Shown piece by piece: positions 1-64,000 of a stretch of DNA of 64,000 nt. The stretch comes from Acidimicrobiia bacterium (GTDB lineage Bacteria; Actinomycetota; Acidimicrobiia; Acidimicrobiales; Bin134). The notes beneath the pieces were generated by a model. That model was given only the letters and a program-made list of their open reading frames with translations, was not told where the DNA came from and ran no database searches. How positions within the stretch are numbered: the stretch's first letter is position 1; the number at the start of each line of letters is the position of its first letter. Where the stretch lies: assembly GCA_022819825.1 (NCBI GenBank), contig JAJEGM010000038.1, positions 1 through 64,000 on the forward strand. Reading direction: 5' to 3'. A program made the position numbers and the translations under genes.

Positions 1-3000
1 AGCCAGCGCGGCTGTCGGCGCCGGGTCGGCTGTGACCGTGAACACCGCGTCGCCGCCCTCGCCGATGTCGGCGCCGGCTGTGATGCTGACCTCGGGCGGC
101 GGGGGATGGCATGACATGGCGGCGTTGATGGGCACCCAGCCAGGCCATGTATTGCCGTCGCTGAACGCCCTCACCGCCTCAGGAGTGGTCGAGGCGAGGA
201 CGGCGCCGCCCGGCGGCGCAGGCATCGGATCGGCCCCCAGATAGGCGAGGATCTGCCAGAACAAAGCCTCGTTGCCGCCATTGTTGTCGACATGCCACGA
301 AAACGCGGCGCGAGCCTTCGTAATGGCATCCGCAGCATCACACGGCGGATCATCGTCATCGGCCACCGCGACCGCCGCCGATGATGCAGTCGAGGAGATG
401 GTGTAGCCGTTGTCGGCGCTGATCGTCGCGGTGACCGACCCATCGGCCTCGTCGGTCAAGTCGTTGGTCGTCGCGACCGTCAGCGTGGCTGTGCCCGAGG
501 TCGGAATCGAGACAGTCTGCGAATCCGGTGAAACCCCGAAATCGCCGGACTGCGTGATCGCCACGGTCACGTCCAAAGCCGCCGACGGCGCCGGAACCGC
601 AGACACCGTGAACACCGCGTCGCCGCCCTCGGTGATTCCGCTGCCGGCAGCAATGCTGACCTCCGGTCCTGTCGGCTGTTCGGTCAAGCCGCTCACGGTG
701 AGGGTGAAATCGCCGCTGACGGCTTGGTCGAAGGTCGTGGCCTCGATCGTGTACCAGCCGGCAGCGAGCGTCTCGCTGATACCGGCGTCAGTGCCCGGAA
801 TGCGGTAATCGTCGTTGGAGTGCAATACGGAGCCGGTCTGAGTGTCATCGCCTGACCGCAAGTAGAGGTAGTTGTCCTCGAACGACGCCAACTCGATGGT
901 GACCGCGCTCTGCTGCGACAGATTGAACGAGTAGAAGCGGGCATACCGGTTGGTGCGGTCAGTGGAATCGCACCCCGAGGTCCACTTGCTGGCCACGCTG
1001 CCGTTGCCGCTGAGCCGCACCGAGCAAGGCGGATCGCCGTCGTCGTCCGACACCCCGACCGTCGCAGTGCCCGCGCTGGTCGAGACGGTGTACCCGGTGC
1101 CGTCAGCCACCCTCGCCGTGACAGTGCCGTCGAACTCGCCCACCGAGTCGTCCGCCGTAGCGACAGTCAACGTGGCACTGCCGGTAGTCGGGACGGTAAC
1201 GGTCTGCGAAGCCGGAGTTACGCCGAAATCACCCACCTGCGAGACCGCCACCGTCACATCCAAAGCCGCCGCCGGTGCCGGGTCGGCAGTGACGGTGAAC
1301 ACCGCGTCGCCGCCCTCGGTGATGTTGGCCCCGGCCGCAATGCTGACCTCTGGCGTTGCTGCCGGCGCGGGAATACCGCTGACTTCCAGGGTAAAGCTCC
1401 CAGACTGAGAACGGTAATACGTCGTGGCCTCAATGGTGTACCAGCCGGGAGCGAGCGATTGACTTATGCGTGCATTGGAACCTGTGCCGCCGTCGTCGTT
1501 GCTACGCAGTACTGTTCCTTGCCGGACTTCCTTGCCTGAGCGCAAGAAGAGATAGCTGTCAATGCTTGACTTCAGATCGATGGCAATCGTGCTGCGCTGC
1601 TTGAGCTCAAAAGTGAAGAACCGGGCATAACGGCCTTCTCGTGCGCTTGAGGTGCAACTGCTCAACCCCCATGCGCCGTTCGACGTGCCGTCGCCTGTCA
1701 GGTGCTCTACGCAGGTGCCGTTGTCGTCTGTGATTCCCTCTACGACCAGCTCGAACACACCCGTTGTGTCGGGCTTGTACGAAGTGGCCTCGATCGTGTA
1801 CGTGCCGGGATCAAATGTGCGATTGATCTTGGCGTTGAGCCAGCTGCCGCTATCGCGGGCCACCAAGGCGCCGCTCTTGACATCGTTGCCGCTGCGCAAG
1901 TTGAGATAGGTGTCCGACGTATCCATCCGCCCATGGACGGGGACGGTCCCGTTCATCTCGATGGTGATTTCCCTCCGCTGGCCCATGGTGAATGTGTAGA
2001 AACGGGCGTAGCGGCCGTCATGATCTACCGACCGGCAACCATCGAACAGCTCACCGGTTATGCTGCCGTTGCCGCTCAGCGTGATGGAGCACGGCGGAGC
2101 GCCGTCGTCATCGATCACGGCGGATGTGGCTTGCCTCGCCGTTGACACGGTGTAACCCTGACCGTCGTTCAGCGTGGCTGTCACCCAGCCATCGTCGTTT
2201 GCTGTCGAGTCGTCCTGGGTCGCGAAGGTGAGCGTTGCTCGGCCGCTCGTGGGGATTGTAACCGTGGTGGATTCAATGCTCGGCGAGAAGCCGAAGGCCC
2301 CAAGCTGAGTGATATCCACGGGGATGTGGAGGTCGGCAGCCGGTGCGGGAAGGGCCCGCAGATTGAAGGTAACGTTGTTGCCTTCGGTCACTCCGTCGGC
2401 GGCAGCGACACGGATGTGGGGAACGGTTGGCTGTGACGACGTGAGGCCGCTGGTCACGAGTGTGAACTTGGTGAGATGCGGGCCGCCGCCATTGTTATCC
2501 CACCCCAGAGTGGCTTCTATCGTGTAATCCCCCGGATCCAAGACGGCAACGATCTTCGAGTGGCCGCGACCTGCGCTGTCGCGGTCCTCGTACAGCGCCG
2601 GACCGCTCAAGGTGTTGTCTCCTTGGCGCAGGTAGAGATACGTGCTTTCTTTGTAGCCATCGTCGAAGGCGTTCATCTCGATGGTGACGACCCGCGGTTC
2701 GGCTACCGAGAACGTGAAGAAGTTGGCGTGGGCGTCTCGAGTGAACGAATGACAAGCCAGCGTCAATTCACTGTTCGTGGTGCCGTCGCCGGTGATCGGA
2801 TCGGTACACGGAGCGCCGCCGTCGTCGTCCGACACTTGGACCGTGGCTGCGTCAGCGGTCGATGAGACAACGTAAGCGGGCTTGCCGATCACTCGCATGG
2901 TGACCGAGCCGTCGTACTCCTCGGTCGAGTCGTTGTAGGTGGCGAGGGTCAGCGTGGCGGTGCCGGTGGTGGGGATCGTCACCGTCTGTGTGCGGGGGGT

Positions 3001-5238
3001 GACCCCCCAGTCGCCGTCGGCCGTGATCTCGACGCTTGCAGTGAGCGCCGTCGGCGGCGCGGGAGTGGCCGTGAGGGTGAAGATGGCATCGCCGCCCTCG
3101 GTGATGTCGCTGCCGGCGGCGATGCTCACCTCAGTCACCTCTGTCAGCCCGCCGGACACTGCCAGCGTGAAGGCACCGGTCTGGCCCGTGGATGCGGTGG
3201 TGGCCTCTATCGTGTAGGTGCCCGGGGCCAGCGATTCGCTGATGCGGGCGTTGGTGCCGGTGCCGCTGTTGTCGTCGGTGTGCAGAGCCACGTCTTTTTG
3301 GTTGTTGTAGCCGTTTCGCAGGTACAGGTAGCTGTCGACGCCCGAGGAGAGGTCGATCGTCACCGTCGACTGCTGGGAGATCGCGAACGTGTAGTGCCGG
3401 CTCGACTTCTGGGTGTGGACGGCCGACGTGCAGCTCGACGTCCAGGTGCCGGACACTGTGCTGTCGCCGTTGAGGCGGTCGACGCAGCCGAGCGGCGGCA
3501 GCTGCGCGAAGCCGTGCCCCCAGGTGTTGTTGGGATAGGGGTTGCCGCGCGGCGCGGCGTGCGTCTTGAGGTACTCGGCGGTTTGCGCAGCAGTGAACGC
3601 GGGGTTCTGTTGTCGGACCAGCGCGGCGAGGCCGGCGACATGGGGTGCGGAATAGCTGGTGCCGTATTTGGTGCCGCTTACCGATACATAGCCGTCCGCG
3701 CCCACGATGTCGGGCTTGGTGCGGCCGTCGGGAGTCGGCCCGAGGCTGCTGTAGCTTCGGATGTCGCTGCTGGCGGTTGAAGCGGCGCCGACGGCCAGCA
3801 TCCCGCTGTGGGGGCTGTCGGCCGGGCTGAGCACACTGTGGCCGGTGGTGCTGTGGGCGAGCGAGCCGAACGTGGCCATCTGGATCCAACTCGGCGTTGC
3901 GCCGCTCACCTTCTTCACCACGAATGCATATGTTCCGGTGTGAGGGGCCGTGAACTGCTTGAACTCGTACGGGAAGCTGTTCGAGGCGCCCTTCTGCTCG
4001 TCGTTCAAGTTGTCGACCACTTGCTCCTGCGCTGTGCCGGGATTCTTGACAACCAGCAGCGCGAGATCCTTGCTCGCTGTGCCCCAGGCGTCATCCCAGC
4101 GCATGAACACCGCTGGCTTGGTCTGACCGGCGTCCAAGGTGAACTCCTGGTACTCGTCTCCGGTCGCCCACTCGTGAATGTTGTCGTTGTCGGCGTCGGT
4201 GAACGCACCGAACCAGGTGTCGCCGTTGTAGTTGCCGGCGGAGTTCACCCACACGATGCCGTTGTCGGCCGCCCACTTCACCGTTCTCAGCGGACTCGGA
4301 TTCACTGGAGTAGTGCCGTCAGCGGCGCCGTGGTAGCTCCAGCCCGTCGAGTGGACGATCACCTGGACCCCTTGGTCCTTCATCCATTCCACCGACCGCT
4401 GCAAATCGCCCCAAGTGCGGGAATTGGAGATGTAGAGGCTGGCATCGGGCGCCACGTCCATCACGGTCGCAGCCACATACAGGCCGTGGCTGTCACCGCC
4501 TGCTTTGGCGCAATCGTCGATGTCGCTGGTCGCCAGGGCCACCGCCTTGTAACAGCGCCCCACCACCGTGGCGGGCAGATCACCGCTGGCCATGGCCGAC
4601 CGCAAGCCCGTGAAGCCGTCCCTCGCTGTAACTCCCGATGAGGCGTCGATCACGCCGATCTTGACGCCGGCGCCGGTGATGCCCGCGTCGTGCCATGCGC
4701 CGGCCAGGTGCGCAGCAACGCCGCCACTGGTGTAGCGACCTCTGTCCTTGTGCGGCTCGGCGAGCTCCCGGGCCCAGGTGAGGCCGGGGATCTGCGCCAG
4801 AGCGGCCAGCGCGGCGGGGGGCACGAAGGCCTCGATATAGCTGTCGAACACGTTGCGCACGTCGCCGCCGTTGGCGGTGATCGCTTGAACCACCTGCTCG
4901 GGGCTGCCGTCGAAGGTGATCGAGAGCCCGATCATCGAGACGGCGTAGTTGCCGGTGTCGCTGGAGTTGCCGGTGTTACCGGGGACGTGGGGCGTCGCAG
5001 GGACACCGCCAAGGCGGTCGGCGGCTGCCTGATCGGCCAGCGCGCTGAGGTGCGCTCCGAGCACGGGATGGGTCAGACCGCCCCCGTCGCCCAACTCAAC
5101 GTCGATCAAACCCTCCTCGACGCCGCCTTGGCCGCCGCCGTCTTGGGCCAGCGCGGGGGCGCTCCCCACAGCCGCCAAGCCGATCGAGGCGATCAGCCCG
5201 GCGACGAGAACCACCGGCAGATATCGGCGCTTCAACAC
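1..5238 (-). CDS. Secreted subtilisin-like (S8) protease with PPC-like and Calx-beta repeats, C-terminus cut by window edge
   Basis: The frame is open from a GTG at 5238 to base 1 without a stop, giving at least 1746 residues. An in-frame TGA lies a few codons upstream of the GTG. Residues 1-31 form a signal peptide: a basic KRRY start, a hydrophobic core and an ALA-Q cleavage site. A subtilase domain follows, with catalytic Asp198 (GVIDASSG), His251 (GGDSHGLYV) and Ser530 (GTSYSAPHV), and the oxyanion Asn in VNSAGN. The long His-Ser spacing holds an inserted beta-rich region. After residue 584 come five PPC-like domains (ending in TYTIEAT-type strands) interleaved with Calx-beta domains (EGGDAVFTV), plus one short helical Cys-flanked module. 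Likely role: extracellular proteolysis with adhesive, perhaps calcium-binding, repeats. No strong Shine-Dalgarno is visible before the GTG. How much of the C-terminus is missing is unknown. Confidence 0.9.
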   Translation of the reverse strand, partial: MLKRRYLPVVLVAGLIASIGLAAVGSAPALAQDGGGQGGVEEGLIDVELGDGGGLTHPVLGAHLSALADQAAADRLGGVPATPHVPGNTGNSSDTGNYAVSMIGLSITFDGSPEQVVQAITANGGDVRNVFDSYIEAFVPPAALAALAQIPGLTWARELAEPHKDRGRYTSGGVAAHLAGAWHDAGITGAGVKIGVIDASSGVTARDGFTGLRSAMASGDLPATVVGRCYKAVALATSDIDDCAKAGGDSHGLYVAATVMDVAPDASLYISNSRTWGDLQRSVEWMKDQGVQVIVHSTGWSYHGAADGTTPVNPSPLRTVKWAADNGIVWVNSAGNYNGDTWFGAFTDADNDNIHEWATGDEYQEFTLDAGQTKPAVFMRWDDAWGTASKDLALLVVKNPGTAQEQVVDNLNDEQKGASNSFPYEFKQFTAPHTGTYAFVVKKVSGATPSWIQMATFGSLAHSTTGHSVLSPADSPHSGMLAVGAASTASSDIRSYSSLGPTPDGRTKPDIVGADGYVSVSGTKYGTSYSAPHVAGLAALVRQQNPAFTAAQTAEYLKTHAAPRGNPYPNNTWGHGFAQLPPLGCVDRLNGDSTVSGTWTSSCTSAVHTQKSSRHYTFAISQQSTVTIDLSSGVDSYLYLRNGYNNQKDVALHTDDNSGTGTNARISESLAPGTYTIEATTASTGQTGAFTLAVSGGLTEVTEVSIAAGSDITEGGDAIFTLTATPAPPTALTASVEITADGDWGVTPRTQTVTIPTTGTATLTLATYNDSTEEYDGSVTMRVIGKPAYVVSSTADAATVQVSDDDGGAPCTDPITGDGTTNSELTLACHSFTRDAHANFFTFSVAEPRVVTIEMNAFDDGYKESTYLYLRQGDNTLSGPALYEDRDSAGRGHSKIVAVLDPGDYTIEATLGWDNNGGGPHLTKFTLVTSGLTSSQPTVPHIRVAAADGVTEGNNVTFNLRALPAPAADLHIPVDITQLGAFGFSPSIESTTVTIPTSGRATLTFATQDDSTANDDGWVTATLNDGQGYTVSTARQATSAVIDDDGAPPCSITLSGNGSITGELFDGCRSVDHDGRYARFYTFTMGQRREITIEMNGTVPVHGRMDTSDTYLNLRSGNDVKSGALVARDSGSWLNAKINRTFDPGTYTIEATSYKPDTTGVFELVVEGITDDNGTCVEHLTGDGTSNGAWGLSSCTSSAREGRYARFFTFELKQRSTIAIDLKSSIDSYLFLRSGKEVRQGTVLRSNDDGGTGSNARISQSLAPGWYTIEATTYYRSQSGSFTLEVSGIPAPAATPEVSIAAGANITEGGDAVFTVTADPAPAAALDVTVAVSQVGDFGVTPASQTVTVPTTGSATLTVATADDSVGEFDGTVTARVADGTGYTVSTSAGTATVGVSDDDGDPPCSVRLSGNGSVASKWTSGCDSTDRTNRYARFYSFNLSQQSAVTIELASFEDNYLYLRSGDDTQTGSVLHSNDDYRIPGTDAGISETLAAGWYTIEATTFDQAVSGDFTLTVSGLTEQPTGPEVSIAAGSGITEGGDAVFTVSAVPAPSAALDVTVAITQSGDFGVSPDSQTVSIPTSGTATLTVATTNDLTDEADGSVTATISADNGYTISSTASSAAVAVADDDDPPCDAADAITKARAAFSWHVDNNGGNEALFWQILAYLGADPMPAPPGGAVLASTTPEAVRAFSDGNTWPGWVPINAAMSCHPPPPEVSITAGADIGEGGDAVFTVTADPAPTAALA
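38..1318. repeat. Exact 24-base DNA repeat in three Calx-beta copies
   Basis: The same 24 bases, beginning gtgaacaccgcgtcgccg, occur at 38-61, 608-631 and 1295-1318. They encode the GGDAVFT strand of successive Calx-beta domains. Surrounding sequence is also close, whereas the copy near 3075-3120 is more diverged. This points to recent duplication or gene conversion among the C-terminal repeats. Confidence 0.8.
112..350 (-). other. Cys-flanked helical module inside the protease repeat array
   Basis: Residues about 1630-1709 interrupt the beta repeats with a segment unlike either repeat type. It begins PPCDAADAITKARAAF, contains NEALFWQILAYLGA and a WPGWVP motif, and ends AAMSC. It is predicted mostly helical, aromatic-rich and closed by a Cys at each end, so a disulfide is plausible. 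I do not recognise the family. It sits between two Calx-beta domains and may be a separate binding module. Confidence 0.5.
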
Positions 5239-5381
5239 GACGCAACCCGGCTTCGCATCTGGCGCTCAGCGTGACGATGGGGGGGGGTATGCCCTCGTGC
5301 CCCGCACCTGCGGAACCGGCTGGCCGCAGCGTCACAAACGTTGCAAATGTCCATGTTGAGGCCTCCCACGAACCCCCTGCT

Positions 5382-5399
5382 GACTAGAACAGAATAGTC
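5382..5399. promoter_or_regulatory. Inverted repeat and TAnnnT boxes between divergent genes
   Basis: In the 257-base gap between the protease and the luciferase-like gene, GACTA and TAGTC arms flank an 8-base centre. The same stretch holds TAGTCT on the plus strand and TATTCT on the minus strand, both of the TAnnnT type expected of a -10 box. It may be an operator or the protease promoter. The rest of the gap shows nothing else clear. No binding protein is suggested by the sequence. Confidence 0.3.
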
Positions 5400-5483
5400 T
5401 ACAAGGCCATCGCCCCGGAAAATTCGCGGCCCCTGCGGTTGATTGCATCTGAGGGCGGGTGATTGCCCGGTTCCAGCGGGGCG

Positions 5484-5489
5484 TAGGCT
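5484..5489 (+). promoter_or_regulatory. Candidate -10 box of the luciferase-like gene
   Basis: TAGGCT ends six bases before the GTG start at 5496, a spacing that would give a leaderless or nearly leaderless transcript. The same arrangement recurs before other genes in the window (8040, 44350, 45628, 51678 minus, 51710). No convincing -35 element is visible. Confidence 0.35.
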
Positions 5490-5495
5490 GCGAGG

Positions 5496-6686
5496 GTGAA
5501 GTTCGGCGTTTTCTATGAGCATCAGCTGCCGCGGCCGTGGCAGCCCGGCGACGAGCAGCGATTGCTGCACGAGGCCCTCGAGCAGGTGGAGCTGGCCGAC
5601 CGGCTGGGCTATGACTATGCCTGGGAGGTGGAGCACCACTTCTTGGAGGAGTACTCCCACTCGTCGGCGCCCGAGGTGTTCTTGGCCGCGGCCAGCCAGC
5701 GCACCGAGCGGATCAGGCTGGGCCACGGCATCGTGCAGATGCCCCCCAAGTACAACCACCCGGCCCGGGTGGCCGAGCGCATCGCCACCTTGGACCTCAT
5801 TTCCAACGGCCGGGTGGACTTCGGTACCGGCGAGTCGTCGGCCGCCGTAGAGCTGGGCGGGTTCAACATCGAGTACGCCGACAAGCGCCCGGCGTGGGCC
5901 GAGGCCACCGAGCAGTGCTGCAACATGATGGTGATGGAGCCCTACCCGGGGTTCGAGGGCGAGTACTTCTCGATGCCGTGCCGCAACGTGGTGCCCAAGC
6001 CGGCGCAGAAGCCCCACCCGCCGCTGTGGGTGGCATGCTCAAACCGGGAGACCATCAAGCTGGCGGCCCGGCTGGGCATGGGAGCGCTGACGTTCGCCTT
6101 CGTGGACCCCGACGAGGCCGCCCTTTGGGTTGAGGACTACTACCGGATTCTCTCGGAGGAGTGCGTGCCTATCGGCCACACCGTCAACGCCAACATCGCC
6201 ATGGTGGTGGGGTTGTCGATGCATCACGACCGAGAGGAGGCCGAGCGCCGAGGCCTCGAAGGGTTCCATTTCTTTGGCCACGGCCTGATCCACTACTACG
6301 CGGTGGGCCAGCACCAACCGGGCCGGACCAATGTGTGGGACAGCTTCCAAGAGACCAGGGAGTCATTTGAGGGGCTGGGGGAGACGCTGGGCATCGGAAC
6401 TCCCGATCAGGTGACCCGCCAGCTCCAGGGCTATGCCGATGTCGGCGTAGATCAGGTGATGTTCATCCAGCAGTCGGGCCGCAATCGCCACGACCACATC
6501 TGCCAGTCGCTGGAGATGTTCGCCAAAGAGGTCATGCCCGCCCTCAAAGAGGGCGAAGACGAGCGGGAAGCGGCCAAAGCCGAGCGCCTCGCCCCCCACA
6601 TCGAGGGCGCTCTTGCCCGTCGCACCCCCATGGCTCCCATTGCCGACGACGAGATCCCCGTGGTCGACGCTCTAGGGACTTCCTGA
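5496..6686 (+). CDS. LLM-class flavin-dependent oxidoreductase (bacterial luciferase family)
   Basis: A 396-residue TIM-barrel luciferase-like monooxygenase. It starts MKFGVFYEHQLPRPW and carries the family hallmarks EHHF near residue 47, the GHGIVQMPPKYNHPARVAER stretch and GRVDFGTGESS. Length is slightly above the usual 330-380. It should use reduced flavin (FMNH2 or possibly F420) to oxidise an organic substrate; the substrate is unknown. The start is a GTG supported by the conserved first strand; a TAGGCT box lies just upstream. The gene stands alone between a divergent protease and a convergent SH3-domain gene. Confidence 0.85.
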   Translation: MKFGVFYEHQLPRPWQPGDEQRLLHEALEQVELADRLGYDYAWEVEHHFLEEYSHSSAPEVFLAAASQRTERIRLGHGIVQMPPKYNHPARVAERIATLDLISNGRVDFGTGESSAAVELGGFNIEYADKRPAWAEATEQCCNMMVMEPYPGFEGEYFSMPCRNVVPKPAQKPHPPLWVACSNRETIKLAARLGMGALTFAFVDPDEAALWVEDYYRILSEECVPIGHTVNANIAMVVGLSMHHDREEAERRGLEGFHFFGHGLIHYYAVGQHQPGRTNVWDSFQETRESFEGLGETLGIGTPDQVTRQLQGYADVGVDQVMFIQQSGRNRHDHICQSLEMFAKEVMPALKEGEDEREAAKAERLAPHIEGALARRTPMAPIADDEIPVVDALGTS

Positions 6687-6714
6687 CGCTCGCTTTTCCG
6701 ACCGCTGAAAACCA

Positions 6715-6726
6715 GGCTGATCAGCC
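6715..6726. other. 12-base perfect palindrome at a convergent gene junction
   Basis: GGCTGATCAGCC spans the stop codon of the minus-strand SH3 gene, 29 bases after the stop of the plus-strand oxidoreductase. A TTTTC/GAAAA pair lies just before it. It could help end transcription from both sides, but it has no loop of its own and no T-run, so the terminator reading is weak. Confidence 0.25.
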
Positions 6727-7158
6727 CACCGGGGTCAAGTAGGCGGCGAAGACCCAGCCGTCGATGGTGGTGGAGCGGATTTGGACCCAGGTGCCGCTGG
6801 TAGGGGACTCCACCACTTGGCCGGTGAGGGTGACGGTGGACCCCAGGTTGGCGGTGCCCAGCACCTGGTGGGCGGTAGAGGGGCCGGCTCGGATGTTGAG
6901 CGCGGAGGGTACATCAAACACCGTCCAGTGGGTGTCGGGGGGATAGCGAGGGTCGATCTCCACTTCAACCACCACCGGCGCGGGCGGGGGCAGCTCGGTG
7001 GGAGTGGGGGTGGGCTCGGGGGTGGATTCAGGCTCGGGCTCTTCCGACTCGATGGTCACCCAGTCGAGTCCCCAGGTGGACACGATGCCGGCCAGGGAAA
7101 GGGCGACAAAGGCCAATCCGGCCACTACCAAGCAAGCGATGATCGCCCGTAGGCCCAC
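6721..7158 (-). CDS. Membrane-anchored bacterial SH3-domain protein
   Basis: A 145-residue protein. Residues about 5-30 form one hydrophobic segment (signal anchor). A Glu/Pro/Thr-rich linker of about 35 residues follows, then a C-terminal SH3b domain with the typical LNIRAGPSTAHQVLG motif and a closing WV. Such domains usually sit outside the membrane and bind cell-wall or protein ligands. The GTG start overlaps the TAG stop of the upstream crotonase by one base, so translation is probably coupled. The functional link to the crotonase is unclear. Confidence 0.75.
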   Translation of the reverse strand: MGLRAIIACLVVAGLAFVALSLAGIVSTWGLDWVTIESEEPEPESTPEPTPTPTELPPPAPVVVEVEIDPRYPPDTHWTVFDVPSALNIRAGPSTAHQVLGTANLGSTVTLTGQVVESPTSGTWVQIRSTTIDGWVFAAYLTPVG

Positions 7159-7934
7159 TACCGGGCCTGCCAGTCGGGGGGACGTCCCTCGGCCCAGGCC
7201 GCCGTGCCCTCACCAGCGTCTTCGGTGGCCCCGGCCACTATCCGCATGGTCTCACCGAAGCGCACCGCCTCCACCCACGACATGGTGCGAGTGCGGGTGG
7301 CCACCTCCTTGGTGGCCCTCACTGCTAGCGGCGCCGCGGCCACCAGTCGCTCCGCCAAGGCTTGAGCCTCGTCCATCAAGTTGTCGTGGGGCACCACCCG
7401 CCAGGCCAGCCCCATCTCCCGGGCCCGCTCGGCACTCACCCGCTCGCCGGTCAACAGCAGCTCCATGGCGTCAGCCCAATCCACCTTGCGGGGCAGTCGT
7501 ATGGCGCCCACGATGGTGGGCACGCCCAAGCGCACCTCGGGAAAGCCGAAGGTGGCCTGATCGCTGGCGATCAGGAAATCGCAGGCCAGCGCACCGGTGA
7601 GCCCGTAGCCCAGGCAGTGGCCGTTGACCGCGGCGATGGTCGGCTTGAACAGCTCTAAGCCCGACTCGAAAGAGTTGATGGTGGGCTTCTCCCAGAAGGT
7701 GCCCTCGAACACGCCCACCGACCCTGCGCCGTCGCGCATGTCGGCCCCGGCGCAGAACGCTCGTCCCGCTCCGGTGATGATGGCCACCCAGGCCTCGTCA
7801 TCGCCCCGGAACCGAAGCCAGGCCGCGTTCAGGTCTTGGCGCAGTTCGCCGTTGATGGCGTTGAGCGCGTCGGGGCGGTTGAGGGTGATGGTGGCCATGT
7901 GGTCGGATAGCTCATACAGCACGGTGTTGGGCAT
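7158..7934 (-). CDS. Enoyl-CoA hydratase/isomerase (crotonase) family protein
   Basis: Crotonase fold of about 258 residues starting MPNTVLYELSDHMATITLNR. Oxyanion-hole strands are FCAGADMRDG and the GHCLGYGLTGALACD helix start. A Glu sits in FPEVRLGVP at the usual hydratase position. It likely hydrates or isomerises an acyl-CoA; the substrate is not predictable. ATG 7934 is preferred over an in-frame ATG 30 bases upstream because AGGAG lies six bases before it. The SH3 protein gene follows with a one-base overlap. Confidence 0.85.
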   Translation of the reverse strand: MPNTVLYELSDHMATITLNRPDALNAINGELRQDLNAAWLRFRGDDEAWVAIITGAGRAFCAGADMRDGAGSVGVFEGTFWEKPTINSFESGLELFKPTIAAVNGHCLGYGLTGALACDFLIASDQATFGFPEVRLGVPTIVGAIRLPRKVDWADAMELLLTGERVSAERAREMGLAWRVVPHDNLMDEAQALAERLVAAAPLAVRATKEVATRTRTMSWVEAVRFGETMRIVAGATEDAGEGTAAWAEGRPPDWQAR

Positions 7935-8015
7935 GGCTGACTCCTGTCCCGCAGGGGTTGGCATAGCGCCACATTAGGGGCGCTGTAGTGCCGCCTGGAG
8001 GTCGGACCAACACAC

Positions 8016-8047
8016 TTACATCATCAACTAGGAAACTGTTATCATCA
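8016..8047 (+). promoter_or_regulatory. Promoter and putative autoregulatory direct repeats of the RHH/PIN pair
   Basis: TTACAT (8016-8021) and TATCAT (8040-8045) are spaced by 18 bases, the best -35/-10 pair I see in the window. TATCAT ends six bases before the ATG at 8052, so the transcript may be leaderless. ATCATCA occurs twice, at 8020-8026 and 8041-8047, a 21-base offset equal to two helical turns. That fits binding by a ribbon-helix-helix antitoxin overlapping both promoter elements. Confidence 0.5.
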
Positions 8048-8051
8048 GCGG

Positions 8052-8318
8052 ATGATTCGGACACAGATCTCGCTCACCGAAGAACAAGCCAAACGCCTGC
8101 GAGCCCAGTCGGAAATCAAGGGGATTTCGCAGGCCGAGATCCTCCGCCAAGCCCTCGACGCCTACTTTGACCAGGACGATCTGATCCGCAGGGTGGAACT
8201 GGCCCGTGAGGCCATCGGTGTCGTGAGTTCGGGCTATACCGACCTTGCTGTGAATCATGACGAGCATCTTGCCGACATCTACTATGAAGATATCGTAAGA
8301 GGGCGAGAAAACCTGTAA
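8052..8318 (+). CDS. Ribbon-helix-helix (CopG/Arc type) antitoxin
   Basis: An 88-residue protein beginning MIRTQISLTEEQAKRLRAQS, a classic RHH start: a short basic beta strand followed by two helices with GISQAEILRQAL between them. The C-terminal half is acidic and fits a toxin-wrapping tail. It lies 11 bases before a PIN-domain gene, so the pair is a VapBC-like type II toxin-antitoxin module. The protein should neutralise the toxin and repress the operon through the repeats upstream. The family assignment is firm; the exact VapB subtype is not. Confidence 0.8.
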   Translation: MIRTQISLTEEQAKRLRAQSEIKGISQAEILRQALDAYFDQDDLIRRVELAREAIGVVSSGYTDLAVNHDEHLADIYYEDIVRGRENL

Positions 8319-8329
8319 CTTACTGAAAT

Positions 8330-8749
8330 ATGGTGGAGATCGTCTTCGTAGACACTTCCGCCCTGCTGGCGGGGCTGGATGTTGAAGACGGCGGTCATCC
8401 GGTGGTTGCGTCGCACTGGCACCGGCTGCTTGATGGAATCGCCGCAGGTCAAATTGCGGGCATCACCCACTCCTACGTGGTCTCAGAGGCAATGTCATTG
8501 GCGCAACGCCGCATGGGCATGGCCGCAGTGTGGCGACTCAACGATGCCCTTCTCAAACCGCTGATGGTGATATGGGTAGACCAGGAGCTTCACCACAGGG
8601 CGTTAGCAGCCATGTTGGCCGCCAACCGCCGGAGTGTGTCGCTGGTGGACTGGACGTCGTTCGAGCTAATGCGCAGTCGCGGCATCACCCACGCCCTGGC
8701 CTTCGACACCCACTTCACCGAGCAAGGCTTCACCCTGCCCTGGGACTGA
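8330..8749 (+). CDS. vapC: PIN-domain toxin (VapC-like ribonuclease)
   Basis: A 139-residue PIN domain. The four acidic residues are at the usual places: Asp8 (VFVDTSALLAG), Glu53 (VVSEAMSL), Asp107 (LVDWTSF) and Asp126 (AFDTHF). Known family members are Mg-dependent endoribonucleases that cut tRNA or rRNA. No key residue is missing, so the toxin is probably active. It follows its RHH antitoxin by 11 bases. A 106-base gap without visible signals separates it from the next gene. Confidence 0.85.
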   Translation: MVEIVFVDTSALLAGLDVEDGGHPVVASHWHRLLDGIAAGQIAGITHSYVVSEAMSLAQRRMGMAAVWRLNDALLKPLMVIWVDQELHHRALAAMLAANRRSVSLVDWTSFELMRSRGITHALAFDTHFTEQGFTLPWD

Positions 8750-8855
8750 TCGCCTGCCTAAGGTCGATGGCGGATCATGTCTCTATCCCTATCATGTCAA
8801 CGCCGCAGGCTCGCCGTGCTAGTACAGGGAGAGCAGAGTTCGAGGAGGTTCGACG

Positions 8856-9797
8856 ATGGAAGGCCAGAAGATTCTGATTACCGGGACCGCAGGGCAGATC
8901 GCTCTGCCCATGACCCGACACTTCGCTCAGAACAACGAGGTGTGGGGGCTGGCCCGATTCAGCCAGCCGGGATCAAAGGAGCAGGTGGAGGAGGCCGGGG
9001 CCATTCCCCATAAAGCCGACCTGGCCTCCGGCGACCTGAACGGATTGCCCGACGACTTCGACTATGTGGTCCACATGGCCGCGTTCATGGCGGCTTCACC
9101 TGATTACGATTTCGCCCTAACCCAGAACGCCGAGGCTACTGGCTTGCTGATGGCGCACTGCCGCAACGCCAAGGGCTTTCTGCATGCGTCCACCGCCGCC
9201 GCCTACAAGAACAACCCCGACCACACTTACGTCTACGCCGAGGGCGATCCGCTGGGCGACAGCGAACAGCCCTATTCGGAGACCTACGGGGTGACGAAGA
9301 TGGCCGCCGAGGCGGTGGCCCGCACCATGTGCCGGCTCTATGACCTCCCCACCGTGATCGGTCGCATCAACGTGGCCTACGGCCAAAACGGGGGACTGCC
9401 CGCCATCTTGCTGGCCATGATGATGAACGGCATGCCGGTGCCCCTCAAGGACTCGGAGCCCAACATGTTCTCGCCGGTCCACGAAATCGACATGTGCGCC
9501 CAGGCCGAGGCGTTCTTGGAGGGGGCCACTGTGCCGGCCACCGTCGTCAACTGGGGCGGTGATGAGAACATCAGCCTCGAGGACATGTGCCGCCGGATGG
9601 GTGAGCAGGTCGGGGTGGAGCCCAATTTCGAGTACTACCCGGTGGGCACCCACAGCCGGGCCTACGACAGCACCAAGCGCATTGCCATGACCGGGCCGTG
9701 CACGGTGTCGTGGCAGGACGGGATCGACGACATGGTGGCGGCGTTCGACGCCGAGCAGGGCACCAAGATGATCGCCCGGCTCATGGGCGAGGGTTAG
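8856..9797 (+). CDS. NAD-dependent epimerase/dehydratase (extended SDR)
   Basis: A 313-residue extended short-chain dehydrogenase. The Rossmann motif is GTAGQIALPM, an altered GxxGxxG. The catalytic STAAAY and YGVTK (Tyr-x-x-x-Lys) motifs are present, and an INVAYG strand follows. It should act on a nucleotide sugar or a hydroxy/keto substrate with NAD(P). AGGAGG lies upstream with suitable spacing. It is the first gene of a compact run with a P450 (23-base gap) and a cytochrome c lipoprotein, so oxidation of a common substrate is a reasonable inference. Confidence 0.8.
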   Translation: MEGQKILITGTAGQIALPMTRHFAQNNEVWGLARFSQPGSKEQVEEAGAIPHKADLASGDLNGLPDDFDYVVHMAAFMAASPDYDFALTQNAEATGLLMAHCRNAKGFLHASTAAAYKNNPDHTYVYAEGDPLGDSEQPYSETYGVTKMAAEAVARTMCRLYDLPTVIGRINVAYGQNGGLPAILLAMMMNGMPVPLKDSEPNMFSPVHEIDMCAQAEAFLEGATVPATVVNWGGDENISLEDMCRRMGEQVGVEPNFEYYPVGTHSRAYDSTKRIAMTGPCTVSWQDGIDDMVAAFDAEQGTKMIARLMGEG

Positions 9798-9820
9798 CAG
9801 TACGAGCACGAGGTAGAGCA

Positions 9821-11035
9821 ATGCCCAATCACCCCACCCTCGACGGGGTCAACTTCATGGACGGGTTCTGGTTTCAGCACGAGCCCCACGAGGCGTGGAC
9901 CTGGATGCGGGAGCACGCGCCGGTGTACTACGACGCCAACAGCGACGTGTGGGGCATTTCCCGCTACCACGACATCTTGGCCATCGAGAAGGATCCCAAG
10001 ACGTTCTCGTCCTTCCGTAGCCCCCGTCCCCACGGGAACTCGCTGCCGATGATGATCTCCATGGACGACCCCGAGCACAAGCAGCGCCGCAAGCTGGTGA
10101 ACCGGGGCTTCACCCCCAAGCGGGTGCGGGATCACACGCCCGACGTCATCGCAATCTGCGACGAGATCTTGGACAGGGTGTGCGAGAGGGGAGAGTGCGA
10201 TTTCATTTGGGACATCGCGGCTCCGTTGCCGCTGATCCTGATCGGCGACATGCTGGGCTTTCCCCGGGAGAGCTACGACGACCTGCTGGAGTGGTCCGAC
10301 GACATGATGCGGGCCACCACCGAGACCGACCAAGAGGCGCTCGAGAAGGGGATCATGGCCGGGGTGGCCTTTCGGGAGTTCCTGATGGGGGTGATCGCCG
10401 CCCGCCGGGCCCGCCCGCCCCAGTCCGATCTGGTGAGCGTGTTGTGCCATGCCGAGGTGGACGGCGACAGCCTCGACGACGAATCGCTGTATCAGGAGGG
10501 TCTGCTGATCTTGATTGGGGGCGACGAGACGTCCCGCCACGTGATCAGTGGTGGGATGTTGGCGCTGATGGAGCACCCCGACCAGAAGGCGCTGTTCAAC
10601 CAGCAAGCGGCCGACGATGCCTGGATGGAGCGGGCGGTGGAGGAGCTGCTGCGCTGGGTAACCCCCATCAAGAACATGTCCCGCAGCGCCACCCGAGATG
10701 TGGAGATGCACGGCGAGACCATCGGCGAGGGCGACCAGATCATCTTGTTCTATCCGTCGGCCAACCGGGACGACAGGGTGTTCGACGACCCGTTCAAGTT
10801 CGACCTGGAGCGCGAGCCCAACCAGCACCTGGCCTTCGGATGGGGAACGCACTTCTGCCTGGGGGCGTCTTTGGCCCGCCTGGAGCTCAAGATCATGTTC
10901 CAGCGGCTGGCAGAGCGGATGCCCGACATGCAGTTGGCCACCGAAGAGCCGCTGCCGTGGCGGGCGTCCAATTTCATCGTCGGCCCCGAGGAGATGCCGG
11001 TGACATTCACCCCCAGCGCCCCGGTGGGAGGTTGA
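9821..11035 (+). CDS. Cytochrome P450
   Basis: A 404-residue soluble bacterial P450. The I-helix oxygen-binding motif is GGDETSRH, the K-helix ExxR is EELLRW, and the heme loop is FGWGTHFCLGASLARLE with heme-ligand Cys346. Resemblance to CYP families that hydroxylate terpenoids or steroids is suggestive only. No ferredoxin or reductase gene is adjacent, so electrons must come from elsewhere, unless the downstream cytochrome c takes part. The true start is ATG 9821 (MPNHPTLDGVNFMDG); the frame stays open further upstream but that part is not P450-like. Confidence 0.92.
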   Translation: MPNHPTLDGVNFMDGFWFQHEPHEAWTWMREHAPVYYDANSDVWGISRYHDILAIEKDPKTFSSFRSPRPHGNSLPMMISMDDPEHKQRRKLVNRGFTPKRVRDHTPDVIAICDEILDRVCERGECDFIWDIAAPLPLILIGDMLGFPRESYDDLLEWSDDMMRATTETDQEALEKGIMAGVAFREFLMGVIAARRARPPQSDLVSVLCHAEVDGDSLDDESLYQEGLLILIGGDETSRHVISGGMLALMEHPDQKALFNQQAADDAWMERAVEELLRWVTPIKNMSRSATRDVEMHGETIGEGDQIILFYPSANRDDRVFDDPFKFDLEREPNQHLAFGWGTHFCLGASLARLELKIMFQRLAERMPDMQLATEEPLPWRASNFIVGPEEMPVTFTPSAPVGG

Positions 11036-11406
11036 CCCTGTCCGTTGCCCGTTGGCGGAAAAGCTTCGGGGCCGTGTTGCTGGGCGGCTCCCTCGCGTTT
11101 GCGACTGTCGTCGGCTGTAGCGGAGGGACCGGTCCTGGCGAAGTCCCGGTGACGAACGCAACGGAGCTGGTGGCCGACGGCAAGAGCGTGTACTTGCAGC
11201 GCTGCGTGGGCTGTCACGGCGTTGACGGCAGCGGCATCGTCGGGCCGGATATCCGCCCTGACGAGGTGTTGGAGAAGTACGCCTCAGCCGAGGCGATGGA
11301 GGCATTGGTGCGGGACGGCCTCGGTGAGATGCCCGAGTTCGCCTCCAAGCTCAGCGACGATGAGATTGCCGCGGTGGTGGCCTACGTGAGAGGCGGCCTG
11401 GGCTGA
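11032..11406 (+). CDS. Small c-type cytochrome lipoprotein
   Basis: A 124-residue protein with a basic N-terminus (RWRK), a hydrophobic stretch and a VVGC lipobox at Cys29. One CVGCH heme-attachment site (Cys58, Cys61, His62) and a likely Met ligand in GEMPEF (Met100) are present. It should be anchored on the outer face of the membrane and shuttle electrons. The assumed start is TTG 11032, whose last bases overlap the P450 stop TGA. GGGAGG sits directly before it, better spaced for a CTG at 11038, so the exact start is uncertain. Operon placement with a P450 is unusual, because P450s normally take electrons in the cytoplasm. Confidence 0.75.
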   Translation: MTLSVARWRKSFGAVLLGGSLAFATVVGCSGGTGPGEVPVTNATELVADGKSVYLQRCVGCHGVDGSGIVGPDIRPDEVLEKYASAEAMEALVRDGLGEMPEFASKLSDDEIAAVVAYVRGGLG

Positions 11407-11407
11407 C

Positions 11408-12022
11408 CTAGTCCGTCCAGGCATCTACCACGTCGGCAGTGGCGGTGACGGTGGCCACGATGCCCAGGGTGTGCTCGAACACGGCATCGACGTAATCGGG
11501 AGGGGTGCCGGCGACGGCATCGCGGGGGATAACCACCACGTAGCCGGCGTTGACCGCGTCGAAGGTCAGGTTGATGATGGCCACGTTCACCGACACCCCC
11601 ACCGCCACGATGGTGCGTATGCCCTCGTTGCGCAGCAGCGAATCGAGCTCGGTGCCCTCGAAGGGCGACAGGCCGTGATGGCGGGGCAGCACCACATCGG
11701 CGTCGGCCACCCCGATCTCAGGCACCACCTCCACTGCCGGGGTGCCGACATGGAGCTGCACCGGCATCTTGGGCATGGCCCTAAACAATCGGGCGTTGCG
11801 GTTGCCGCCCCACCCGTCAACCCGGTGCTGGGCCGTGCAGTGGACCACCCGCACCCCCGCACTGCGAGCCGCCGCGGCTAACGCCGCCGCATTGGGGATC
11901 AACCCCTCCTTGGCCGCCTCAGCAAGCGCCGGCAGCGCCGACAACTCTCCAATCACCCCGTTCTGGCACTCCTGTAGCACCAAAGCGGTGGTCGCCGGAT
12001 CGATTGCCTCACGCAGTTCCAT
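11408..12022 (-). CDS. Isochorismatase-like protein lacking the usual catalytic residues
   Basis: About 204 residues with the cysteine-hydrolase fold: ALVLQECQNGV, a PFEGTELD loop and GVSVNVAIINLTFDAVNAGY. In active family members these sites hold Asp, Lys and Cys (LxxDxQ, K before the FxGT loop, GVxTxxC). Here they read Glu, His/Arg and Ala. The fold looks intact, so this is either a divergent enzyme or a binding protein. ATG 12022 is preferred to an in-frame GTG at 12049 because of a GGAA upstream. It follows the small HicB-like gene on the same strand. Confidence 0.7.
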   Translation of the reverse strand: MELREAIDPATTALVLQECQNGVIGELSALPALAEAAKEGLIPNAAALAAAARSAGVRVVHCTAQHRVDGWGGNRNARLFRAMPKMPVQLHVGTPAVEVVPEIGVADADVVLPRHHGLSPFEGTELDSLLRNEGIRTIVAVGVSVNVAIINLTFDAVNAGYVVVIPRDAVAGTPPDYVDAVFEHTLGIVATVTATADVVDAWTD

Positions 12023-12049
12023 AGGATTCCAGTTTGGCCATCTATGCAC

Positions 12050-12319
12050 TCAAGCGCGAGCCAGCACACCGGTGTTGGAACAAGCGGATTGGAAGGAAAG
12101 GATGTCCAGGCCTTCCCAGCCTTTCAGCGCATCAACGGCATCCCGGACTGCTTCATCAAGAGAATCCGCGGATTGGGCGAAGTGGATGTAGTGATGCTCA
12201 TCTCGGCTGACGTGGCCGGAAGCTCCGGATTGAGCGGCGACCCACTCGGCGAAGTCATCGTTCTGGCCACTGGGCCCGACAACTTCCAGAGTGAACTGGA
12301 ATTCGATCATCACTGGCAT
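12050..12319 (-). CDS. Small protein, second member of a two-gene HicAB-like cassette
   Basis: An 89-residue protein starting MPVMIEFQFTLEVVGPSG, with a beta-strand start and a DEAVRDAVDALKG helix. The pattern recalls HicB-type partially degraded RNase-H-like folds, but I cannot assign it firmly. The frame extends upstream, yet ATG 12319 is preferred because GGAGAAGG precedes it by a few bases. It begins one base after the TAA of the 91-residue gene, so the two are cotranslated. Antitoxin is a guess. Confidence 0.55.
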   Translation of the reverse strand: MPVMIEFQFTLEVVGPSGQNDDFAEWVAAQSGASGHVSRDEHHYIHFAQSADSLDEAVRDAVDALKGWEGLDILSFQSACSNTGVLARA

Positions 12320-12320
12320 T

Positions 12321-12596
12321 TTAGCCTTCTCCTTCCTTGGCTTGAACGTGAGGGCAACTGGCCAAATCAGCACGAATGGCAGCAGCGTGGTCGTCGGAAT
12401 TTCGGGGGGTCGAAAAGACACTGATGCGGCAACCGCTGCGATCAGCCTGCTGGCATAGTAAGAACCCCCACACATGGCCTCGTGGTCTGCCCTTCTTGAA
12501 GCGCCAGCCTTGGCTTAAAGCGCTCTCCACGGCTTCAGCCACCTGCTTCTTGGGATGGCGAGGTGGGTGATCGCGGGACTGGGGGTCGGAAGCCAC
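12321..12596 (-). CDS. Small basic protein, first member of a two-gene HicAB-like cassette
   Basis: A protein of up to 91 residues. The core reads HPKKQVAEAVESALSQGW, then KKGRPRGHVWGFLLC and CRISVFSTPRNSDDHAAAIR, ending CPH. The helix, basic strand and final helix resemble the double-stranded-RNA-binding-like fold of HicA toxins, with two His and several Cys as possible functional residues. The start is uncertain: the GTG at 12596 has no clear Shine-Dalgarno. The tight junction with the next gene supports a functional pair. Biochemical role not known. Confidence 0.5.
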   Translation of the reverse strand: MASDPQSRDHPPRHPKKQVAEAVESALSQGWRFKKGRPRGHVWGFLLCQQADRSGCRISVFSTPRNSDDHAAAIRADLASCPHVQAKEGEG

Positions 12597-12621
12597 GAAG
12601 GGAGCCTACGAAGGCACGGTG

Positions 12622-12650
12622 ACAACTTTGGGTGGTGCGCCTCCCATAAT
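12622..12650 (+). promoter_or_regulatory. Candidate promoter of the molybdenum hydroxylase gene
   Basis: ACAACT (12622-12627) and CATAAT (12645-12650) are separated by 17 bases. CATAAT lies nine bases before ATG 12660, so transcription would start at or next to the start codon. No Shine-Dalgarno is present, which fits a leaderless message. The -35 match is weak. Confidence 0.35.
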
Positions 12651-12659
12651 GGGCACCCT

Positions 12660-14939
12660 ATGGTTGGATCGATTCTTGGGACCGAGGTTATTCGCCGGGA
12701 GGACGGCACTCTTCTCACGGGCGAGGGGGAGTACACCGGCGATTTGCGGCCTGATGGGCTGTTGACAGCGTGCTTTGTGCGTTCACAGGTGGCTCACGCG
12801 GCGATCGGGGAGATCGACCTGCAAGCAGCAGCCGACCTCCCCGGTGTTGCCGGGGTGTTCACCGCCGAGAACATCGGGGTGGATCAGGTGAAGCCGCGGT
12901 TCCCGCTCGATCCTCACTTCGTGCGCGAGCCGCTGGCCTCGGGCCGGGTTCGCTTTGTGGGCGAGCCGGTGGCCATGGTGGTGGCCGACACTTTGGCCGC
13001 AGCCCAAGACGCGGCTGATCTGGTGATGGTGGACTTCGAGCCGCTGGCCGTGTCGATCGACGCCGAGGCGGTGGTTGCCACCGACGAAGCGGCGCTGTTT
13101 CCCGAGCGGGGTTCAGACGCCATGATCGCGGCCTTCGGGCCAGTGGAAGGGCTGCATGACGAAGCCGACCGGGTGGTTGCTGCCCGCATAGTCCACAATC
13201 GGATGGCGGTGGTTCCCATGGAGACCCATGCGCTCTTGGCCGATCCCACCGGGGACCAGCTCACCCTGTGGGCGTCCACCCAGGGAGCACACGCGACGCG
13301 CGATGGCATTGCCGAGTCGCTGGGGATTGATCCGGGGCAATTGAGGGTGATTGCCCCCTGGGTAGGGGGCGGCTTCGGTGCCAAGGGGGGCTGGGGTCCC
13401 GAGCATGTGGCGGTGGCTGCCGCGGCCCGCCTGCTGGGCCGGCCTGTGATGTGGAACGAGAGCCGCGCTGAGAACTTGGTGTCTATGCAGGCCCGTGACC
13501 AAGTTCACTACGCACGGGTGGGGGTGACCGACGATGGACGCATGGTCTCGCTGGAGGTGGTGGCGATAGTGGATGCGGGCGCGTATCCAGGTCTGGGCGC
13601 CGTGCTGCCTTTCGCCACCCGGCTAATGGCGCCGGGGGTGTACGGGATCGACAAGGTGCAGTTCGACTACGCGGTGGCGGCCACCAACCGGGCCCCCTTG
13701 GGGGCGTTCCGGGGGGCGGGTCGGCCCCAGGCCACCCTCACCATAGAGCGAATGGCTGACATGGCGGCGGCCGAGTTGGGCATCGACCCGGTGGAGTTCC
13801 GCCGCCGCAACTATTTGGCTCCCGAAGACTTTCCACTGGTCACTCCCACCGGTGGGGCCTACGACACCGGCGAGTACGAGAAGGCCCTGGACCGGGCCTG
13901 CGAGCTGGTCGGCTACGAGGAACTGCGGGCTGAGCAGGCTGCCCGTCGGGCCGCTGGCGACCCCTTGAGGCTGGGCATCGGGGTGTCGAGCTATGTGGAG
14001 GTGACCGCACCGGTCGGGCAGCAAGAGCATGCCGTGGTCGAGGTGCATCCTGATGGGTCGGCCACCGTGTCGGTGGGAACGGCCTCCCACGGCCAAGGCC
14101 ACGAGACCGCGTTCACCATGATCGTGGCCGACCGGTTGGGCATCGATATGGACCGGATCGCCTTTGTGCAGTCCGACACCGCGCTCGTTGCCCGCGGCGA
14201 CGGCACTGGCGGATCGCGCAGCGCCCAGCTCGGGGGCAGCGCCATCCATGCCGCATCCATGGAGGTGCTGGACATTGCCCGGCAGCGGGCGGCGGAGCTG
14301 TTGGAGGCCAGCGCCGACGACATCGTGGTCACCGACGAGGGCCGCCTTGGGGTGGCCGGAGTGCCGTCGGCATCGATGGCCTGGGCTGAAGTGGTTGAAG
14401 CGTCCGAAGAACCGCTGCGGGCCGAACTGGATTACACCACCGACGGGCCCACCTTCCCCTTCGGCACCCACATCTGCGTGGTGGAGGTGGACACCGAGAC
14501 CGGCATGGTCACCCCGCTGCGCTTCGTGGCGGTGGACGACGCTGGCAACCTGCTCAATCCGCTGATCGTGGCCGGCCAGCAGCACGGCGGGGTGGCCTCG
14601 GGCATCGGCCAGGCGCTGTACGAATATGTGGCGTACGACGACCACGGCAACCCGCTCACCACCGGGCTGGCCGACTACGCCATGCCGTCCGCCGCTGAGT
14701 TCTGCGACTTCACCGTCGACAGCACCATCACCCCCACCCATCTGAACCCCTTGGGGGTGAAGGGCATCGGCGAAGCCGCCACCATCGGCGCCACCCCGGC
14801 AGTCCAGAACGCAGTCATCGACGCCCTCAGCGACCTCGGAATCCGCCACATCGACCTGCCCCTGACGCCGGATCGGGTATGGGCGGCCATCCAGTCGGCA
14901 GGCGATCCCGTGGCAGAGATCATCTGGCCTACCTTTTAG
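12660..14939 (+). CDS. Molybdenum hydroxylase large subunit (xanthine dehydrogenase/CoxL form II type)
   Basis: A 759-residue molybdopterin-binding subunit. It starts MVGSILGTEVIRREDG, the usual family start. The substrate-loop motif is AFRGAGR, like form II CoxL and xanthine dehydrogenases; form I CO dehydrogenases have a CSFR loop, so CO oxidation is unlikely. SHGQGHET and the catalytic Glu in GIGEAATIG are present. Such enzymes hydroxylate N-heterocycles or aldehydes. The FeS (small) and FAD (medium) subunit genes are not adjacent. A fragment similar to its last 25 codons recurs at 15531-15608. The frame extends 35 codons upstream without family similarity. Confidence 0.88.
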   Translation: MVGSILGTEVIRREDGTLLTGEGEYTGDLRPDGLLTACFVRSQVAHAAIGEIDLQAAADLPGVAGVFTAENIGVDQVKPRFPLDPHFVREPLASGRVRFVGEPVAMVVADTLAAAQDAADLVMVDFEPLAVSIDAEAVVATDEAALFPERGSDAMIAAFGPVEGLHDEADRVVAARIVHNRMAVVPMETHALLADPTGDQLTLWASTQGAHATRDGIAESLGIDPGQLRVIAPWVGGGFGAKGGWGPEHVAVAAAARLLGRPVMWNESRAENLVSMQARDQVHYARVGVTDDGRMVSLEVVAIVDAGAYPGLGAVLPFATRLMAPGVYGIDKVQFDYAVAATNRAPLGAFRGAGRPQATLTIERMADMAAAELGIDPVEFRRRNYLAPEDFPLVTPTGGAYDTGEYEKALDRACELVGYEELRAEQAARRAAGDPLRLGIGVSSYVEVTAPVGQQEHAVVEVHPDGSATVSVGTASHGQGHETAFTMIVADRLGIDMDRIAFVQSDTALVARGDGTGGSRSAQLGGSAIHAASMEVLDIARQRAAELLEASADDIVVTDEGRLGVAGVPSASMAWAEVVEASEEPLRAELDYTTDGPTFPFGTHICVVEVDTETGMVTPLRFVAVDDAGNLLNPLIVAGQQHGGVASGIGQALYEYVAYDDHGNPLTTGLADYAMPSAAEFCDFTVDSTITPTHLNPLGVKGIGEAATIGATPAVQNAVIDALSDLGIRHIDLPLTPDRVWAAIQSAGDPVAEIIWPTF

Positions 14940-15035
14940 AGGAATTGTAAATATATTTCAGTTATTTCTATGAAGATTTGATGCTATCGGATATGCTTCC
15001 CAGAGCAGGCTAAGGAATGGCGCAGTATTCGAGCA

Positions 15036-15281
15036 ATGAGAAAGCGTCACCGGCGAACGCTGGAACGAATGCGAACCGTGCCTACGCCAACGGACATTCG
15101 TTGGGCGGAGATTGAATCGTTATTGGGGGCTCTGGGAGTTGCTGCGGTAGAACGGGCCGGTTCCAGAGTTCAGCTGGTCAAGGGTTCAGAGTCGATTGTG
15201 GTCCATAGGCCCCATCCCCGACCCGTGACCAGGCGCGATACGGTTCGTGACATCGCCAAGTTCATCGAGCGAATAGGGTAG
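15036..15281 (+). CDS. hicA: HicA-type mRNA interferase toxin
   Basis: An 81-residue protein with an N-terminal basic KRHRRTLER segment and then a HicA core: WAEIESLLGALG, GSRVQLVKGS and a catalytic-type His in VVHRPHPRP. The PxxP-DIxW and TVRDIAKFIE segments match actinobacterial HicA proteins. It should bind and cleave mRNA through a dsRNA-binding-like fold. ATG 15036 is chosen because family members share the KRHR-like N-terminus; ATG 15069 is an alternative. The 96 bases upstream are strikingly AT-rich compared with the neighbours, a sign of a transferred cassette. Confidence 0.8.
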   Translation: MRKRHRRTLERMRTVPTPTDIRWAEIESLLGALGVAAVERAGSRVQLVKGSESIVVHRPHPRPVTRRDTVRDIAKFIERIG

Positions 15282-15286
15282 GGCTG

Positions 15287-15514
15287 ATGCTGGAGCACAA
15301 GGGCTACGTCGGTGAGGTGGTGTACGACGATGAGGCCAAGGTTCTACACGCCAGGGTCATCAACAGCGGCCCTTGCTCCATAGCAAATGCTGAGGCGACA
15401 GATGTAGAAGGAATTGAACGGGAGTTCCGCATCTCAGTCGATGTCTACCTCGACGGCTGCGCGGAGCTTGGAATCCAGCCTGTCGAACCTGTCGACATCT
15501 CGATCGGGTCGTAG
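15287..15514 (+). CDS. hicB: HicB-type antitoxin, apparently truncated at the C-terminus
   Basis: A 75-residue protein. Its MLEHKGYVGEVVYDDEAKVL start and SVDVYLDGCAELG helix match the RNase-H-like N-terminal domain of HicB. Relatives continue with a PFSGRF strand and a ribbon-helix-helix DNA-binding domain of about 35 residues; here the frame ends at ISIGS with TAG. The toxin-binding part therefore remains while the DNA-binding part is gone. It starts five bases after hicA. Directly after its stop comes a fragment of a different gene, so the truncation probably marks a recombination junction. Confidence 0.75.
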   Translation: MLEHKGYVGEVVYDDEAKVLHARVINSGPCSIANAEATDVEGIEREFRISVDVYLDGCAELGIQPVEPVDISIGS

Positions 15515-15530
15515 CAGAGCAGACACGCGC

Positions 15531-15608
15531 CGCGTGTGGCAGGCCATCCAGTCGACGGGGGATTTTCCTGCCGCTATAGCGTGGCCTTCACTGCCCCAAA
15601 GAAAGTGA
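15531..15608 (+). pseudogene. Orphan 3' end of a molybdenum hydroxylase large-subunit gene
   Basis: Bases 15531-15608 encode RVWQAIQSTGDFPAAIAWPS and a few more residues before TGA. The last residues of the hydroxylase ending at 14939 read RVWAAIQSAGDPVAEIIWPT. Thirteen of 21 aligned residues are identical, and the DNA is similar too (ggccatccagtcg in both). No matching upstream coding sequence remains. It is a remnant of a diverged paralogue, separated from the intact gene by hicAB. Confidence 0.7.
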
Positions 15609-15619
15609 TGATGTCGCTG

Positions 15620-17710
15620 CTAGCGAAATCTGCCGGGGCGCAGCACCAAGCTGAGCCAGCGGTCGGTTGAGGCGGTCCAGCCTTTGGGGACGACCACGGT
15701 GGAGGAAGTTTCTTCGATGATGGCGGGGCCGGCGATGGCGGGGCCGGCGATGGTGGGGCCGGGTAGGAGGGTGTGGCGGCGGTAGACGGGGGTGTCGGCC
15801 ATTTCGCCGTTGAACCAGGCGGGGCGGTAGGAGAGGGGCATGGGCGGTTGGGCTGCTACTTGGTCGGTCGACCAGTCGGGCTTGGGCACGGGGCCGACAA
15901 CCCGCACCCGGTAGTTGACGAACTCCACGGGGTCGGTCTGGCGGATGCCGTAGAGCTCTTCGTAGAGTTCGTTGAAGGCATTTGCCGCTTCGTCCAAATC
16001 GCAGCCGTGGAGGGGGACGGTGAGTTCGTGGGCTTGGTGGTGGTAGCGGATGTCGATCTCTCGCTCCAGCACGATCTCGTCGGCGGAGAACCCCTCGGCA
16101 CCGATCTCGGCGACGGCCACTGCTTCCAGCTCTGCGTAGATGGCCTCGATGGCGCTGGTATCAACGCCGACCGAGTCGATCACTTGGGTGCGGACGTGGT
16201 CGGTCACCACGTCGGAGGCCAGTAGGCCCACTGCCGAGCCCACGCCGGGGTTGGCCGGGATGACCACCTCGGCGATGCCGAACTCCTCGGCCAAGCGGGC
16301 CACATGCACCCCGGCGGCGCCGCCCGAGGCCAGCAGGGTGAAGTCGCGGGGGTCGATGCCCCGCTCCAGGGTCACCACCCGCACCGCGGCGGCCATGGTG
16401 GCGTTGACCACCTCGTACACCCCGGTGGCAGCCTCCTCCGGGGTCAGCCCCATCGGCTCGGCCAGCTCGGCCACAGCCGCCTGAGCCAGGTCGGCTTGGA
16501 TGGCCATGCGGCCCCCGAGGAAGAAGCCGGGGTTGAGGTAGCCCAGCACCAGATCGGCGTCGGTCACGGTGGGCTGGGTGCCGCCTCGGCCGTAGCAAGC
16601 TGGCCCCGGCTCGGCCCCGGCGGAATCGGGCCCCACCCGTAGCGCTCCGCCGCTGTCGAGGTAGGCGATGGAACCACCGCCGGCGCCCACCTCGGCCAAA
16701 TCGATCACCGGGATCTTGATGGGATAGCCGGTGTTGATCTTCTTCACGCCCGACGATGCCGTGCCCCCCACATAGAACTCGTGGGCGATGGCGGCCTGGC
16801 CGCCCCGCACCAGCCCCGCCTTGGCGGTGGTGCCCCCCATGTCGAAGGAGATCAGATCGTCGATGCCGCTGAGGCGGCCAATGTGGGCAGCAGCCATCAC
16901 CCCGGCGGCCGGCCCCGACTCCACCAGTTGCACCGGCCGGCGGGCCACGGTGGCCGCCGAGATGATGCCGCCCGAAGAGCCCATGATCTGCAATCGGGCG
17001 CCGATGCCCTGTTGGGCCAGCTCCTCGTCCAGCCGGGCGATGTAGCGGGTGACGGTGGGGCCCACGTAGGCCGACATCACCGTGGTGCAGGCTCGGGGCA
17101 GCTCCCGGTACTCGGGCCAAACATCGCTGGAAACCGCCACATAGAGGTCGGGGTTCAGCTCGGAAATGATGTCGGCCACCTGGCGCTCGTGCACCCCGTT
17201 GGCGTAGGAGTGGAGGAAGCACACCGCCACTGCCTCCACCGGCTCGCGGGCCAACAGGTCGGCCAGCGACGAGCGGGCCTGCTCGACGTCGAGCGGCACC
17301 ACCACCGAGCCGTCGGCCCCCGTTCGCTCCACCACGTCAACAGTGCGCCGTCGGGGGACGATGGGGGCTTGTTTGGTGTAGAAGAGGTCGTACTTCTCGG
17401 CGTCGCCCTTGCGCTCGTTGCCGATGATCAAGATGTCGCCGAATCCTGCGGTGGTGACGTAGGCCACCGGACCGCCCTTGCGCTCCAAGATCAGGTTGGT
17501 GGCCAGGGTGGTGGCGTGGACCACCTGGGACACCTCGGGGGGATCGTGCCCGGCCTCGGCCAAGAGCTCGTCAATCCCGTCGAGCACCCCGGCCGCGGGG
17601 TCGTCGGGGGTGGTGAGCACTTTGGCGGTGCAGACGCTGCCGTCGGTGCGGTCGATCATCACCACGTCGGTGAACGTCCCCCCGATATCGATGCCCAGGG
17701 CGAGGGTCAT
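15620..17710 (-). CDS. hyuA: Hydantoinase/oxoprolinase family protein, subunit A (HyuA)
   Basis: A 696-residue ASKHA-fold subunit, full length for HyuA. It starts MTLALGIDIGGTFTDVVMID, the first phosphate loop, and has the second one as DMGGTTAKAG. A GDAEKYDLFY region and the MGSSGG loop are also typical. With HyuB it should hydrolyse a cyclic amide or imide (hydantoin, 5-oxoproline) or carboxylate a ketone in an ATP-dependent reaction. It overlaps hyuB by four bases (ATGA) and is the last gene of a four-gene operon. Near its 3' end (15721-15765) three tandem 15-base units encode GPTIAGPAIAGPAI. Confidence 0.88.
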   Translation of the reverse strand: MTLALGIDIGGTFTDVVMIDRTDGSVCTAKVLTTPDDPAAGVLDGIDELLAEAGHDPPEVSQVVHATTLATNLILERKGGPVAYVTTAGFGDILIIGNERKGDAEKYDLFYTKQAPIVPRRRTVDVVERTGADGSVVVPLDVEQARSSLADLLAREPVEAVAVCFLHSYANGVHERQVADIISELNPDLYVAVSSDVWPEYRELPRACTTVMSAYVGPTVTRYIARLDEELAQQGIGARLQIMGSSGGIISAATVARRPVQLVESGPAAGVMAAAHIGRLSGIDDLISFDMGGTTAKAGLVRGGQAAIAHEFYVGGTASSGVKKINTGYPIKIPVIDLAEVGAGGGSIAYLDSGGALRVGPDSAGAEPGPACYGRGGTQPTVTDADLVLGYLNPGFFLGGRMAIQADLAQAAVAELAEPMGLTPEEAATGVYEVVNATMAAAVRVVTLERGIDPRDFTLLASGGAAGVHVARLAEEFGIAEVVIPANPGVGSAVGLLASDVVTDHVRTQVIDSVGVDTSAIEAIYAELEAVAVAEIGAEGFSADEIVLEREIDIRYHHQAHELTVPLHGCDLDEAANAFNELYEELYGIRQTDPVEFVNYRVRVVGPVPKPDWSTDQVAAQPPMPLSYRPAWFNGEMADTPVYRRHTLLPGPTIAGPAIAGPAIIEETSSTVVVPKGWTASTDRWLSLVLRPGRFR

Positions 17711-19449
17711 CGGCTTCTCAGTGCCGCGGTGGCCTCCGGGTCCACCTCCCCGGTTTCCAGGTCGACCACCACCCCGTAGTCCCGGCGGGCGGCCTCGGGC
17801 GAGACCCTGCCGTCTCGCACATCGGCGGCCACCAGATCGGGGTCGCGTTCATACGGGTCTCCGAAGCCGCCGCCCGCCGAGGTGAGCATGGTGATCATGT
17901 CCCCGGCTCGAAGGGGGTAGGCGGTTACCTTGGCCGGCAGCGTTTGCTCGTCGGAGGTGCCCTCATTCAAAATCCAGCCCCCGCCCGCGCCAGCAGAGCC
18001 GCCGTAGATGCCCGGTGGGGGGCGGCGGCAGCGATCGGTGGCCCGGCCGGTGAACTGGCCGTCTGCGAGGATGCGGATGTCGCGGCGCGCCCCAGTGCCG
18101 CCTCGCCACTGGCCTGGTCCCCCCGAGTCGGTCCACAGCTCGAAGCGCTCGAAACGCACTGGGTGCTCCTGCTCGTAAGCCTCCACGGTGTGGAACGCCC
18201 CGCCGGCGCCCAGCACCAGCGGGCCGGTCACATCCACCCCGTCACGGTCGGACCGGGCTCCAGAGCCGCCGAACTGGGGATCCATGAACGCCCACGGCCG
18301 GCCGTCGCCCCCGGTGCCGTTCATTATGTAGACGTGGACGTTGCAGGAAGCGGCCACCGCCCGGGCCGGGTCGAGCTGGGAGAACGCCCCCAACATCGCC
18401 TCCACCACCGCCATGACCGTGGCCATGCGGGCGTTGAGGGCGGCGGGCGGATTGGGATTCACCAGCGTGCCCGGGGGCAGGCGCAGCTCCAACGGCCGGA
18501 ACGCGCCGTCGTTCACCGGGATGTCAGGGGCCAGCAAGCAGCGCACGGCGAATAGCACCCCGGAGGTGGTCTGCGACACCGCGGCATTGATCGGCCCCGG
18601 TGCCTGGGGTGAGGTGCCCTGGAAGTCGGCGGTGATCGTGGAGCCCTTGATGGTGAGGGCGACGTGTACCTCGTGGTCGGCGTCAGGGTTCACGCCATCG
18701 TCGTCGATGATGAACGATCCGGTGTAGGTGCCGTCGGCCAGCGCCTCGATGCCCGCCCGGGTGCGCCGCTCGGTGTAGTCCAACAGCTCGTCGGTGATCT
18801 GGTGCAGCCGCTCGAGGCCGTAGCGGTCGGCCAGATCGGCCAGCCGGTCGGCGCCGAGGTTGGTGGCCGCCATCATGGCCCGGATGTCGCCCAGCACCTT
18901 CTCCGGGGTGCGGCTGTTGGCGGCGATCACATCCAGCATCGGCTGGTTGGGCTCCCCCGCGATCGAGAGTGGCACCGGGGGCAGCACCAGGCCCTCCTGG
19001 AACATCTCGGTGGCGTTGGCCGGCAGGCCGCCGGCGGCCATGCCTCCCAAGTCAGCCACGTGCAGCAGAGCGCAGGTGAAAAACGCCAGGTTGTCGCTTA
19101 TGAACACCGGTCGGAACACCATCACGTCGTTGGAGTGGATGCCGCCCCGATAGGGGTCGTTGGAGGCATAGACGTCGCCGTCGGCCATTCCCGAGGGTGG
19201 GAAGTCGTCCAGCAGGGAGCGCAGCGACGGTCGCAAACTGGACAAGTGCATCAGGGGAGCGCCCATCGACTGGGCGATGAACTGGCCCCGATGGTCGAAG
19301 ATCGCCGCGGTGGAATCCCCCCCTTCTTTGACCACCGAGGAGTAGGCCGATCGCACCGTGGTCAGCCCCATCTCCTCGGCGATGGCCCCCAAAGCGTTCT
19401 TGACTACCTCCAGCGCGATGGGATCAGAGGGCTGCCCGTCGGTGGTCAA
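17707..19449 (-). CDS. hyuB: Hydantoinase/oxoprolinase family protein, subunit B (HyuB)
   Basis: A 580-residue HyuB subunit of usual length. Family signatures include SVVKEGGDSTAAIFD, the DPYRGGIHSNDVMVF stretch and the Gly-rich GGTGARRDIRI and GGFGDPYERDP parts near the end. It forms the catalytic partner of HyuA. ATG 19449 overlaps the stop of the upstream SDR by four bases, and its own stop overlaps the hyuA start by four, so all three are translationally coupled. Confidence 0.88.
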   Translation of the reverse strand: MTTDGQPSDPIALEVVKNALGAIAEEMGLTTVRSAYSSVVKEGGDSTAAIFDHRGQFIAQSMGAPLMHLSSLRPSLRSLLDDFPPSGMADGDVYASNDPYRGGIHSNDVMVFRPVFISDNLAFFTCALLHVADLGGMAAGGLPANATEMFQEGLVLPPVPLSIAGEPNQPMLDVIAANSRTPEKVLGDIRAMMAATNLGADRLADLADRYGLERLHQITDELLDYTERRTRAGIEALADGTYTGSFIIDDDGVNPDADHEVHVALTIKGSTITADFQGTSPQAPGPINAAVSQTTSGVLFAVRCLLAPDIPVNDGAFRPLELRLPPGTLVNPNPPAALNARMATVMAVVEAMLGAFSQLDPARAVAASCNVHVYIMNGTGGDGRPWAFMDPQFGGSGARSDRDGVDVTGPLVLGAGGAFHTVEAYEQEHPVRFERFELWTDSGGPGQWRGGTGARRDIRILADGQFTGRATDRCRRPPPGIYGGSAGAGGGWILNEGTSDEQTLPAKVTAYPLRAGDMITMLTSAGGGFGDPYERDPDLVAADVRDGRVSPEAARRDYGVVVDLETGEVDPEATAALRSR

Positions 19450-20327
19450 AGCTCGAACGGCCCCTTGCCCATCTGATCTCGGATGGTGACAACCGCCGGG
19501 TTGGTCATGGAGCGGCGCTGCCAGTTGGCTCCGTCCACCACCATGGTGTGGCCGCTGATGAAGCGGGCGAAGGGGGAGGCCAAGAAAGTGGCGGCCCAGC
19601 CCAGCTCCCGCAGCTGCCCCACCCGCATGGCCGGCTGGCAGGGGTCCTTCTCGTGGGTGCGGTCGAGGCTGGAGCGGATGTCGGCGGTCATGTCCTCATG
19701 GGGGAACAGCCCCGGGACGAGGCCGTTCGCTTGGATGCCGTAGGGCCCCCACTCCACGGCCAGGCTCTCGGTCATCGACTTGACCCCGGCCTTGGCCGCG
19801 GCCGAATGGGCGAAGCCTGGGCCGCCGGTCCAGGCGTAAGACGCCCCGATGTTGACGATCGCCCCCGGCGTTCCCGCAGCCAGATGGCGGCGGGCGAACT
19901 CCCGGGCGCAGAAGAAGGTGCCGTTGAGGGTGATGTCCACCACCGTGCGCCAGGCGTTGGGTGACATGTCCTCCGCTGGCACCGGGAAGTTGGCCGCCGC
20001 GTTGTTGATGAGCACGTCGGGCAGGCCGAACCGCTCGGTGGCGGCGTCGAACGCCTCGGCGATCTGGTCGGCCTGGCGGATGTCGCAGCCCACCACCAGC
20101 ACCTCGGCGCCTATCTCCTCTATGGCCGCCTGGCCCGCTTCAAGGTGCTCGGGCTTGCGGCTGGCGATAACCAGGTTGGCCCCCAGCCGGGCGAATTCGG
20201 TGGCGATGGCCTTGCCCAGCCCGGTGCCTCCGCCGGTGACGAACACGGTCTGGCCGTCGTAGGTGCCCGGCACCAGGGCGGTTGCGCCCTCCGGGGCGGG
20301 CTCGGGCAGTCCGGTGATCTCAGCCAT
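19446..20327 (-). CDS. 2,4-dienoyl-CoA-reductase-like SDR
   Basis: A 293-residue classical SDR. TGGGTGLGK binds the nucleotide and NNAAANFPVPAEDM is the NNAG-type strand. At the active site HSAAAKAG replaces the usual YxxxK, as in peroxisomal and bacterial 2,4-dienoyl-CoA reductases. That makes an NADPH-dependent dienoyl-CoA reductase the best guess. AGGAGG lies nine bases before the ATG and overlaps the end of the upstream crotonase gene. Its stop overlaps the hyuB start. Confidence 0.82.
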   Translation of the reverse strand: MAEITGLPEPAPEGATALVPGTYDGQTVFVTGGGTGLGKAIATEFARLGANLVIASRKPEHLEAGQAAIEEIGAEVLVVGCDIRQADQIAEAFDAATERFGLPDVLINNAAANFPVPAEDMSPNAWRTVVDITLNGTFFCAREFARRHLAAGTPGAIVNIGASYAWTGGPGFAHSAAAKAGVKSMTESLAVEWGPYGIQANGLVPGLFPHEDMTADIRSSLDRTHEKDPCQPAMRVGQLRELGWAATFLASPFARFISGHTMVVDGANWQRRSMTNPAVVTIRDQMGKGPFEL

Positions 20328-20341
20328 TTGTCATATCCTCC

Positions 20342-21124
20342 TCAGGAACGCTTGTACTCGGGGTCGCGCTCTTCGGCCCGGGCCGCTCGGAACTCGGCGA
20401 AGTCGTCCGAGCGGTTGATCAGCGTCTGGAAGGCGTACTCGTCGTTCATGGAGCTGCGCAGCCCCTCCATCGCCAGGTTGCGGATCACCCGGCGAGCAAG
20501 CTGCACCGTGTAGGGAGAGTGAGAGGCGATCTTGGCAGCCATCTCCATCACGGTGTCGTCCAACTCCTCAGGCGCCACAATGCGGGAAACGATGCCGTGG
20601 GTGAGGGCCTCCTCGGCGCTGAGAACCCGGCCGGTGAGCACCATGTCGCTGACCAGGCCCGACCCGCAGATCTCGAACAAGCGTCCCATTCCGCCGGTGT
20701 CGGGGATCACCCCGTGGGTCAGTTCGGGGAGCAAGAAGCGGGCCCCCTCGGCCGCCACCCGGATGTCGCACAGCAGCGCCCGCTGGAACGAGCCGCCGAT
20801 GGCCCATCCCTGCATGGCCACGATGATGGGGGCATCGATGTCCCAAACCTGCTGGATTCCCCGGTGGCCCCGCTCCATTCCGGCGTGGTGGGCAATGCCC
20901 ATCTGGCCGCCGCCGATGGCCGAAACGTCCCGGCCCGACGACCACGACTTTCCCTCGCCCCGCCACACCACGGCCCGGATGGACTTGTCGGCTTTGATCT
21001 CCCCCAGGATGTCGAACAGCGCCACGTCCATGTCGTCGTCGAAGGCGTTGTGCTTGGCGGGATTGTTGTTGGTGATGACGGCGATATGCCCGTCCACCGT
21101 GAGCTGTACTCGATCGTCGGCCAT
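20342..21124 (-). CDS. Enoyl-CoA hydratase/isomerase family protein
   Basis: A 260-residue crotonase and first gene of the operon running to hyuA. The oxyanion-hole segments are WSSGRDVSAIGGG and GWAIGGSFQRALLCD. A Glu sits in LPELTHGVIPDTGG at the hydratase position. It likely hydrates an enoyl-CoA before or after the dienoyl-CoA reductase step of the next gene. The gene is divergent from a MaoC-type gene across a 65-base gap. Confidence 0.85.
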   Translation of the reverse strand: MADDRVQLTVDGHIAVITNNNPAKHNAFDDDMDVALFDILGEIKADKSIRAVVWRGEGKSWSSGRDVSAIGGGQMGIAHHAGMERGHRGIQQVWDIDAPIIVAMQGWAIGGSFQRALLCDIRVAAEGARFLLPELTHGVIPDTGGMGRLFEICGSGLVSDMVLTGRVLSAEEALTHGIVSRIVAPEELDDTVMEMAAKIASHSPYTVQLARRVIRNLAMEGLRSSMNDEYAFQTLINRSDDFAEFRAARAEERDPEYKRS

Positions 21125-21189
21125 GCCCTCACCGTAACCGTCGCTCTTGCTTTGGGAAGAATGGGGCCGGTTTGGGTCACAATGGCGGC

Positions 21190-22062
21190 ATGGCGATGAA
21201 CCTGGACTTGGTGGGAGAGCGGGGCAAGCCCCATCAGCGGGGGTGGCTGCCCCGGGATTGCACGCTCTATGCGCTCAGCGTGGGGGCGGGGTTCGACGAT
21301 CTGGCGTTTGTGGGGGAGAAGGCCGCCGGGCACCCCCAGCAGGTGTACCCCAGCTTCGTGTGCTCCGGGGGTCGGTCGGACAAGGCCAGCAGCGGCGAAG
21401 GGAATCCCATGTTCCGGTACGGCGACTACCAGGTTCACCAGCTGGTCCACGGCGAGCAGGAGCTGACCATTCATGGCGAGATCGCTCCCACTGGGTCGGT
21501 GATCAGCACAGGAACGGTGGTGGGCATCTACGACAAGGGCTCCGGCGCGGTGGTCCACGCCGAGAGCGAGTCGGTGGACGCCGCCACCGGCGAGCCGCTG
21601 TTCACCACCGGCTCCAAGCTGTTCGTGATGGGCGAGGGGGGTTTCGGCGGCGACCCCGGCCCCAAAACACCGGCCTGGGACGTGGGCGACGCCCCGCCGG
21701 ATGCCACCGTCGACTGGCAAACCCTGCCGGTGCAGTCGCTGCTCTACCGCCACGGGGGCAACGACCCCAACCTCATCCACTACGACCCCACGGTGGCCGC
21801 GGCGGCCGGGTTCGACGGTCCCATCCTCATGGGGCTCAACACCTACGGTTTCGCCTGCCGGGCCCTGGTGGCGACGGTGTGCGGGGGCGACCCGTTGGCA
21901 CTGGGCTCGATAGCCGGGCGCTTCGCCTCCCCCGGCTACAACGGCGACGTGCTCACCACCCAGATCTGGCGCGACCCGGCCGAAGAGAACGGGGTGCTGT
22001 TCCGAGTGGTTTCCAACCGGGGCACCACCGTCTTCGACAAGGGCCGGGCCACGCTGCGGTAA
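21190..22062 (+). CDS. MaoC-type (double hot-dog) dehydratase
   Basis: About 290 residues with two hot-dog halves. The C-terminal half carries the hydratase-2 signature RHGGNDPNLIHYDP, with Asp and His as the expected catalytic pair, followed by GPILMGLNTYG. It should hydrate a trans-2-enoyl-CoA to the (3R)-hydroxy product. ATG 21190 (MAMNLDLVGE) is preferred to a TTG 18 bases upstream. It leads a plus-strand run with an amidohydrolase and a molybdenum oxidase, and faces the crotonase operon divergently. Confidence 0.85.
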   Translation: MAMNLDLVGERGKPHQRGWLPRDCTLYALSVGAGFDDLAFVGEKAAGHPQQVYPSFVCSGGRSDKASSGEGNPMFRYGDYQVHQLVHGEQELTIHGEIAPTGSVISTGTVVGIYDKGSGAVVHAESESVDAATGEPLFTTGSKLFVMGEGGFGGDPGPKTPAWDVGDAPPDATVDWQTLPVQSLLYRHGGNDPNLIHYDPTVAAAAGFDGPILMGLNTYGFACRALVATVCGGDPLALGSIAGRFASPGYNGDVLTTQIWRDPAEENGVLFRVVSNRGTTVFDKGRATLR

Positions 22063-22081
22063 GGAGCAGAAGGGAAACGCA

Positions 22082-23146
22082 ATGAGCAGATTGGTAATAG
22101 ACGCCGACGGTCACATCAGCGAGCCGCCCGAGCTGTGGGAGGAGTTCTGCGATCCGGATTACCTGGCCTTCGCCCCCCGAAGAGTGCTCGACAGCCAGGG
22201 GCGGCCCCGCACTTTCGTCGGTGGGGAGATGGTGCCGTACATACCATTCGACTCCGAGGCCTACGACAAGGAGCGCCCCAAGGGCGGCGTGGATCCCCAC
22301 GCTCGGCTGGCCGATATGGATAGCGAGGGCATGGACATATCGGTGATCTTCCCCACCACCGGGCTCATGTTCGGCGGCATCGCCGACGCCGCGGTGAACA
22401 ACGCCCTGTGCCGGGCCTACAACGACTGGCTCCGCACCTACTGCGACACCGACACGTCTCGACTGCTGGGGGTGGCCGTGGTACCCCAGGTGGACCCGGC
22501 GCTGATGATTGCCGAGTCTCGCCGGGCCATCGACGAGCTGGGATTCGTTGCGGTGATGCTGCGCCCCAACGTGATTGCCGGGCGAACCCTCGACCACCCG
22601 GCCTACGACGGATTGTGGTCGCTGCTGGCCGACCGGGGAGTGCCCGCCGCCCTGCATGAGGGCACCACCCAGAACGTGCCCCAATCAGGGCTCGATCGAT
22701 ACGACAACTTCATGTTCCGTCACGTGTGCTCCCATCCCCACGAGCAGCAGATGGGATGCCTGGAGCTGATCGCCGGCGGGGTGCTGGAGCGTCACCCCGA
22801 GTTGCGGGTGGTGTTCTTGGAGTCGGGCTGTGGCTGGGTGGACCACTGGCTTGAGCGCATCGACGAGCACTTGGACTCCTGGGGCCACGCCTCGGCCCCA
22901 TTGGAGCTGAACGCCACCGAGTATTTCCAGCGGCAGTGCTTCATCTCCTGCGACCCCGAAGAGCGGACCGTTGCTGGCGTGATGGACTCGCTCGGTGACG
23001 ACTGCGTGGTTTTCGCCACCGACTACCCTCACCCCGATGGAGTCTTCCCCGGCGTGGTCAAAGCCCTGGCCGACCGGGACGACCTCAGCGAAATCCGCAA
23101 AGACAAGATCTTGGGCCTCAACGCCAAGCGGTGTTTCGGCCTCTGA
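22082..23146 (+). CDS. Amidohydrolase-2 family metal-dependent hydrolase
   Basis: A 354-residue TIM barrel of the COG2159/ACMSD-like group. It has DADGHISEPPELWEEF at the start, a HEGTTQN strand, a GCGWVDHWLERID segment and the closing FATDYPHPDG metal ligand. These enzymes hydrolyse or decarboxylate cyclic or aromatic intermediates. AGGAG lies upstream of ATG 22082, 19 bases after the MaoC stop. A second, distant paralogue lies at 38216-39505. Confidence 0.83.
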   Translation: MSRLVIDADGHISEPPELWEEFCDPDYLAFAPRRVLDSQGRPRTFVGGEMVPYIPFDSEAYDKERPKGGVDPHARLADMDSEGMDISVIFPTTGLMFGGIADAAVNNALCRAYNDWLRTYCDTDTSRLLGVAVVPQVDPALMIAESRRAIDELGFVAVMLRPNVIAGRTLDHPAYDGLWSLLADRGVPAALHEGTTQNVPQSGLDRYDNFMFRHVCSHPHEQQMGCLELIAGGVLERHPELRVVFLESGCGWVDHWLERIDEHLDSWGHASAPLELNATEYFQRQCFISCDPEERTVAGVMDSLGDDCVVFATDYPHPDGVFPGVVKALADRDDLSEIRKDKILGLNAKRCFGL

Positions 23147-23161
23147 TCCAGTAGCGATCCC

Positions 23162-24406
23162 ATGGAGCTCGAATCCTGGACAGAGCAGAGCGAGCGCCTT
23201 TGGGAGCTGGCCAGCGATAACGGGATGTCGCGTCGGCATTTTCTGGCGCTTCTGGTTGCCGGTGGAGCCGCGGCGGTGGTGGCGGCCTGCGGGGGAGGCA
23301 GATCGTCTTCAGTGCCGATTACCGGCAGCCTCGGCTCGACAGCTGAGTCTGCCGCGCTGTTCAAGGACCCGTGGCCGTTCATTCAGCGGGGGGCATCGCT
23401 GGAGTCCCGTCTGGAGCTGATGCCGGGGTTGATCACACCCAACGACCTCTTCTTCGTCCGCAACAACTCTTCTAGTGTCGACCTATCGGTGGATGACTGG
23501 TCGCTAATTGTTGAGGGAGATGCGGTTGAGCAGCGACTCGATCTCGGATATGTCGACATCCGTCGGCTCCCCAGTCGCTCGTTAGTCGCCTATCTGGAGT
23601 GTGCGGGCAACCACCGGGTGATGTTCGACCGATTGCAAGGCCGCGCGGCAGAGGGTACCCAGTGGGGGCGCGGTGCAATTGGCAACGCCGAGTGGCTGGG
23701 TGTCTCCCTGGCCGATGTGTTGACCCTGGCCGGCTTGGCCGACGACGCGGTAAGCGTGCTGCTGGTGGGGCTCGACGAGGATTCGCCCGAGGGCGGTTTC
23801 CAGCGCGTTCTGCCTCTCGAAAAGGCGTTGGATCCCGACACAATCCTGGCCTACGAAATGAACGGCGAACTGCTGCCCCGCGATCACGGATTCCCGCTGC
23901 GGGCCATCGTTCCGGGCTGGGTGGGCAGCTCGCAGATCAAATGGCTGGGCCGGATCGTGGTATCGACCGACCCCCAGTGGACCCGCAACAACACCACCTC
24001 ATACGTGCTGATCGGCGACGACTATTCGCCCGAGGGCCAGGCGCTGGGCCAGGTGGTGACCGAGCAGAACATCAAGAGCGCGCTGGCCCTGCCCTGGCCA
24101 GCCCGGCTAGACGCCGGCCAGAACGTCTTGAGGGGTTTCGCCCACTCACCGCGCGGCCGGATAGCCCGGGTGCAATGGAGCGACGACGGTGGCGCCAGTT
24201 GGCAGGATTCCAAGGTGCTCGAATCTCAGCCCCAACATTCATGGGCCCAATTCGAGTTCAATTGGACGGCCACCACTGGAGAGCACACCATCACCACCCG
24301 GGCCACCGACGTCCAAGGCAACACCCAGCCCGATCGAGTGCCGTTCAACCAGAAGGGCTATCTGTTCAACCAGCCCCTGCCCCATCCGGTTCGCGTGATC
24401 GCCTAA
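23162..24406 (+). CDS. Sulfite-oxidase-family molybdopterin oxidoreductase with Tat signal
   Basis: A 414-residue protein. A Tat motif SRRHFL starts at residue 23 and is followed by a hydrophobic stretch ending VAAC at Cys43, which looks like a lipobox. The molybdenum-ligating Cys147 is in YLECAGNHR. The dimerisation domain (immunoglobulin-like) makes up the C-terminal part, with VQWSDDGGASWQDSK. It should work outside the membrane, oxidising sulfite or a similar small substrate, or reducing an oxidised one. No cytochrome subunit gene is adjacent. The 22 residues before the Tat motif are unusually long but begin with a plausible ATG. Confidence 0.85.
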   Translation: MELESWTEQSERLWELASDNGMSRRHFLALLVAGGAAAVVAACGGGRSSSVPITGSLGSTAESAALFKDPWPFIQRGASLESRLELMPGLITPNDLFFVRNNSSSVDLSVDDWSLIVEGDAVEQRLDLGYVDIRRLPSRSLVAYLECAGNHRVMFDRLQGRAAEGTQWGRGAIGNAEWLGVSLADVLTLAGLADDAVSVLLVGLDEDSPEGGFQRVLPLEKALDPDTILAYEMNGELLPRDHGFPLRAIVPGWVGSSQIKWLGRIVVSTDPQWTRNNTTSYVLIGDDYSPEGQALGQVVTEQNIKSALALPWPARLDAGQNVLRGFAHSPRGRIARVQWSDDGGASWQDSKVLESQPQHSWAQFEFNWTATTGEHTITTRATDVQGNTQPDRVPFNQKGYLFNQPLPHPVRVIA

Positions 24407-24413
24407 GGAAGAA

Positions 24414-25319
24414 CTACAACCCCATGTCGTGGTAGTCGGGGACCTCGTAGCGGCCGATGGCCTCGGCTCGGCGGTGGAGGAGGGCGACGGTGTCCTCGAT
24501 GTTGCGGCCGATGATGAATCGGCGCTGCTCCACGCAATCGACCACGAAGTTTCCGTGTTCCACCAGGTCGGCCACCTCGGGCTCGTAACCCCGGACCTCG
24601 GTCAAGATGTCTTTGAGCTCTTGGAAGGTCATGCTGCGCCGCCCGGTGGCGTCGCCTACCCGGGCGAAGTGGTCCGGGCGGTTGCGCTGGGCGGTGAACA
24701 GCCCAGTGTCCAGCATGCCGCCCGACGGGTAGAGCACCGAGGCCCGAAGATCGCTGCCCTCTCGGATCAGGTTGATGTGTACGGTCTCGGTGAAGCAGCT
24801 CACCGCGGATTTGGAGGCGGCATACACCGACGCGGTGGGCACGGGGGCGAAGCCGCCATCGCCCGACGAGGTGTTGATGATCTGGCCGGGCTCGCCGCCG
24901 GCCAGCATGCGGGGCACGAACTCGGTGGTGCAGATGGCCACTCCGAACACGTTGACGCTGAAGCACCACCGCCAGTCGTTGGGCTCCTGCTCCCAGGGCT
25001 TTCCGCCCCCGCCGGAGGTGACCCCGGCGTTGTTGAAGAGCAGGTTGCAGCGCCCGTGGGCGTCGTACACGTGGTCGGCCAGGGCGGCCACCGAGCCTTC
25101 GTCGGCCACGTCGGTGGGCCAGCCCGACACCGGGCCCAAGTCGGACAGCTCGGCCACGGTGGCCTCTGTGGTGTCGGCCTCGATGTCGGCGATCACCACC
25201 GTGGCGCCCCGCCCCAACAGAGCGGTCACGACGCCCTTGCCGATGCCGCCGGCCCCGCCGGTGACCACCGCCACCATGCCGTTTACGTCGAGACGCTCAG
25301 TTGGGGTTTCGCTGCTCAT
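24414..25319 (-). CDS. Short-chain dehydrogenase/reductase
   Basis: A 301-residue classical SDR with TGGAGGIGK, NNAGVTSGGG, NTSS and catalytic YAASK. The extended C-terminus of about 70 residues is longer than the usual 250-residue form. It should interconvert an alcohol and a ketone with NAD(P). It is the last gene of a minus-strand series of two SDRs, an arylsulfatase and this SDR, with a 63-base gap to the sulfatase. Substrate unknown. Confidence 0.85.
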   Translation of the reverse strand: MSSETPTERLDVNGMVAVVTGGAGGIGKGVVTALLGRGATVVIADIEADTTEATVAELSDLGPVSGWPTDVADEGSVAALADHVYDAHGRCNLLFNNAGVTSGGGGKPWEQEPNDWRWCFSVNVFGVAICTTEFVPRMLAGGEPGQIINTSSGDGGFAPVPTASVYAASKSAVSCFTETVHINLIREGSDLRASVLYPSGGMLDTGLFTAQRNRPDHFARVGDATGRRSMTFQELKDILTEVRGYEPEVADLVEHGNFVVDCVEQRRFIIGRNIEDTVALLHRRAEAIGRYEVPDYHDMGL

Positions 25320-25382
25320 GGTGACTCCCGTGTTAGGCCGAACCGAAGTGGTCTAGCAGTTTTTTCGCTACCGGCCCAACGG

Positions 25383-27674
25383 TCAGTCGGCGTTGAGGGA
25401 TTCCCGGGCGATCTGGGCCGGATCGGGGGGAGCCGCGCTGGGCGTGGTGATGTCGATATGGGAGATGACGCCGGTCCAGCCGAACGGAGGCTGGTAGTCG
25501 TCGTTGACCGGGAAGCCGGTGTCGTGGCCGATGATCAGCCCGGTGCCCCCGTTCTGCCACGAATTGGGGAACGTACGGTCGAGCTCCAACCGGGCGGCTA
25601 CCTCACCGTCGACCAGCAGCTCGACGGTGCTCGAAGCCGGAGAGGTCGGCTGGTACCGGCATCCCAGACTGGTGGCGTCTACGGCAACTGTCGGGGCGGC
25701 CAGGCGGAACTGGTCGCCCGACAGGCACATGCCCAGTACCAGAGAGCCGTCCAAACCGTAGAGGGCCAGTCCGCTGGTCCAATCGCCCATCGCCCACAGG
25801 ATGCCCTCAGCCCCGATCGCCCCCACCGTCGCTGAGGCCTCGATGGTGAAGCCGCGCACCAGCACCGGCATCACCTCGTCGGCCACCCGGCCTGCCCCCG
25901 GTCGATAGCGCACTTGGGCGGGGGGCGGATAGGCCGGCGGGTAGATGGCAGGCATCCGCCCGGCGTAGCCGTCGTCGAGGGGCAGCACCCCGTAGCGCTC
26001 GGCGGCGGCCCACCAGGCCGATTCGAGCTCGGCCAGTTTCTCGGGGTGCTCAGCGGCCAGGTCATGGGCTTCGGAGAAGTCGTCGTCGAGGTTGAAAAGG
26101 GCCCAGGTGTCGTCGGTGAACGAGCGGCTCCCCTCCATGAGCGCAACCTCGTCGCCGTGGGCTTCGGCCACGTGGTCGGTGGTGGCCTTCCAGCCGTCCA
26201 GGTACATGGCCCGCGACCCCTGAACCTCGAAGTACTGCTCTGATCGGAGGGAGAGGGCATCAGCAGCATCGAACGTGGTCGCCAGGCTGGCCCCGTGCAT
26301 CGGCGTCTGGGCCACCCCGTCCACCGAATCGGGAGCGTCCACCCCGCACAGCTCCAATACCGTGGGGGCCAGGTCGATGGCGTGGCAGAACTGGGTGCGC
26401 ACCTCGCCTCGGGCGGCGATGCCCGCGGGCCAGTGCACCACCAGCGGAGTGCGGGTTCCGCCCAGCCAGGCGTAGCGCTTCCACAGCCGGAACGGGGTAT
26501 TGCCAGCCCACGCCCAACCCCAGGCGTAGTGATTGTAGGTGCGGGGACCGCCCAACTCGTCGAGCCACTCCAGGTTGGCGGCCACCGACTCGGGCAGGCC
26601 TTTGGTGAACCGGTGCTCGTTCACCGATCCCACATGGCCGCCCTCGGCGCTAGCCCCGTTGTCGGAGCACAGCATGACCACCGTGTTGTCCAGCTCGCCG
26701 ATAGCCTCCAAATGGTCGATCACCCGGCCGATTTGGGCGTCGGTGTGGGAGACGAACCCGGCGTACACCTCGTGCATTCGGGCGAACAGCCGCCGGGCGT
26801 CGGCGTCCAGCTCGTCCCAGGGCTGCACCCACGAGGGCCGCTCGGTGAGCGTGGTGCCCTCGGGGGCGATGCCTGAGGCCAGCTGGCGGTCGAAGGCCCG
26901 CTCCCGCCACCGGTCCCACCCGTCGTCGAACATCCCCCGGTAGGGCTCCACCCATTCGGGCGCCACGTGGTGGGGGGCATGGGTGGCCACCTCGGCGTAG
27001 TAGCAGAAGAACGGCTTGTCAGGGGCAGCGTGCTTCTGATCGGTTATGTGGGCGATGGCCTGGTCGGCCAGATCGGCGCTGAGGTGGTAGCCGTCGTCAT
27101 AGTGGGCCGGTGGTTTCATGTAGTGCTGGTCTCGCACCAGATTGGGGGCCCAGCAGTTGGCCCCGCCGTGAAGAACCCCGTAGTAGCGCTCGAAGCCCAC
27201 CCCGGTGGGCCACAGGGTGAACGGCCCGGCCGCGCTGCGCTCGCCTCGGGGAGCGAGGTGCCACTTGCCGATGGCCATGGTGCCCCAGCCGGCGTCCCGC
27301 AGGATGCGGGGCAGCATGGCGGCCGAAGGGGGGATGCGGGCCGTGTAGCCGGGGAACCCCATGGTCATGTCGGACAAGAAGCCCATCCCAACGGCGTGGT
27401 GGTTGCGTCCGGTCAGAAGAGCGGCCCGGGTGGGTGAGCACAGGGCGGTGACGTGGAAGCGGTTGTACGACAGGCCGCCCGCGGCCAGCCGGTCGATGTT
27501 CGGCGTGGCGATGTCAGCCCCGAAACAGCCGAGCTGGGCGAACCCGGTGTCGTCCAGCAGGATGACCAGCACGTTGGGCGCCCCTTGGGGGGCTCGAGTT
27601 AGCTCGGGGGGCCGAGGGGTGGAGTCGGCCACTGTGAGCCCGATGCCGGCAGTTGGGGGAACAGAGTTAGTCAT
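25383..27674 (-). CDS. Arylsulfatase-family enzyme with C-terminal LamG-like domain
   Basis: A 763-residue protein. Metal-binding Asp41 and Asp42 lie in VILLDDTGFAQLG, and the formylglycine motif CSPTR starts at Cys79, followed by AALLTGRNHH. SDNGASAEGG holds further metal ligands. Residues after about 590 form a beta-rich concanavalin/LamG-like domain. It needs a formylglycine-generating enzyme, not in the window. No signal peptide is seen, so a cytoplasmic location is likely. It should remove sulfate from an ester, consistent with sulfated steroid or polyphenol substrates given the SDR neighbours. Confidence 0.87.
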   Translation of the reverse strand: MTNSVPPTAGIGLTVADSTPRPPELTRAPQGAPNVLVILLDDTGFAQLGCFGADIATPNIDRLAAGGLSYNRFHVTALCSPTRAALLTGRNHHAVGMGFLSDMTMGFPGYTARIPPSAAMLPRILRDAGWGTMAIGKWHLAPRGERSAAGPFTLWPTGVGFERYYGVLHGGANCWAPNLVRDQHYMKPPAHYDDGYHLSADLADQAIAHITDQKHAAPDKPFFCYYAEVATHAPHHVAPEWVEPYRGMFDDGWDRWRERAFDRQLASGIAPEGTTLTERPSWVQPWDELDADARRLFARMHEVYAGFVSHTDAQIGRVIDHLEAIGELDNTVVMLCSDNGASAEGGHVGSVNEHRFTKGLPESVAANLEWLDELGGPRTYNHYAWGWAWAGNTPFRLWKRYAWLGGTRTPLVVHWPAGIAARGEVRTQFCHAIDLAPTVLELCGVDAPDSVDGVAQTPMHGASLATTFDAADALSLRSEQYFEVQGSRAMYLDGWKATTDHVAEAHGDEVALMEGSRSFTDDTWALFNLDDDFSEAHDLAAEHPEKLAELESAWWAAAERYGVLPLDDGYAGRMPAIYPPAYPPPAQVRYRPGAGRVADEVMPVLVRGFTIEASATVGAIGAEGILWAMGDWTSGLALYGLDGSLVLGMCLSGDQFRLAAPTVAVDATSLGCRYQPTSPASSTVELLVDGEVAARLELDRTFPNSWQNGGTGLIIGHDTGFPVNDDYQPPFGWTGVISHIDITTPSAAPPDPAQIARESLNAD

Positions 27675-27689
27675 GGTGCGCTCGAGGAT

Positions 27690-28442
27690 TTAGCGCCGCG
27701 ACCGGTAGTCGCTGCCGGGGATGGAGGCGAACGGGAAGGGCTCGGGCGCCCGGCCCTTCAACAGTGCGAAGCACTCGCCGGTGAGGCCAGAGTCGAGGAT
27801 GGCCATGGCCGCCTCGGCCACCTCCTCAGAGTCCATGATGACCATGCCTGCGGCTTCAAGGCGGTCTCGGTTGCCGCCCAAGAATCCGGTGCCCACCGTG
27901 GCCGGGCAGACGGCGTTGAGGCTGATGCCCTGCTCGGCGAGGTTGGGAGCAGCGCTGCGCACCAGGGCGGCTATGGCGTGCTTCGACATCGAATAGCCCA
28001 AATCCACCGGCAGCGGGCTGAAACAGGCCATCGAGCCGGTAACCAGCACATGGCCGCCCCCGGCCGCCTCCAGCAGCGGTACCGCAGCCCGCAGGCCGAA
28101 CACCACGCCGTGCTGGTTGATCCCGATGATGCGCAGATAGTCGTCGTCGCTCATCTCGGCGATGTCGCCCAGCCCCATCATGACCCCCGCGTTCAGGTGG
28201 GCCACATGCAGATGGCCGGGGTCGTCGGCCAGTTCCGCAGCCAGCGCGGTCCAGGCCGCAGAGTCGGCCACATCGAGGTGTTGGTACTGCCCGCCGATCT
28301 CATCGGCCACCTGCTGGCCGGCGTCGTCGGCCACATCGGTGCAGACCACCCGGGCACCGGCCTCGGCGTAGCGGCGAGCGCAGGCTTCGCCGATGCCCGA
28401 GGCTGCTCCGGTCACCAGGGCGGTCTTTCCCGACAGGTCCAC
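27690..28442 (-). CDS. Short-chain dehydrogenase/reductase
   Basis: A 250-residue classical SDR, normal length. TGAASGIGE, a NAGVMM strand, a catalytic Ser in VTGSMACF and the YSMSK motif are all present. It starts two bases after the stop of the upstream SDR gene and ends 15 bases before the sulfatase start, so the three are one transcript. The product should be an alcohol dehydrogenase of unknown substrate. Confidence 0.85.
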   Translation of the reverse strand: MDLSGKTALVTGAASGIGEACARRYAEAGARVVCTDVADDAGQQVADEIGGQYQHLDVADSAAWTALAAELADDPGHLHVAHLNAGVMMGLGDIAEMSDDDYLRIIGINQHGVVFGLRAAVPLLEAAGGGHVLVTGSMACFSPLPVDLGYSMSKHAIAALVRSAAPNLAEQGISLNAVCPATVGTGFLGGNRDRLEAAGMVIMDSEEVAEAAMAILDSGLTGECFALLKGRAPEPFPFASIPGSDYRSRR

Positions 28443-28444
28443 GA

Positions 28445-29320
28445 TCAGCCCCCGGCTTTCTCGGCGCCGCGGGCGAAGGCGTCCTGAGTCTCAAGATCGT
28501 ATAGGCCGTTGATGAACTGGAGCGGGGGCTTGGTGGTGTACTCCTCCTCGGCCTGGCTGGGCATGATCTTCTCCCGGTGGCGCAGGTCCCACATGCTCTC
28601 GCACCGTCCGGAGTAGTCGTCGGGCTGCTCCAGCATCCAGATGATGCCGTCGGCGGGCACCGAGGTGGGCTCCCAATCGGTGAGATCGATATCGCCCATG
28701 TTGGCCAGAGTGCCCTCAGAGGCCACCGGGATGTCGATCCGGAAGCAGTTGACGGCGACGCGGTCGGGATAGAGCTGGCGGGCCAAGTCGGTGGTCATCC
28801 GCTCCAGGGCCAGCTTCGACATGCCGTAAGACATCAGGCCCGGCACCGGGCGCAGCGCGGCCTGCGACGAGAGGCTGAGGATGCGCCCCCGACCCGCGGC
28901 CCGAAGGTGGGGCAGGGCGGCCCGCACGGTGAGCAGCGGGGCGCGCAGGTTGATGTCCATGATGAGGTCGTAGCGCTTGAGGGGAATGTCCACCTCGCCC
29001 ACGAAGGTGACCGCGGCGTTGTTCACTACCACATCGAGTCGCCCCCACGCCTCCATCGGAGCAGCCACCATGGCCTCGATGTCATCAGCCGAGGTCAGGT
29101 CGGTGGGCACGGCGAGGGCCTCGCCCCCGGCTTCGATCACCGTCTCGACCGTCTCGTCGATGGTGCCAGGAAGCGGCTTGGGCGAAGCCTTGGTGGATCG
29201 GGCCGCGCACGCCACTCTGGCCCCCTTGGCCGCGGCGGCCACGGCGATGGCCGCGCCCACCCCCCGACTGGCCCCGGTGACCAGCACAACTTTCCCGGCC
29301 AGGTCGTAATGCTCAGACAT
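28445..29320 (-). CDS. Short-chain dehydrogenase/reductase
   Basis: A 291-residue classical SDR with TGASRGVGA, NNAAVTF, a catalytic Ser in LSLSSQ and YGMSK. The final 40 residues extend past the Rossmann fold and include WMLEQPDDYSGRC. It is the first gene of the SDR/SDR/sulfatase/SDR operon and is divergent from the TauD-type gene across 65 bases. An NAD(P)-linked oxidation of a ring or side-chain hydroxyl is the likely role. Confidence 0.84.
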   Translation of the reverse strand: MSEHYDLAGKVVLVTGASRGVGAAIAVAAAAKGARVACAARSTKASPKPLPGTIDETVETVIEAGGEALAVPTDLTSADDIEAMVAAPMEAWGRLDVVVNNAAVTFVGEVDIPLKRYDLIMDINLRAPLLTVRAALPHLRAAGRGRILSLSSQAALRPVPGLMSYGMSKLALERMTTDLARQLYPDRVAVNCFRIDIPVASEGTLANMGDIDLTDWEPTSVPADGIIWMLEQPDDYSGRCESMWDLRHREKIMPSQAEEEYTTKPPLQFINGLYDLETQDAFARGAEKAGG

Positions 29321-29385
29321 CAGCGCTCCATGGCATGCGTCGCTACCCTAACGAATGACGTTGACTAGGCCGGAGTGGAGCCGGA

Positions 29386-30234
29386 GTGGGCGAGTATCAG
29401 CATCTGACGGTGGCGCCGGTGGGCGGCTGCATCGGCGCGGAGATAAGCGGGGTAAACCTCGGCGACGACTTGGCCGATGAGGTGGTGGCCGAGATCCGCC
29501 AGGCATGGCTGGCCCACCTGGTGGTGTTCTTCCGCAACCAGCACCTGACCCTCGACCAGTTCTCGGCCTTCGCCCGCCGCATCGGCACCCCTGGCCGCTA
29601 TCCGTTTGTGCCCGGCCTGCCCGACCACCCCGAGATCATCGAGGTCAAGAAGCTGCCCCACGAGACCGTCAACTTCGGCGGCATCTGGCACACCGACACC
29701 GCGTATCTGGAGCGGCCGCCGATGGCGTCGATGCTCCTGGCTCGGGAGGTACCGGCCGCGGGCGGCGACACCGAGTTTGCCAACATGTACGCGGCATACG
29801 ACGCGCTGTCCGACGGGCTCAAGGAGTTCCTGGGGGGCCTGCGGGCCGTGAACAGCTCGGCGATGGCCGATGTGTCCAAGACCCGGGAAGACCGCATTGC
29901 CGACGCCACCAAGGCCGGCCACACATCAACCGAGAGCTATGAAGCGGTCCATCCGGTGGTTCGCACCCACCCGGAAACCGGCCGCCCGTCGCTCTATGTC
30001 AACGTGGCCCACACCGCCCGGTTCGAGGGCATGACCGAAGAAGAGAGCCAGCCCCTGTTGAGGTTCCTGTTCGCCCATCAGGCCCGCTCGGAGTTCACCT
30101 GCCGGTTCCGCTGGGCGCCGGGGTCGCTGGCCCTGTGGGACAACCGCTGCGCCATGCACAACCCCATCAACGACTACCACGGCCAGCTCCGGGTCATGCA
30201 CCGCATCACCTTCGAGGGCGACGAGCCCCGCTAG
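29386..30234 (+). CDS. TauD/TfdA-family Fe(II)/2-oxoglutarate-dependent dioxygenase
   Basis: A 282-residue dioxygenase of usual length. The iron ligands are His102 and Asp104 (WHTDTAY) and His258 (CAMHNPIND); Arg273 in RITFEGDEPR should bind 2-oxoglutarate. It would hydroxylate a substrate with loss of CO2 from 2-oxoglutarate, possibly releasing sulfite, an aldehyde or an ether fragment. The start is GTG 29386 with GGAG close upstream. It sits alone on the plus strand next to a sulfatase operon, which makes a sulfonate or sulfate ester substrate possible. Confidence 0.87.
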   Translation: MGEYQHLTVAPVGGCIGAEISGVNLGDDLADEVVAEIRQAWLAHLVVFFRNQHLTLDQFSAFARRIGTPGRYPFVPGLPDHPEIIEVKKLPHETVNFGGIWHTDTAYLERPPMASMLLAREVPAAGGDTEFANMYAAYDALSDGLKEFLGGLRAVNSSAMADVSKTREDRIADATKAGHTSTESYEAVHPVVRTHPETGRPSLYVNVAHTARFEGMTEEESQPLLRFLFAHQARSEFTCRFRWAPGSLALWDNRCAMHNPINDYHGQLRVMHRITFEGDEPR

Positions 30235-30265
30235 GCGATTCGCCGGGTTGACCCCGGAGGCCAGC

Positions 30266-31828
30266 TCAAACGATCCGCGAATCCGAATCAGAGGGCCAGT
30301 AGCGATCCCGCAGGTAGCGCTTCATCAGCTTGCCGTTGGGGTCGCGGGGCAGCGACTCGTCGAAGTCCACTCCCCGGGGGCACTTGAAGGCGGCCAGCCG
30401 GTCGGCGCACCACGCCAACAAAGCAGCCTCGGCGTCGGCGCCCGCCCGCCCCGGTTCCACTAGCTGGACCACCGCCCGCACCTCCTCGCCCAGGTCGTCG
30501 TTGGGCACCCCGATCACGGCTGCGTCGGCCACCTCGGGGTGCATGATGAGCGCGTCCTCGATCTCTTGGGGATAGATGTTCACCCCGCCGCTGATGATGG
30601 TGTGGGCCACCCGGTCGGTGAGGTACAGGTAGCCCTCCTCATCGAGGCGTCCCATGTCGCCCAGCGTCCGCCATCCGCTGGGGTGGGCGGCGGCCGCGGT
30701 GCGCTCGGGGTCGTTGTGGTATTGGAAGTCCCGCCCCCCGTCGAAGTACACCACCCCGACCTCGCCAGTGGGCACCTCAACGCCGTCGGGGCCAACGACG
30801 TGTACCGGTTGCAGCGGCCGCCCCACCGAGCCGGGGTGGGCCAGCCACTCCTCAGAGGTGATGGCGCTGTGGCCGATGTCCTCGGTGCCGGCGTAGTACT
30901 CGAACAGGATCGGCCCCCACCACTCGATCATCTGCTGCTTCACCTCCACCGGGCAAGGGGCGGCGGCGTGGATGGCCAGTTGCAGGCTGGACACATCGGC
31001 GGCCTCGCGCACTTCGGCGGGCAGCTTCAGCATCCGGGAGAACATGGTGGGCACGAACTGGGCATGGGTAACCCGGTGCTGGCCGATGAGCCGAAGGCAG
31101 TCGGCCGGGTCGAACCGCTCCATGAGCACCACGGTGCCCCCCACCCGATGCACGCACATGCAGAACACCAGCGGGGCCGAGTGGTACAGGGGCGCGGGCG
31201 ACAGGTACACGCTGGTGCGGTCCACCCCGTAGTTGCCCATGGCCAGGGCGGTCTGCACCGCGGGGTTGGCCGGATCGCCGATGCCGGTCTGGGCCGTGGG
31301 CTTGCGGATGCCCTTGGGCCGGCCGGTGGTTCCTCCCGAGTACACCATCTCCCGGCCCTCGCCCTCATCGGCGATGGGCGCGACAGGCAGATCAGCGGCG
31401 GCCTCGGCCACGCACTCGAAACCGGCCACCGGGTCGGCGCCGGTGGTCAGGCGCACCGGCACCCGGGCCAAATCCAGATCGGCCACCACCGGGGCGGTTC
31501 GACCCGACGCCACCACCGCGGCGGCCCCGCAGTCGTTGAGCACGGCCTGCACTTCGCCCGCAGTGAGGTGGTAGTTGATCGGCGTGTAGATCAGCCCGAC
31601 CAGCTGCGCGGCCCACAACACCGCCATCGACTGCGAGGTGGTCTCCGACACGATGGCCAGGTGATCACCGGCTTCGAGGCCCCGAGATCGGAGCAGGTGG
31701 GCCAACCGATTGGCCTCCTCGTCCAGCTCCCGGTAGGTGATCACCTCGCCGGTGCGGCCCATGATCACCGCCGGGTGGTCGGGCGCCTGGGCTGCGAACC
31801 GGCGGGGATGGAGCATCTCCGAGTCCAT
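30266..31828 (-). CDS. Acyl-CoA synthetase (AMP-forming)
   Basis: A 520-residue ANL-family ligase. The ATP-binding P-loop is YSGGTTGRPKG; YYAGTEDIG is the adenylate motif; the hinge is GWRTLGDMG; the C-terminal Lys is in NGKLMKR. It activates a carboxylic acid to its CoA thioester via an acyl-AMP. It faces the aldehyde dehydrogenase gene divergently (97-base gap) and is convergent to the dioxygenase. ATG 31828 and an ATG four codons later are both possible starts. Confidence 0.87.
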   Translation of the reverse strand: MDSEMLHPRRFAAQAPDHPAVIMGRTGEVITYRELDEEANRLAHLLRSRGLEAGDHLAIVSETTSQSMAVLWAAQLVGLIYTPINYHLTAGEVQAVLNDCGAAAVVASGRTAPVVADLDLARVPVRLTTGADPVAGFECVAEAAADLPVAPIADEGEGREMVYSGGTTGRPKGIRKPTAQTGIGDPANPAVQTALAMGNYGVDRTSVYLSPAPLYHSAPLVFCMCVHRVGGTVVLMERFDPADCLRLIGQHRVTHAQFVPTMFSRMLKLPAEVREAADVSSLQLAIHAAAPCPVEVKQQMIEWWGPILFEYYAGTEDIGHSAITSEEWLAHPGSVGRPLQPVHVVGPDGVEVPTGEVGVVYFDGGRDFQYHNDPERTAAAAHPSGWRTLGDMGRLDEEGYLYLTDRVAHTIISGGVNIYPQEIEDALIMHPEVADAAVIGVPNDDLGEEVRAVVQLVEPGRAGADAEAALLAWCADRLAAFKCPRGVDFDESLPRDPNGKLMKRYLRDRYWPSDSDSRIV

Positions 31829-31882
31829 CGGCGGGACGATAGTTGCTCATGCTGTCCGAGGGGTTCTCGGCCGAATCCCGGC

Positions 31883-31917
31883 TATAGGGTGAGGCCAGCT
31901 TTGAGCAAACAGGGAGA
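31883..31917 (+). promoter_or_regulatory. Promoter and Shine-Dalgarno of the aldehyde dehydrogenase gene
   Basis: TATAGGGT (31883-31890) resembles a -10 box. GGGAGA (31912-31917) precedes ATG 31926 by eight bases. The implied leader is about 30 bases. No clear -35 element is visible. Confidence 0.35.
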
Positions 31918-31925
31918 AATCAGCC

Positions 31926-33392
31926 ATGTGGTATGAAGAAAAGCTGTTGGTCGACGGGGAGCTGAGGGCCGCCGAAGGGGGCGGCGTGTTCGAGACGCTG
32001 AACCCCGCCACCGAGGAGGTGCTCGGGGTGGCCGCCAACGCCACCGATGCCGATGCGGTGGCCGCAGTGGCCGCCGCCCGCCGAGCATTCGACACCACCG
32101 ACTGGGCCACCGATCACGACTTTCGGGCCAAGTGCCTGCGCCAGTTCCATGCCGCGCTGGAGAGCCATCTCGAAGAGATGCGTGATCTCACCGTGGCCGA
32201 GGTGGGCTCTCCGGTGATGCTCACCTACGGCGGCCCGCAGCTCGAAGCGCCGGTGGGGTCGGTCAAGTGGGTGGCCGACATGATGGACGGCTACCAGTGG
32301 TCCGAAGACCTCGGCGTGGTCGAGTCCTACGGGGGCCACCACCGGCGGTGGATCGAGCGGGAGGCTGTGGGCGTGGTGGCCGCCATCACCGCCTACAACT
32401 TCCCCGTGCAGCTCAACCTGGCCAAGCTGGGCCCCGCCCTGGCCGCCGGCAACACGGTGGTGTTGAAGGGGGCGCCCGACACGCCGTGGTCGGCGCTGGC
32501 ACTGGGCAATCTGATCGCCAACGAAACCGACATCCCCCCCGGCGTGGTCAACATCTTGACCTCGGCGGAGAACTCGGTGGGCGAGGTGCTCACCACCCAC
32601 CCCGATGTGGACATGGTTACCTTCACCGGCTCCACCGCTACCGGTCGCAAGATCATGGCCGCGGCCAGCGCCACGGTGAAGAAGACCTTTCTGGAGCTGG
32701 GGGGCAAGAGCGCCTATGTGGTGCTGGACGACGCCGACGTGGAATCAGCCGCCGCCATGAACTCGTTCATGATCTGCACTCACGCCGGGCAGGGGTGCGC
32801 CATCAACACCCGAATGCTGGTTCCCGCGGCCATGGCCGACACCGCGGCCGAAATAGTGGCGGCCACGCTGGCCAACATCCCCTACGGCGATCCCACCGAC
32901 CCCTCCATGATGATGGGACCCCTCATTAACTCCCGCCAGCGCGACAAGGTCCACAAGTTTGTGACCGACGCCATCGACCAGGGGGCGAAGCTGGTAACCG
33001 GCGGAAAGCGCCCCGATCACCTGCCGGTGGGCTACTTCTACGAGCCCACCCTGCTGGCCGGCGTGGGCGAGAACGACTTGGTGGCCCAAGAGGAGGTCTT
33101 CGGACCGGTGCTGGCCATCATTCCCTATGAGGGAGGCGACGACGAGGCCGTGCGTATCGCCAACAACTCCATCTACGGCCTGTCGGGCTCGGTGAACAGC
33201 GCCGACCCCGACCGGGCTCGGGCCGTGGCCCGACAGATCCGTTCGGGCACGATCAGCGTGAACGGCGGCATGTACTACGCCCCCGACGCTCCCTTCGGGG
33301 GCTACAAGCAATCGGGCATCGGCCGGGAGATGGGCGTGGCCGGGTTCGAGGAGTTCCTCGAGATCAAGACCCTGGCTGAACCGGCCGCGTAG
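31926..33392 (+). CDS. Aldehyde dehydrogenase (NAD(P)+)
   Basis: A 488-residue ALDH-superfamily enzyme. The NAD-binding segment AITAYNFPVQLNLAK, the general base Glu in LELGGKSA and the nucleophile Cys in HAGQGCAINTR are all intact, as is the EEVFGPVLAI motif. It oxidises an aldehyde to the acid, which the next gene (acyl-CoA synthetase, 19 bases on) could activate. Substrate not defined by sequence. Confidence 0.9.
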   Translation: MWYEEKLLVDGELRAAEGGGVFETLNPATEEVLGVAANATDADAVAAVAAARRAFDTTDWATDHDFRAKCLRQFHAALESHLEEMRDLTVAEVGSPVMLTYGGPQLEAPVGSVKWVADMMDGYQWSEDLGVVESYGGHHRRWIEREAVGVVAAITAYNFPVQLNLAKLGPALAAGNTVVLKGAPDTPWSALALGNLIANETDIPPGVVNILTSAENSVGEVLTTHPDVDMVTFTGSTATGRKIMAAASATVKKTFLELGGKSAYVVLDDADVESAAAMNSFMICTHAGQGCAINTRMLVPAAMADTAAEIVAATLANIPYGDPTDPSMMMGPLINSRQRDKVHKFVTDAIDQGAKLVTGGKRPDHLPVGYFYEPTLLAGVGENDLVAQEEVFGPVLAIIPYEGGDDEAVRIANNSIYGLSGSVNSADPDRARAVARQIRSGTISVNGGMYYAPDAPFGGYKQSGIGREMGVAGFEEFLEIKTLAEPAA

Positions 33393-33411
33393 GCGGCAAG
33401 CTCAGGCCGCC

Positions 33412-34989
33412 ATGACTGAATCGAGGGAGTGGGCCAGCATTCCGCACATGGCCCACAGCGCTGTGGCCCGCTTCGGCGATGCCCCCGCGGTGGTGGAGGG
33501 CGACAACGTGGTGTCCTACGCAGAGCTAGGGCGCCAGGCCGACCAAGCGGCCGCGGCCATGCAGGCTGCCGGAGTAGAGCCCGGCGACCGGGTGGCGGTG
33601 TGGGCCTCCAACCGCTTGGAGTGGATCATCGCCGCACTGGGCCTTCAGTCGGCCGGGGCTGCGCTGGTGCCGGTGAACACTCGCTTCAAACCGGCCGAGA
33701 CCGCCTACATCCTGGCCCGTAGCCGAGCCCGCCTCTTGGTGGCCGAGTCCGGATTCGCCGGCATCGACCCCGACGGGCTGTTCCGCCAGGCCGACGCCGA
33801 CCTGTCGGCGCTGGAGCAGGTGGTGGTGCTGCCGCCCGGCGAGGCCGACAATGTGCCTGGCGCGGTGTCGTGGGCCGATTTTTTGAGGGCAGGGGAGTCG
33901 GTAGTCCCACACTCGGTGGAGGCCCGGCGACAGGCGGTGGGCCCGGACCAGATCAGCGACATCTTGTTCACGTCGGGCACCACCGGCGCACCCAAGGGCG
34001 TGATGATGACCCACGGCCAGACCCTGCGGCAGTTCTCCGACTGGTGCGACTTCGCCGATCTGCGTCAGGGCGACCGCTATCTGATCGTCAACCCCTTCTT
34101 CCACATGTTCGGCTACAAGGCCGGCTGGCTGGCCTGCCTGATGCGCGGCGCCACCGTGTACCCGATTCCGGTATTCGACGTCGACCAGGTGTTGAACCTG
34201 GTGGAGGCCGAACAAGTCACCGTGCTGCCCGGCCCGCCCACCGTCTACCAGACGATTCTCGACCATCCCACCCGCCCAACCCGGGACTTGTCCAGCCTGC
34301 GGGTGGCGGTCACCGGCGCGGCCGACATCCCGGTAGAGCTGATCCGCCGGATGCACGAGGAGCTGCCGTTCGAGCGGGTGTGTACCGGCTACGGCCTCAC
34401 CGAGGCCGGCACCTGCACGGGAACCCAGCCCGGCGACGACCCTGAGACCATCGCCACCACCGCGGGACGGGCCATGCCCGACCTAGAGGTGCGCATAGCC
34501 GACGGCGACCGGGAGGCCGCTCCCGGCGAGACCGGCGAGGTGCTGGTGCGGGGGTTCAGCGTGACAACCGGCTACTTCGACGATCCCGAGGCCACCGCCG
34601 CGGCCATCGATGCCGACGGGTGGCTCCACACTGGCGACCTGGGCATCTTGGACCACCGGGGCTACCTGAAGATCGCCGGGCGCATCAAGGACATGTTCAT
34701 CGTCGGCGGGTTCAACGCCTACCCCGCCGAGATTGAGAACATGCTTTTGGGCCATCCCGCCGTGGCCCAGGCCGCAGTAGTGGGGGTGCCCGACGAGCGA
34801 CTGGGGGAAGTGGGCCGGGCGTACATCGTGCCCCAGTCCGGCTCGGCTATCGATCCCGATGAGCTGATCGCCTGGTGCCGGGAGCGCATGGCCAACTACA
34901 AGGTGCCCCGCTCTGTTGTGTTGCGGGAGTCGTTCCCGCTCAACGCCACCGGCAAGGTGATGAAAAACGAGCTGCTGAAGGGTTCCTAG
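33412..34989 (+). CDS. Acyl-CoA synthetase (AMP-forming), FadD3-like
   Basis: A 525-residue ANL ligase with TSGTTGAPKGVMMTHGQ, a GYGLTEAG adenylate motif, HTGDLGILD and the catalytic Lys in NATGKVMKNEL. Overall pattern is nearest to FadD3-type ligases, which in mycobacteria activate a steroid C/D-ring acid, but this rests on impression. It directly follows the aldehyde dehydrogenase on the same strand. Its 3' end overlaps the convergent next gene by four bases, so no terminator fits between them. Confidence 0.85.
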   Translation: MTESREWASIPHMAHSAVARFGDAPAVVEGDNVVSYAELGRQADQAAAAMQAAGVEPGDRVAVWASNRLEWIIAALGLQSAGAALVPVNTRFKPAETAYILARSRARLLVAESGFAGIDPDGLFRQADADLSALEQVVVLPPGEADNVPGAVSWADFLRAGESVVPHSVEARRQAVGPDQISDILFTSGTTGAPKGVMMTHGQTLRQFSDWCDFADLRQGDRYLIVNPFFHMFGYKAGWLACLMRGATVYPIPVFDVDQVLNLVEAEQVTVLPGPPTVYQTILDHPTRPTRDLSSLRVAVTGAADIPVELIRRMHEELPFERVCTGYGLTEAGTCTGTQPGDDPETIATTAGRAMPDLEVRIADGDREAAPGETGEVLVRGFSVTTGYFDDPEATAAAIDADGWLHTGDLGILDHRGYLKIAGRIKDMFIVGGFNAYPAEIENMLLGHPAVAQAAVVGVPDERLGEVGRAYIVPQSGSAIDPDELIAWCRERMANYKVPRSVVLRESFPLNATGKVMKNELLKGS

Positions 34990-36509
34990 GCCTCGAACTG
35001 GAGCTTCAGCTCCCGCCGCAGGGTCTTGCCCGAGGGCAGCCGGGGAACCGCCTCCACGAAGTGCACGGCGTGGAGCCGCTTGTAGCCGGCCAGAGTGTCG
35101 GCCACCAGGGCTTTCAGCTCCTCTTCGGTGGCGGCCGCGCCGGAAGCCAACTGCACGGCGGCGGTCACCGCCTCGCCGGAATCGGGATCAGGCAGCCCGA
35201 ACACCGCGCAGTCCATCACATCGGGATGGCCCAGCAGCACCGCCTCCACTTCGGCGGGGGCCACTTGGAAGCCCTTCACCTTGATCATCTCCTTCACCCG
35301 GTCGGTGATGTGCAGCCACCCGTCGGGCTCCATCCAGCCGACATCACCGGTGCGGTACCACCCCGCGGCGAAGGCCTCGGCGTTGGCCTCCTCGGGTAGA
35401 TATCCGGCCATCATCGCCGGGCTGCGAGCCTGGATCTCGCCCACTTCTCCGGGGGCCAGCACCGCCCCGGTCTCCAAATGGGCGATGCGGATGTCCACGT
35501 CGTGGACGGGCGGCCCGGGAGAGTCCAGCCGCCACAGATCGGGCCGGTTCACCGGGTTGCTGGTGAGCACGGGCGCCTCGCTGGCCCCGTAGGCGGGCAT
35601 GAACGGAACCCCGGTGCGCTCGGTCACCCGCTGGGCCACGCTCTCGGTCACCGGGGTGGCGCCCCACATGATGTAGCGCAGGGACGACAGGTCGAACTCC
35701 TCCAGGTTGGGGTGGTTGGCCATGGCCAAGGCGATGGGGGCTACCGCCATCTCCAGGGTGATGCGGTCGGCCTCGATGGCGCTCAGCATGGCCTCGAGGT
35801 CGAACCGGGGGTGGAGCCGCACCGACGAGCCGGCCCACACCGACGAGAGCAGGTTGAGCAGCCCCAGGATGTGAAACGGCGGGGTGGTGATCTGGAAGCG
35901 GTCGTCGGAGGTCAAGCCCAGCACCTCGCCCCAGATGACGGCGGCGGCGTTGATGCTGGCGTGGGTGTGGCGCACCGCCTTGGGCATCCCGGTGGTGCCC
36001 GAGCTGAACATCAGCACCGCCTCGGTGTGATCCCAATCGAGCTCGACGGCGGGGGCATCGGCCGCGCTGTCGGCCAGGGCGGCGACCGCGGGGTCGTCGT
36101 CGAGATGGATCACCCGGCTGGCCAGGGGCTCGGGGAGGCGAAGATGGGTGTCGCCGTCGGTGATGGCCAGCACCGGCTCGGTGAGGTCGGCGGCGTGGGC
36201 GGTTTCGGCCTGCTTCCAGGCCGAGCTGATCATCACCGCGGAGGCCCCCAGCTTGAGGATGCCGTATACCGAGGTGAAGAACTCGGGGCGGTTCGAGGCC
36301 ATGACCGCTACCCGCTGGCAGGCGCCCACCCCCCGCTCGGCCAGCAGTCGGGCGAAGCCGTCAGCTTGTTGGTTGAACTCCTCGTAGATCAGGAAACGGT
36401 CTTCGAATCGGACGGCCACCCGGTCGCCAAACCGATCAGCGGCCGACTCCAGCAGGCTGTGGGCGCTGGTGCCTCGGGGGTACTCCAATGGCGGGAAGAT
36501 CGGGGGCAC
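34986..36509 (-). CDS. Acyl-CoA synthetase (AMP-forming)
   Basis: About 507 residues from GTG 36509, which starts VPPIFPPLEYP. The frame runs a further 23 codons upstream, but that part overlaps the preceding gene and is Arg/Pro-rich, unlike the family. FSSGTTGMPKAVRHTH, a YGASEAPV adenylate motif, RTGDVGWME and LPSGKTLRREL are present. It begins two bases after the stop of the carboxymuconolactone-decarboxylase-like gene, so the two form an operon. Confidence 0.86.
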   Translation of the reverse strand: MPPIFPPLEYPRGTSAHSLLESAADRFGDRVAVRFEDRFLIYEEFNQQADGFARLLAERGVGACQRVAVMASNRPEFFTSVYGILKLGASAVMISSAWKQAETAHAADLTEPVLAITDGDTHLRLPEPLASRVIHLDDDPAVAALADSAADAPAVELDWDHTEAVLMFSSGTTGMPKAVRHTHASINAAAVIWGEVLGLTSDDRFQITTPPFHILGLLNLLSSVWAGSSVRLHPRFDLEAMLSAIEADRITLEMAVAPIALAMANHPNLEEFDLSSLRYIMWGATPVTESVAQRVTERTGVPFMPAYGASEAPVLTSNPVNRPDLWRLDSPGPPVHDVDIRIAHLETGAVLAPGEVGEIQARSPAMMAGYLPEEANAEAFAAGWYRTGDVGWMEPDGWLHITDRVKEMIKVKGFQVAPAEVEAVLLGHPDVMDCAVFGLPDPDSGEAVTAAVQLASGAAATEEELKALVADTLAGYKRLHAVHFVEAVPRLPSGKTLRRELKLQFEA

Positions 36510-36511
36510 GG

Positions 36512-37147
36512 TTAGTGGTCGGCGTCGCCGGGGAAGCCCTTGCCCTCGAGCTCGGGATCGAGGGGCAGGTCGAAGCAATTGAACGCCACCGCCAGGGTGT
36601 CGTAGGCCCCCACGGTGAACAGCAGGTCCATTATCTGGCGGGTATCGAGCGCCTCAGCCAGCTCGTCCCAGGTGGCGTCACACCAGCCGTGGTCGTGGTG
36701 AAGCTCATCCACCGCCCGCAGCAGCAGGGCATCCTCAGGCGCCCATCCATCAATGGAATCGGCGGCAGTGCGTTCGATTTCCTCATCAGTCAGGCCTACT
36801 TCAAGGGCGGCGGCCGAGTGCTGGACCCACTCGTATTCGCTTCGGCGCAGCCACGCCACCCGCAGCACCGCCAATTCGATGGCCCGCCCCGGCAAGGTGT
36901 TGAAGTACAGCAGATGGCGATTGAACTCCAGGAATGCCTTGGCCAACTCGGGATAGTGGGCCATCACCGACAAAGCGTTGTTGGGACGCCTCACCTGCTG
37001 CTTGCGGTCGGCCTTGCGCTTGTCATAGGCCGATCCCGCAGGGGGCCGCATGGGTTCCATGGCGGCAAAGGCCTCCGGCGTCCACTCCGGCAGCTCCAGC
37101 GGGGCGATACGCGGTTGGTTTGCAGGGTTGTCGGCCGAGCTGTCCAC
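36512..37147 (-). CDS. Carboxymuconolactone decarboxylase (AhpD-like) family protein
   Basis: A 211-residue all-helical protein. The signature RRSEYEWVQHSAAALEVGLTD is typical; the redox CxxC of true AhpD is absent, so peroxidase activity is unlikely. The His after EYEW is conserved. Related proteins sit in aromatic and steroid degradation clusters with unclear function. It leads a two-gene operon with the acyl-CoA synthetase, which fits a role on a ring-cleavage intermediate. Confidence 0.82.
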   Translation of the reverse strand: MDSSADNPANQPRIAPLELPEWTPEAFAAMEPMRPPAGSAYDKRKADRKQQVRRPNNALSVMAHYPELAKAFLEFNRHLLYFNTLPGRAIELAVLRVAWLRRSEYEWVQHSAAALEVGLTDEEIERTAADSIDGWAPEDALLLRAVDELHHDHGWCDATWDELAEALDTRQIMDLLFTVGAYDTLAVAFNCFDLPLDPELEGKGFPGDADH

Positions 37148-37252
37148 CCGATCCTCCTTGGCTTTCAGCCCGGATGGTAACCGACTCTTCGAAGACCAAG
37201 ATCAACGCCCATGGTGGCCGGCGTCTGGTATGAACGGGGCGGAGGAGTTGCT

Positions 37253-38206
37253 GTGCGCATAGGACTGATGGTGGGGCCCGAGCGGCGCCGGTACGACACC
37301 AAAATTGCCCGCATGATCGAAGCGGCCCAAGAGGCCGAGGCGGCGGGGTTCTCGTCGGTGTGGATTCCGCAGATCCCCGACGAGTTTGACGCCATGACTG
37401 CGGCTGCGCTGATCGGATCGGCCACCTCGACGGTGGAGGTGGGAACCGCAGTGGTGGTGGCCCAAACCCGCCACCCCGTCGCGCTGTGCCAGCAGGTGCT
37501 CTCGGTGCAACTCGCTTGCGAAGGCCGGTTCAGCCTGGGCCTGGGCCCGTCGCACCACTGGATCGTGGAAGACATGCTGGGGCTGTCTTATGACCGGCCT
37601 GCGGCCCAGATCCGCTCGTATCTGGACGTTTTGGACCAAGCGCTGGCCGGCCCCGGCATGGTTCGGGTCGAAAACGAGCACTTCCACATCAACAACCCAC
37701 TGGATATAGCCGACCAGGCCTCCACCCCGGTGCTGCTGGCCGCCCTCGGGCCGGTGATGCTGCGGCTGGCCGGCTCTCGCACCGACGGCACCACGTTGTG
37801 GCTGGCTGACGAGAGGGCCATCGGCGAGTTCATCGCCCCTCGGATCAACGAAGCGGCGGCCGAGGCCGGTCGTCCCCCTCCTCGGATCGTGGCCGGAGTG
37901 CCAGTGTGCCTGTGCGCCCCCGGCGAGGTGGACACCGCCAAAAGCCGGGCTGAGCGATTGTTGGCCGAGGCTGAGGTGTCCCCCAACTACCAGCGGCTGT
38001 TGGACAGGGGTGACGCCGAGGGGGTGTCCGACATCATGGCCGTTGGGGATGAGGCCGCGGTGACAACGCGCCTCCGGTCGTTTGCCGACGCCGGGGTCAC
38101 CGACCTGTCGGTGCGAGTACTGCCCGTGGGCGACGGCCGCGACGAGCTCATCGCCTCCAGTCAGCGCACGAGGGAGTTCTTGTCCTCGGTGACGTCGGAT
38201 CTCTAG
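37253..38206 (+). CDS. F420-type LLM-class oxidoreductase
   Basis: About 317 residues, starting VRIGLMVGPERRRYDTK. The TIM-barrel hallmark ATSTVEVGTAVVVAQTRHPV and a GRFSLGLGPSH motif fit F420-dependent luciferase-like oxidoreductases. GGAGGAG lies a few bases before GTG 37253, making it a better start than the ATG 42 bases upstream. It would transfer hydride between F420 and an organic ketone or alkene. It is divergent from the carboxymuconolactone-decarboxylase-like gene and convergent with the amidohydrolase, ending 10 bases from it. Confidence 0.84.
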   Translation: MRIGLMVGPERRRYDTKIARMIEAAQEAEAAGFSSVWIPQIPDEFDAMTAAALIGSATSTVEVGTAVVVAQTRHPVALCQQVLSVQLACEGRFSLGLGPSHHWIVEDMLGLSYDRPAAQIRSYLDVLDQALAGPGMVRVENEHFHINNPLDIADQASTPVLLAALGPVMLRLAGSRTDGTTLWLADERAIGEFIAPRINEAAAEAGRPPPRIVAGVPVCLCAPGEVDTAKSRAERLLAEAEVSPNYQRLLDRGDAEGVSDIMAVGDEAAVTTRLRSFADAGVTDLSVRVLPVGDGRDELIASSQRTREFLSSVTSDL

Positions 38207-38215
38207 TCGTGCGGC

Positions 38216-39505
38216 TCAGGCCGCGGGCTGGATCTGATTGAGGGGGTTCATGCCCGGGCAGCCTTTGGCCCGCTCGGGGATGTCGGCGTAGTCGATGGGG
38301 GTGGCCACCTCGGCTTTGGTCGGACAGAACTGCTCGGCCAGTGGGGCCAACGCCTCCAAGTCGAAGCCGTACACCTCAGCGGCATTCGTGCTGAGGATCT
38401 GCGTGGTCTCCTCTTCAGTGAGGTTGGCGAAAGTCAGCCGCAGGTGCTCCCGGGTGTAGGGATGAGACCCCTCGATGTGGGGGTAGTCGGAGCCCCACAT
38501 CACGCGGTCGACACCAACCGTGCGGGTGAGCAGCGCCTCGGCCGGTCGAAGGAACGACGCCCCGATGTAGCACTGGCGGGCGAAGTACTCGCTAGGGGTG
38601 AGCGACATGTCGGCCACGGCCTGGCTGCCGAACACCGTTTCAGAGCCGTACTTGGAGTACTTCATCCGGTGGAAGAAGCTCTCCAGCCTCTCCAGGGTCT
38701 CGGGCACCCAGGCAGTGCCGGTCTCGGTGGTCACGTACTTCAGCGTGGGATAGCGCTCGAACACCCCCGAAAACATGAGATGCCACAGCGCCCGCTGGGT
38801 CCACCAGGTGGCCTCCAGAATGAACATGGCCAACGACGACGGGAAGTGGTTGCCGTAGTTGGGCGACCCGCCACCGGCATGGTGGTTCAGCGGGAGTCCG
38901 GCCGCCGCGGTGGCCGCCCAAATGGGCTCGTAGCTCTTGGAGTACAGCGGCTCGAACGGTGAGTCGGGCGGAGCGCCGGGGATGAGGACGCCACCTTTCA
39001 ACCCATGCTCGGCGGCCCACTCGATCTCTTTGACCGACCCCTCCACATCGCCCAAGAACACCTGGGCGATTCCGGCCCTGCGCTCGGGCGCCTGGCTCAC
39101 AAAGTCGGCCACCCACCGGTTGTGGGCTCGAAGCCCGGCCCAGCGATGCTCGAAGTTGTCGCTATAGGGCGGCGCCTCGAAGGCGGTGGCTGCCGGCGGG
39201 GCGAACGGGGGCTGGGTATTGGGGAAAAGCACCTCGGCAATGAAGCCGTCGGCCTCCTGCTCAGCTAGGCGATCGGATGAAGACCAATTGCGATGGCCCC
39301 ACACCTCGGGATCGCCGTCCACCCCCACCTCCATGGGCGAGCGCTCCATGTCGGCAAACATCTCCTTGCGCCGCTCGTTGTGCCCGTCCATGTAGTCGGC
39401 CCACTCGTCAAACTCCGCGTGGTAGCGCGACTCCAAGTAAGGCCGGTAGTCCCTCAAGTCTGCACCACAGTGAGTGTCGGCACTGATGACGATGTGATGA
39501 TCCAT
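38216..39505 (-). CDS. Amidohydrolase-2 family metal-dependent hydrolase
   Basis: A 429-residue barrel protein. SADTHCGADLRDY at the start, LPLNHHAGGGSPNYG in the middle and the ligand Asp in MWGSDYPHIEGSHPY near the end are typical of COG2159. It is longer than its paralogue at 22082 and only loosely similar. GGGGAG precedes ATG 39505 by about six bases. The final 40 residues, with several Pro and a CPGMNP motif, fall outside the usual fold. Hydrolysis or decarboxylation of a cyclic acid is likely. Confidence 0.84.
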   Translation of the reverse strand: MDHHIVISADTHCGADLRDYRPYLESRYHAEFDEWADYMDGHNERRKEMFADMERSPMEVGVDGDPEVWGHRNWSSSDRLAEQEADGFIAEVLFPNTQPPFAPPAATAFEAPPYSDNFEHRWAGLRAHNRWVADFVSQAPERRAGIAQVFLGDVEGSVKEIEWAAEHGLKGGVLIPGAPPDSPFEPLYSKSYEPIWAATAAAGLPLNHHAGGGSPNYGNHFPSSLAMFILEATWWTQRALWHLMFSGVFERYPTLKYVTTETGTAWVPETLERLESFFHRMKYSKYGSETVFGSQAVADMSLTPSEYFARQCYIGASFLRPAEALLTRTVGVDRVMWGSDYPHIEGSHPYTREHLRLTFANLTEEETTQILSTNAAEVYGFDLEALAPLAEQFCPTKAEVATPIDYADIPERAKGCPGMNPLNQIQPAA

Positions 39506-39527
39506 CGGTTTCTCCCCTGCAGAAAAT

Positions 39528-40517
39528 CTAGTTGCTCACGTCGATGACGACCCTGCCGCGGATTTCTCCGGCGAGGATGGCGGCGGCGGCGGTGGGGACG
39601 TCGGACAGAGCGATGGTGTCGGTCATGGAGTCGAGTTTGGCGGTGTCTAGGTCGCGGGCGAGGCGGTTCCAGGCTTGGGCTCGGCGCTCGGCGGGCTCGT
39701 AGACGCAGTTGATGCCGGCCAGGGTCACGGCCCGGAGGATGAAGGGGGCCACTGAGCTGGGCAAGTCCATGCCCTGGGCCAGGCCGCAGGCGGCTACGCA
39801 CCCGTGGGGCTGGGTCTGCGAGATGATGTTGGCCAGGGTGTGGCTGCCCACTGTGTCAACCCCTCCGGCGAATCGGGCCTTGCCCAAGGGGCGGGCTGGG
39901 CCGGAGAGCTCGTCGCGGTGGATGAGCTCGGACGCCCCTAGATCGCGCAAGTAGTCGCCCTCGGTGTCGATGCGGCCGCTGGAGGCCACCACCTCATAGC
40001 CAAGCTGGGCCAGCACCGCGACGGCGACGCTGCCCACCCCGCCGGCGGCCCCGGTTACCACCACCGGGCCGGAATCAGGGGTGATGTCGTGCTCCTCGAG
40101 GGCTAGCACGCAAAGCATGGCGGTGTAGCCGGCGGTGCCCACGGCCATGGCCTGGTGGGTGGAGTAGGCGTCGGGCAGGGGGGTGAGCCAGCCGCCGTCC
40201 ATGGCCGCTTTGGTGGCCATGCCCCCCCAATGCGACTCGCCCACATCCCAGCCGTTAACGATCACCTTGTCGCCCGGCGACCATGCCGGGTCGTCGCTGC
40301 GGGCCACCGTGCCGGCCAGGTCGATGCCCGGGACCATGGGCCAGGTGCGCACGATGGGGGCGCCGTTCACGACGGCCAGGCCGTCTTTGTAGTTGAGGGT
40401 CGAATAGTCAACGTCCACGATCACCGCACGGTCGGGTAATTCGGCGTCGTCGAGTTCGGTGATGGAATGGGACAAGTTGCCGTCGTCGTCTTGGCTAAGG
40501 AGAAGGGCCCTGAACAT
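39528..40517 (-). CDS. acuI: Zinc-free medium-chain reductase of the YhdH/AcuI (acrylyl-CoA reductase) group
   Basis: A 329-residue quinone-oxidoreductase-like MDR. The YSTLNYKDGLAV start and PMVPGIDLAGTV are diagnostic of YhdH/AcuI. TGAAGGVGS binds NADPH, and the structural-zinc Cys cluster is absent. AcuI reduces acryloyl-CoA to propionyl-CoA, which would suit propionate or DMSP breakdown. It is followed upstream by the CoA-transferase on the same strand with a 33-base gap. The exact substrate is inferred from family only. Confidence 0.82.
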   Translation of the reverse strand: MFRALLLSQDDDGNLSHSITELDDAELPDRAVIVDVDYSTLNYKDGLAVVNGAPIVRTWPMVPGIDLAGTVARSDDPAWSPGDKVIVNGWDVGESHWGGMATKAAMDGGWLTPLPDAYSTHQAMAVGTAGYTAMLCVLALEEHDITPDSGPVVVTGAAGGVGSVAVAVLAQLGYEVVASSGRIDTEGDYLRDLGASELIHRDELSGPARPLGKARFAGGVDTVGSHTLANIISQTQPHGCVAACGLAQGMDLPSSVAPFILRAVTLAGINCVYEPAERRAQAWNRLARDLDTAKLDSMTDTIALSDVPTAAAAILAGEIRGRVVIDVSN

Positions 40518-40550
40518 CCCGTCAGCCTGCCTCAGGCGACTCCAGCCCGC

Positions 40551-41768
40551 CTACCCGAGGATTCCGTCCGCGCCGAGGCGGTCTATTTCTTCTTCAGAGA
40601 GGCCGGCAATTGTCTGTAGCACGGAGTGGGTGCTGGCTCCGAGGGTTTCGGCGGGGGATTGGTCGGTTTCGGACCGGGAGAACTTAATGGGGAAGGCGGG
40701 GCCGAGGCGGTTGGTGGGGTTGGGAGAGTGGGGGTGTTGGAGGGGGACCAGGGCTTGGCGGTGTTGGATTTGGGGGTCGGCGACGGCGGCGTAGGCGGAG
40801 GCCACTGCCCCGGCGGGAACGCGGATGTGGTGCAGCCGGGCCACCAGCTCTTCAGTGGTCTGCTCAGCCATCCACGCGGCCACTTCACCGCAGATTTCGG
40901 CCCGATTGTCGGCCCGAACCGGCACATTCGGGCCCAGCTCCCACAGATCGGGCCGGCCCATCTCCTCGGTTAGCCGCTTGAATTGAGCGTCGGAGGTGAT
41001 CACCAGGGTTACCCAGCCGTCTTGGGCCTCAAAGGTGTCCAATATGCCCCGTGGGTCGCCGTTGCCGATGCGATCGGGCAGGCCCCGCTCGCGGTAAAGG
41101 TCCAGAGGCTCGTCCCACAGCATCGTGACCAGGCTGTCGAGCATGGCCACGTCGATGTATTGCCCTTGACCGTCTATGTCCCGCTGACGCAGCGCAGCCA
41201 CCACCCCCAGAGCACAGAGGGCAGCAGGAAACTGGTCACCCACGGTTACCCCAGCCTTGGTAGGTGGCCCGTCGGGGAAGCCCGACTTGGCCATCAACCC
41301 CGATCGGCCCTGAATGATGAGATCCATAGAGGCCAGATCGGCATCGGGCCCGTCGGGCCCGTATCCGGTGATGGAAGCGTGGATCAGCCGGGGATTCAGC
41401 TCCGCCAGCGTCTCATAGCCCACCCCCAGCGAGTCCATGACTCCGGGCCGAAAGTTGTCCACCAGCACGTCGACGTTGGCCACCAACCTTCGAAACGCCT
41501 CGGCGCCCTCGGGATGGCCCAAGTCCATCACCACGCTCCGCTTGCCCCGCCCCTTGCGCAGGTAGCTGATGCCGATGTCTTCGGGCCCCATGGCCTCCGA
41601 CTGCTCGCCATCAGGCCCCACCCACGGCGGAATGCGCCAGGTCACGTCCCCACCCGGCGGATCCACCCGAATGACCTCCGCCCCCAATGAAGCCAAGAAC
41701 CAAGTGCAAACCGGCCCCGAAACCACCCGAGTCAAGTCAACAACCCGAACACCCTCCAACGGCTTCAT
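40551..41768 (-). CDS. CaiB/BaiF family (class III) CoA-transferase
   Basis: A 405-residue class III CoA-transferase. It begins MKPLEGVRVVDLTRVVSGP. The catalytic Asp is in LASMDLIIQGRSG, and SVVMDLGHPEG and NFRPGVMD are family motifs. It moves CoA between carboxylic acids without ATP. The start lies a few bases from the divergent thiolase reading frame, so their promoters must overlap coding sequence. The C-terminal end is Gly/Asp-rich and normal in length. Confidence 0.88.
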   Translation of the reverse strand: MKPLEGVRVVDLTRVVSGPVCTWFLASLGAEVIRVDPPGGDVTWRIPPWVGPDGEQSEAMGPEDIGISYLRKGRGKRSVVMDLGHPEGAEAFRRLVANVDVLVDNFRPGVMDSLGVGYETLAELNPRLIHASITGYGPDGPDADLASMDLIIQGRSGLMAKSGFPDGPPTKAGVTVGDQFPAALCALGVVAALRQRDIDGQGQYIDVAMLDSLVTMLWDEPLDLYRERGLPDRIGNGDPRGILDTFEAQDGWVTLVITSDAQFKRLTEEMGRPDLWELGPNVPVRADNRAEICGEVAAWMAEQTTEELVARLHHIRVPAGAVASAYAAVADPQIQHRQALVPLQHPHSPNPTNRLGPAFPIKFSRSETDQSPAETLGASTHSVLQTIAGLSEEEIDRLGADGILG

Positions 41769-41831
41769 GCTCCCTTGCTTACCATTTCCCCAAGTCGCAA
41801 CCCATCCCCACCGCGACTAGACATTGAGGCC

Positions 41832-42998
41832 GTGGCCAAACACCCGTTTCACGACGTCGCCATCGTCGGCATCGCCAACTCTGAACAAGCCCGTGTCCTT
41901 GAAGGACACGATTCCACCACCATTACCTTCCAAGCCGTCCACCGGGTGCTGGCCGACACTGGCCTCACCCCGTGGGACATCGACGGCGTCGCCGCAGGCC
42001 CATTCAGCGGGCCGCTCACCTACTACATGCGCAACGGCCCCGCCTGGCGGAGCCACATGGCCCCCTCCATCCCCATCATCTTGGATGCGGCCTCGGCCAT
42101 CGCCACCGGCCAGTGCCACACCGTGCTGGTGGCCCACGGATCGGCGGGAATCTACACCGAGCGGGCTTCCACCGCCCCGTGGACCCGGCCGGCCAACGAG
42201 TTCGTGGTGGCCTACGGCATGTTCACCGCAGCCGAGTTCGCCCTCATCGCCCAGCGCCACATGCACATGCACGGCACCACCCATGAGCAGCTGGCCACGG
42301 TGGCGGCCACCATCCGCAACAACGGCCACGCCCACCCCGAGGCGGTGTACCACGGCCGGGGGCCGTTCACCCCCGACGACATCTTGGCGTCCCGCATGGT
42401 GTCCGACCCCTTCCACCTGCTCGATTGCGCCATGACCTCCGAGGGGGCCTGCGCGCTGATCCTCACCACCCGGGAGCGGGCCCAAGACCTGCCCAACAAG
42501 CCGGTGTATATCCTGGGCGGGGCCTGCGACAGCTTCGGTCCCTCCTACCAGCACCCGCCGGCGTGGGACTTGGCCGGCCCCAGCGGCCGCAACAACGGCT
42601 ACACCGGCCGGTGGGCCGCGCAGAAGTCGTTCGCCATGGGCGAGCTCGGCCCCACCGATGTGGACGTGTGCGAGTTCTACGACCCGTTCTCGTTCGAGAT
42701 CATCCGCCAGTTCGAGGCCTACGGGTTCTGCGAAGAGGGCGAGGGCGGCGACTTCATCATGGACGGCCGCATCGGCCCCGGCGGGCAGTTCCCGGTTACC
42801 ACCGACGGGGGGACGATGTCGTTCAGCCACGGTGGGGCGGCGGTGCAGCAGCTCCAACGAGTCATCCGGGGGGTGGAGCAGCTGAGGGGCACCTGCGTGT
42901 CGTCCCAAGTGCCTGATGCCCAAGTGGCCATGTGCTCCAACGGCGGTGCCGGTGCGCTGTTCACCGACGTGATGCTGCTGGGAACGGAGACGCCATGA
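41832..42998 (+). CDS. Thiolase-fold protein (SCP-x/lipid-transfer-protein type)
   Basis: About 388 residues. The N-terminal AIVGIANSEQARV, the GAGALFTDVML end and DPFHLLDCAMTSEGACALI in the middle mark the non-condensing thiolase branch that includes Ltp aldolases. The start is uncertain; GTG 41832 fits the family, and an in-frame TTG at 41775 is possible. Its stop overlaps the ATG of the DUF35 gene by four bases. Such a pair resembles Ltp2 and its DUF35 partner in steroid side-chain cleavage. Confidence 0.82.
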   Translation: MAKHPFHDVAIVGIANSEQARVLEGHDSTTITFQAVHRVLADTGLTPWDIDGVAAGPFSGPLTYYMRNGPAWRSHMAPSIPIILDAASAIATGQCHTVLVAHGSAGIYTERASTAPWTRPANEFVVAYGMFTAAEFALIAQRHMHMHGTTHEQLATVAATIRNNGHAHPEAVYHGRGPFTPDDILASRMVSDPFHLLDCAMTSEGACALILTTRERAQDLPNKPVYILGGACDSFGPSYQHPPAWDLAGPSGRNNGYTGRWAAQKSFAMGELGPTDVDVCEFYDPFSFEIIRQFEAYGFCEEGEGGDFIMDGRIGPGGQFPVTTDGGTMSFSHGGAAVQQLQRVIRGVEQLRGTCVSSQVPDAQVAMCSNGGAGALFTDVMLLGTETP

Positions 42999-43417
42999 GC
43001 GAGATCCTGCAACCCCAGTCGCCCGGCATCCCCCTGCCGGTGCCCACGATCTATTCCCAGTCCTACTGGGACGGCTGCCAGGTGGGCGAGCTGCGCTTTC
43101 AGCGGTGCCAAGACTGCGGTGCCATCACCATGGACCCGGCCCCGGCCTGCTCGGCCTGCTTCTCGGAGAACCTCGAATGGGAGGTCAGCACCGGCCTCGG
43201 CGAGGTGTACTCGTGGACCACCGTGTGGCGCCCCCAAACCCCCGCATTCACCGTCCCCTACGTGGCCGTGATCGTCACCCTCGACGAAGGCTTCTGGCTG
43301 TTGGCCAACATCATCAACTGCCCCGTAGACGCCGTCCACGTCGGAATGCGAGTAAAGACAACCTTCGTCGAATTGAGCGACGAGATCACCCTGCCCTATT
43401 TCGAGCCGGTTGAGTAG
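42995..43417 (+). CDS. DUF35 zinc-ribbon/OB-fold protein
   Basis: A 140-residue protein with RCQDCGAITMDPAPACSACF, the N-terminal zinc rubredoxin-like knuckle, and then an OB fold with GEVYSWTTVWRP and VTLDEGFWLLANI. DUF35 proteins bind acyl-CoA and partner with thiolase-like enzymes. Overlap with the thiolase (ATGA) strongly suggests a complex. It ends directly next to a convergent cation transporter gene. Confidence 0.86.
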   Translation: MSEILQPQSPGIPLPVPTIYSQSYWDGCQVGELRFQRCQDCGAITMDPAPACSACFSENLEWEVSTGLGEVYSWTTVWRPQTPAFTVPYVAVIVTLDEGFWLLANIINCPVDAVHVGMRVKTTFVELSDEITLPYFEPVE

Positions 43418-44320
43418 CTAACCGGAGGGCTCCAGATAAACGTGGGTGGCGGCGGGGACGGCGGCGCGCAGGCGCGCCTCTACCGCCGCGATGGCCGCGG
43501 GCATATGGTCGCCGGATAAGTCATCGGCGAAGTCCACTTCGACGGCCACCAGCAACTCCTCGGGGCCGAGGTGCTGGGTGCGGAGGTCAACCACCCGGTC
43601 GATTTCGGGCGAGTCGTCTAACGCTGCCCGCAGACGGGCTCGGTCTTCTTCGGTGGCGCTCTCGCCGATGAGCAGGCTCTTCATCTCGATGGCCAGCACG
43701 ATGGCGATGATCCCCAGCAGCACGCCGATCACCAGGGTGCCCACCCCGTCCCAGCGGGGCTCGCCGGTGACCTCGGCTAGCACCACGGCAATCAGTGCGA
43801 ACACCAAGCCGAACATGGCCCCGAGGTCTTCCAGCAGCACCACGGGCAGCTCGGGAGTGCGGGAGCGGCGGATGAACGTGCCCCAGGAGAGCTTGCCCCG
43901 CACCTTGTTGGATTCCACGATGGCGGTGCGAAACGACAGCGACTCGACCACGATGCCGAAGATCAGAATGCCGATGGCCACCCAGAGCGACTCCAGCTCG
44001 TGGGGGTGGCGCACCTTCTCAATGCCCTCGTTGATGGCGAACAGCGCGCCCAAGGTGAACAGGATGATCGACACCACGAACGACCAGAAGTACCGCTCTC
44101 GCCCGTAGCCGAAGGGATGGCGGGGGGTGGGATCCCGCTTGGACAGGCGGCCGCCCAAGAGCAGGAGGGCCTGGTTGCCGGTGTCGGCGCACGAGTGGAC
44201 TCCTTCGGCCAGCATGGAGGCCGACCGGGTGACGGCGAATCCCACGAACTTGGCGATGGCGATGGCCAGGTTGGCGAAGAGCGCAGCCAATACTGCTTTG
44301 GTCCCACCTCCTGCGGCCAT
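43418..44320 (-). CDS. Cation diffusion facilitator (CDF) family transporter
   Basis: About 300 residues from ATG 44320 with six predicted membrane helices. The metal-binding HSCADTGNQ (His-x-x-x-Asp) sits in helix 2, and LEDLGAMFGL marks helix 5 with Asp. A cytoplasmic C-terminal domain with VDLRTQHLGPEELLVAVEVDF follows. It should export Zn, Mn or similar ions in exchange for protons. The reading frame extends about 100 codons further upstream without family character; those codons overlap the divergent crotonase gene. Confidence 0.85.
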   Translation of the reverse strand: MAAGGGTKAVLAALFANLAIAIAKFVGFAVTRSASMLAEGVHSCADTGNQALLLLGGRLSKRDPTPRHPFGYGRERYFWSFVVSIILFTLGALFAINEGIEKVRHPHELESLWVAIGILIFGIVVESLSFRTAIVESNKVRGKLSWGTFIRRSRTPELPVVLLEDLGAMFGLVFALIAVVLAEVTGEPRWDGVGTLVIGVLLGIIAIVLAIEMKSLLIGESATEEDRARLRAALDDSPEIDRVVDLRTQHLGPEELLVAVEVDFADDLSGDHMPAAIAAVEARLRAAVPAATHVYLEPSG

Positions 44321-44349
44321 GCCCCAATGGGTAGCACACCGCAGGCGGG

Positions 44350-44355
44350 TAGTCT
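44350..44355 (+). promoter_or_regulatory. Candidate -10 box of the crotonase gene
   Basis: TAGTCT lies seven bases before ATG 44363 and 30 bases from the divergent transporter start. This would give a leaderless transcript. No -35 element is evident. Confidence 0.35.
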
Positions 44356-44362
44356 CAGTTCC

Positions 44363-45136
44363 ATGTTCAGCATTGGGATCAACGGTCCGGTGGCCCGGAT
44401 CACCCTGGCCAACCCGCAGCGGCGCAACGCGCTGAGCCTGGAGCTGATGCAGCACCTCACCGAAGCACTGCGCGAGCTGGGGGAGAAGACCGACGTTGGG
44501 GCGATTGTGATCGCCGCTGAGGGACCCGCGTTTTCCGCTGGTCACGACCTGTCGGAGATGGTGGACCGGGATCCCGAGTTCTACGACGATCTGTTTGAGG
44601 CCTGCACCGAGCTGATGGACGCGGTTCACGCCGTGCCCCAGCCGGTGATCGCCGAAGTGGACGGGGTGGCCACTGCCGCCGGTTGCCAGTTGGTGGCGGC
44701 CTGCGATCTGGCCGTGGCCTCCACTGAATCGACCTTCGCCACTCCCGGCGTGCGCATCGGCCTGTTCTGCTCAACTCCGATGGTGCCCATCTCCCGGGCG
44801 GTGGGGCGCAAACGGTCCATGGAGATGCTGCTCACCGGCGAGCCCATCGACGCGGCCACTGCCGCGGAGTGGGGCTTGGTGAATCGGGTAGTGCCCCCTG
44901 AACAACTTCGGGATGAGGTCGACAAGCTGGCCGCCCAGATCACCCGGTACAGCGACGAAACCATCGCCATCGGCAAGCAGGCGTTCTACCGCCAGCTCGA
45001 CTGCGGCGAGCCCGAGGCCTACGACCTGACCCGAGAGGTGATGGCGGCCAACGCCGCCACCGCCGATGCCCAAGAGGGCATCGATGCCTTCTTGACCAAG
45101 CGCTCCCCGTCGTGGTCGGGCCGCCAAGGGAGCTAA
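44363..45136 (+). CDS. Enoyl-CoA hydratase/isomerase family protein
   Basis: A 257-residue crotonase starting MFSIGINGPVARITLANPQR. Oxyanion strands are FSAGHDLSEM and VATAAGCQLVAACD, and TPGVRIGLFCSTP carries the region where Glu is usual but shows Gly/Val here. The missing Glu suggests that the reaction is not a simple hydration (perhaps isomerase or lyase). The family (ECHD3-like) assignment is firm, the reaction is not. A MaoC-type gene follows 10 bases later. Confidence 0.83.
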   Translation: MFSIGINGPVARITLANPQRRNALSLELMQHLTEALRELGEKTDVGAIVIAAEGPAFSAGHDLSEMVDRDPEFYDDLFEACTELMDAVHAVPQPVIAEVDGVATAAGCQLVAACDLAVASTESTFATPGVRIGLFCSTPMVPISRAVGRKRSMEMLLTGEPIDAATAAEWGLVNRVVPPEQLRDEVDKLAAQITRYSDETIAIGKQAFYRQLDCGEPEAYDLTREVMAANAATADAQEGIDAFLTKRSPSWSGRQGS

Positions 45137-45146
45137 CTTCCCGCCT

Positions 45147-45605
45147 ATGGGAACTGTCTTTGCCACTGTTGATGATCTGCCCGCCGCCGTCGGCCAGCAC
45201 TTGGGGTGGAGCGACTGGATGGAGATCACCCAAGAGCGGGTGAACCAATTCGCCGACGCCACCGGAGACCACCAGTGGATCCACATCGACCCCGAGCGGG
45301 CCGCCGCCGAGAGCCCGTACGGCGCCACCATCGCCCACGGCTACCTCACGCTCTCGCTCACCAACATGTTCCTGCCCAGCCTGATCACCGTGGAGCAGAT
45401 CTCTATGGGAATCAACTACGGCGTCAACAAGGTGCGGTTCCCCGCCCCCGTCCCGGTGGGCTCGCGCGTCCGGGTGGGCGCCGAGCTCAGCTCGGTGGAC
45501 GAGATCACCGGCGGCGTGCAAGCCGTCATCACCATCACCGTGGAAGTCGAGGACAGCCCCAAACCAGCCTGCGTAGTGGAGAGCCTCACCCGCTACATGC
45601 GCTGA
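45147..45605 (+). CDS. MaoC-type (R)-specific enoyl-CoA hydratase
   Basis: A 152-residue single hot-dog dehydratase. The active-site motif is ATGDHQWIHIDPERA (Asp and His), then AHGYLTLSL. It hydrates a 2-enoyl-CoA to a (3R)-hydroxyacyl-CoA. It starts 10 bases after the crotonase stop and is surely cotranscribed with it. Length and motifs are normal. Confidence 0.87.
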   Translation: MGTVFATVDDLPAAVGQHLGWSDWMEITQERVNQFADATGDHQWIHIDPERAAAESPYGATIAHGYLTLSLTNMFLPSLITVEQISMGINYGVNKVRFPAPVPVGSRVRVGAELSSVDEITGGVQAVITITVEVEDSPKPACVVESLTRYMR

Positions 45606-45627
45606 GCCCGGTTGCGACGAGGGCCGG

Positions 45628-45633
45628 TAGAGT
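45628..45633 (+). promoter_or_regulatory. Candidate -10 box of map
   Basis: TAGAGT ends nine bases before ATG 45643, and no Shine-Dalgarno is present. The transcript would be leaderless or nearly so. The -35 region is not recognisable. Confidence 0.35.
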
Positions 45634-45642
45634 TAGCGGGCG

Positions 45643-46584
45643 ATGGCGAAGCGTAAGAGGTCGCGGACTGCGACGTTGGAGCGTGTGCCGATTTCGGATC
45701 CTCCGGTGCGGCCAGGGCTGGTGGGGCCGCGGCGGCGGGTGCCTCGGGAGATTGAGCGACCTCCGTATGCCCGTACGGGGGAGCCGGGGGCTGCGACTTC
45801 GTCTGCGGTGCGCAGTTCCGAAGAGATCGAAGCCATGCGCAAGGCCGGACGGATGGCTGCCGAGGTGCTGCTGTTCGCTGGGAAGCTGGTGGCCCCAGGG
45901 GTGACCACCGACAGCATCGACGCCGAGGTTCACGACGAGATCGTGCGCCGGGGGGCCTATCCCAGCCCGCTCAACTACCGGGGCTATCCCAAGTCGGTGT
46001 GTACGTCGATCAACGAGGTCATCTGCCACGGCATTCCCGACAGCCGAGCGCTGGCCGACGGCGACATCGTCAACATCGACGTCACCGTGTTCCTCGACAG
46101 TGTCCACGGTGACACCTCGGTGACATTCGAGGTCGGAGAGGTAGACGACCACTCCCGCTTGCTGGTTCGGGAGACCCGGGCCGCCATGTACCTGGGCATC
46201 GGCGCGGTTCGGAACGGAGCGGCGGTAAACGCCATCGGCCGGGCCATCGAAACCCATGCCCGCGCCCATCGGCTTGGCGTGGTGAGAGAGTTCATCGGCC
46301 ACGGAGTCGGCACCGAATTCCACTCCGGGTTGCAGATCCCCCACTACTACGAACGCAGTCACAACACACCTCTGGAAACCGGGATGACGTTCACCATCGA
46401 GCCGATGCTCACGCTGGGTTCCCCCGACCTCTACCTGTGGGACGACCAGTGGACCGCGGTTACTGCCGACCAGCGACGCAGCGCCCAGTTCGAACACACC
46501 TTGCTGTGTCACGACGACGGGGCGGAGATCCTCACCCGCACCCCGGCCGGAGAGGGCGCCGCCGAGGTTTACACCAAAGAGTGA
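45643..46584 (+). CDS. map: Methionine aminopeptidase type I with N-terminal extension
   Basis: A 313-residue enzyme removing N-terminal Met from new proteins. Metal ligands are visible: two Asp in NIDVTVFLDSVHGDTS, His in FIGHGVG, Glu in TIEPML and Glu in AQFEHTL. The catalytic domain begins near residue 57. The first 56 residues are basic and Pro-rich (PVRPGLVGPRRRVP), like the PxxP-containing extension of mycobacterial MetAP1c that contacts the ribosome. The gene follows the MaoC gene by 37 bases. Confidence 0.92.
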   Translation: MAKRKRSRTATLERVPISDPPVRPGLVGPRRRVPREIERPPYARTGEPGAATSSAVRSSEEIEAMRKAGRMAAEVLLFAGKLVAPGVTTDSIDAEVHDEIVRRGAYPSPLNYRGYPKSVCTSINEVICHGIPDSRALADGDIVNIDVTVFLDSVHGDTSVTFEVGEVDDHSRLLVRETRAAMYLGIGAVRNGAAVNAIGRAIETHARAHRLGVVREFIGHGVGTEFHSGLQIPHYYERSHNTPLETGMTFTIEPMLTLGSPDLYLWDDQWTAVTADQRRSAQFEHTLLCHDDGAEILTRTPAGEGAAEVYTKE

Positions 46585-46632
46585 GCCACCTCGGTATTCG
46601 CTGAGCGTCGCTCTTCTTGTCAAGATGGGGCC

Positions 46633-47061
46633 ATGGCACTTCCCGTTGAAGACATCCTGGCCATCCAGAAGCTGGCCGCCGACTACAACCACCTGATCGA
46701 CAGCGGCTCAGCCGAGGCATGGGCCCAACTGTTCGTGCCCGACGGCACGCTGGAGTTCGGCATGCCCGAAGGGGTGAAGGGACACGAGGACTTGGTTGCC
46801 TTCGCGGCGGCGATCAACCCGGCCACCCGCCATGTGATCAGCAACCTGTCCATCGATGGGCAGGGCGACGAAGCGGTGGCCAACGTGTACTTGGAGGTGT
46901 ATTACACCGCACCTCCTGGAGAGCCTCGAGAGCTGATCATCACCGGTGTGTACCGCGACGCGTTGCGCAAAGAGGATGGGCGGTGGCGCTACGTGTCCCG
47001 CCAGATGATGCCCGACCTGGGCGAATGGGCGCCTGCTCCCGACACCGTGGCCGGGCTCTAA
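46633..47061 (+). CDS. SnoaL-like (NTF2-fold) protein
   Basis: A 142-residue protein. IQKLAADYNHLIDSG, WAQLFVPDGTLEFGM and a final RWRYVSRQM fit the cone-shaped NTF2 fold used by cyclases, dehydratases and isomerases of polyketide or steroid metabolism. A catalytic Tyr/His/Asp set is possible but not provable here. A CAAGAT box lies just before the ATG. It overlaps the convergent DegV gene by four bases at the 3' end. Confidence 0.8.
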   Translation: MALPVEDILAIQKLAADYNHLIDSGSAEAWAQLFVPDGTLEFGMPEGVKGHEDLVAFAAAINPATRHVISNLSIDGQGDEAVANVYLEVYYTAPPGEPRELIITGVYRDALRKEDGRWRYVSRQMMPDLGEWAPAPDTVAGL

Positions 47062-47882
47062 TCCCAGTACCAGGCCAAGCCGCGCACGCCAGTGCCGGAG
47101 TTGATCATCATTGCCTGGCCGAATTGGCTGATGAAGGCGTAGGCAGGCTGCACTTCGGCGGTGACATCTTCCAGTAGTTCCACGGCCCTCTCGGGGACTT
47201 CGGCGTGAAGGCTGACCAGGTGCAGTTGGGCGTCGCCGTCTGTGGGACGGGTGCGTCGCCAGAGGTTCAAGAGGCGCTGGTGGGCCGCTTCATCGCTGAG
47301 CGCCGGACGAAGGCGGCGGATCACCGCGTCGTGAATATCGAACATGGGGCGCAGTCCGATGAGATTGCCGGCCCGCCCTGCCAAACCCGGCACGCGGCCG
47401 CTGCGGATCAGCTGGTCGAGGTTGGCCAGAGCCCCTACCAGCTTCACCTGCTTGGCCACAGCTTCAGCCCTGGCCACCACCTCGTCGAGCGTCGCGCCGG
47501 CCCGGGCCGCCCGGGCCGCGGCCACCGTCACCAGTCCCTGACCGCCGGCTGCGGTTCGGCTGTCTACCACCGCCACCGGCCCGGCCGCGCTCTTGGAGGC
47601 CAGCACGGCTGACTGATGGGTGATGCTCAGGGTCGAGGTCACGGTTACAACGACCACCCCGTCGCCCTGGTCTTGGTCCGCGATGGCCTGAACAAAAGCG
47701 CCCGGAGGAGGACCCGAGGACGAGTGGGTCTTGGCGGCCAGGATCTCCTCAGTGTCGAGCTCGCCGTCGGCCACTGTTCGGCCGTCCACGGTGATCATGA
47801 GCGGGACCACTGCGATGTCCCAGGCCGCCCGCACCTCCTCTGGGAGCGCCGCGGTGCTGTCGGTGACGATGCCGACGGTCAC
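47058..47882 (-). CDS. DegV-family fatty-acid-binding protein
   Basis: About 274 residues starting VTVGIVTDSTAALP. The DegV hallmarks are SSGPPPGAF and the VDSRTAAGGQGLVTVAA stretch. Relatives bind a fatty acid and hand it to fatty acid kinase FakA. GTG 47882 overlaps the MFS stop by four bases (GTGA), so the long frame further upstream is not used. With the MFS transporter and the PlsY-like acyltransferase gene upstream, a lipid-related operon is plausible. Confidence 0.85.
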   Translation of the reverse strand: MTVGIVTDSTAALPEEVRAAWDIAVVPLMITVDGRTVADGELDTEEILAAKTHSSSGPPPGAFVQAIADQDQGDGVVVVTVTSTLSITHQSAVLASKSAAGPVAVVDSRTAAGGQGLVTVAAARAARAGATLDEVVARAEAVAKQVKLVGALANLDQLIRSGRVPGLAGRAGNLIGLRPMFDIHDAVIRRLRPALSDEAAHQRLLNLWRRTRPTDGDAQLHLVSLHAEVPERAVELLEDVTAEVQPAYAFISQFGQAMMINSGTGVRGLAWYWD

Positions 47883-49141
47883 TCGCGGGCCTTTTCGACA
47901 TCGACGTCGAGAATCGGCCGGACGGTGGCGGCCGAGGCCAGCACCAGCAGGCCCGATGCCAGCAGCACCGACCGGGTGCCGGGCAGCCCGGCCCCGTTCA
48001 GCCCGTCGCCGATGGCTCCCGCCCCCAGCGCGGCCGCTCCCAGCCCGATTCGGATCACCACGTGGAAGGCCGAGAAGGCCAGCACCCGTTCCTCTTCGCG
48101 GGGAATCTGGGCTTGGAGCGCGCTCATCCCCGACGTGAGGGCCACGGTGGCTCCGGCCCCGAACCCGGCGGCACCGAGGAAGGTCAGCCACACCGTCGGG
48201 CTCTGGCTCATCAGCGCCACCAACGCCCCCATTGCCAGCGCTCCCCTTCGGGTGAGGACCAGCAAATCCACATGGCGAGACCTATGGGTGAGCGCCAGGC
48301 CAATACCCGCTCCCGCGCCGAACAACACGATGAGCACGCCATATTCGATGTCGGACGCCTCCAACTCCTCTTGCACCAGTTTGATGCCCAGCGAGAACAG
48401 GGCTCCCAGCCCAACGGCGGCCGCAGCGGTGGCGGGCAAAACCCTGCGCACCAGCGGCACCGACCAGGCATCGCGCAGCCGACTGGGGGAAATGGATATT
48501 TCGCTGTCAGAGATAGCGGCGCGGTCCGGGATTGCCTGAGGGGAGGGTTCCCGACTTTGAAGTCCACCGAGGGCTCGGGCGATGAAGAAGGCGGAAACAC
48601 CGAAGGTGAGCGCGTCGATCCAGAAGACGAGGGCGTAGGGGTGCGATCCCAGCCAGCCATCGTCGAGCGGAAGCGCGGCGAACGCGGCGAACAGGCCCGC
48701 GCCAATCGGGATGTTGCCGTACGACGATCCCATCATGGCGGCGTTGGCCAGCGGCAGGTCGGACTCGTCCACCAGATCGGGGACGGAGGAGTCTCGAGAG
48801 GCCAGGAACACCACGCTGGGGGCCTCCAGTGCGAACGCCCACAAGTACACCCACCACAGCTCTTGCACGAAGGGGACCACCGCGATCATCCCGGCCCGCA
48901 GCAGATCCATGGTGATCATGGTTCGCCGCCGATCCCACCGGTTCACCAGCTTGGCGGCCAGCGTCCCGCCCAGGGCCGCGGGAATGAGCCGGAAGGCGAG
49001 AATGCCGCCCACCGCGGCGGCAGAATCGCTCAAATGGTCTACCAGCGCCATGAGGGCGAAGGTGCCCATCCAGTCGCCCAGCGCGGACGCACCCTGTCCG
49101 ACGAGAAGACGACGAAAGCCGACCTGGGTGCGAAGGCTCAA
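47879..49141 (-). CDS. Major facilitator superfamily transporter
   Basis: A 420-residue membrane protein with about 12 hydrophobic segments. VGQGASALGDWMGTFAL at the start and NRWDRRRTMITMD after helix 2 (loop with basic residues) are typical of MFS efflux pumps of the macrolide type. It starts with TTG 49141 and lacks a clear Shine-Dalgarno. It overlaps the DegV gene by four bases and follows the PlsY-like gene by 37. The transported compound is unknown. Confidence 0.83.
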   Translation of the reverse strand: MSLRTQVGFRRLLVGQGASALGDWMGTFALMALVDHLSDSAAAVGGILAFRLIPAALGGTLAAKLVNRWDRRRTMITMDLLRAGMIAVVPFVQELWWVYLWAFALEAPSVVFLASRDSSVPDLVDESDLPLANAAMMGSSYGNIPIGAGLFAAFAALPLDDGWLGSHPYALVFWIDALTFGVSAFFIARALGGLQSREPSPQAIPDRAAISDSEISISPSRLRDAWSVPLVRRVLPATAAAAVGLGALFSLGIKLVQEELEASDIEYGVLIVLFGAGAGIGLALTHRSRHVDLLVLTRRGALAMGALVALMSQSPTVWLTFLGAAGFGAGATVALTSGMSALQAQIPREEERVLAFSAFHVVIRIGLGAAALGAGAIGDGLNGAGLPGTRSVLLASGLLVLASAATVRPILDVDVEKARE

Positions 49142-49178
49142 GGTTCTCGGGTCAGTAGACCGGCGAGGACTACAAGAA

Positions 49179-49805
49179 TCAAGGGTTGGTGGGGGTAGCT
49201 CCGACCCAGCTGTCGTTGTCGAAAACCAGTCGGTGGGCGGCGGCCTTCAGGCGATTGGGGGCTGGCAGCGGATTATTTCCCAGAACGCGCTTAATCAATA
49301 TGGGGATGATGATCACGGTGGTGGCGATGGCGGCTTGGCCGTCGGCCACCAGGAGCATGAATGGGGGCAGAGCGGGCATGGTGATGAACACCACCAGCCC
49401 GGTATGGCGCAAGATGCGGCCCAGGGCCAGCCCGCCGAGCAAGAACAGGGCCGCGGGCCAGGCGATGACCGCGAACGCCCCCAATGCCGGTGAGAGCCCT
49501 CGGCCGCCTGCACCATTGAGGAACATCGACCAGTTGTGGCCGATGACCGACACAGCTCCCGCGAATGCCATCAGGAGCCAGCGGTCTCCGGCCAAGAACG
49601 GCCCTAAAGCACCCTTTCCCACGTCGAGCAGCCCACCCACTACCAAGGGGATGAATCCAGTGACTCGGTAGAGGCCGGTGCCCGACACCGTGCCGGTACC
49701 CACTTCGCGCAGATCCGTCCTGGCCAGCGATTGGGCAATCATGTAGGAGAAGGGAACCGCACCGGCCGCAAAGGCCACGATGAGCACCAGCGTCCCCCAC
49801 ATCAT
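49179..49805 (-). CDS. plsY: PlsY-like glycerol-3-phosphate acyltransferase with altered motif
   Basis: About 208 residues with several membrane helices. AGAVPFSYMIAQ, REVGTGTVSGTGLYRVTG and GHNWSMFLNGAGGRGLSP match the three conserved PlsY regions in order. The first active-site motif, normally GSGNxGATN, reads GTGTVSGTG, and the usual KGGKG reads AGGRG. It may therefore be a divergent member. Two adjacent ATGs (49805, 49802) are likely starts; an in-frame ATG 39 bases earlier is less likely. Confidence 0.7.
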   Translation of the reverse strand: MMWGTLVLIVAFAAGAVPFSYMIAQSLARTDLREVGTGTVSGTGLYRVTGFIPLVVGGLLDVGKGALGPFLAGDRWLLMAFAGAVSVIGHNWSMFLNGAGGRGLSPALGAFAVIAWPAALFLLGGLALGRILRHTGLVVFITMPALPPFMLLVADGQAAIATTVIIIPILIKRVLGNNPLPAPNRLKAAAHRLVFDNDSWVGATPTNP

Positions 49806-49909
49806 CGTTAGAGATTCTGCCCCATGCCAGGGCTGCTTTGCCACAGGTTGGGCAAGAAGGTTCCCTTTAGGCCCGACGATGTAGTTGGGCGTGGCAATAT
49901 GGGGCCGAG

Positions 49910-50572
49910 ATGAGTTCCGGTGAACGAACCCGCTTGTTGTTGATCCGCCACGGCGAATCGGAGGTAACCGTTAAGCAGATCATCGGGGGCGATCTGGCTT
50001 GCACGGGTTTGTCGCCGCTGGGCCGCCGTCAGGCCGAAGCCCTCGGAGAGCGGTACATGCAGGGCTATGAGCCCAAAGTGGATGCACTGTGGGCGAGCAC
50101 GCTGCCCCGGGCGATCGAGACGGCCGATCTGCTGTCTCCATCGCTGGGCGACTTGAAGGTGCATACCCATCCCGACCTGGTGGAACGCCGCCCCGGTGAG
50201 GCCGACGGCGTGGGCTATCAAGAGTTCGGCTCCCTCTTTGAGTGGACCGGCGATTTCCACCCCCACTTGCCCTTGGCGCCCGGCGGGGAGAGCCTGGCCG
50301 CATTCTCCTACCGCACTGGCCAAGCGCTCTATGAGCTGGTTGAGGGCTATCCCGGTACCACCATGATGGTGGTGTGCCATGGCGGAGTAATCGACATCGC
50401 CATGCGGCTGTTTATGGGCCTGGGGATGAATACGCAGTTCGTCCTATGGACCCTCAACACTTCCATCACCGAGTTTGTGACCACCGACGAACCCGGCGTG
50501 TGGCGGCTGGTGCGATACAACGACGCCGCCCATCTGGACGGACTGCCACCCCGCACCGAGCCGGCCGAGTAG
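49910..50572 (+). CDS. Histidine phosphatase (phosphoglycerate mutase-like) family protein
   Basis: A 220-residue protein with the phospho-acceptor motif LLLIRHGESEV, SPLGRRQAEALGERY, a second-His motif in VVCHGGVIDIA and an Arg in STLPRAIET. It is probably a phosphatase acting on a small phosphate ester; mutase activity is less likely. A CAATAT box lies nine bases before the ATG. It is convergent with selD, with 36 bases between. Confidence 0.86.
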   Translation: MSSGERTRLLLIRHGESEVTVKQIIGGDLACTGLSPLGRRQAEALGERYMQGYEPKVDALWASTLPRAIETADLLSPSLGDLKVHTHPDLVERRPGEADGVGYQEFGSLFEWTGDFHPHLPLAPGGESLAAFSYRTGQALYELVEGYPGTTMMVVCHGGVIDIAMRLFMGLGMNTQFVLWTLNTSITEFVTTDEPGVWRLVRYNDAAHLDGLPPRTEPAE

Positions 50573-50608
50573 CCCGACAGCCACCGTTGGCTCGGGCTTA
50601 CTGGCCGG

Positions 50609-51670
50609 TCATCCCACCACGACTACTCCGGGATCGCTTGCGGAGACCTCACCGATCACGGCGGCAGCGTGGCCTGCGGCTATCAGTCGGGCCACCGCTT
50701 CGGCGGCCGCGGCCGGTGGACAGCAAAACAGCAGGCCGCCGGAGGTCTGGGCGTCGGCCAGCATGGTCAAAGTCCGCTGGTCGTCTGATCCTCGCACCCA
50801 CGGACGCACGTGGTCGAGGTTGCGAGCCGTTCCACCGGGGGCAAACCCTTGATCCAGCATCTCCCAGACGTCGGGGAGCAGTGGCACCTCTTCTGCTCGG
50901 ATCACCGCACCAACACCGCTGGCGGTAGCCAGCTTCTGGAGGTGGCCGAGCAAGCCGAAGCCGGTGATGTCGGTGGCCGCCGTGGCCTTGGCCTCGAGGG
51001 CGGTCGAGGCAGCTTCGTCGTTCAGTCGGGTCATCTCGGCCACTCCCGCGGCGTAGGCCTCCGCCAGCCAACCGCCGGGCTCGATCGCCTCGGGCCCAGA
51101 GCGCTTGACCGCGGTGGCCAAGAGTCCAGTGCCCAGCGGCTTGGTCAGCACCAGCGACTGTCCCGGCTGGGCGCCGGCGTTGGTCAGCAAGCTCTCCTCA
51201 TCGGCCTCCCCGGTGACGGCTTGGCCGTACATCGGCTCAGGTCCGTCCACCGTGTGACCCCCGACCACTGCCCAGCCGCCGTCGGCGGCCGCCGCGGCCC
51301 CGCCCGCCAGCACATCGGTGAGAACCTCCAGCGGAAGATCTCCATGGGGCCATGCCACCAGGTTCAGTCCGAACCGGGGGGTGCCGCCCATGGCGTAGAC
51401 ATCCGAGGCCGCGTTTGTGGCCGCGATGCGCCCCCAAGTGTGAGGGTCGTCCACCACCGGCGCGAAGAAATCGGCGGTCGAGATCAGGGCGCGGCCTTCC
51501 CCGATGCGCCACACTGCGGCGTCATCACCGGTCTCTGTGCCCACGATCAAGTCCTCGTGGGTCGGGGTTGGCAGTGCGCGCACGACCTGCGCCAACTCGG
51601 ACGGTCCGAGCTTGCCGGCTCAACCGGCGCCGTGGGAGTAAGCCGTGAGCCTCCCTGTCTTCGGATTCAC
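50609..51670 (-). CDS. selD: Selenide, water dikinase (selenophosphate synthetase) with in-frame TGA, probable selenoprotein
   Basis: SelD makes selenophosphate from selenide and ATP for selenocysteine and 2-selenouridine. From GTG 51670 the frame reads VNPKTGRLTAYSHGAG, then TGA (51622-51620), then AGKLGPSELAQVVRAL and a complete SelD body with TGDDAAVW, ATDITGFGLLGH and SGGLLFCCPP. The TGA falls at residue 17, where active SelD proteins have Cys or Sec in SHGAGC/U. Total 353 codons, near the usual 350. Starting downstream of the TGA (TTG 51595) would remove the active site. No other stop interrupts the frame. Sequencing error or pseudogene is the alternative. Confidence 0.88.
51594..51622 (-). 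promoter_or_regulatory. TGA selenocysteine codon and candidate SECIS hairpin in selD
   Basis: Nine bases after the TGA (51622-51620) the message can fold into AGCTCGGA / TCCGAGTT, eight pairs (one G-U) around a CCG loop, at 51612-51594. A hairpin just 3' of the UGA is where bacterial SECIS elements lie. After a mismatch the stem can extend by two pairs. The SECIS loop is smaller than the E. coli fdhF one, so this is a candidate only. Confidence 0.55.
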
Positions 51671-51677
51671 GTGTCCG

Positions 51678-51715
51678 ACGCTACCGGGCCGTCGCTGGTT
51701 GAGGTGGGTTAGCTT
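51678..51715. promoter_or_regulatory. Divergent -10 boxes between selD and the SnoaL-like gene
   Basis: On the minus strand TAGCGT (51683-51678) ends seven bases before the selD GTG. On the plus strand TAGCTT (51710-51715) ends six bases before the GTG at 51722. Both fit the short-leader TAnnnT pattern of this window. The gap of 51 bases leaves no room for Shine-Dalgarno sites of normal kind. Confidence 0.4.
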
Positions 51716-51721
51716 TGCGGC

Positions 51722-52219
51722 GTGAATTCACACGAGCAAGCAGTGCGATCGATCAAGGCGCTTATGTACGTCTATGCCGAATGCGTGGACTTGGCCCGCT
51801 TCGACGAGCTTGGCGAGCTCTTCGCCCACGGAGTGCTCACCTCCACCAGCTCGGCCGACCCCGACGACGGCATGTCGGGCGATGACGTCGCCGCGTTCTA
51901 CGCGGCCACCAACAAAGTCCACGGCGACGGCACACTGCGCACCCGGCATGTGGCTAGCAACGTGATCGTCGATGTTGCCGACGACGGGCAGACAGCCACC
52001 GCCCGCTCGTACTTCGCCGTCCACCAGGGCACAGATACCCTGGCCCTTCAGCCCATCGTGGCGGGCCGCTACGAAGACGACTTCTCCCTGGTCGATGGAC
52101 AGTGGCGTTTCGCCCGCCGGATGGTGATTGTCGACCAGATTGGCGATATGCGAGAGCACCTCACCTTCGACCTGTCCGAGGGAGACGTGCGCTATACCGA
52201 CCATGTGGAGTCGGGATGA
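51722..52219 (+). CDS. SnoaL-like (NTF2-fold) protein
   Basis: A 165-residue protein starting with GTG. KALMYVYAECVDLARFDELGELF, TRHVASNVIVDV and GQWRFARRMVIVD are typical of the NTF2-fold SnoaL group. A related protein is at 46633, with low similarity. It may be a small enzyme of ring or side-chain metabolism, or have no catalytic role. Its TGA overlaps the ATG of the next gene by four bases. Confidence 0.8.
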   Translation: MNSHEQAVRSIKALMYVYAECVDLARFDELGELFAHGVLTSTSSADPDDGMSGDDVAAFYAATNKVHGDGTLRTRHVASNVIVDVADDGQTATARSYFAVHQGTDTLALQPIVAGRYEDDFSLVDGQWRFARRMVIVDQIGDMREHLTFDLSEGDVRYTDHVESG

Positions 52220-52779
52220 GCGATCCGCCGACGCGTCGGGCACCGCCGGGTTGGTACACCGAGCAGGGCCAACGCGGCTTTCGATATTGGGATGGCGAGT
52301 CTTGGGCCGAACCGATGGGAGATCCAGTTCGTATCCCGGGAGCAGGGAACGGCAGTCGGGGTGTCTCGGGCTACCAGAGAGCAGGGCTTGCCTTCTTGGG
52401 TGCCGCAGTGGCCCTGGTGATTGCCGGGCTGCTGCTTCCCTGGGCCGATGCCGGGTCGAGCAAGTGGGGAGTGGTAGACGGCGACCTTCCGTGGCTGGTG
52501 GGTCCGGGAGGGGTGGCTGACTCCTGGCTGCTGATTCCAGTGGCCGCGGCGATGGTGTGGGCACTGCTGGTGGCGGCATTGTTTGGGAGCAGCCGGCAAA
52601 TGTGGCTGACGGCTGTGGTCGCGGGACTGGTTGTCATGGGGTTCTGCCTGGCGGAGGGTCTGGCCCTTGATGACGACCTGGATGCGTCAGGCACCGAGGT
52701 TGGCTTGGGCTTGTTCCTGGCTTATGCCGGAGGGGCGTCAGCCGCGGTTGGCGGGGTGCTTCTCAAGCCAGCCCGATGA
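52216..52779 (+). CDS. DUF2510 membrane protein
   Basis: About 187 residues. The N-terminus holds PPGWYTEQGQRGFRYWDGESW, the DUF2510 WW-like motif common in actinobacteria. Four hydrophobic segments follow (residues about 55-75, 95-120, 130-150 and 165-182). Function unknown; DUF2510 probably binds another protein. ATG 52216 overlaps the previous stop (ATGA). It is convergent to the histidine kinase gene, 10 bases apart. Confidence 0.78.
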   Translation: MSDPPTRRAPPGWYTEQGQRGFRYWDGESWAEPMGDPVRIPGAGNGSRGVSGYQRAGLAFLGAAVALVIAGLLLPWADAGSSKWGVVDGDLPWLVGPGGVADSWLLIPVAAAMVWALLVAALFGSSRQMWLTAVVAGLVVMGFCLAEGLALDDDLDASGTEVGLGLFLAYAGGASAAVGGVLLKPAR

Positions 52780-52789
52780 GGTTGACCGG

Positions 52790-55015
52790 CTAAGCGTCGT
52801 CGTCTTCACCGTCTCCGTCGCTTTCGATGAGAGGCGTGCCCTTGGCTCGGGTCAGCGGCAGCTCAACCACCATCTCGGTGAACTCGCCTGGCTCGGTACT
52901 GACAGTGATGCTGCCGCCGTGCTCGCGGACGATGTCGGCAGACAGCGCCAAGCCAAGCCCCGTACCCTCATTGGTGGGCTTGGTGGTGAAGAACGGGTCG
53001 AAGATCTTTGCCGCCACATCTGGCGGAATGCCGCTGCCGTTGTCTCGGACGCTGAGTATGGCGCTCTCATCGGTACGGCGGCTCTTCAACAAGATGGTGG
53101 GGCTGTAGTCCCCCGCCGTTCCCGCCTCCGCCAATTCCTTTTGCTTCTTGTTGGTGGCGTAGCCCGCGTTGGCCACAAAATTCAAGAACACTCTCCCCAA
53201 ATCCTGGGGAACTACCTCCAACTGTCCCATGTCCGGGTCGAACTCTTCTTCCAGGGTGACGATGAAGTCGGGATCTTGGGCCCGGGCACTGTGGAAGGCC
53301 AGCAAGGAATGCTCGTGGATGAGGTCGTTGATGTCGGTCATCTGGGTCTCGCCGCCGCCTCGGCCCATCAACAGCATGTCTTGAACGATCCGGTTAGCCC
53401 GCTTTCCGTGGGTTTGGATGCGCTCAAGGTTGTCGTTGAGGTCTTGGTTAATCTCCTCGATCAGGCCCTTGTCCTCTTCGGAGAGGTTGTCGGTTAGCTC
53501 CTCATAGATCTCGGCCATCTCTTCCAGCAGCTCAACCGACGCCGCCGAGAAGTTGTTGATAAAATTGAGCGGGTTGCGGATCTCGTGGGCCACGCCGGCG
53601 GTGACCTCGCCCAGGGCGGCCAACTTCTCCCGGGCCACGATCTGATCCTGAGCCTGGCTCAGCTCCTCAAGCACTTCCTGAAGCTCATCGTTCCGCTCAC
53701 TCAGCTCCTGGGCAAGCTGCTCCACCAGGTTAAGCCGTTGGATCTCCAGCGCGTGGCGGCGGAACACTTCCAACGCCGATGCCATCTCGGCGATCTCGTC
53801 GCGGCCGCTGATCTCTATCTCCTCCTCCAGCTCACCCTTGGCCAACGTCCGCATCCGGCTGGACAGCCGCCCGATGCGGCGCAGCAACACTCGTCCGACG
53901 AACAGCCAGCTGATCAGGCCGGCGCCGGCGACGCCGATGGCGCTGATGATGACGAGGAGGATCCTGGCAGTGTTGATGGTCTGCGCCGAGTTCTCGGTGG
54001 CTTCGGCGGCCCCGCTCTGGGCTATCTGGACGATGGCGTTGACCTCGTCGAGCAAGTCGACGGCTATCTCCTGGTTCTCCGCCAGCAGCAAGTCTTGGCG
54101 CTCGATGATCTCCAGTCGGTCGACGGCGACCTGGAAAGCGCCGCTGTCGCCGCGGCCCAGAGTCAGCAGGTCGCCGACTGCCGACCCCAGTCCGGAGACA
54201 GTGTCAGACTCGGCAATCGCTGAGAGGCTGATCAGGATGCGGTCTTCGGCAGACTCGAAGCTCTCTATAAGCGGTTCGACGAAGTCGGCTTCCGAGGCGA
54301 TCAGGGCGCTGCCCATCAGCTCGGAGGCTTGGGCGACATCGGCCTGCAACTCGTTGAGGTGACGGTAGAGGAGCAGTTCGTCGCCAGAGGTGCGGGTCAT
54401 GGCATCTGTGGGTTTGGAGTCGAAGTTGCGGTATCCGGTTACTTGGAAGAAGAGCTGATCGTCGATAGCGGGGATAACGATGCCCTTGACGTCGTCGTGG
54501 AGAGCGGGGATCCGAGTTTGGAGGACTTCGATTTGCCTGCTCAAGCCGTAGAAATGGGGCATGTCGGCCGTAATCGTGGTGATGTTCCTCTCCAGGGCGT
54601 CGGCGGCCTCGGAAATCCCTTGAACGTGGATATTGCCGGGGTTCTGGCGCAGCAGGGTCTCCAAGCGGTCTTGGAACTGGGCTTGGGCGTCGGACACTTC
54701 TGCGGAGATTTCCGAGAACTGGTCGGGCGGCGCGGTGGTGAGGCGGGGTGCGGCGGCCACCAGCGCATTGCTGAACTCGGCGAGGCCGAACGCCCCCACC
54801 AGTTCTGGGACGCTGTCTTCGCTTACCCGTTTTTGGCTGCGGTCGACGTTGCTGAACGAAATCCAGCTCACAATGCTGGCCACAATGGTCAATGCCACTG
54901 CTCCAAAGATCCCGGCATAGAGCTGGCTGGAGATCCTACGATGGACGGCAGGCCGCTGCGCCTGGGCGGCGGAGTCGCCGGGGGCAGGTTCTCGAGCGTT
55001 GGTCGCCTCGGTCAC
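52790..55015 (-). CDS. Transmembrane sensor histidine kinase (HAMP, HisKA, HATPase_c)
   Basis: A 741-residue kinase. One membrane helix lies near residues 33-55 and a second near 350-378; between them is an extracytoplasmic region of about 290 residues, mostly helical, as in TorS-like sensors. HAMP follows, then a coiled-coil and the HisKA H box with His477 in [11 protein letters not shown]. The ATP domain has the N box (NFVANAGYA), DNGSGIP and GTGLGLALS. Last of the five-gene operon, it overlaps the binding protein gene by four bases. The natural inference is that the binding protein loads the kinase's sensor domain, and the phosphate goes to the response regulator in the same operon. Confidence 0.9.
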
Positions 55016-56301
55016 GGGCTGATGTCTCCCATAGCCGCCTCGGGCCGGTAGGTGCCGTCGGCACCGATCACTGTCAGGAAAACGGCGTCGGAACCCTGAT
55101 TGTCCACCGCCCGGTCGGCTTCATCTCCGAAGTCGAGGTCGAATCCGTCGATATCGAATTGACCAGCTCCAAGGATGTTCTGCAAGAAGCAGTCACGAGT
55201 GAGAGCGGCACCGCATGCCTCGAGACCGGCGATGGCCATTCGGCCCGCGATGTAGCCCTCCAAAGAGACGAACCCCGGTTCAGCTTTGGGATCCAGAGCG
55301 GCCAGGGCTTCGGTGTAGGACGCAACCACTGGAATGGACTCGTCGTGGGGGAACGGTACAACTTGGGTTACGTATACGCCTTCGCCTTCCGAACCGAGTT
55401 CAGCGGCCAGCGCGTTGCTGCCCACAAAGGAGACTGTCATGAAGATGGGGTCGAAGCCGATGTGGCGCGACCATGAAATCAGGGCGGCAACCGGCTGGTA
55501 GGCGCCGATCACGATCACGGCCTCGGGGTCGCCGAGCCGCAAGTCGAGCAGCCCCGACTTCACCGCGGTGGTGTTGCGGGGGTACACGCCGGTGGCCACG
55601 AGTTCCATCCCCCGGCGTTCCAACGCGGCCAGCGCCCCGTTGTACCCAGCCCGTCCGAAGGAATCGTCCTGGAACATCACTGCAATCCGGGTGACGTCCA
55701 AATCGGTTGTCAATCGCTCGACCATCTCCTCGGTTTCCTGAGCGTAGGAGGCCCGAAGGTTGACAATGTTGTCCCAGTCGTCGTTTCGGAGGAATCCGGC
55801 ACCGGTGAACGGCGCCACATAGGGTATGGCCGCTTCGGCCGCTACCGGGGTGGCTGAGCGCGATGTCGGCGTCCCCACCGCGCCGATCAGAGCGAACACC
55901 CGCTCGTCTTCGATCAGCGCCTGGGTGTTGGTGATAGCCGCCTCGGGTTCGTACGCGTCGTCTCGGGTGGTGAGTTCCAACATGCGCCCGTGTACGCCTC
56001 CATTGCTGTTGGCCTCCTCGAACGCCGCGCGGATTCCAAGATTCATGTTGATGCCCAGCGCTTGGGCAGGACCGCTGAATGCCGCTGATTGCCCGAACAC
56101 CACCCGATCATCGAACACTCCAGGCGTGCCAGTGCCAGATGGGGTGTCCGGTGTGTTCCCGGGCTCGACCGTGGAGCTCGCATCAGGAGCCGCGGGGTCA
56201 GAGCCGTCGGATCCGCACCCCGGCAACACGAGGGCGAAAGCGGCCAGTGCGAGACCAGCTAGCCGACATAGAGGGGCATTCCTCAATGCCGAAATCCTCA
56301 C
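55012..56301 (-). CDS. Leu/Ile/Val-type substrate-binding lipoprotein
   Basis: A 429-residue lipoprotein with signal LALAAFALVLPGC (lipobox Cys29), a Ser/Thr/Pro linker, and a type I periplasmic-binding fold beginning VVFGQSAAFSGPAQALG. EVEAxx-type hinge segments such as IAVMFQDDSFGRAGYNG and YVAPFTGAGFLR are present. It resembles binding proteins of branched-chain amino acid or amide transporters. No permease or ATPase gene is next to it, so sensing is more likely than uptake. The gene overlaps the RsbW-like gene by one base and the kinase gene by four. Confidence 0.88.
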   Translation of the reverse strand: MRISALRNAPLCRLAGLALAAFALVLPGCGSDGSDPAAPDASSTVEPGNTPDTPSGTGTPGVFDDRVVFGQSAAFSGPAQALGINMNLGIRAAFEEANSNGGVHGRMLELTTRDDAYEPEAAITNTQALIEDERVFALIGAVGTPTSRSATPVAAEAAIPYVAPFTGAGFLRNDDWDNIVNLRASYAQETEEMVERLTTDLDVTRIAVMFQDDSFGRAGYNGALAALERRGMELVATGVYPRNTTAVKSGLLDLRLGDPEAVIVIGAYQPVAALISWSRHIGFDPIFMTVSFVGSNALAAELGSEGEGVYVTQVVPFPHDESIPVVASYTEALAALDPKAEPGFVSLEGYIAGRMAIAGLEACGAALTRDCFLQNILGAGQFDIDGFDLDFGDEADRAVDNQGSDAVFLTVIGADGTYRPEAAMGDISP

Positions 56302-56729
56302 TACTCGGGATGGACGACGAGCTTGAGGTGGTTGCGGTCGTTCTCCCGACGGTATTCAAGCTCTTCGCCCATGGTCTTCACCAGGTAGACCCCCAACCCC
56401 CCGATTGGGCGATCGGCAAGAGGCAGCGTCACATCGGGCGCAGGGGCATCGGTCAGGGGGTTGAAGGGCGAGCCGTCGTCGCTCAAGCGGATGGTGAGCG
56501 CGTGGTCTTGCGATTCCAGCTCGAGGTCGATCTTGGTCAGGCCGCTGGTGTCACCGTGAGTGAGCGTGTTGAGCACCAACTCTTCCAAGATCAGGTTGGC
56601 GCGCATTGTCAGCGTTATCGGCCACTCCTCGGCTTCCGCCATCTCATTCAGAATGTCCTCGATCAGCGGCAGAACATCGGAAGGGTGGCCCTGCTCCGGA
56701 GGGTGGGAAAGGTGGAGCGATCGTTGCAT
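56301..56729 (-). CDS. RsbW/SpoIIAB-like anti-sigma serine kinase (HATPase_c_2)
   Basis: A 142-residue GHKL ATPase domain alone. The N box is ILEELVLNTLTHG, followed by DDGSPFNPL and GGLGVYLVKTMG. Anti-sigma kinases of this kind phosphorylate a STAS partner on Ser and release or bind a sigma factor. No sigma factor gene is visible in the window. It lies 45 bases after the phosphatase gene. Some such domains act without a sigma factor, so that role is inferred. Confidence 0.83.
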   Translation of the reverse strand: MQRSLHLSHPPEQGHPSDVLPLIEDILNEMAEAEEWPITLTMRANLILEELVLNTLTHGDTSGLTKIDLELESQDHALTIRLSDDGSPFNPLTDAPAPDVTLPLADRPIGGLGVYLVKTMGEELEYRRENDRNHLKLVVHPE

Positions 56730-56774
56730 TTCAGCGGCCCCTCGTGGCGGGCTGCGAGCGTGCTGGGGCAGACA

Positions 56775-57926
56775 TCAAGGGCGCCTCAGTGTGAGGCAGG
56801 TGATGTCATCGGATTGTGGGGCATCACCGGCAAAGATCCGCACCCGCTCGAAGACTGCCTCGTTGGCTGACGTCGCGCTTTCGGGCGAGTTGCCCGCGAA
56901 CACCTCCGCCAGTCGATCCATTCCGAACTGCTGGTTGTCTGCGTTCATGGCCTCGGTCACGCCGTCGGTGTACAACACCACGGTGTCGCCCGGTTCCAAG
57001 GTCACCGACTCTTGGGTGTAGACGACATCGGCGGCGATGCCCACCGCGATTCCCTTGGTGAGCGGCAACTCGGTAACCGTGCCGTCTGCACTCACCAGCA
57101 TCGGGGGGTCGTGGCCGGCGATGGAGTAGGTGAGCAATCCGGTCTCCGGGTTGTACAGGGCGTAGATCAGGGTGACGAACATGAAGGTCGGGTTGTCTTG
57201 TTGGAGCTGGCTGTTGACTTCGGTCAACACCTTTTCCGGGTCGCGAACGCCGATGGCCGCCCCCTTGAGCGCAGTCCGGCTGGACATCATGAACATCGAG
57301 GCGGGAATGCCCTTGTCGGACACGTCGGCCACCACGAGACCGATTTGGTTGTCGAGCCTGAAGTAGTCGTAGAAGTCGCCTCCCACGTTGCGGGCCGGCT
57401 CCATGTTGGCCGAGACCTCGCACCCCTCAGTCACCGGGGGAATAGTGGGCAGAATGGACTGCTGGAGTTGGCTGGCGATGCTCAGCTCGTTCTGGAGGGC
57501 CACGAGCTGGTCGCGTGACGACAGGGCCTCCCGCCATTCGGCCAAATGCTCCAGTGTGCGACTGATGGTGATCTTCAGATCGTCGAAGTCGATGGGCTTG
57601 GTGACGAAGTCGAACGCTCCCCGGTTCATGGCGGTGCGGATGTTGTCCATGTCGCCGTAGGCGGAGACGATTACCGCCCGGAGATTGGGGTCGACGTCGG
57701 GGAGCTGCTGGAGCAGGGTTAGGCCGTCCATCTTGGGCATGTTGATGTCGGACAGGACCATGTCGATGGTGGAGTCGGCGTTGAGCTTTTCCAACGCATC
57801 CAATCCGTCTCGGGCGAATACGAACTCGTATTCATTGGAGCGGATTTGCCGCCGCATCCGCTGAAGGATCAGGGGCTCAAGATCCGGTTCGTCGTCGACG
57901 ACCAGGATCTTGTAGGTGTCGGTCAA
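56775..57926 (-). CDS. Response regulator with PP2C-type phosphatase output (RsbU/SpoIIE-like)
   Basis: A 383-residue protein. The receiver domain (residues 1-125) has the acidic pair in VVDDEPD, phospho-acceptor Asp60 (LSDINMPKMDG) and Lys in TKPIDFDD. A short coiled linker precedes the PP2C domain (about 175-383), which has NVGGDFYDYF, VADVSDKGIPASMFM, LYTDGVTEAMN and SDDITCLTLR. It should dephosphorylate the STAS protein when the receiver is phosphorylated by the kinase. It starts four bases after the STAS gene. Confidence 0.9.
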   Translation of the reverse strand: MTDTYKILVVDDEPDLEPLILQRMRRQIRSNEYEFVFARDGLDALEKLNADSTIDMVLSDINMPKMDGLTLLQQLPDVDPNLRAVIVSAYGDMDNIRTAMNRGAFDFVTKPIDFDDLKITISRTLEHLAEWREALSSRDQLVALQNELSIASQLQQSILPTIPPVTEGCEVSANMEPARNVGGDFYDYFRLDNQIGLVVADVSDKGIPASMFMMSSRTALKGAAIGVRDPEKVLTEVNSQLQQDNPTFMFVTLIYALYNPETGLLTYSIAGHDPPMLVSADGTVTELPLTKGIAVGIAADVVYTQESVTLEPGDTVVLYTDGVTEAMNADNQQFGMDRLAEVFAGNSPESATSANEAVFERVRIFAGDAPQSDDITCLTLRRP

Positions 57927-57930
57927 GGGT

Positions 57931-58260
57931 TTAGCCCTGTTTGGCGTCTTCTACCGATGGAAAAACGTTGATGATCTGATCGAAGCCGCTGATGCGGAAC
58001 ACGTCGCCTACCGCTTCGGTCAATGAGCAGATGCTGAAAGACTTGTTCTGCTTGTCGAGGTTCTGGGCAGCCATCAGGAGCACCCGGAGGCCCGCGCTGC
58101 TGATGTACTCAAGGCCACCGAGGTCCAGGATGATCCGCTGGTCGCCAGGATCGAACATTCCTTGCAGGGACTCCAGAAAATCCGACGCATTGGATCCGTC
58201 TACCCGGCCTGAAGCATTGACGACCAGTGTGTCGCCGGAGCGGTCGTGGCTGAATTCCAT
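57931..58260 (-). CDS. STAS-domain anti-anti-sigma factor
   Basis: A 109-residue single STAS domain, RsbV/SpoIIAA-like. The phosphorylated Ser is expected at Ser54 or Ser55 in LEYISSAGLRVL. GRVDGSNASDF and LDLGGLEYI fit well. It is the first gene of the operon. GAGAGG lies seven bases before the ATG. It would be the substrate of both the RsbW-like kinase and the PP2C phosphatase encoded downstream, so the whole partner switch is coded in one place. Confidence 0.88.
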   Translation of the reverse strand: MEFSHDRSGDTLVVNASGRVDGSNASDFLESLQGMFDPGDQRIILDLGGLEYISSAGLRVLLMAAQNLDKQNKSFSICSLTEAVGDVFRISGFDQIINVFPSVEDAKQG

Positions 58261-58310
58261 AGTTGGGCCTCTCTCGTTGGGTCCTGTCTTGGATCATTCT
58301 GTCAGCCGGG

Positions 58311-58316
58311 ATCATA
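58311..58316 (-). promoter_or_regulatory. Candidate -10 box of the signalling operon
   Basis: On the minus strand TATGAT reads from 58316 to 58311, about 50 bases before the STAS ATG. The -35 region is poorly defined. A leader of about 45 bases with a Shine-Dalgarno is implied, unlike the leaderless pattern seen elsewhere. The rest of the 133-base gap between this and the next gene shows nothing clear. Confidence 0.35.
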
Positions 58317-58393
58317 CACATTCCAATGGGCTGAGGGGCAGGGAGAAGCCAATCGAAGTGCACGCCACGCCGAAAGCTCGGCGGTTCAGGGAG

Positions 58394-59572
58394 TCAGCGA
58401 GGCTGGGAGAGGATGAGTGCGCTGGTGGGGACCGCGGTTCCGGCGGTGGCCAGCATATTTTCCACGTTGTCGATCTGGTTGACCGAAGTGCCGCGAATCT
58501 GGCGCACGCCTTCGGCAATGCCGTTGAGGCCGTGGATATATGCCTCTCCAAGCTGGCCCCCGTTGGTGTTGATGGGCAGGCGGCCATCCCGACCGAGGTG
58601 TCCATCGCGGATGAAGTCCTTGGCCTCGCCCCTTTCGCAGAAGCCGAACTCCTCGAGTTGGGGGAGCACCAGCGGGGTGAAGTGGTCGTAGATGATGGCG
58701 GTCTGGATGTCGTCGGCCGACAGGCCGCTCGACTGATAGAGCTGGCGGGCGCACAATCCCATCTCGGGGATGCCCGTGATGGTCTCCCGGTAATAGCTCC
58801 TCATCATGTGCTGGTCTTCGGCCACTCCCTGGGTGGCCGAGGCGATGACTGCTGGCTTCTGCTTCAGGTCTTTGGCCCGCTCCGCAGTGGTCACCAGCAG
58901 AGCCTGGGCGCCGTCGGTCTCTTGGCAGCAGTCCAGCAGTCGCAGCGGCTCCACGATCCAGCGGCTGTTCTGGTGGTCTTCCAGGGTGATGGGCCGTTGG
59001 AAGAAGTGGGCGTAGGGATTGGTGGCCGCGAAATCCCGGTCGACCACCGACACTCGACCGAAGTCCTCTGTGGTGGCCCCGTACTCGTGCATGTAGCGGG
59101 TGGCGAACATGGCCACCCAGGAGGCCGGCGTGACCAATCCGAACGGGGAGCTCCACGAGAAGCTGACCTCAGACGCCTCGGCGCCGGCGGGCCGGTCTTG
59201 CACCCCGGCCCCGAAGCGGTGCCAGGAGCGCTCGTTGAAGGCCCGATAACACAGCACGTAGTCGGCGGCGCCGGAGTAGATGGCCTGGCAGGCCACCGCG
59301 ACCACCCCGCAGGCCGCCCCGCCCCCATGATGGACCATGGAAAAATGGGTCAGCTCGTCGATCCCTAGATTGCGGGCCACCTCGATCTCGGGATTCTGCT
59401 CGGCCGAGTAGGTCACCATGCCGTTGACCTTCTCGGGGGGAAGACCGGCGTCCTCGCAGGCGGCCAGGCAGGCTTCCACTGCCTGGTCCATCGGGGTTCG
59501 GCCCGAGTCTTTGGTGAACGGGGTGGCGCCGATCCCGGCGATGGCGCTGTGGTAGGCGTAGTTCAGGCTCAT
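58394..59572 (-). CDS. Ltp2-like thiolase-fold protein (putative side-chain aldolase)
   Basis: A 392-residue thiolase fold of the non-condensing lipid-transfer type. YHSAIAGIGATPFTKDSGR at the start, the HHGGGAACGVVAVACQAI helix region and NTNGGQLGEAYIHGLNGI are seen. In Ltp2 the fold performs a retro-aldol cleavage of a steroid side chain together with the DUF35 domain of ChsH2. The next gene upstream on this strand carries exactly such a DUF35 domain, nine bases away. Resemblance is by motif and gene order; the substrate is not shown. Confidence 0.83.
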   Translation of the reverse strand: MSLNYAYHSAIAGIGATPFTKDSGRTPMDQAVEACLAACEDAGLPPEKVNGMVTYSAEQNPEIEVARNLGIDELTHFSMVHHGGGAACGVVAVACQAIYSGAADYVLCYRAFNERSWHRFGAGVQDRPAGAEASEVSFSWSSPFGLVTPASWVAMFATRYMHEYGATTEDFGRVSVVDRDFAATNPYAHFFQRPITLEDHQNSRWIVEPLRLLDCCQETDGAQALLVTTAERAKDLKQKPAVIASATQGVAEDQHMMRSYYRETITGIPEMGLCARQLYQSSGLSADDIQTAIIYDHFTPLVLPQLEEFGFCERGEAKDFIRDGHLGRDGRLPINTNGGQLGEAYIHGLNGIAEGVRQIRGTSVNQIDNVENMLATAGTAVPTSALILSQPR

Positions 59573-59581
59573 GGTGCTCTC

Positions 59582-60985
59582 CTACTTGCGGGCCAAGGCC
59601 AGTTCGACGGTTCCGGTCACATGCGGTCCCCGGCTGTTCTGACCTCGAAACGACACTTCGACGATGTCTTCGTCATCGGACTCCCGCTTGGCGGTGACCG
59701 ATCCCGACATGGTCATGCAGTCGTAGGGGTAGTTGGGAGCGCCCAGGCGGATCTTCAGGTTCTTGAACACGGCATCGGGGCCGGCCCAATCGCTGATATA
59801 GCGGGCCGAGAGGCCGCTGGAGGTCAGGATGTTCATGAAGATGTCCTCGGAGCCCTTCTTGAGGGCCATGTCCCGGTTGTGGTGGACGTCTTGGTAGTCG
59901 CGTGAGGCGATGGCAGTGGAAACGATAAGGGTGGGGGTGAGGGGAATCGGGCACAGCGGTAGTTCGTCGCCCACGCTCACCTCATCAAAGGTCAGCGTGG
60001 ATGGGTTGCGTGGGGCGCGGGCGGGCCGGAATACCGGAATGCTCACATCCTCGTGGGTCTGCATGTGCCAGGCCTGAAGCGGCATGCCCACCTTGAGCTG
60101 ATCGGCGTCGCAGTCGGTGATGTTAGTGACGAGGCGGACGCCCTCTTCCAGTTCCACCAGCCCGATGTTGAGGGGGTAGTCGAATGACGGGACCCGGGGG
60201 TGGTGGGACACGACGTAGGAGTACAGCGTGCCCTTGCCGGACGCCACGACGTAGCCCATGTCGGTGGACCCGCAGGCGGGGCAGCGGGTGCCGGGCGGGT
60301 GCTGGAGGTACCCGCAGTTGAGGCACTTTTGGATGCGCAGCTCCCCGACCCGGCTGCCCTGCCAGAAGAAGTCGGTGTCCTGGTTGCGGCTGGGGCGGGG
60401 GCGCGGCGGGCGCTCGTTGGAGGTGTCATCTCCTGAACTGGCGGTGCGGCCGGTGCCCGGGCGGAACTTGAGGATGCGGAAGAACATGGATCCGACGTGT
60501 CCGCCGTTCTGGTCGAGGTACTCGGTCTCGGTGGTGACGAAGTGGCCGATGCCCAGCGCGGTCTGCTTCTCTTCCGACACGTCCACCAGCTTGACGGTGC
60601 CGGTGAGGTGGTCGCCGAGCTTGAGGTAGCGGTGGTAAACGTGCTCGGAGTTGGTGGCCACCACGCCGACGTAGCCCGCTTTGTCCAACATTGCGTACAC
60701 GCCGGAAGCGGGGTCTTTCGGGTCGTTGACCCTCGGGACCAGGCCGATCATGGTCCATGCGTTGAGCATGGCGGGTGGGGCGACCACTTCGCCGTGAGGC
60801 CCTTGGCTGGCCGCGTCGGGTTCGGTGTAGAGGGGGTTGGCGTCCTCCATGGCATCGCACCAGTGGCGGATCATGGGTTGGTTGACCGGGTCGCGGGCGA
60901 CTGTCGGGGTGCCGGTGCTCCCAACCTCTCGGCGCAGCTTGGCGACGAACGCTTCCTTCTGCTCGTCGGTCATCTCATCGCTCAT
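59582..60985 (-). CDS. Fused MaoC-DUF35-MaoC protein (ChsH2-ChsH1-like hydratase)
   Basis: About 467 residues in three parts. Residues 1-185 form a MaoC-like hot-dog, with WCDAMEDANPLYTEPDAAS. Residues about 195-325 form DUF35 with zinc Cys in KCLNCGYLQHPPGTRCPACG. Residues about 335-467 form a second MaoC hot-dog with a hydratase motif in SRDYQDVHHNRDMA (Asp, His). In mycobacteria the first two parts are ChsH2 and the third is a separate protein, ChsH1; here all are one chain. It probably hydrates a steroid-side-chain enoyl-CoA and passes it to the Ltp2-like aldolase. ATG 60985 has AAGGGG six bases upstream and is preferred to an ATG six bases earlier. Confidence 0.85.
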   Translation of the reverse strand: MSDEMTDEQKEAFVAKLRREVGSTGTPTVARDPVNQPMIRHWCDAMEDANPLYTEPDAASQGPHGEVVAPPAMLNAWTMIGLVPRVNDPKDPASGVYAMLDKAGYVGVVATNSEHVYHRYLKLGDHLTGTVKLVDVSEEKQTALGIGHFVTTETEYLDQNGGHVGSMFFRILKFRPGTGRTASSGDDTSNERPPRPRPSRNQDTDFFWQGSRVGELRIQKCLNCGYLQHPPGTRCPACGSTDMGYVVASGKGTLYSYVVSHHPRVPSFDYPLNIGLVELEEGVRLVTNITDCDADQLKVGMPLQAWHMQTHEDVSIPVFRPARAPRNPSTLTFDEVSVGDELPLCPIPLTPTLIVSTAIASRDYQDVHHNRDMALKKGSEDIFMNILTSSGLSARYISDWAGPDAVFKNLKIRLGAPNYPYDCMTMSGSVTAKRESDDEDIVEVSFRGQNSRGPHVTGTVELALARK

Positions 60986-61012
60986 ACGCATCCCCTTCGA
61001 CCGCAGCGGACG

Positions 61013-61813
61013 TTATCGCGGCTGGCATTGAGGGCAGAAAGTCAGTGTGCGGGCATCGTAGGTTCGGTGTTGCAGCGGGACGGAGCAGCGCAGGCAGGGC
61101 TGGCCCGAGCGGCCGTAGCAGGCCAAGGCGTGCTGGTGGCTGCCCTGTTCGCCGTCGGCGTTGCGGTAGTCCCGCAACGTTGTGCCGCCGTCGGCCAGCC
61201 CGGCTTCCAGCACCTGCACCAGGGCGGCGTGGAGCCTCGATGCTGCTGCTCGGCTGATCTGGCGCTTGGCCGGGTGGACGCCGGCAATCCACAAGGCCTC
61301 GGTGCCGTAGATGTTGCCGACGCCGGCCACCGGGCGTTGGCTGAGGAGCTGGGTGGGGATGCGGCGGCGGCTCTTGCGGAGGGCTTGGTAGAAGCCCTCC
61401 GCGGTGAAGTCGGGGCTGAGGGCGTCGGGGCCCTGGGCGGCCAGGGTGGGAATGGTGTCGTATTCGCCAGCGGAAACGCAGCGGATGCGGCCGAAACGGC
61501 GGACGTCTCGGTAGACGAGAACCTCATCGCCGTTGAGCTGCCACCAGGCCCGGATGTAGGGGTCGTCGGTGACTTCGGGAGCAAGCGCCAGCGAGCCGGT
61601 CATGCCCAAGTGGATGATGAGCTCCCACCCGTCGTCCAGGCTGGTGATCAGGTACTTGCCCTTGCGGCTGAGTGCTTGGATCGTGGCGCCGATGGCGTCT
61701 CTGGCGGGCGTGAACTTCTCTGACTCGTGGGAGTGGGCATCTTGGATGCGACGGCCTTGGAGTCGGGGGGCCAGTTGACGGCGGATGGTTTCGACTTCGG
61801 GCAGCTCGGGCAC
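61013..61813 (-). CDS. mutM: Formamidopyrimidine-DNA glycosylase
   Basis: A 266-residue Fpg/Nei protein with MPELPEVETIRRQL (catalytic Pro2 and Glu3 after Met), the Lys-containing LSRKGKYL, GVGNIYGTEALW in the helix-two-turn-helix domain, and a C-terminal zinc finger with PCLRC and CPQC. It removes 8-oxoguanine and related lesions. Asp of the usual GNIYxDEALF is Thr-Glu here, a small variation. The gene lies 27 bases after the MaoC-DUF35 gene in the reverse direction and shares its strand. The next gene upstream is three bases away. Confidence 0.92.
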   Translation of the reverse strand: MPELPEVETIRRQLAPRLQGRRIQDAHSHESEKFTPARDAIGATIQALSRKGKYLITSLDDGWELIIHLGMTGSLALAPEVTDDPYIRAWWQLNGDEVLVYRDVRRFGRIRCVSAGEYDTIPTLAAQGPDALSPDFTAEGFYQALRKSRRRIPTQLLSQRPVAGVGNIYGTEALWIAGVHPAKRQISRAAASRLHAALVQVLEAGLADGGTTLRDYRNADGEQGSHQHALACYGRSGQPCLRCSVPLQHRTYDARTLTFCPQCQPR

Positions 61814-61816
61814 AGG

Positions 61817-62620
61817 TCAGCGGGATTTGAGCGCGGCGCGGGCGATTTCCAGGTCGTTGGGGTTGGTGACGCCGATCCAGGTCTCTTCGGTGGCAACCAC
61901 CCGGACGGTGAGATCCCCCTTCTCCATTTGGGCGGCGACGGCGTCGGGGAGGAGGTATTCGGCCGAGGGGCTGTCGCGGTGCTCTTCGAGGAATCGGCTG
62001 AAGCCGTTTGCGAGGTCATCGAGGAACCCGGGGGAGAAGGCCCACAGGTTCATGGACACGATGGTGTCCTTCGGGAAGGCGTTGTCGGCTCGGGAGATTC
62101 CCTCACGCTCCACGATGGCGGTGAGGCAGTCGCCGTCAACCTGGCAAATGCCGCGAGTAACGGTCCCCTCAGCCGGCAAAGTGTGGTGCAGTCGGTAGCC
62201 GCACAGCCAGGCCTCGTCGTTGGCCATCCCATAGATGGCGTGGGCCAGAGCGGCGTAGGCGGCGGGGCCGTAGTAGTCGTCGGCATTGCACACCATGAAC
62301 GGCCCGGCCACCGCCTGTGCCGCCGACAGCACGGCGTGGGCGGTGCCCCACGGCTTGGGCCGCGCTGGGCCGTGCTCGTCTTGGCGCACGTAGGCCACAT
62401 TGAGATCGGCGGGCAGTCCGCCGCGAGCCTCGAAATGGCGCTTCACGTCGGCTTCGATATCACTTCGCACGATGAGCACCACGCGGTTGGCGCCCGCGGT
62501 TCGGGCGTCGGCGATGGCGAAATCCAAGAACGCCTCGCCGTTGGGTCCCACCTGGGCCAGCTGCTTGGTGCCGCCGAATCGCGACCCCAGCCCCGCAGCC
62601 ATCACCACCAACGTGAACAT
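61817..62620 (-). CDS. Nucleotidyltransferase-family protein (NDP-sugar synthase like)
   Basis: A 267-residue GT-A-like protein with MAAGLGSRFGGTKQLAQVG, the nucleotide-binding signature, and MVCNADDYYG, where the DD pair would bind metal. SMNLWAFSPGF and a GVTNPNDLEIA end complete the core. It should transfer a nucleotidyl group to a sugar phosphate or similar. It stands between mutM and a helicase gene on the same strand, with tight spacing on both sides, but no metabolic link is evident. Confidence 0.82.
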   Translation of the reverse strand: MFTLVVMAAGLGSRFGGTKQLAQVGPNGEAFLDFAIADARTAGANRVVLIVRSDIEADVKRHFEARGGLPADLNVAYVRQDEHGPARPKPWGTAHAVLSAAQAVAGPFMVCNADDYYGPAAYAALAHAIYGMANDEAWLCGYRLHHTLPAEGTVTRGICQVDGDCLTAIVEREGISRADNAFPKDTIVSMNLWAFSPGFLDDLANGFSRFLEEHRDSPSAEYLLPDAVAAQMEKGDLTVRVVATEETWIGVTNPNDLEIARAALKSR

Positions 62621-62634
62621 CGCTCCTCTTCCTA

Positions 62635-64000
62635 TCAGGCCGCAGTGTCGGCCAGCCTCCGGTGGACTTCATCTTGGGCTGCGGCGAGCCTGTCGCCAGC
62701 GATGACAACCTCTGTCGCCTCCTGGCCTTGGCGGGCGAACACCAGCACACAGCGGTTCACCTTTTCGCCCACTGCCTGCTCCACCGCAAGGGAATAGGCC
62801 GCCAACTGAAGCTGGTAGCGGTCCACTTTGGCTTCTAGGACATCGTCATCGTGGATGTCGTCGGTCTTGTAGTCCACCACCACCAGGCCCTCTGGAGCCC
62901 GGTACAGCAGGTCGATATATCCCTCCACCACGGTGTCATCCACCGGGGCGGCCACGAACAGCTCTTTCCAATGGTTGTTGGCGGCGGCTTCTCGCACGGT
63001 CTCGGAATCCAAGGCCGATTGGGCAAGGGCGCGGACGGTTCTGGTGTGCTGTGAGATGCCCTCGGCCTCGGCTTGGGCCGCGGCCACCGGGCCGAGGCTG
63101 TCGGGATCGGCGTCCAATTCCACCGTTTGCAGCACACCGTGGACCGCGCTGCCGATCTTGGTACCAGCCCGGCCTTTGCACCACGGCGACCGTCCGTCGT
63201 CCCCGTCAGTTGACCCGTCCTTAGCCAAGCCGGGGAGTTGGTCGACATCCTCATCTTCGGTCTCGATCCAGGCGATTCTTGAGGCGCTCATGGTTGACGG
63301 CCTTTTCGCGTCGGCCATGAATGCTCCGCGCTCGCTCTTCCAGTCTGTCAACGTTGCCATGACCGGTGGGTCAGACCCCTCAGAGGTCGTTGGCTCGGGT
63401 GCCTCATCTGCTTCGGGCAGCACGTCTTCCTCGGGCGGGGACATCGCCTCGGGCAGCCATTCTGCTTCGGGCAGCCAGGCGGCGTTGTCCACCACCATCT
63501 CAGCCATTGACGGCATGGCGGTGCTGTTCTCGCTTCGCCCCATGCGATGGGCCGACACCACCAGGTGGTCCATGGCTCGGGTGAGGGCCACGTAGAGCAG
63601 ACGCACCCGCTCGGCGTGCTCCATCTCCTCCTCATGGTCTTGATGGTCGGCGAACGACTTCGTCCGCAGAAGGTTGCTGAAGCGCACGCCGAAGCCGCCT
63701 TCATCAGGCCACACCATCTGAGCCGACATAGGCCGGCTCCGGGCGTAGGTCCCCGACAGGATCACAATGGGGAATTCCCGGCCCTTGGCGGCGTGGATGG
63801 TGGTGATGCGCACCGCGTCGTCGTCGGTCTCCGACAAGATGACGTCGGACTCTCGGGTCTGCTCACCGATCTTTCGTTCCACCCAAGCAACGAACTCCCG
63901 TAATCCCCGTCCGCCCGACTCCTCGAACTGGCGAGCCTGGTCCACAACCACGTCGAGGCTGCGCCACACATCCCGAGCACGGTGCTGGCCGAAGCAGCTC
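62635..64000 (-). CDS. AddA/UvrD-like helicase-nuclease, N-terminus outside the window
   Basis: The frame is open to the right edge, giving 454 codons of the C-terminal part only. Helicase motifs V and VI are ITTIHAAKGREFPIVIL and RLLYVALTRAMDHLVV. The C-terminal PD-(D/E)xK nuclease has EGLVVVDYKTD with the Asp and Lys expected for catalysis, after EGYIDLLYR. Such proteins process double-strand breaks in recombination repair. About 60 residues rich in Glu and Pro (EAEWLPEAMSPPEED) form an unusual insertion between the helicase and nuclease parts. An AddB partner is not in view. Confidence 0.87.
   Translation of the reverse strand, partial: SCFGQHRARDVWRSLDVVVDQARQFEESGGRGLREFVAWVERKIGEQTRESDVILSETDDDAVRITTIHAAKGREFPIVILSGTYARSRPMSAQMVWPDEGGFGVRFSNLLRTKSFADHQDHEEEMEHAERVRLLYVALTRAMDHLVVSAHRMGRSENSTAMPSMAEMVVDNAAWLPEAEWLPEAMSPPEEDVLPEADEAPEPTTSEGSDPPVMATLTDWKSERGAFMADAKRPSTMSASRIAWIETEDEDVDQLPGLAKDGSTDGDDGRSPWCKGRAGTKIGSAVHGVLQTVELDADPDSLGPVAAAQAEAEGISQHTRTVRALAQSALDSETVREAAANNHWKELFVAAPVDDTVVEGYIDLLYRAPEGLVVVDYKTDDIHDDDVLEAKVDRYQLQLAAYSLAVEQAVGEKVNRCVLVFARQGQEATEVVIAGDRLAAAQDEVHRRLADTAA

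Follow-up and report, generated by a model that had tools for sequence, protein, structure and literature searches.

The selD frame and its in-frame TGA

The window, the whole 64-kb stretch of DNA analysed here, carries on its reverse strand a selD gene for selenide, water dikinase, whose frame contains an internal TGA followed closely by two hairpins. The features that concern us are these:

50609–51670, reverse strand: coding region of selD, for selenide, water dikinase; starts at a GTG and has 353 residues and a terminal TGA stop at 50611–50609
51620–51622, reverse strand: in-frame TGA, predicted selenocysteine (Sec) codon 17, aligned to Cys17 of 3u0o
51611–51637, reverse strand: active-site motif SHGAG-U-AGK, with Gly in place of E. 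coli Cys19
51594–51612, reverse strand: upstream (proximal) hairpin, stable, weakly covarying, outside the bacterial SECIS model
51593–51595, reverse strand: TTG, the start for gene callers without Sec support, giving a product 25 residues shorter from which the catalytic residue is gone
51577–51593, reverse strand: candidate SECIS (distal) hairpin, stem of nucleotides 30–35 with 41–46 counted from the T of the TGA, loop GGUCG at 36–40

From the GTG at 51670 the frame is interrupted only by the TGA at 51622–51620 (reverse strand), which falls at residue 17 within SHGAG-U-AGKLGP. When this codon is read through, the product matches TIGR00476 with 361 bits over profile positions 1–310 of 311 (cut-off 125), a full-length match that places it in the SelD equivalog family and bears out the initial annotation, which had described an otherwise complete SelD frame broken at this residue. 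Both AIRS domains, N-terminal (PF00586) and C-terminal (PF02769), are recognized in the product. Among solved structures the best relative is 3u0o, a selenide, water dikinase that we take to be the E. coli enzyme, and the alignment sets residue 17 of the query on its Cys17, presumably the catalytic residue, as the initial annotation had proposed for E. coli SelD. The gene therefore shows one of the marks expected of a selenoprotein, an in-frame UGA opposite the catalytic Cys of homologues.

Gene callers lacking Sec support had been expected to start at TTG 51595, and the mechanical ORF list does exactly this; the resulting ORF scores 332 bits against TIGR00476 and begins only at profile position 31. 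Annotation from this start drops the catalytic residue, which the Sec reading restores. The position of the GTG start is identical in all ten genus sequences read, and the roughly ten residues that precede the TGA are conserved among the Sec genes of the order as RLT-x-F/Y-SHGAG. A second intact selD, on which the original proposal could have foundered, did not appear in the genome: apart from this gene, the selD model finds a single match there, of 22 bits against the cut-off of 125.

The position of E. coli Cys19 (window 51614–51616) is variable, with Cys in 47, Gly in 14 and Ala in two (L052, L099) of the 63 Sec genes read from the order. Gly occupies it in the genus of the window genome and in L035, L085, L092 and L100.

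Codon 17 across the order

The sample of the order comprised 298 genomes, 180 of which have selD. Among the 150 selD matches listed, 109 carry one internal TGA and 41 carry none, so that Sec-SelD is commoner than the Cys form among the matches listed for the order (109/150). Among these same matches, selA (E 1e-60) was found in 104 of the 109 genomes with a TGA-containing selD and in 35 of the 41 without. In the genus, each of the ten genomes with a listed selD match, that of the window included, has one in-frame TGA, and two of them are single-contig assemblies; an eleventh genus genome, G282, whose selD is broken into two pieces, lies outside the listed matches.

We then read 91 selD genes (that of the window and sets of 30 and 60 loci), covering the genus, many families and the rows without a TGA. 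The reading pattern required U or C at codon 17 and every gene fitted it, with TGA in 63, TGC in 24 and TGT in 4 (28 Cys genes in all), although these proportions are not those of a sample because the genes were picked for coverage. The comparison of orthologues suggested in the initial annotation thus returned Cys or Sec at position 17 in 91 of 91 genes, and the 63 Sec genes are spread over 25 family codes of the order.

On a protein tree that excluded the active site and the SECIS codons, made by a quick method with SH-aLRT support only, the Sec/Cys state requires four changes, at least three of which are forced by starred branches. Four Cys genes (L041, L046, L072 and L105) fall within the Sec clade, the pattern that changes from Sec to Cys would leave. 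L072, with TGT at codon 17, still forms five of the six distal hairpin pairs around a GGTCG loop and may therefore hold a SECIS remnant, whereas L041, L046 and L105 form only three to four pairs. Such repeated swaps between Sec and Cys, with loss of the hairpin, amount to a natural experiment on what a SECIS requires.

The order also holds a separate second SelD lineage (L104 and L106–L120), which has the motif CGGCAAKW and Cys in all 16 genes read. The six named selD genes nearest to that of the window are 54–63% identical to it; four are labelled as Acidimicrobiaceae, Acidimicrobiales or Acidimicrobiia drafts, one as Nitriliruptoraceae and one only as "bacterium". The host thus most likely belongs to Acidimicrobiia, in Actinomycetota.

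Two hairpins behind the TGA

The hairpin at 51612–51594 to which the initial annotation had drawn attention exists, but it follows the TGA by seven bases and not by nine. It has an 8-bp stem and a 3-nt loop and folds with −10.4 kcal/mol (nucleotides 10–30). The bacterial SECIS consensus model given in PMC13188914 specifies a loop of 3–9 nt, an upper stem of 4–16 bp, a G within the first two loop positions, a UGA-loop spacing of 16–37 nt and a minimum free energy of at most −7.5 kcal/mol. The stem and energy of the proximal hairpin would pass, but its loop, CCG, lacks a G in the first two positions and its spacing is 15 nt against the 16–37 allowed. Changes mapped on the tree comprise 6 double, 26 single and 64 to or from an unpaired state, compared with 0–4 doubles in slid controls. 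The helix forms 435 of 504 pairs against a mean of 350 under synonymous recoding (sd 8.3, maximum 375; random synonymous codons, 500 draws), a pair count above the null without clear compensation. Since it departs from the model and covaries only weakly, we rejected the proximal hairpin as the SECIS, the role that the initial annotation had implied for it; the hairpin that does fit is the next one, at 51593–51577, and the proximal one may serve as a spacer.

The distal hairpin presents its GGUCG loop 32 nt past the TGA and folds with −8.3 kcal/mol (nucleotides 28–48), agreeing with the same model in stem, loop, G, spacing and energy. In the window's own sequence five of the six aligned pairs form, the outermost (30–46) being an unpaired G-G. 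Across 61 distinct Sec sequences in a gapless alignment, the six distal pairs are intact in 98.1% of cells compared with 85.9% for the proximal hairpin, and the RNAalifold consensus retains the complete set of six for the distal stem but just three pairs of the proximal one. The distal helix has undergone 14 pair-keeping double changes on the tree, with 11 single changes and 7 to or from an unpaired state, whereas controls with partners slid by 1–3 positions give 0–2 doubles. Its pair count in the 63 Sec genes is 369 of 378, far above the mean of 230 under the same synonymous-recoding null (sd 7.8, maximum 254).

This hairpin also follows the identity of codon 17. Among the order's 63 Sec genes, 59 (the exceptions being L036, L077, L091 and L097) passed a test that asked for a contiguous stem of at least 4 and a G within the first two loop places; of its 28 Cys genes, 1 passed. 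In a set of 80 loci from named genomes, from which L187 was dropped as it begins behind the site, 30 of 36 Sec genes and none of 43 Cys genes passed; L142, L171, L192, L193, L195 and L197 failed in the same register. The 30 passing genes come from Actinomycetota (12), Gemmatimonadota (4), Fidelibacterota (3), Verrucomicrobiota (2), Bacillota (2) and four other phyla with one each, together with three records without a phylum. A search of 51300–51900 against Rfam at E values up to 10 gave three matches, all far under their gathering scores. The SECIS is placed here by covariation and not by one single fold, and we regard 51593–51577 as the candidate SECIS to which SelB is predicted to bind.

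Selenocysteine machinery and a second selenoprotein gene

The genome from which the window is drawn is a draft of 3.44 Mb in 57 contigs, estimated to be 91.5% complete. No tRNA gene was found within the 64-kb window, and the supposition that the Sec machinery must lie elsewhere proved correct, as selA, selB and tRNA-Sec were all located on other contigs. A profile search places selA on contig C43 (400 bits), with selB (277 bits; SelB-wing_3 and SelB beta-barrel domains) immediately behind it, and tRNA-Sec with anticodon TCA on contig C22 (67.5 bits). SelA, SelB and tRNA-Sec therefore all occur in one genome with the TGA-containing selD, as a selenoprotein would require.

Since C22 is only 3.9 kb long its binning is open to doubt, a concern countered by its similarity to contig C27 of the relative G201. 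The first 2.7 kb of C22 is 93.9% identical to this contig over 2730 bases; C27 carries both tRNA-Sec (at 2663) and selA (at 17776), and C43 matches the same contig with 97.3% identity over 9.0 kb. In the genus, tRNA-Sec is above the cut-off in 17 of 22 genomes.

On C22 (L021, 2633–2724 onward) the likeness to G201 ends a few bases from the 3′ end of tRNA-Sec. The remainder of the contig, whose ORF gave no family match but shows a DPPY motif to the eye, may be an element integrated at selC.

The initial annotation had also suggested a search for other selenoproteins such as formate dehydrogenase, the only further one searched for, and the genome does encode a formate dehydrogenase alpha gene on contig C36 with a TGA in SCNRT-U-HAPSVVGL, which we take to be the usual Sec site of FdhA. 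This gene (G000 C36:247630–252174; L022, L029) looks split: one gene spans model positions 49–672 including the TGA and is followed by a NuoE/NuoF-like fusion, behind which the N-terminal part (positions 1–50) ends a separate 280-residue frame.

Relatives with a TGA-containing selD and no detected selA or selB

In 5 of the 109 genomes with a TGA-containing selD (among the matches listed), selA was not found even at E 0.001, a proportion that is, by estimate, roughly what draft incompleteness would give. One of the five, G063, is 78% complete and has a SelB wing and tRNA-Sec. The other four, G050 and G125 (family f50) and G261 and G242 (f33), are drafts of 90–96% completeness in which a SelB wing was not found at E 0.1. 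Their matches to the SelB model, at 199–205 bits, are under the cut-off of 242 and about level with the 195-bit second SelB match of the window genome, which we take to be a putative EF-Tu. Nevertheless, their selD genes (L221, L222, L223 and L088, respectively) form 6, 6, 5 and 5 of the six hairpin pairs, and each genome has a tRNA-Sec of 65.8–71.7 bits, on which ARAGORN agrees for G125, G242 and G261 (L214, L216 and L211).

Missing assembly is the likeliest cause of the gap in these four genomes; G092 and G199, relatives from the same families, have both selA and selB. Four of the five genomes in which selA was not found do cluster in two families, f33 and f50. That these sublineages lack a recognizable SelA and SelB and use another route of Sec synthesis and delivery is very improbable in our judgement; if true, it would be a property of relatives of the window genome and not of the window itself.

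Decoding of codon 17

Taken together, we conclude with a probability of about 0.97 that the gene encodes a Sec-containing SelD in which UGA-17 is decoded as Sec by way of SelB and the hairpin at 51593–51577. The wider proposal of the initial annotation, that this lineage encodes Sec and that SelD is a self-dependent selenoprotein, gains support from the machinery, the conservation of codon 17, the hairpin and the second selenoprotein gene.

One competing account takes the TGA as a true stop, leaving either a shorter SelD started at TTG 51595 or a decaying pseudogene. The TTG-started ORF is indeed open, scores well against the SelD profile and figures in the mechanical ORF list, but it would be made without the catalytic residue, and both a stop and decay are at odds with residues that are conserved ahead of the TGA, a codon 17 that is TGA or Cys in every one of the genes read, and a hairpin behind the TGA that is maintained through compensatory changes. 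We consider this account extremely unlikely. A little more weight, though still very little, is due to readthrough in which near-cognate decoding would place Cys or Trp at the UGA, with neither SelB nor a SECIS taking part. As the four Cys genes nested among Sec genes show, Cys is workable at the site, and the four relatives in which neither selA nor selB was detected would suit such a process. Plain readthrough has no need, however, of a covarying hairpin that Sec genes have and Cys genes almost entirely lack, and it does not account for the presence of selA in nearly all TGA-selD genomes among the matches listed, nor for the strong tRNA-Sec retained even in the four exceptions. Finally, since the window is drawn from a draft genome, the TGA might be a Cys codon misread in sequencing or assembly; a TGA common to the ten genus genomes with a listed selD match, two of them in a single contig, and to 63 of the 91 genes read, over 25 family codes, rules out a read error for practical purposes.

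In the preferred reading, decoding of UGA-17 as Sec, SelB carrying Sec-tRNA-Sec would bind the stem-loop at 51593–51577, 32 nt past UGA-17, and Sec would be inserted at the catalytic position, the counterpart of Cys17 in E. coli SelD. The enzyme would convert selenide and ATP to selenophosphate, which SelA would use to form the Sec-tRNA-Sec required for both formate dehydrogenase and SelD itself. Because codon 17 would be read as Sec, SelD would need its own product in order to be made, and its output may be tied to selenium supply. Both this dependence and the actual insertion of Sec at residue 17 are predicted from sequence.

Comparison with known systems

Sec-containing SelD is an established selenoprotein: the available excerpts of the literature describe it and FdhA as the two selenoproteins of widest distribution in bacteria (PMC1794560), rank it as the second most expansive prokaryotic selenoprotein family (PMC13188914), and give it 19% of the SelD genes found in a reference set, where structure search also recovered a bacterial SECIS of SelD (PMC4561486). 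Sec-to-Cys changes are documented for SelD (excerpts of PMC1794560 and PMC13188914), and deep-Sep, according to the part of its description available, routinely checks for Sec-containing SelD (PMC12013277). Selenium use in bacteria has been mapped by PMC5029168, in whose main text, as available, the term Acidimicrob- is absent, and in the limited collection of papers searched we found none that joins selenocysteine, selenoprotein and Acidimicrob-.

Compared with Sec-SelD as described in the excerpts of PMC1794560 and PMC4561486, the present case is alike in having Sec opposite E. coli Cys17, a single selD in the genome, the machinery and FdhA in one genome, and Cys genes inside the Sec clade. 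It differs from them in the Gly opposite E. coli Cys19, which is shared by the genus and four other genes. Set against the bacterial SECIS model given in PMC13188914, the window's own stem has 5 bp (6 in most relatives) and its loop 5 nt. Within the genome, formate dehydrogenase has its loop, GGUCU, 18 nt past the UGA in a single fold, whereas the selD loop lies 14 nt farther, with an extra hairpin between the UGA and the loop. Both genes thus offer a GGUC loop, at different distances from the UGA. Sec-SelD is well known in bacteria; here it is found in an environmental actinobacterial group.
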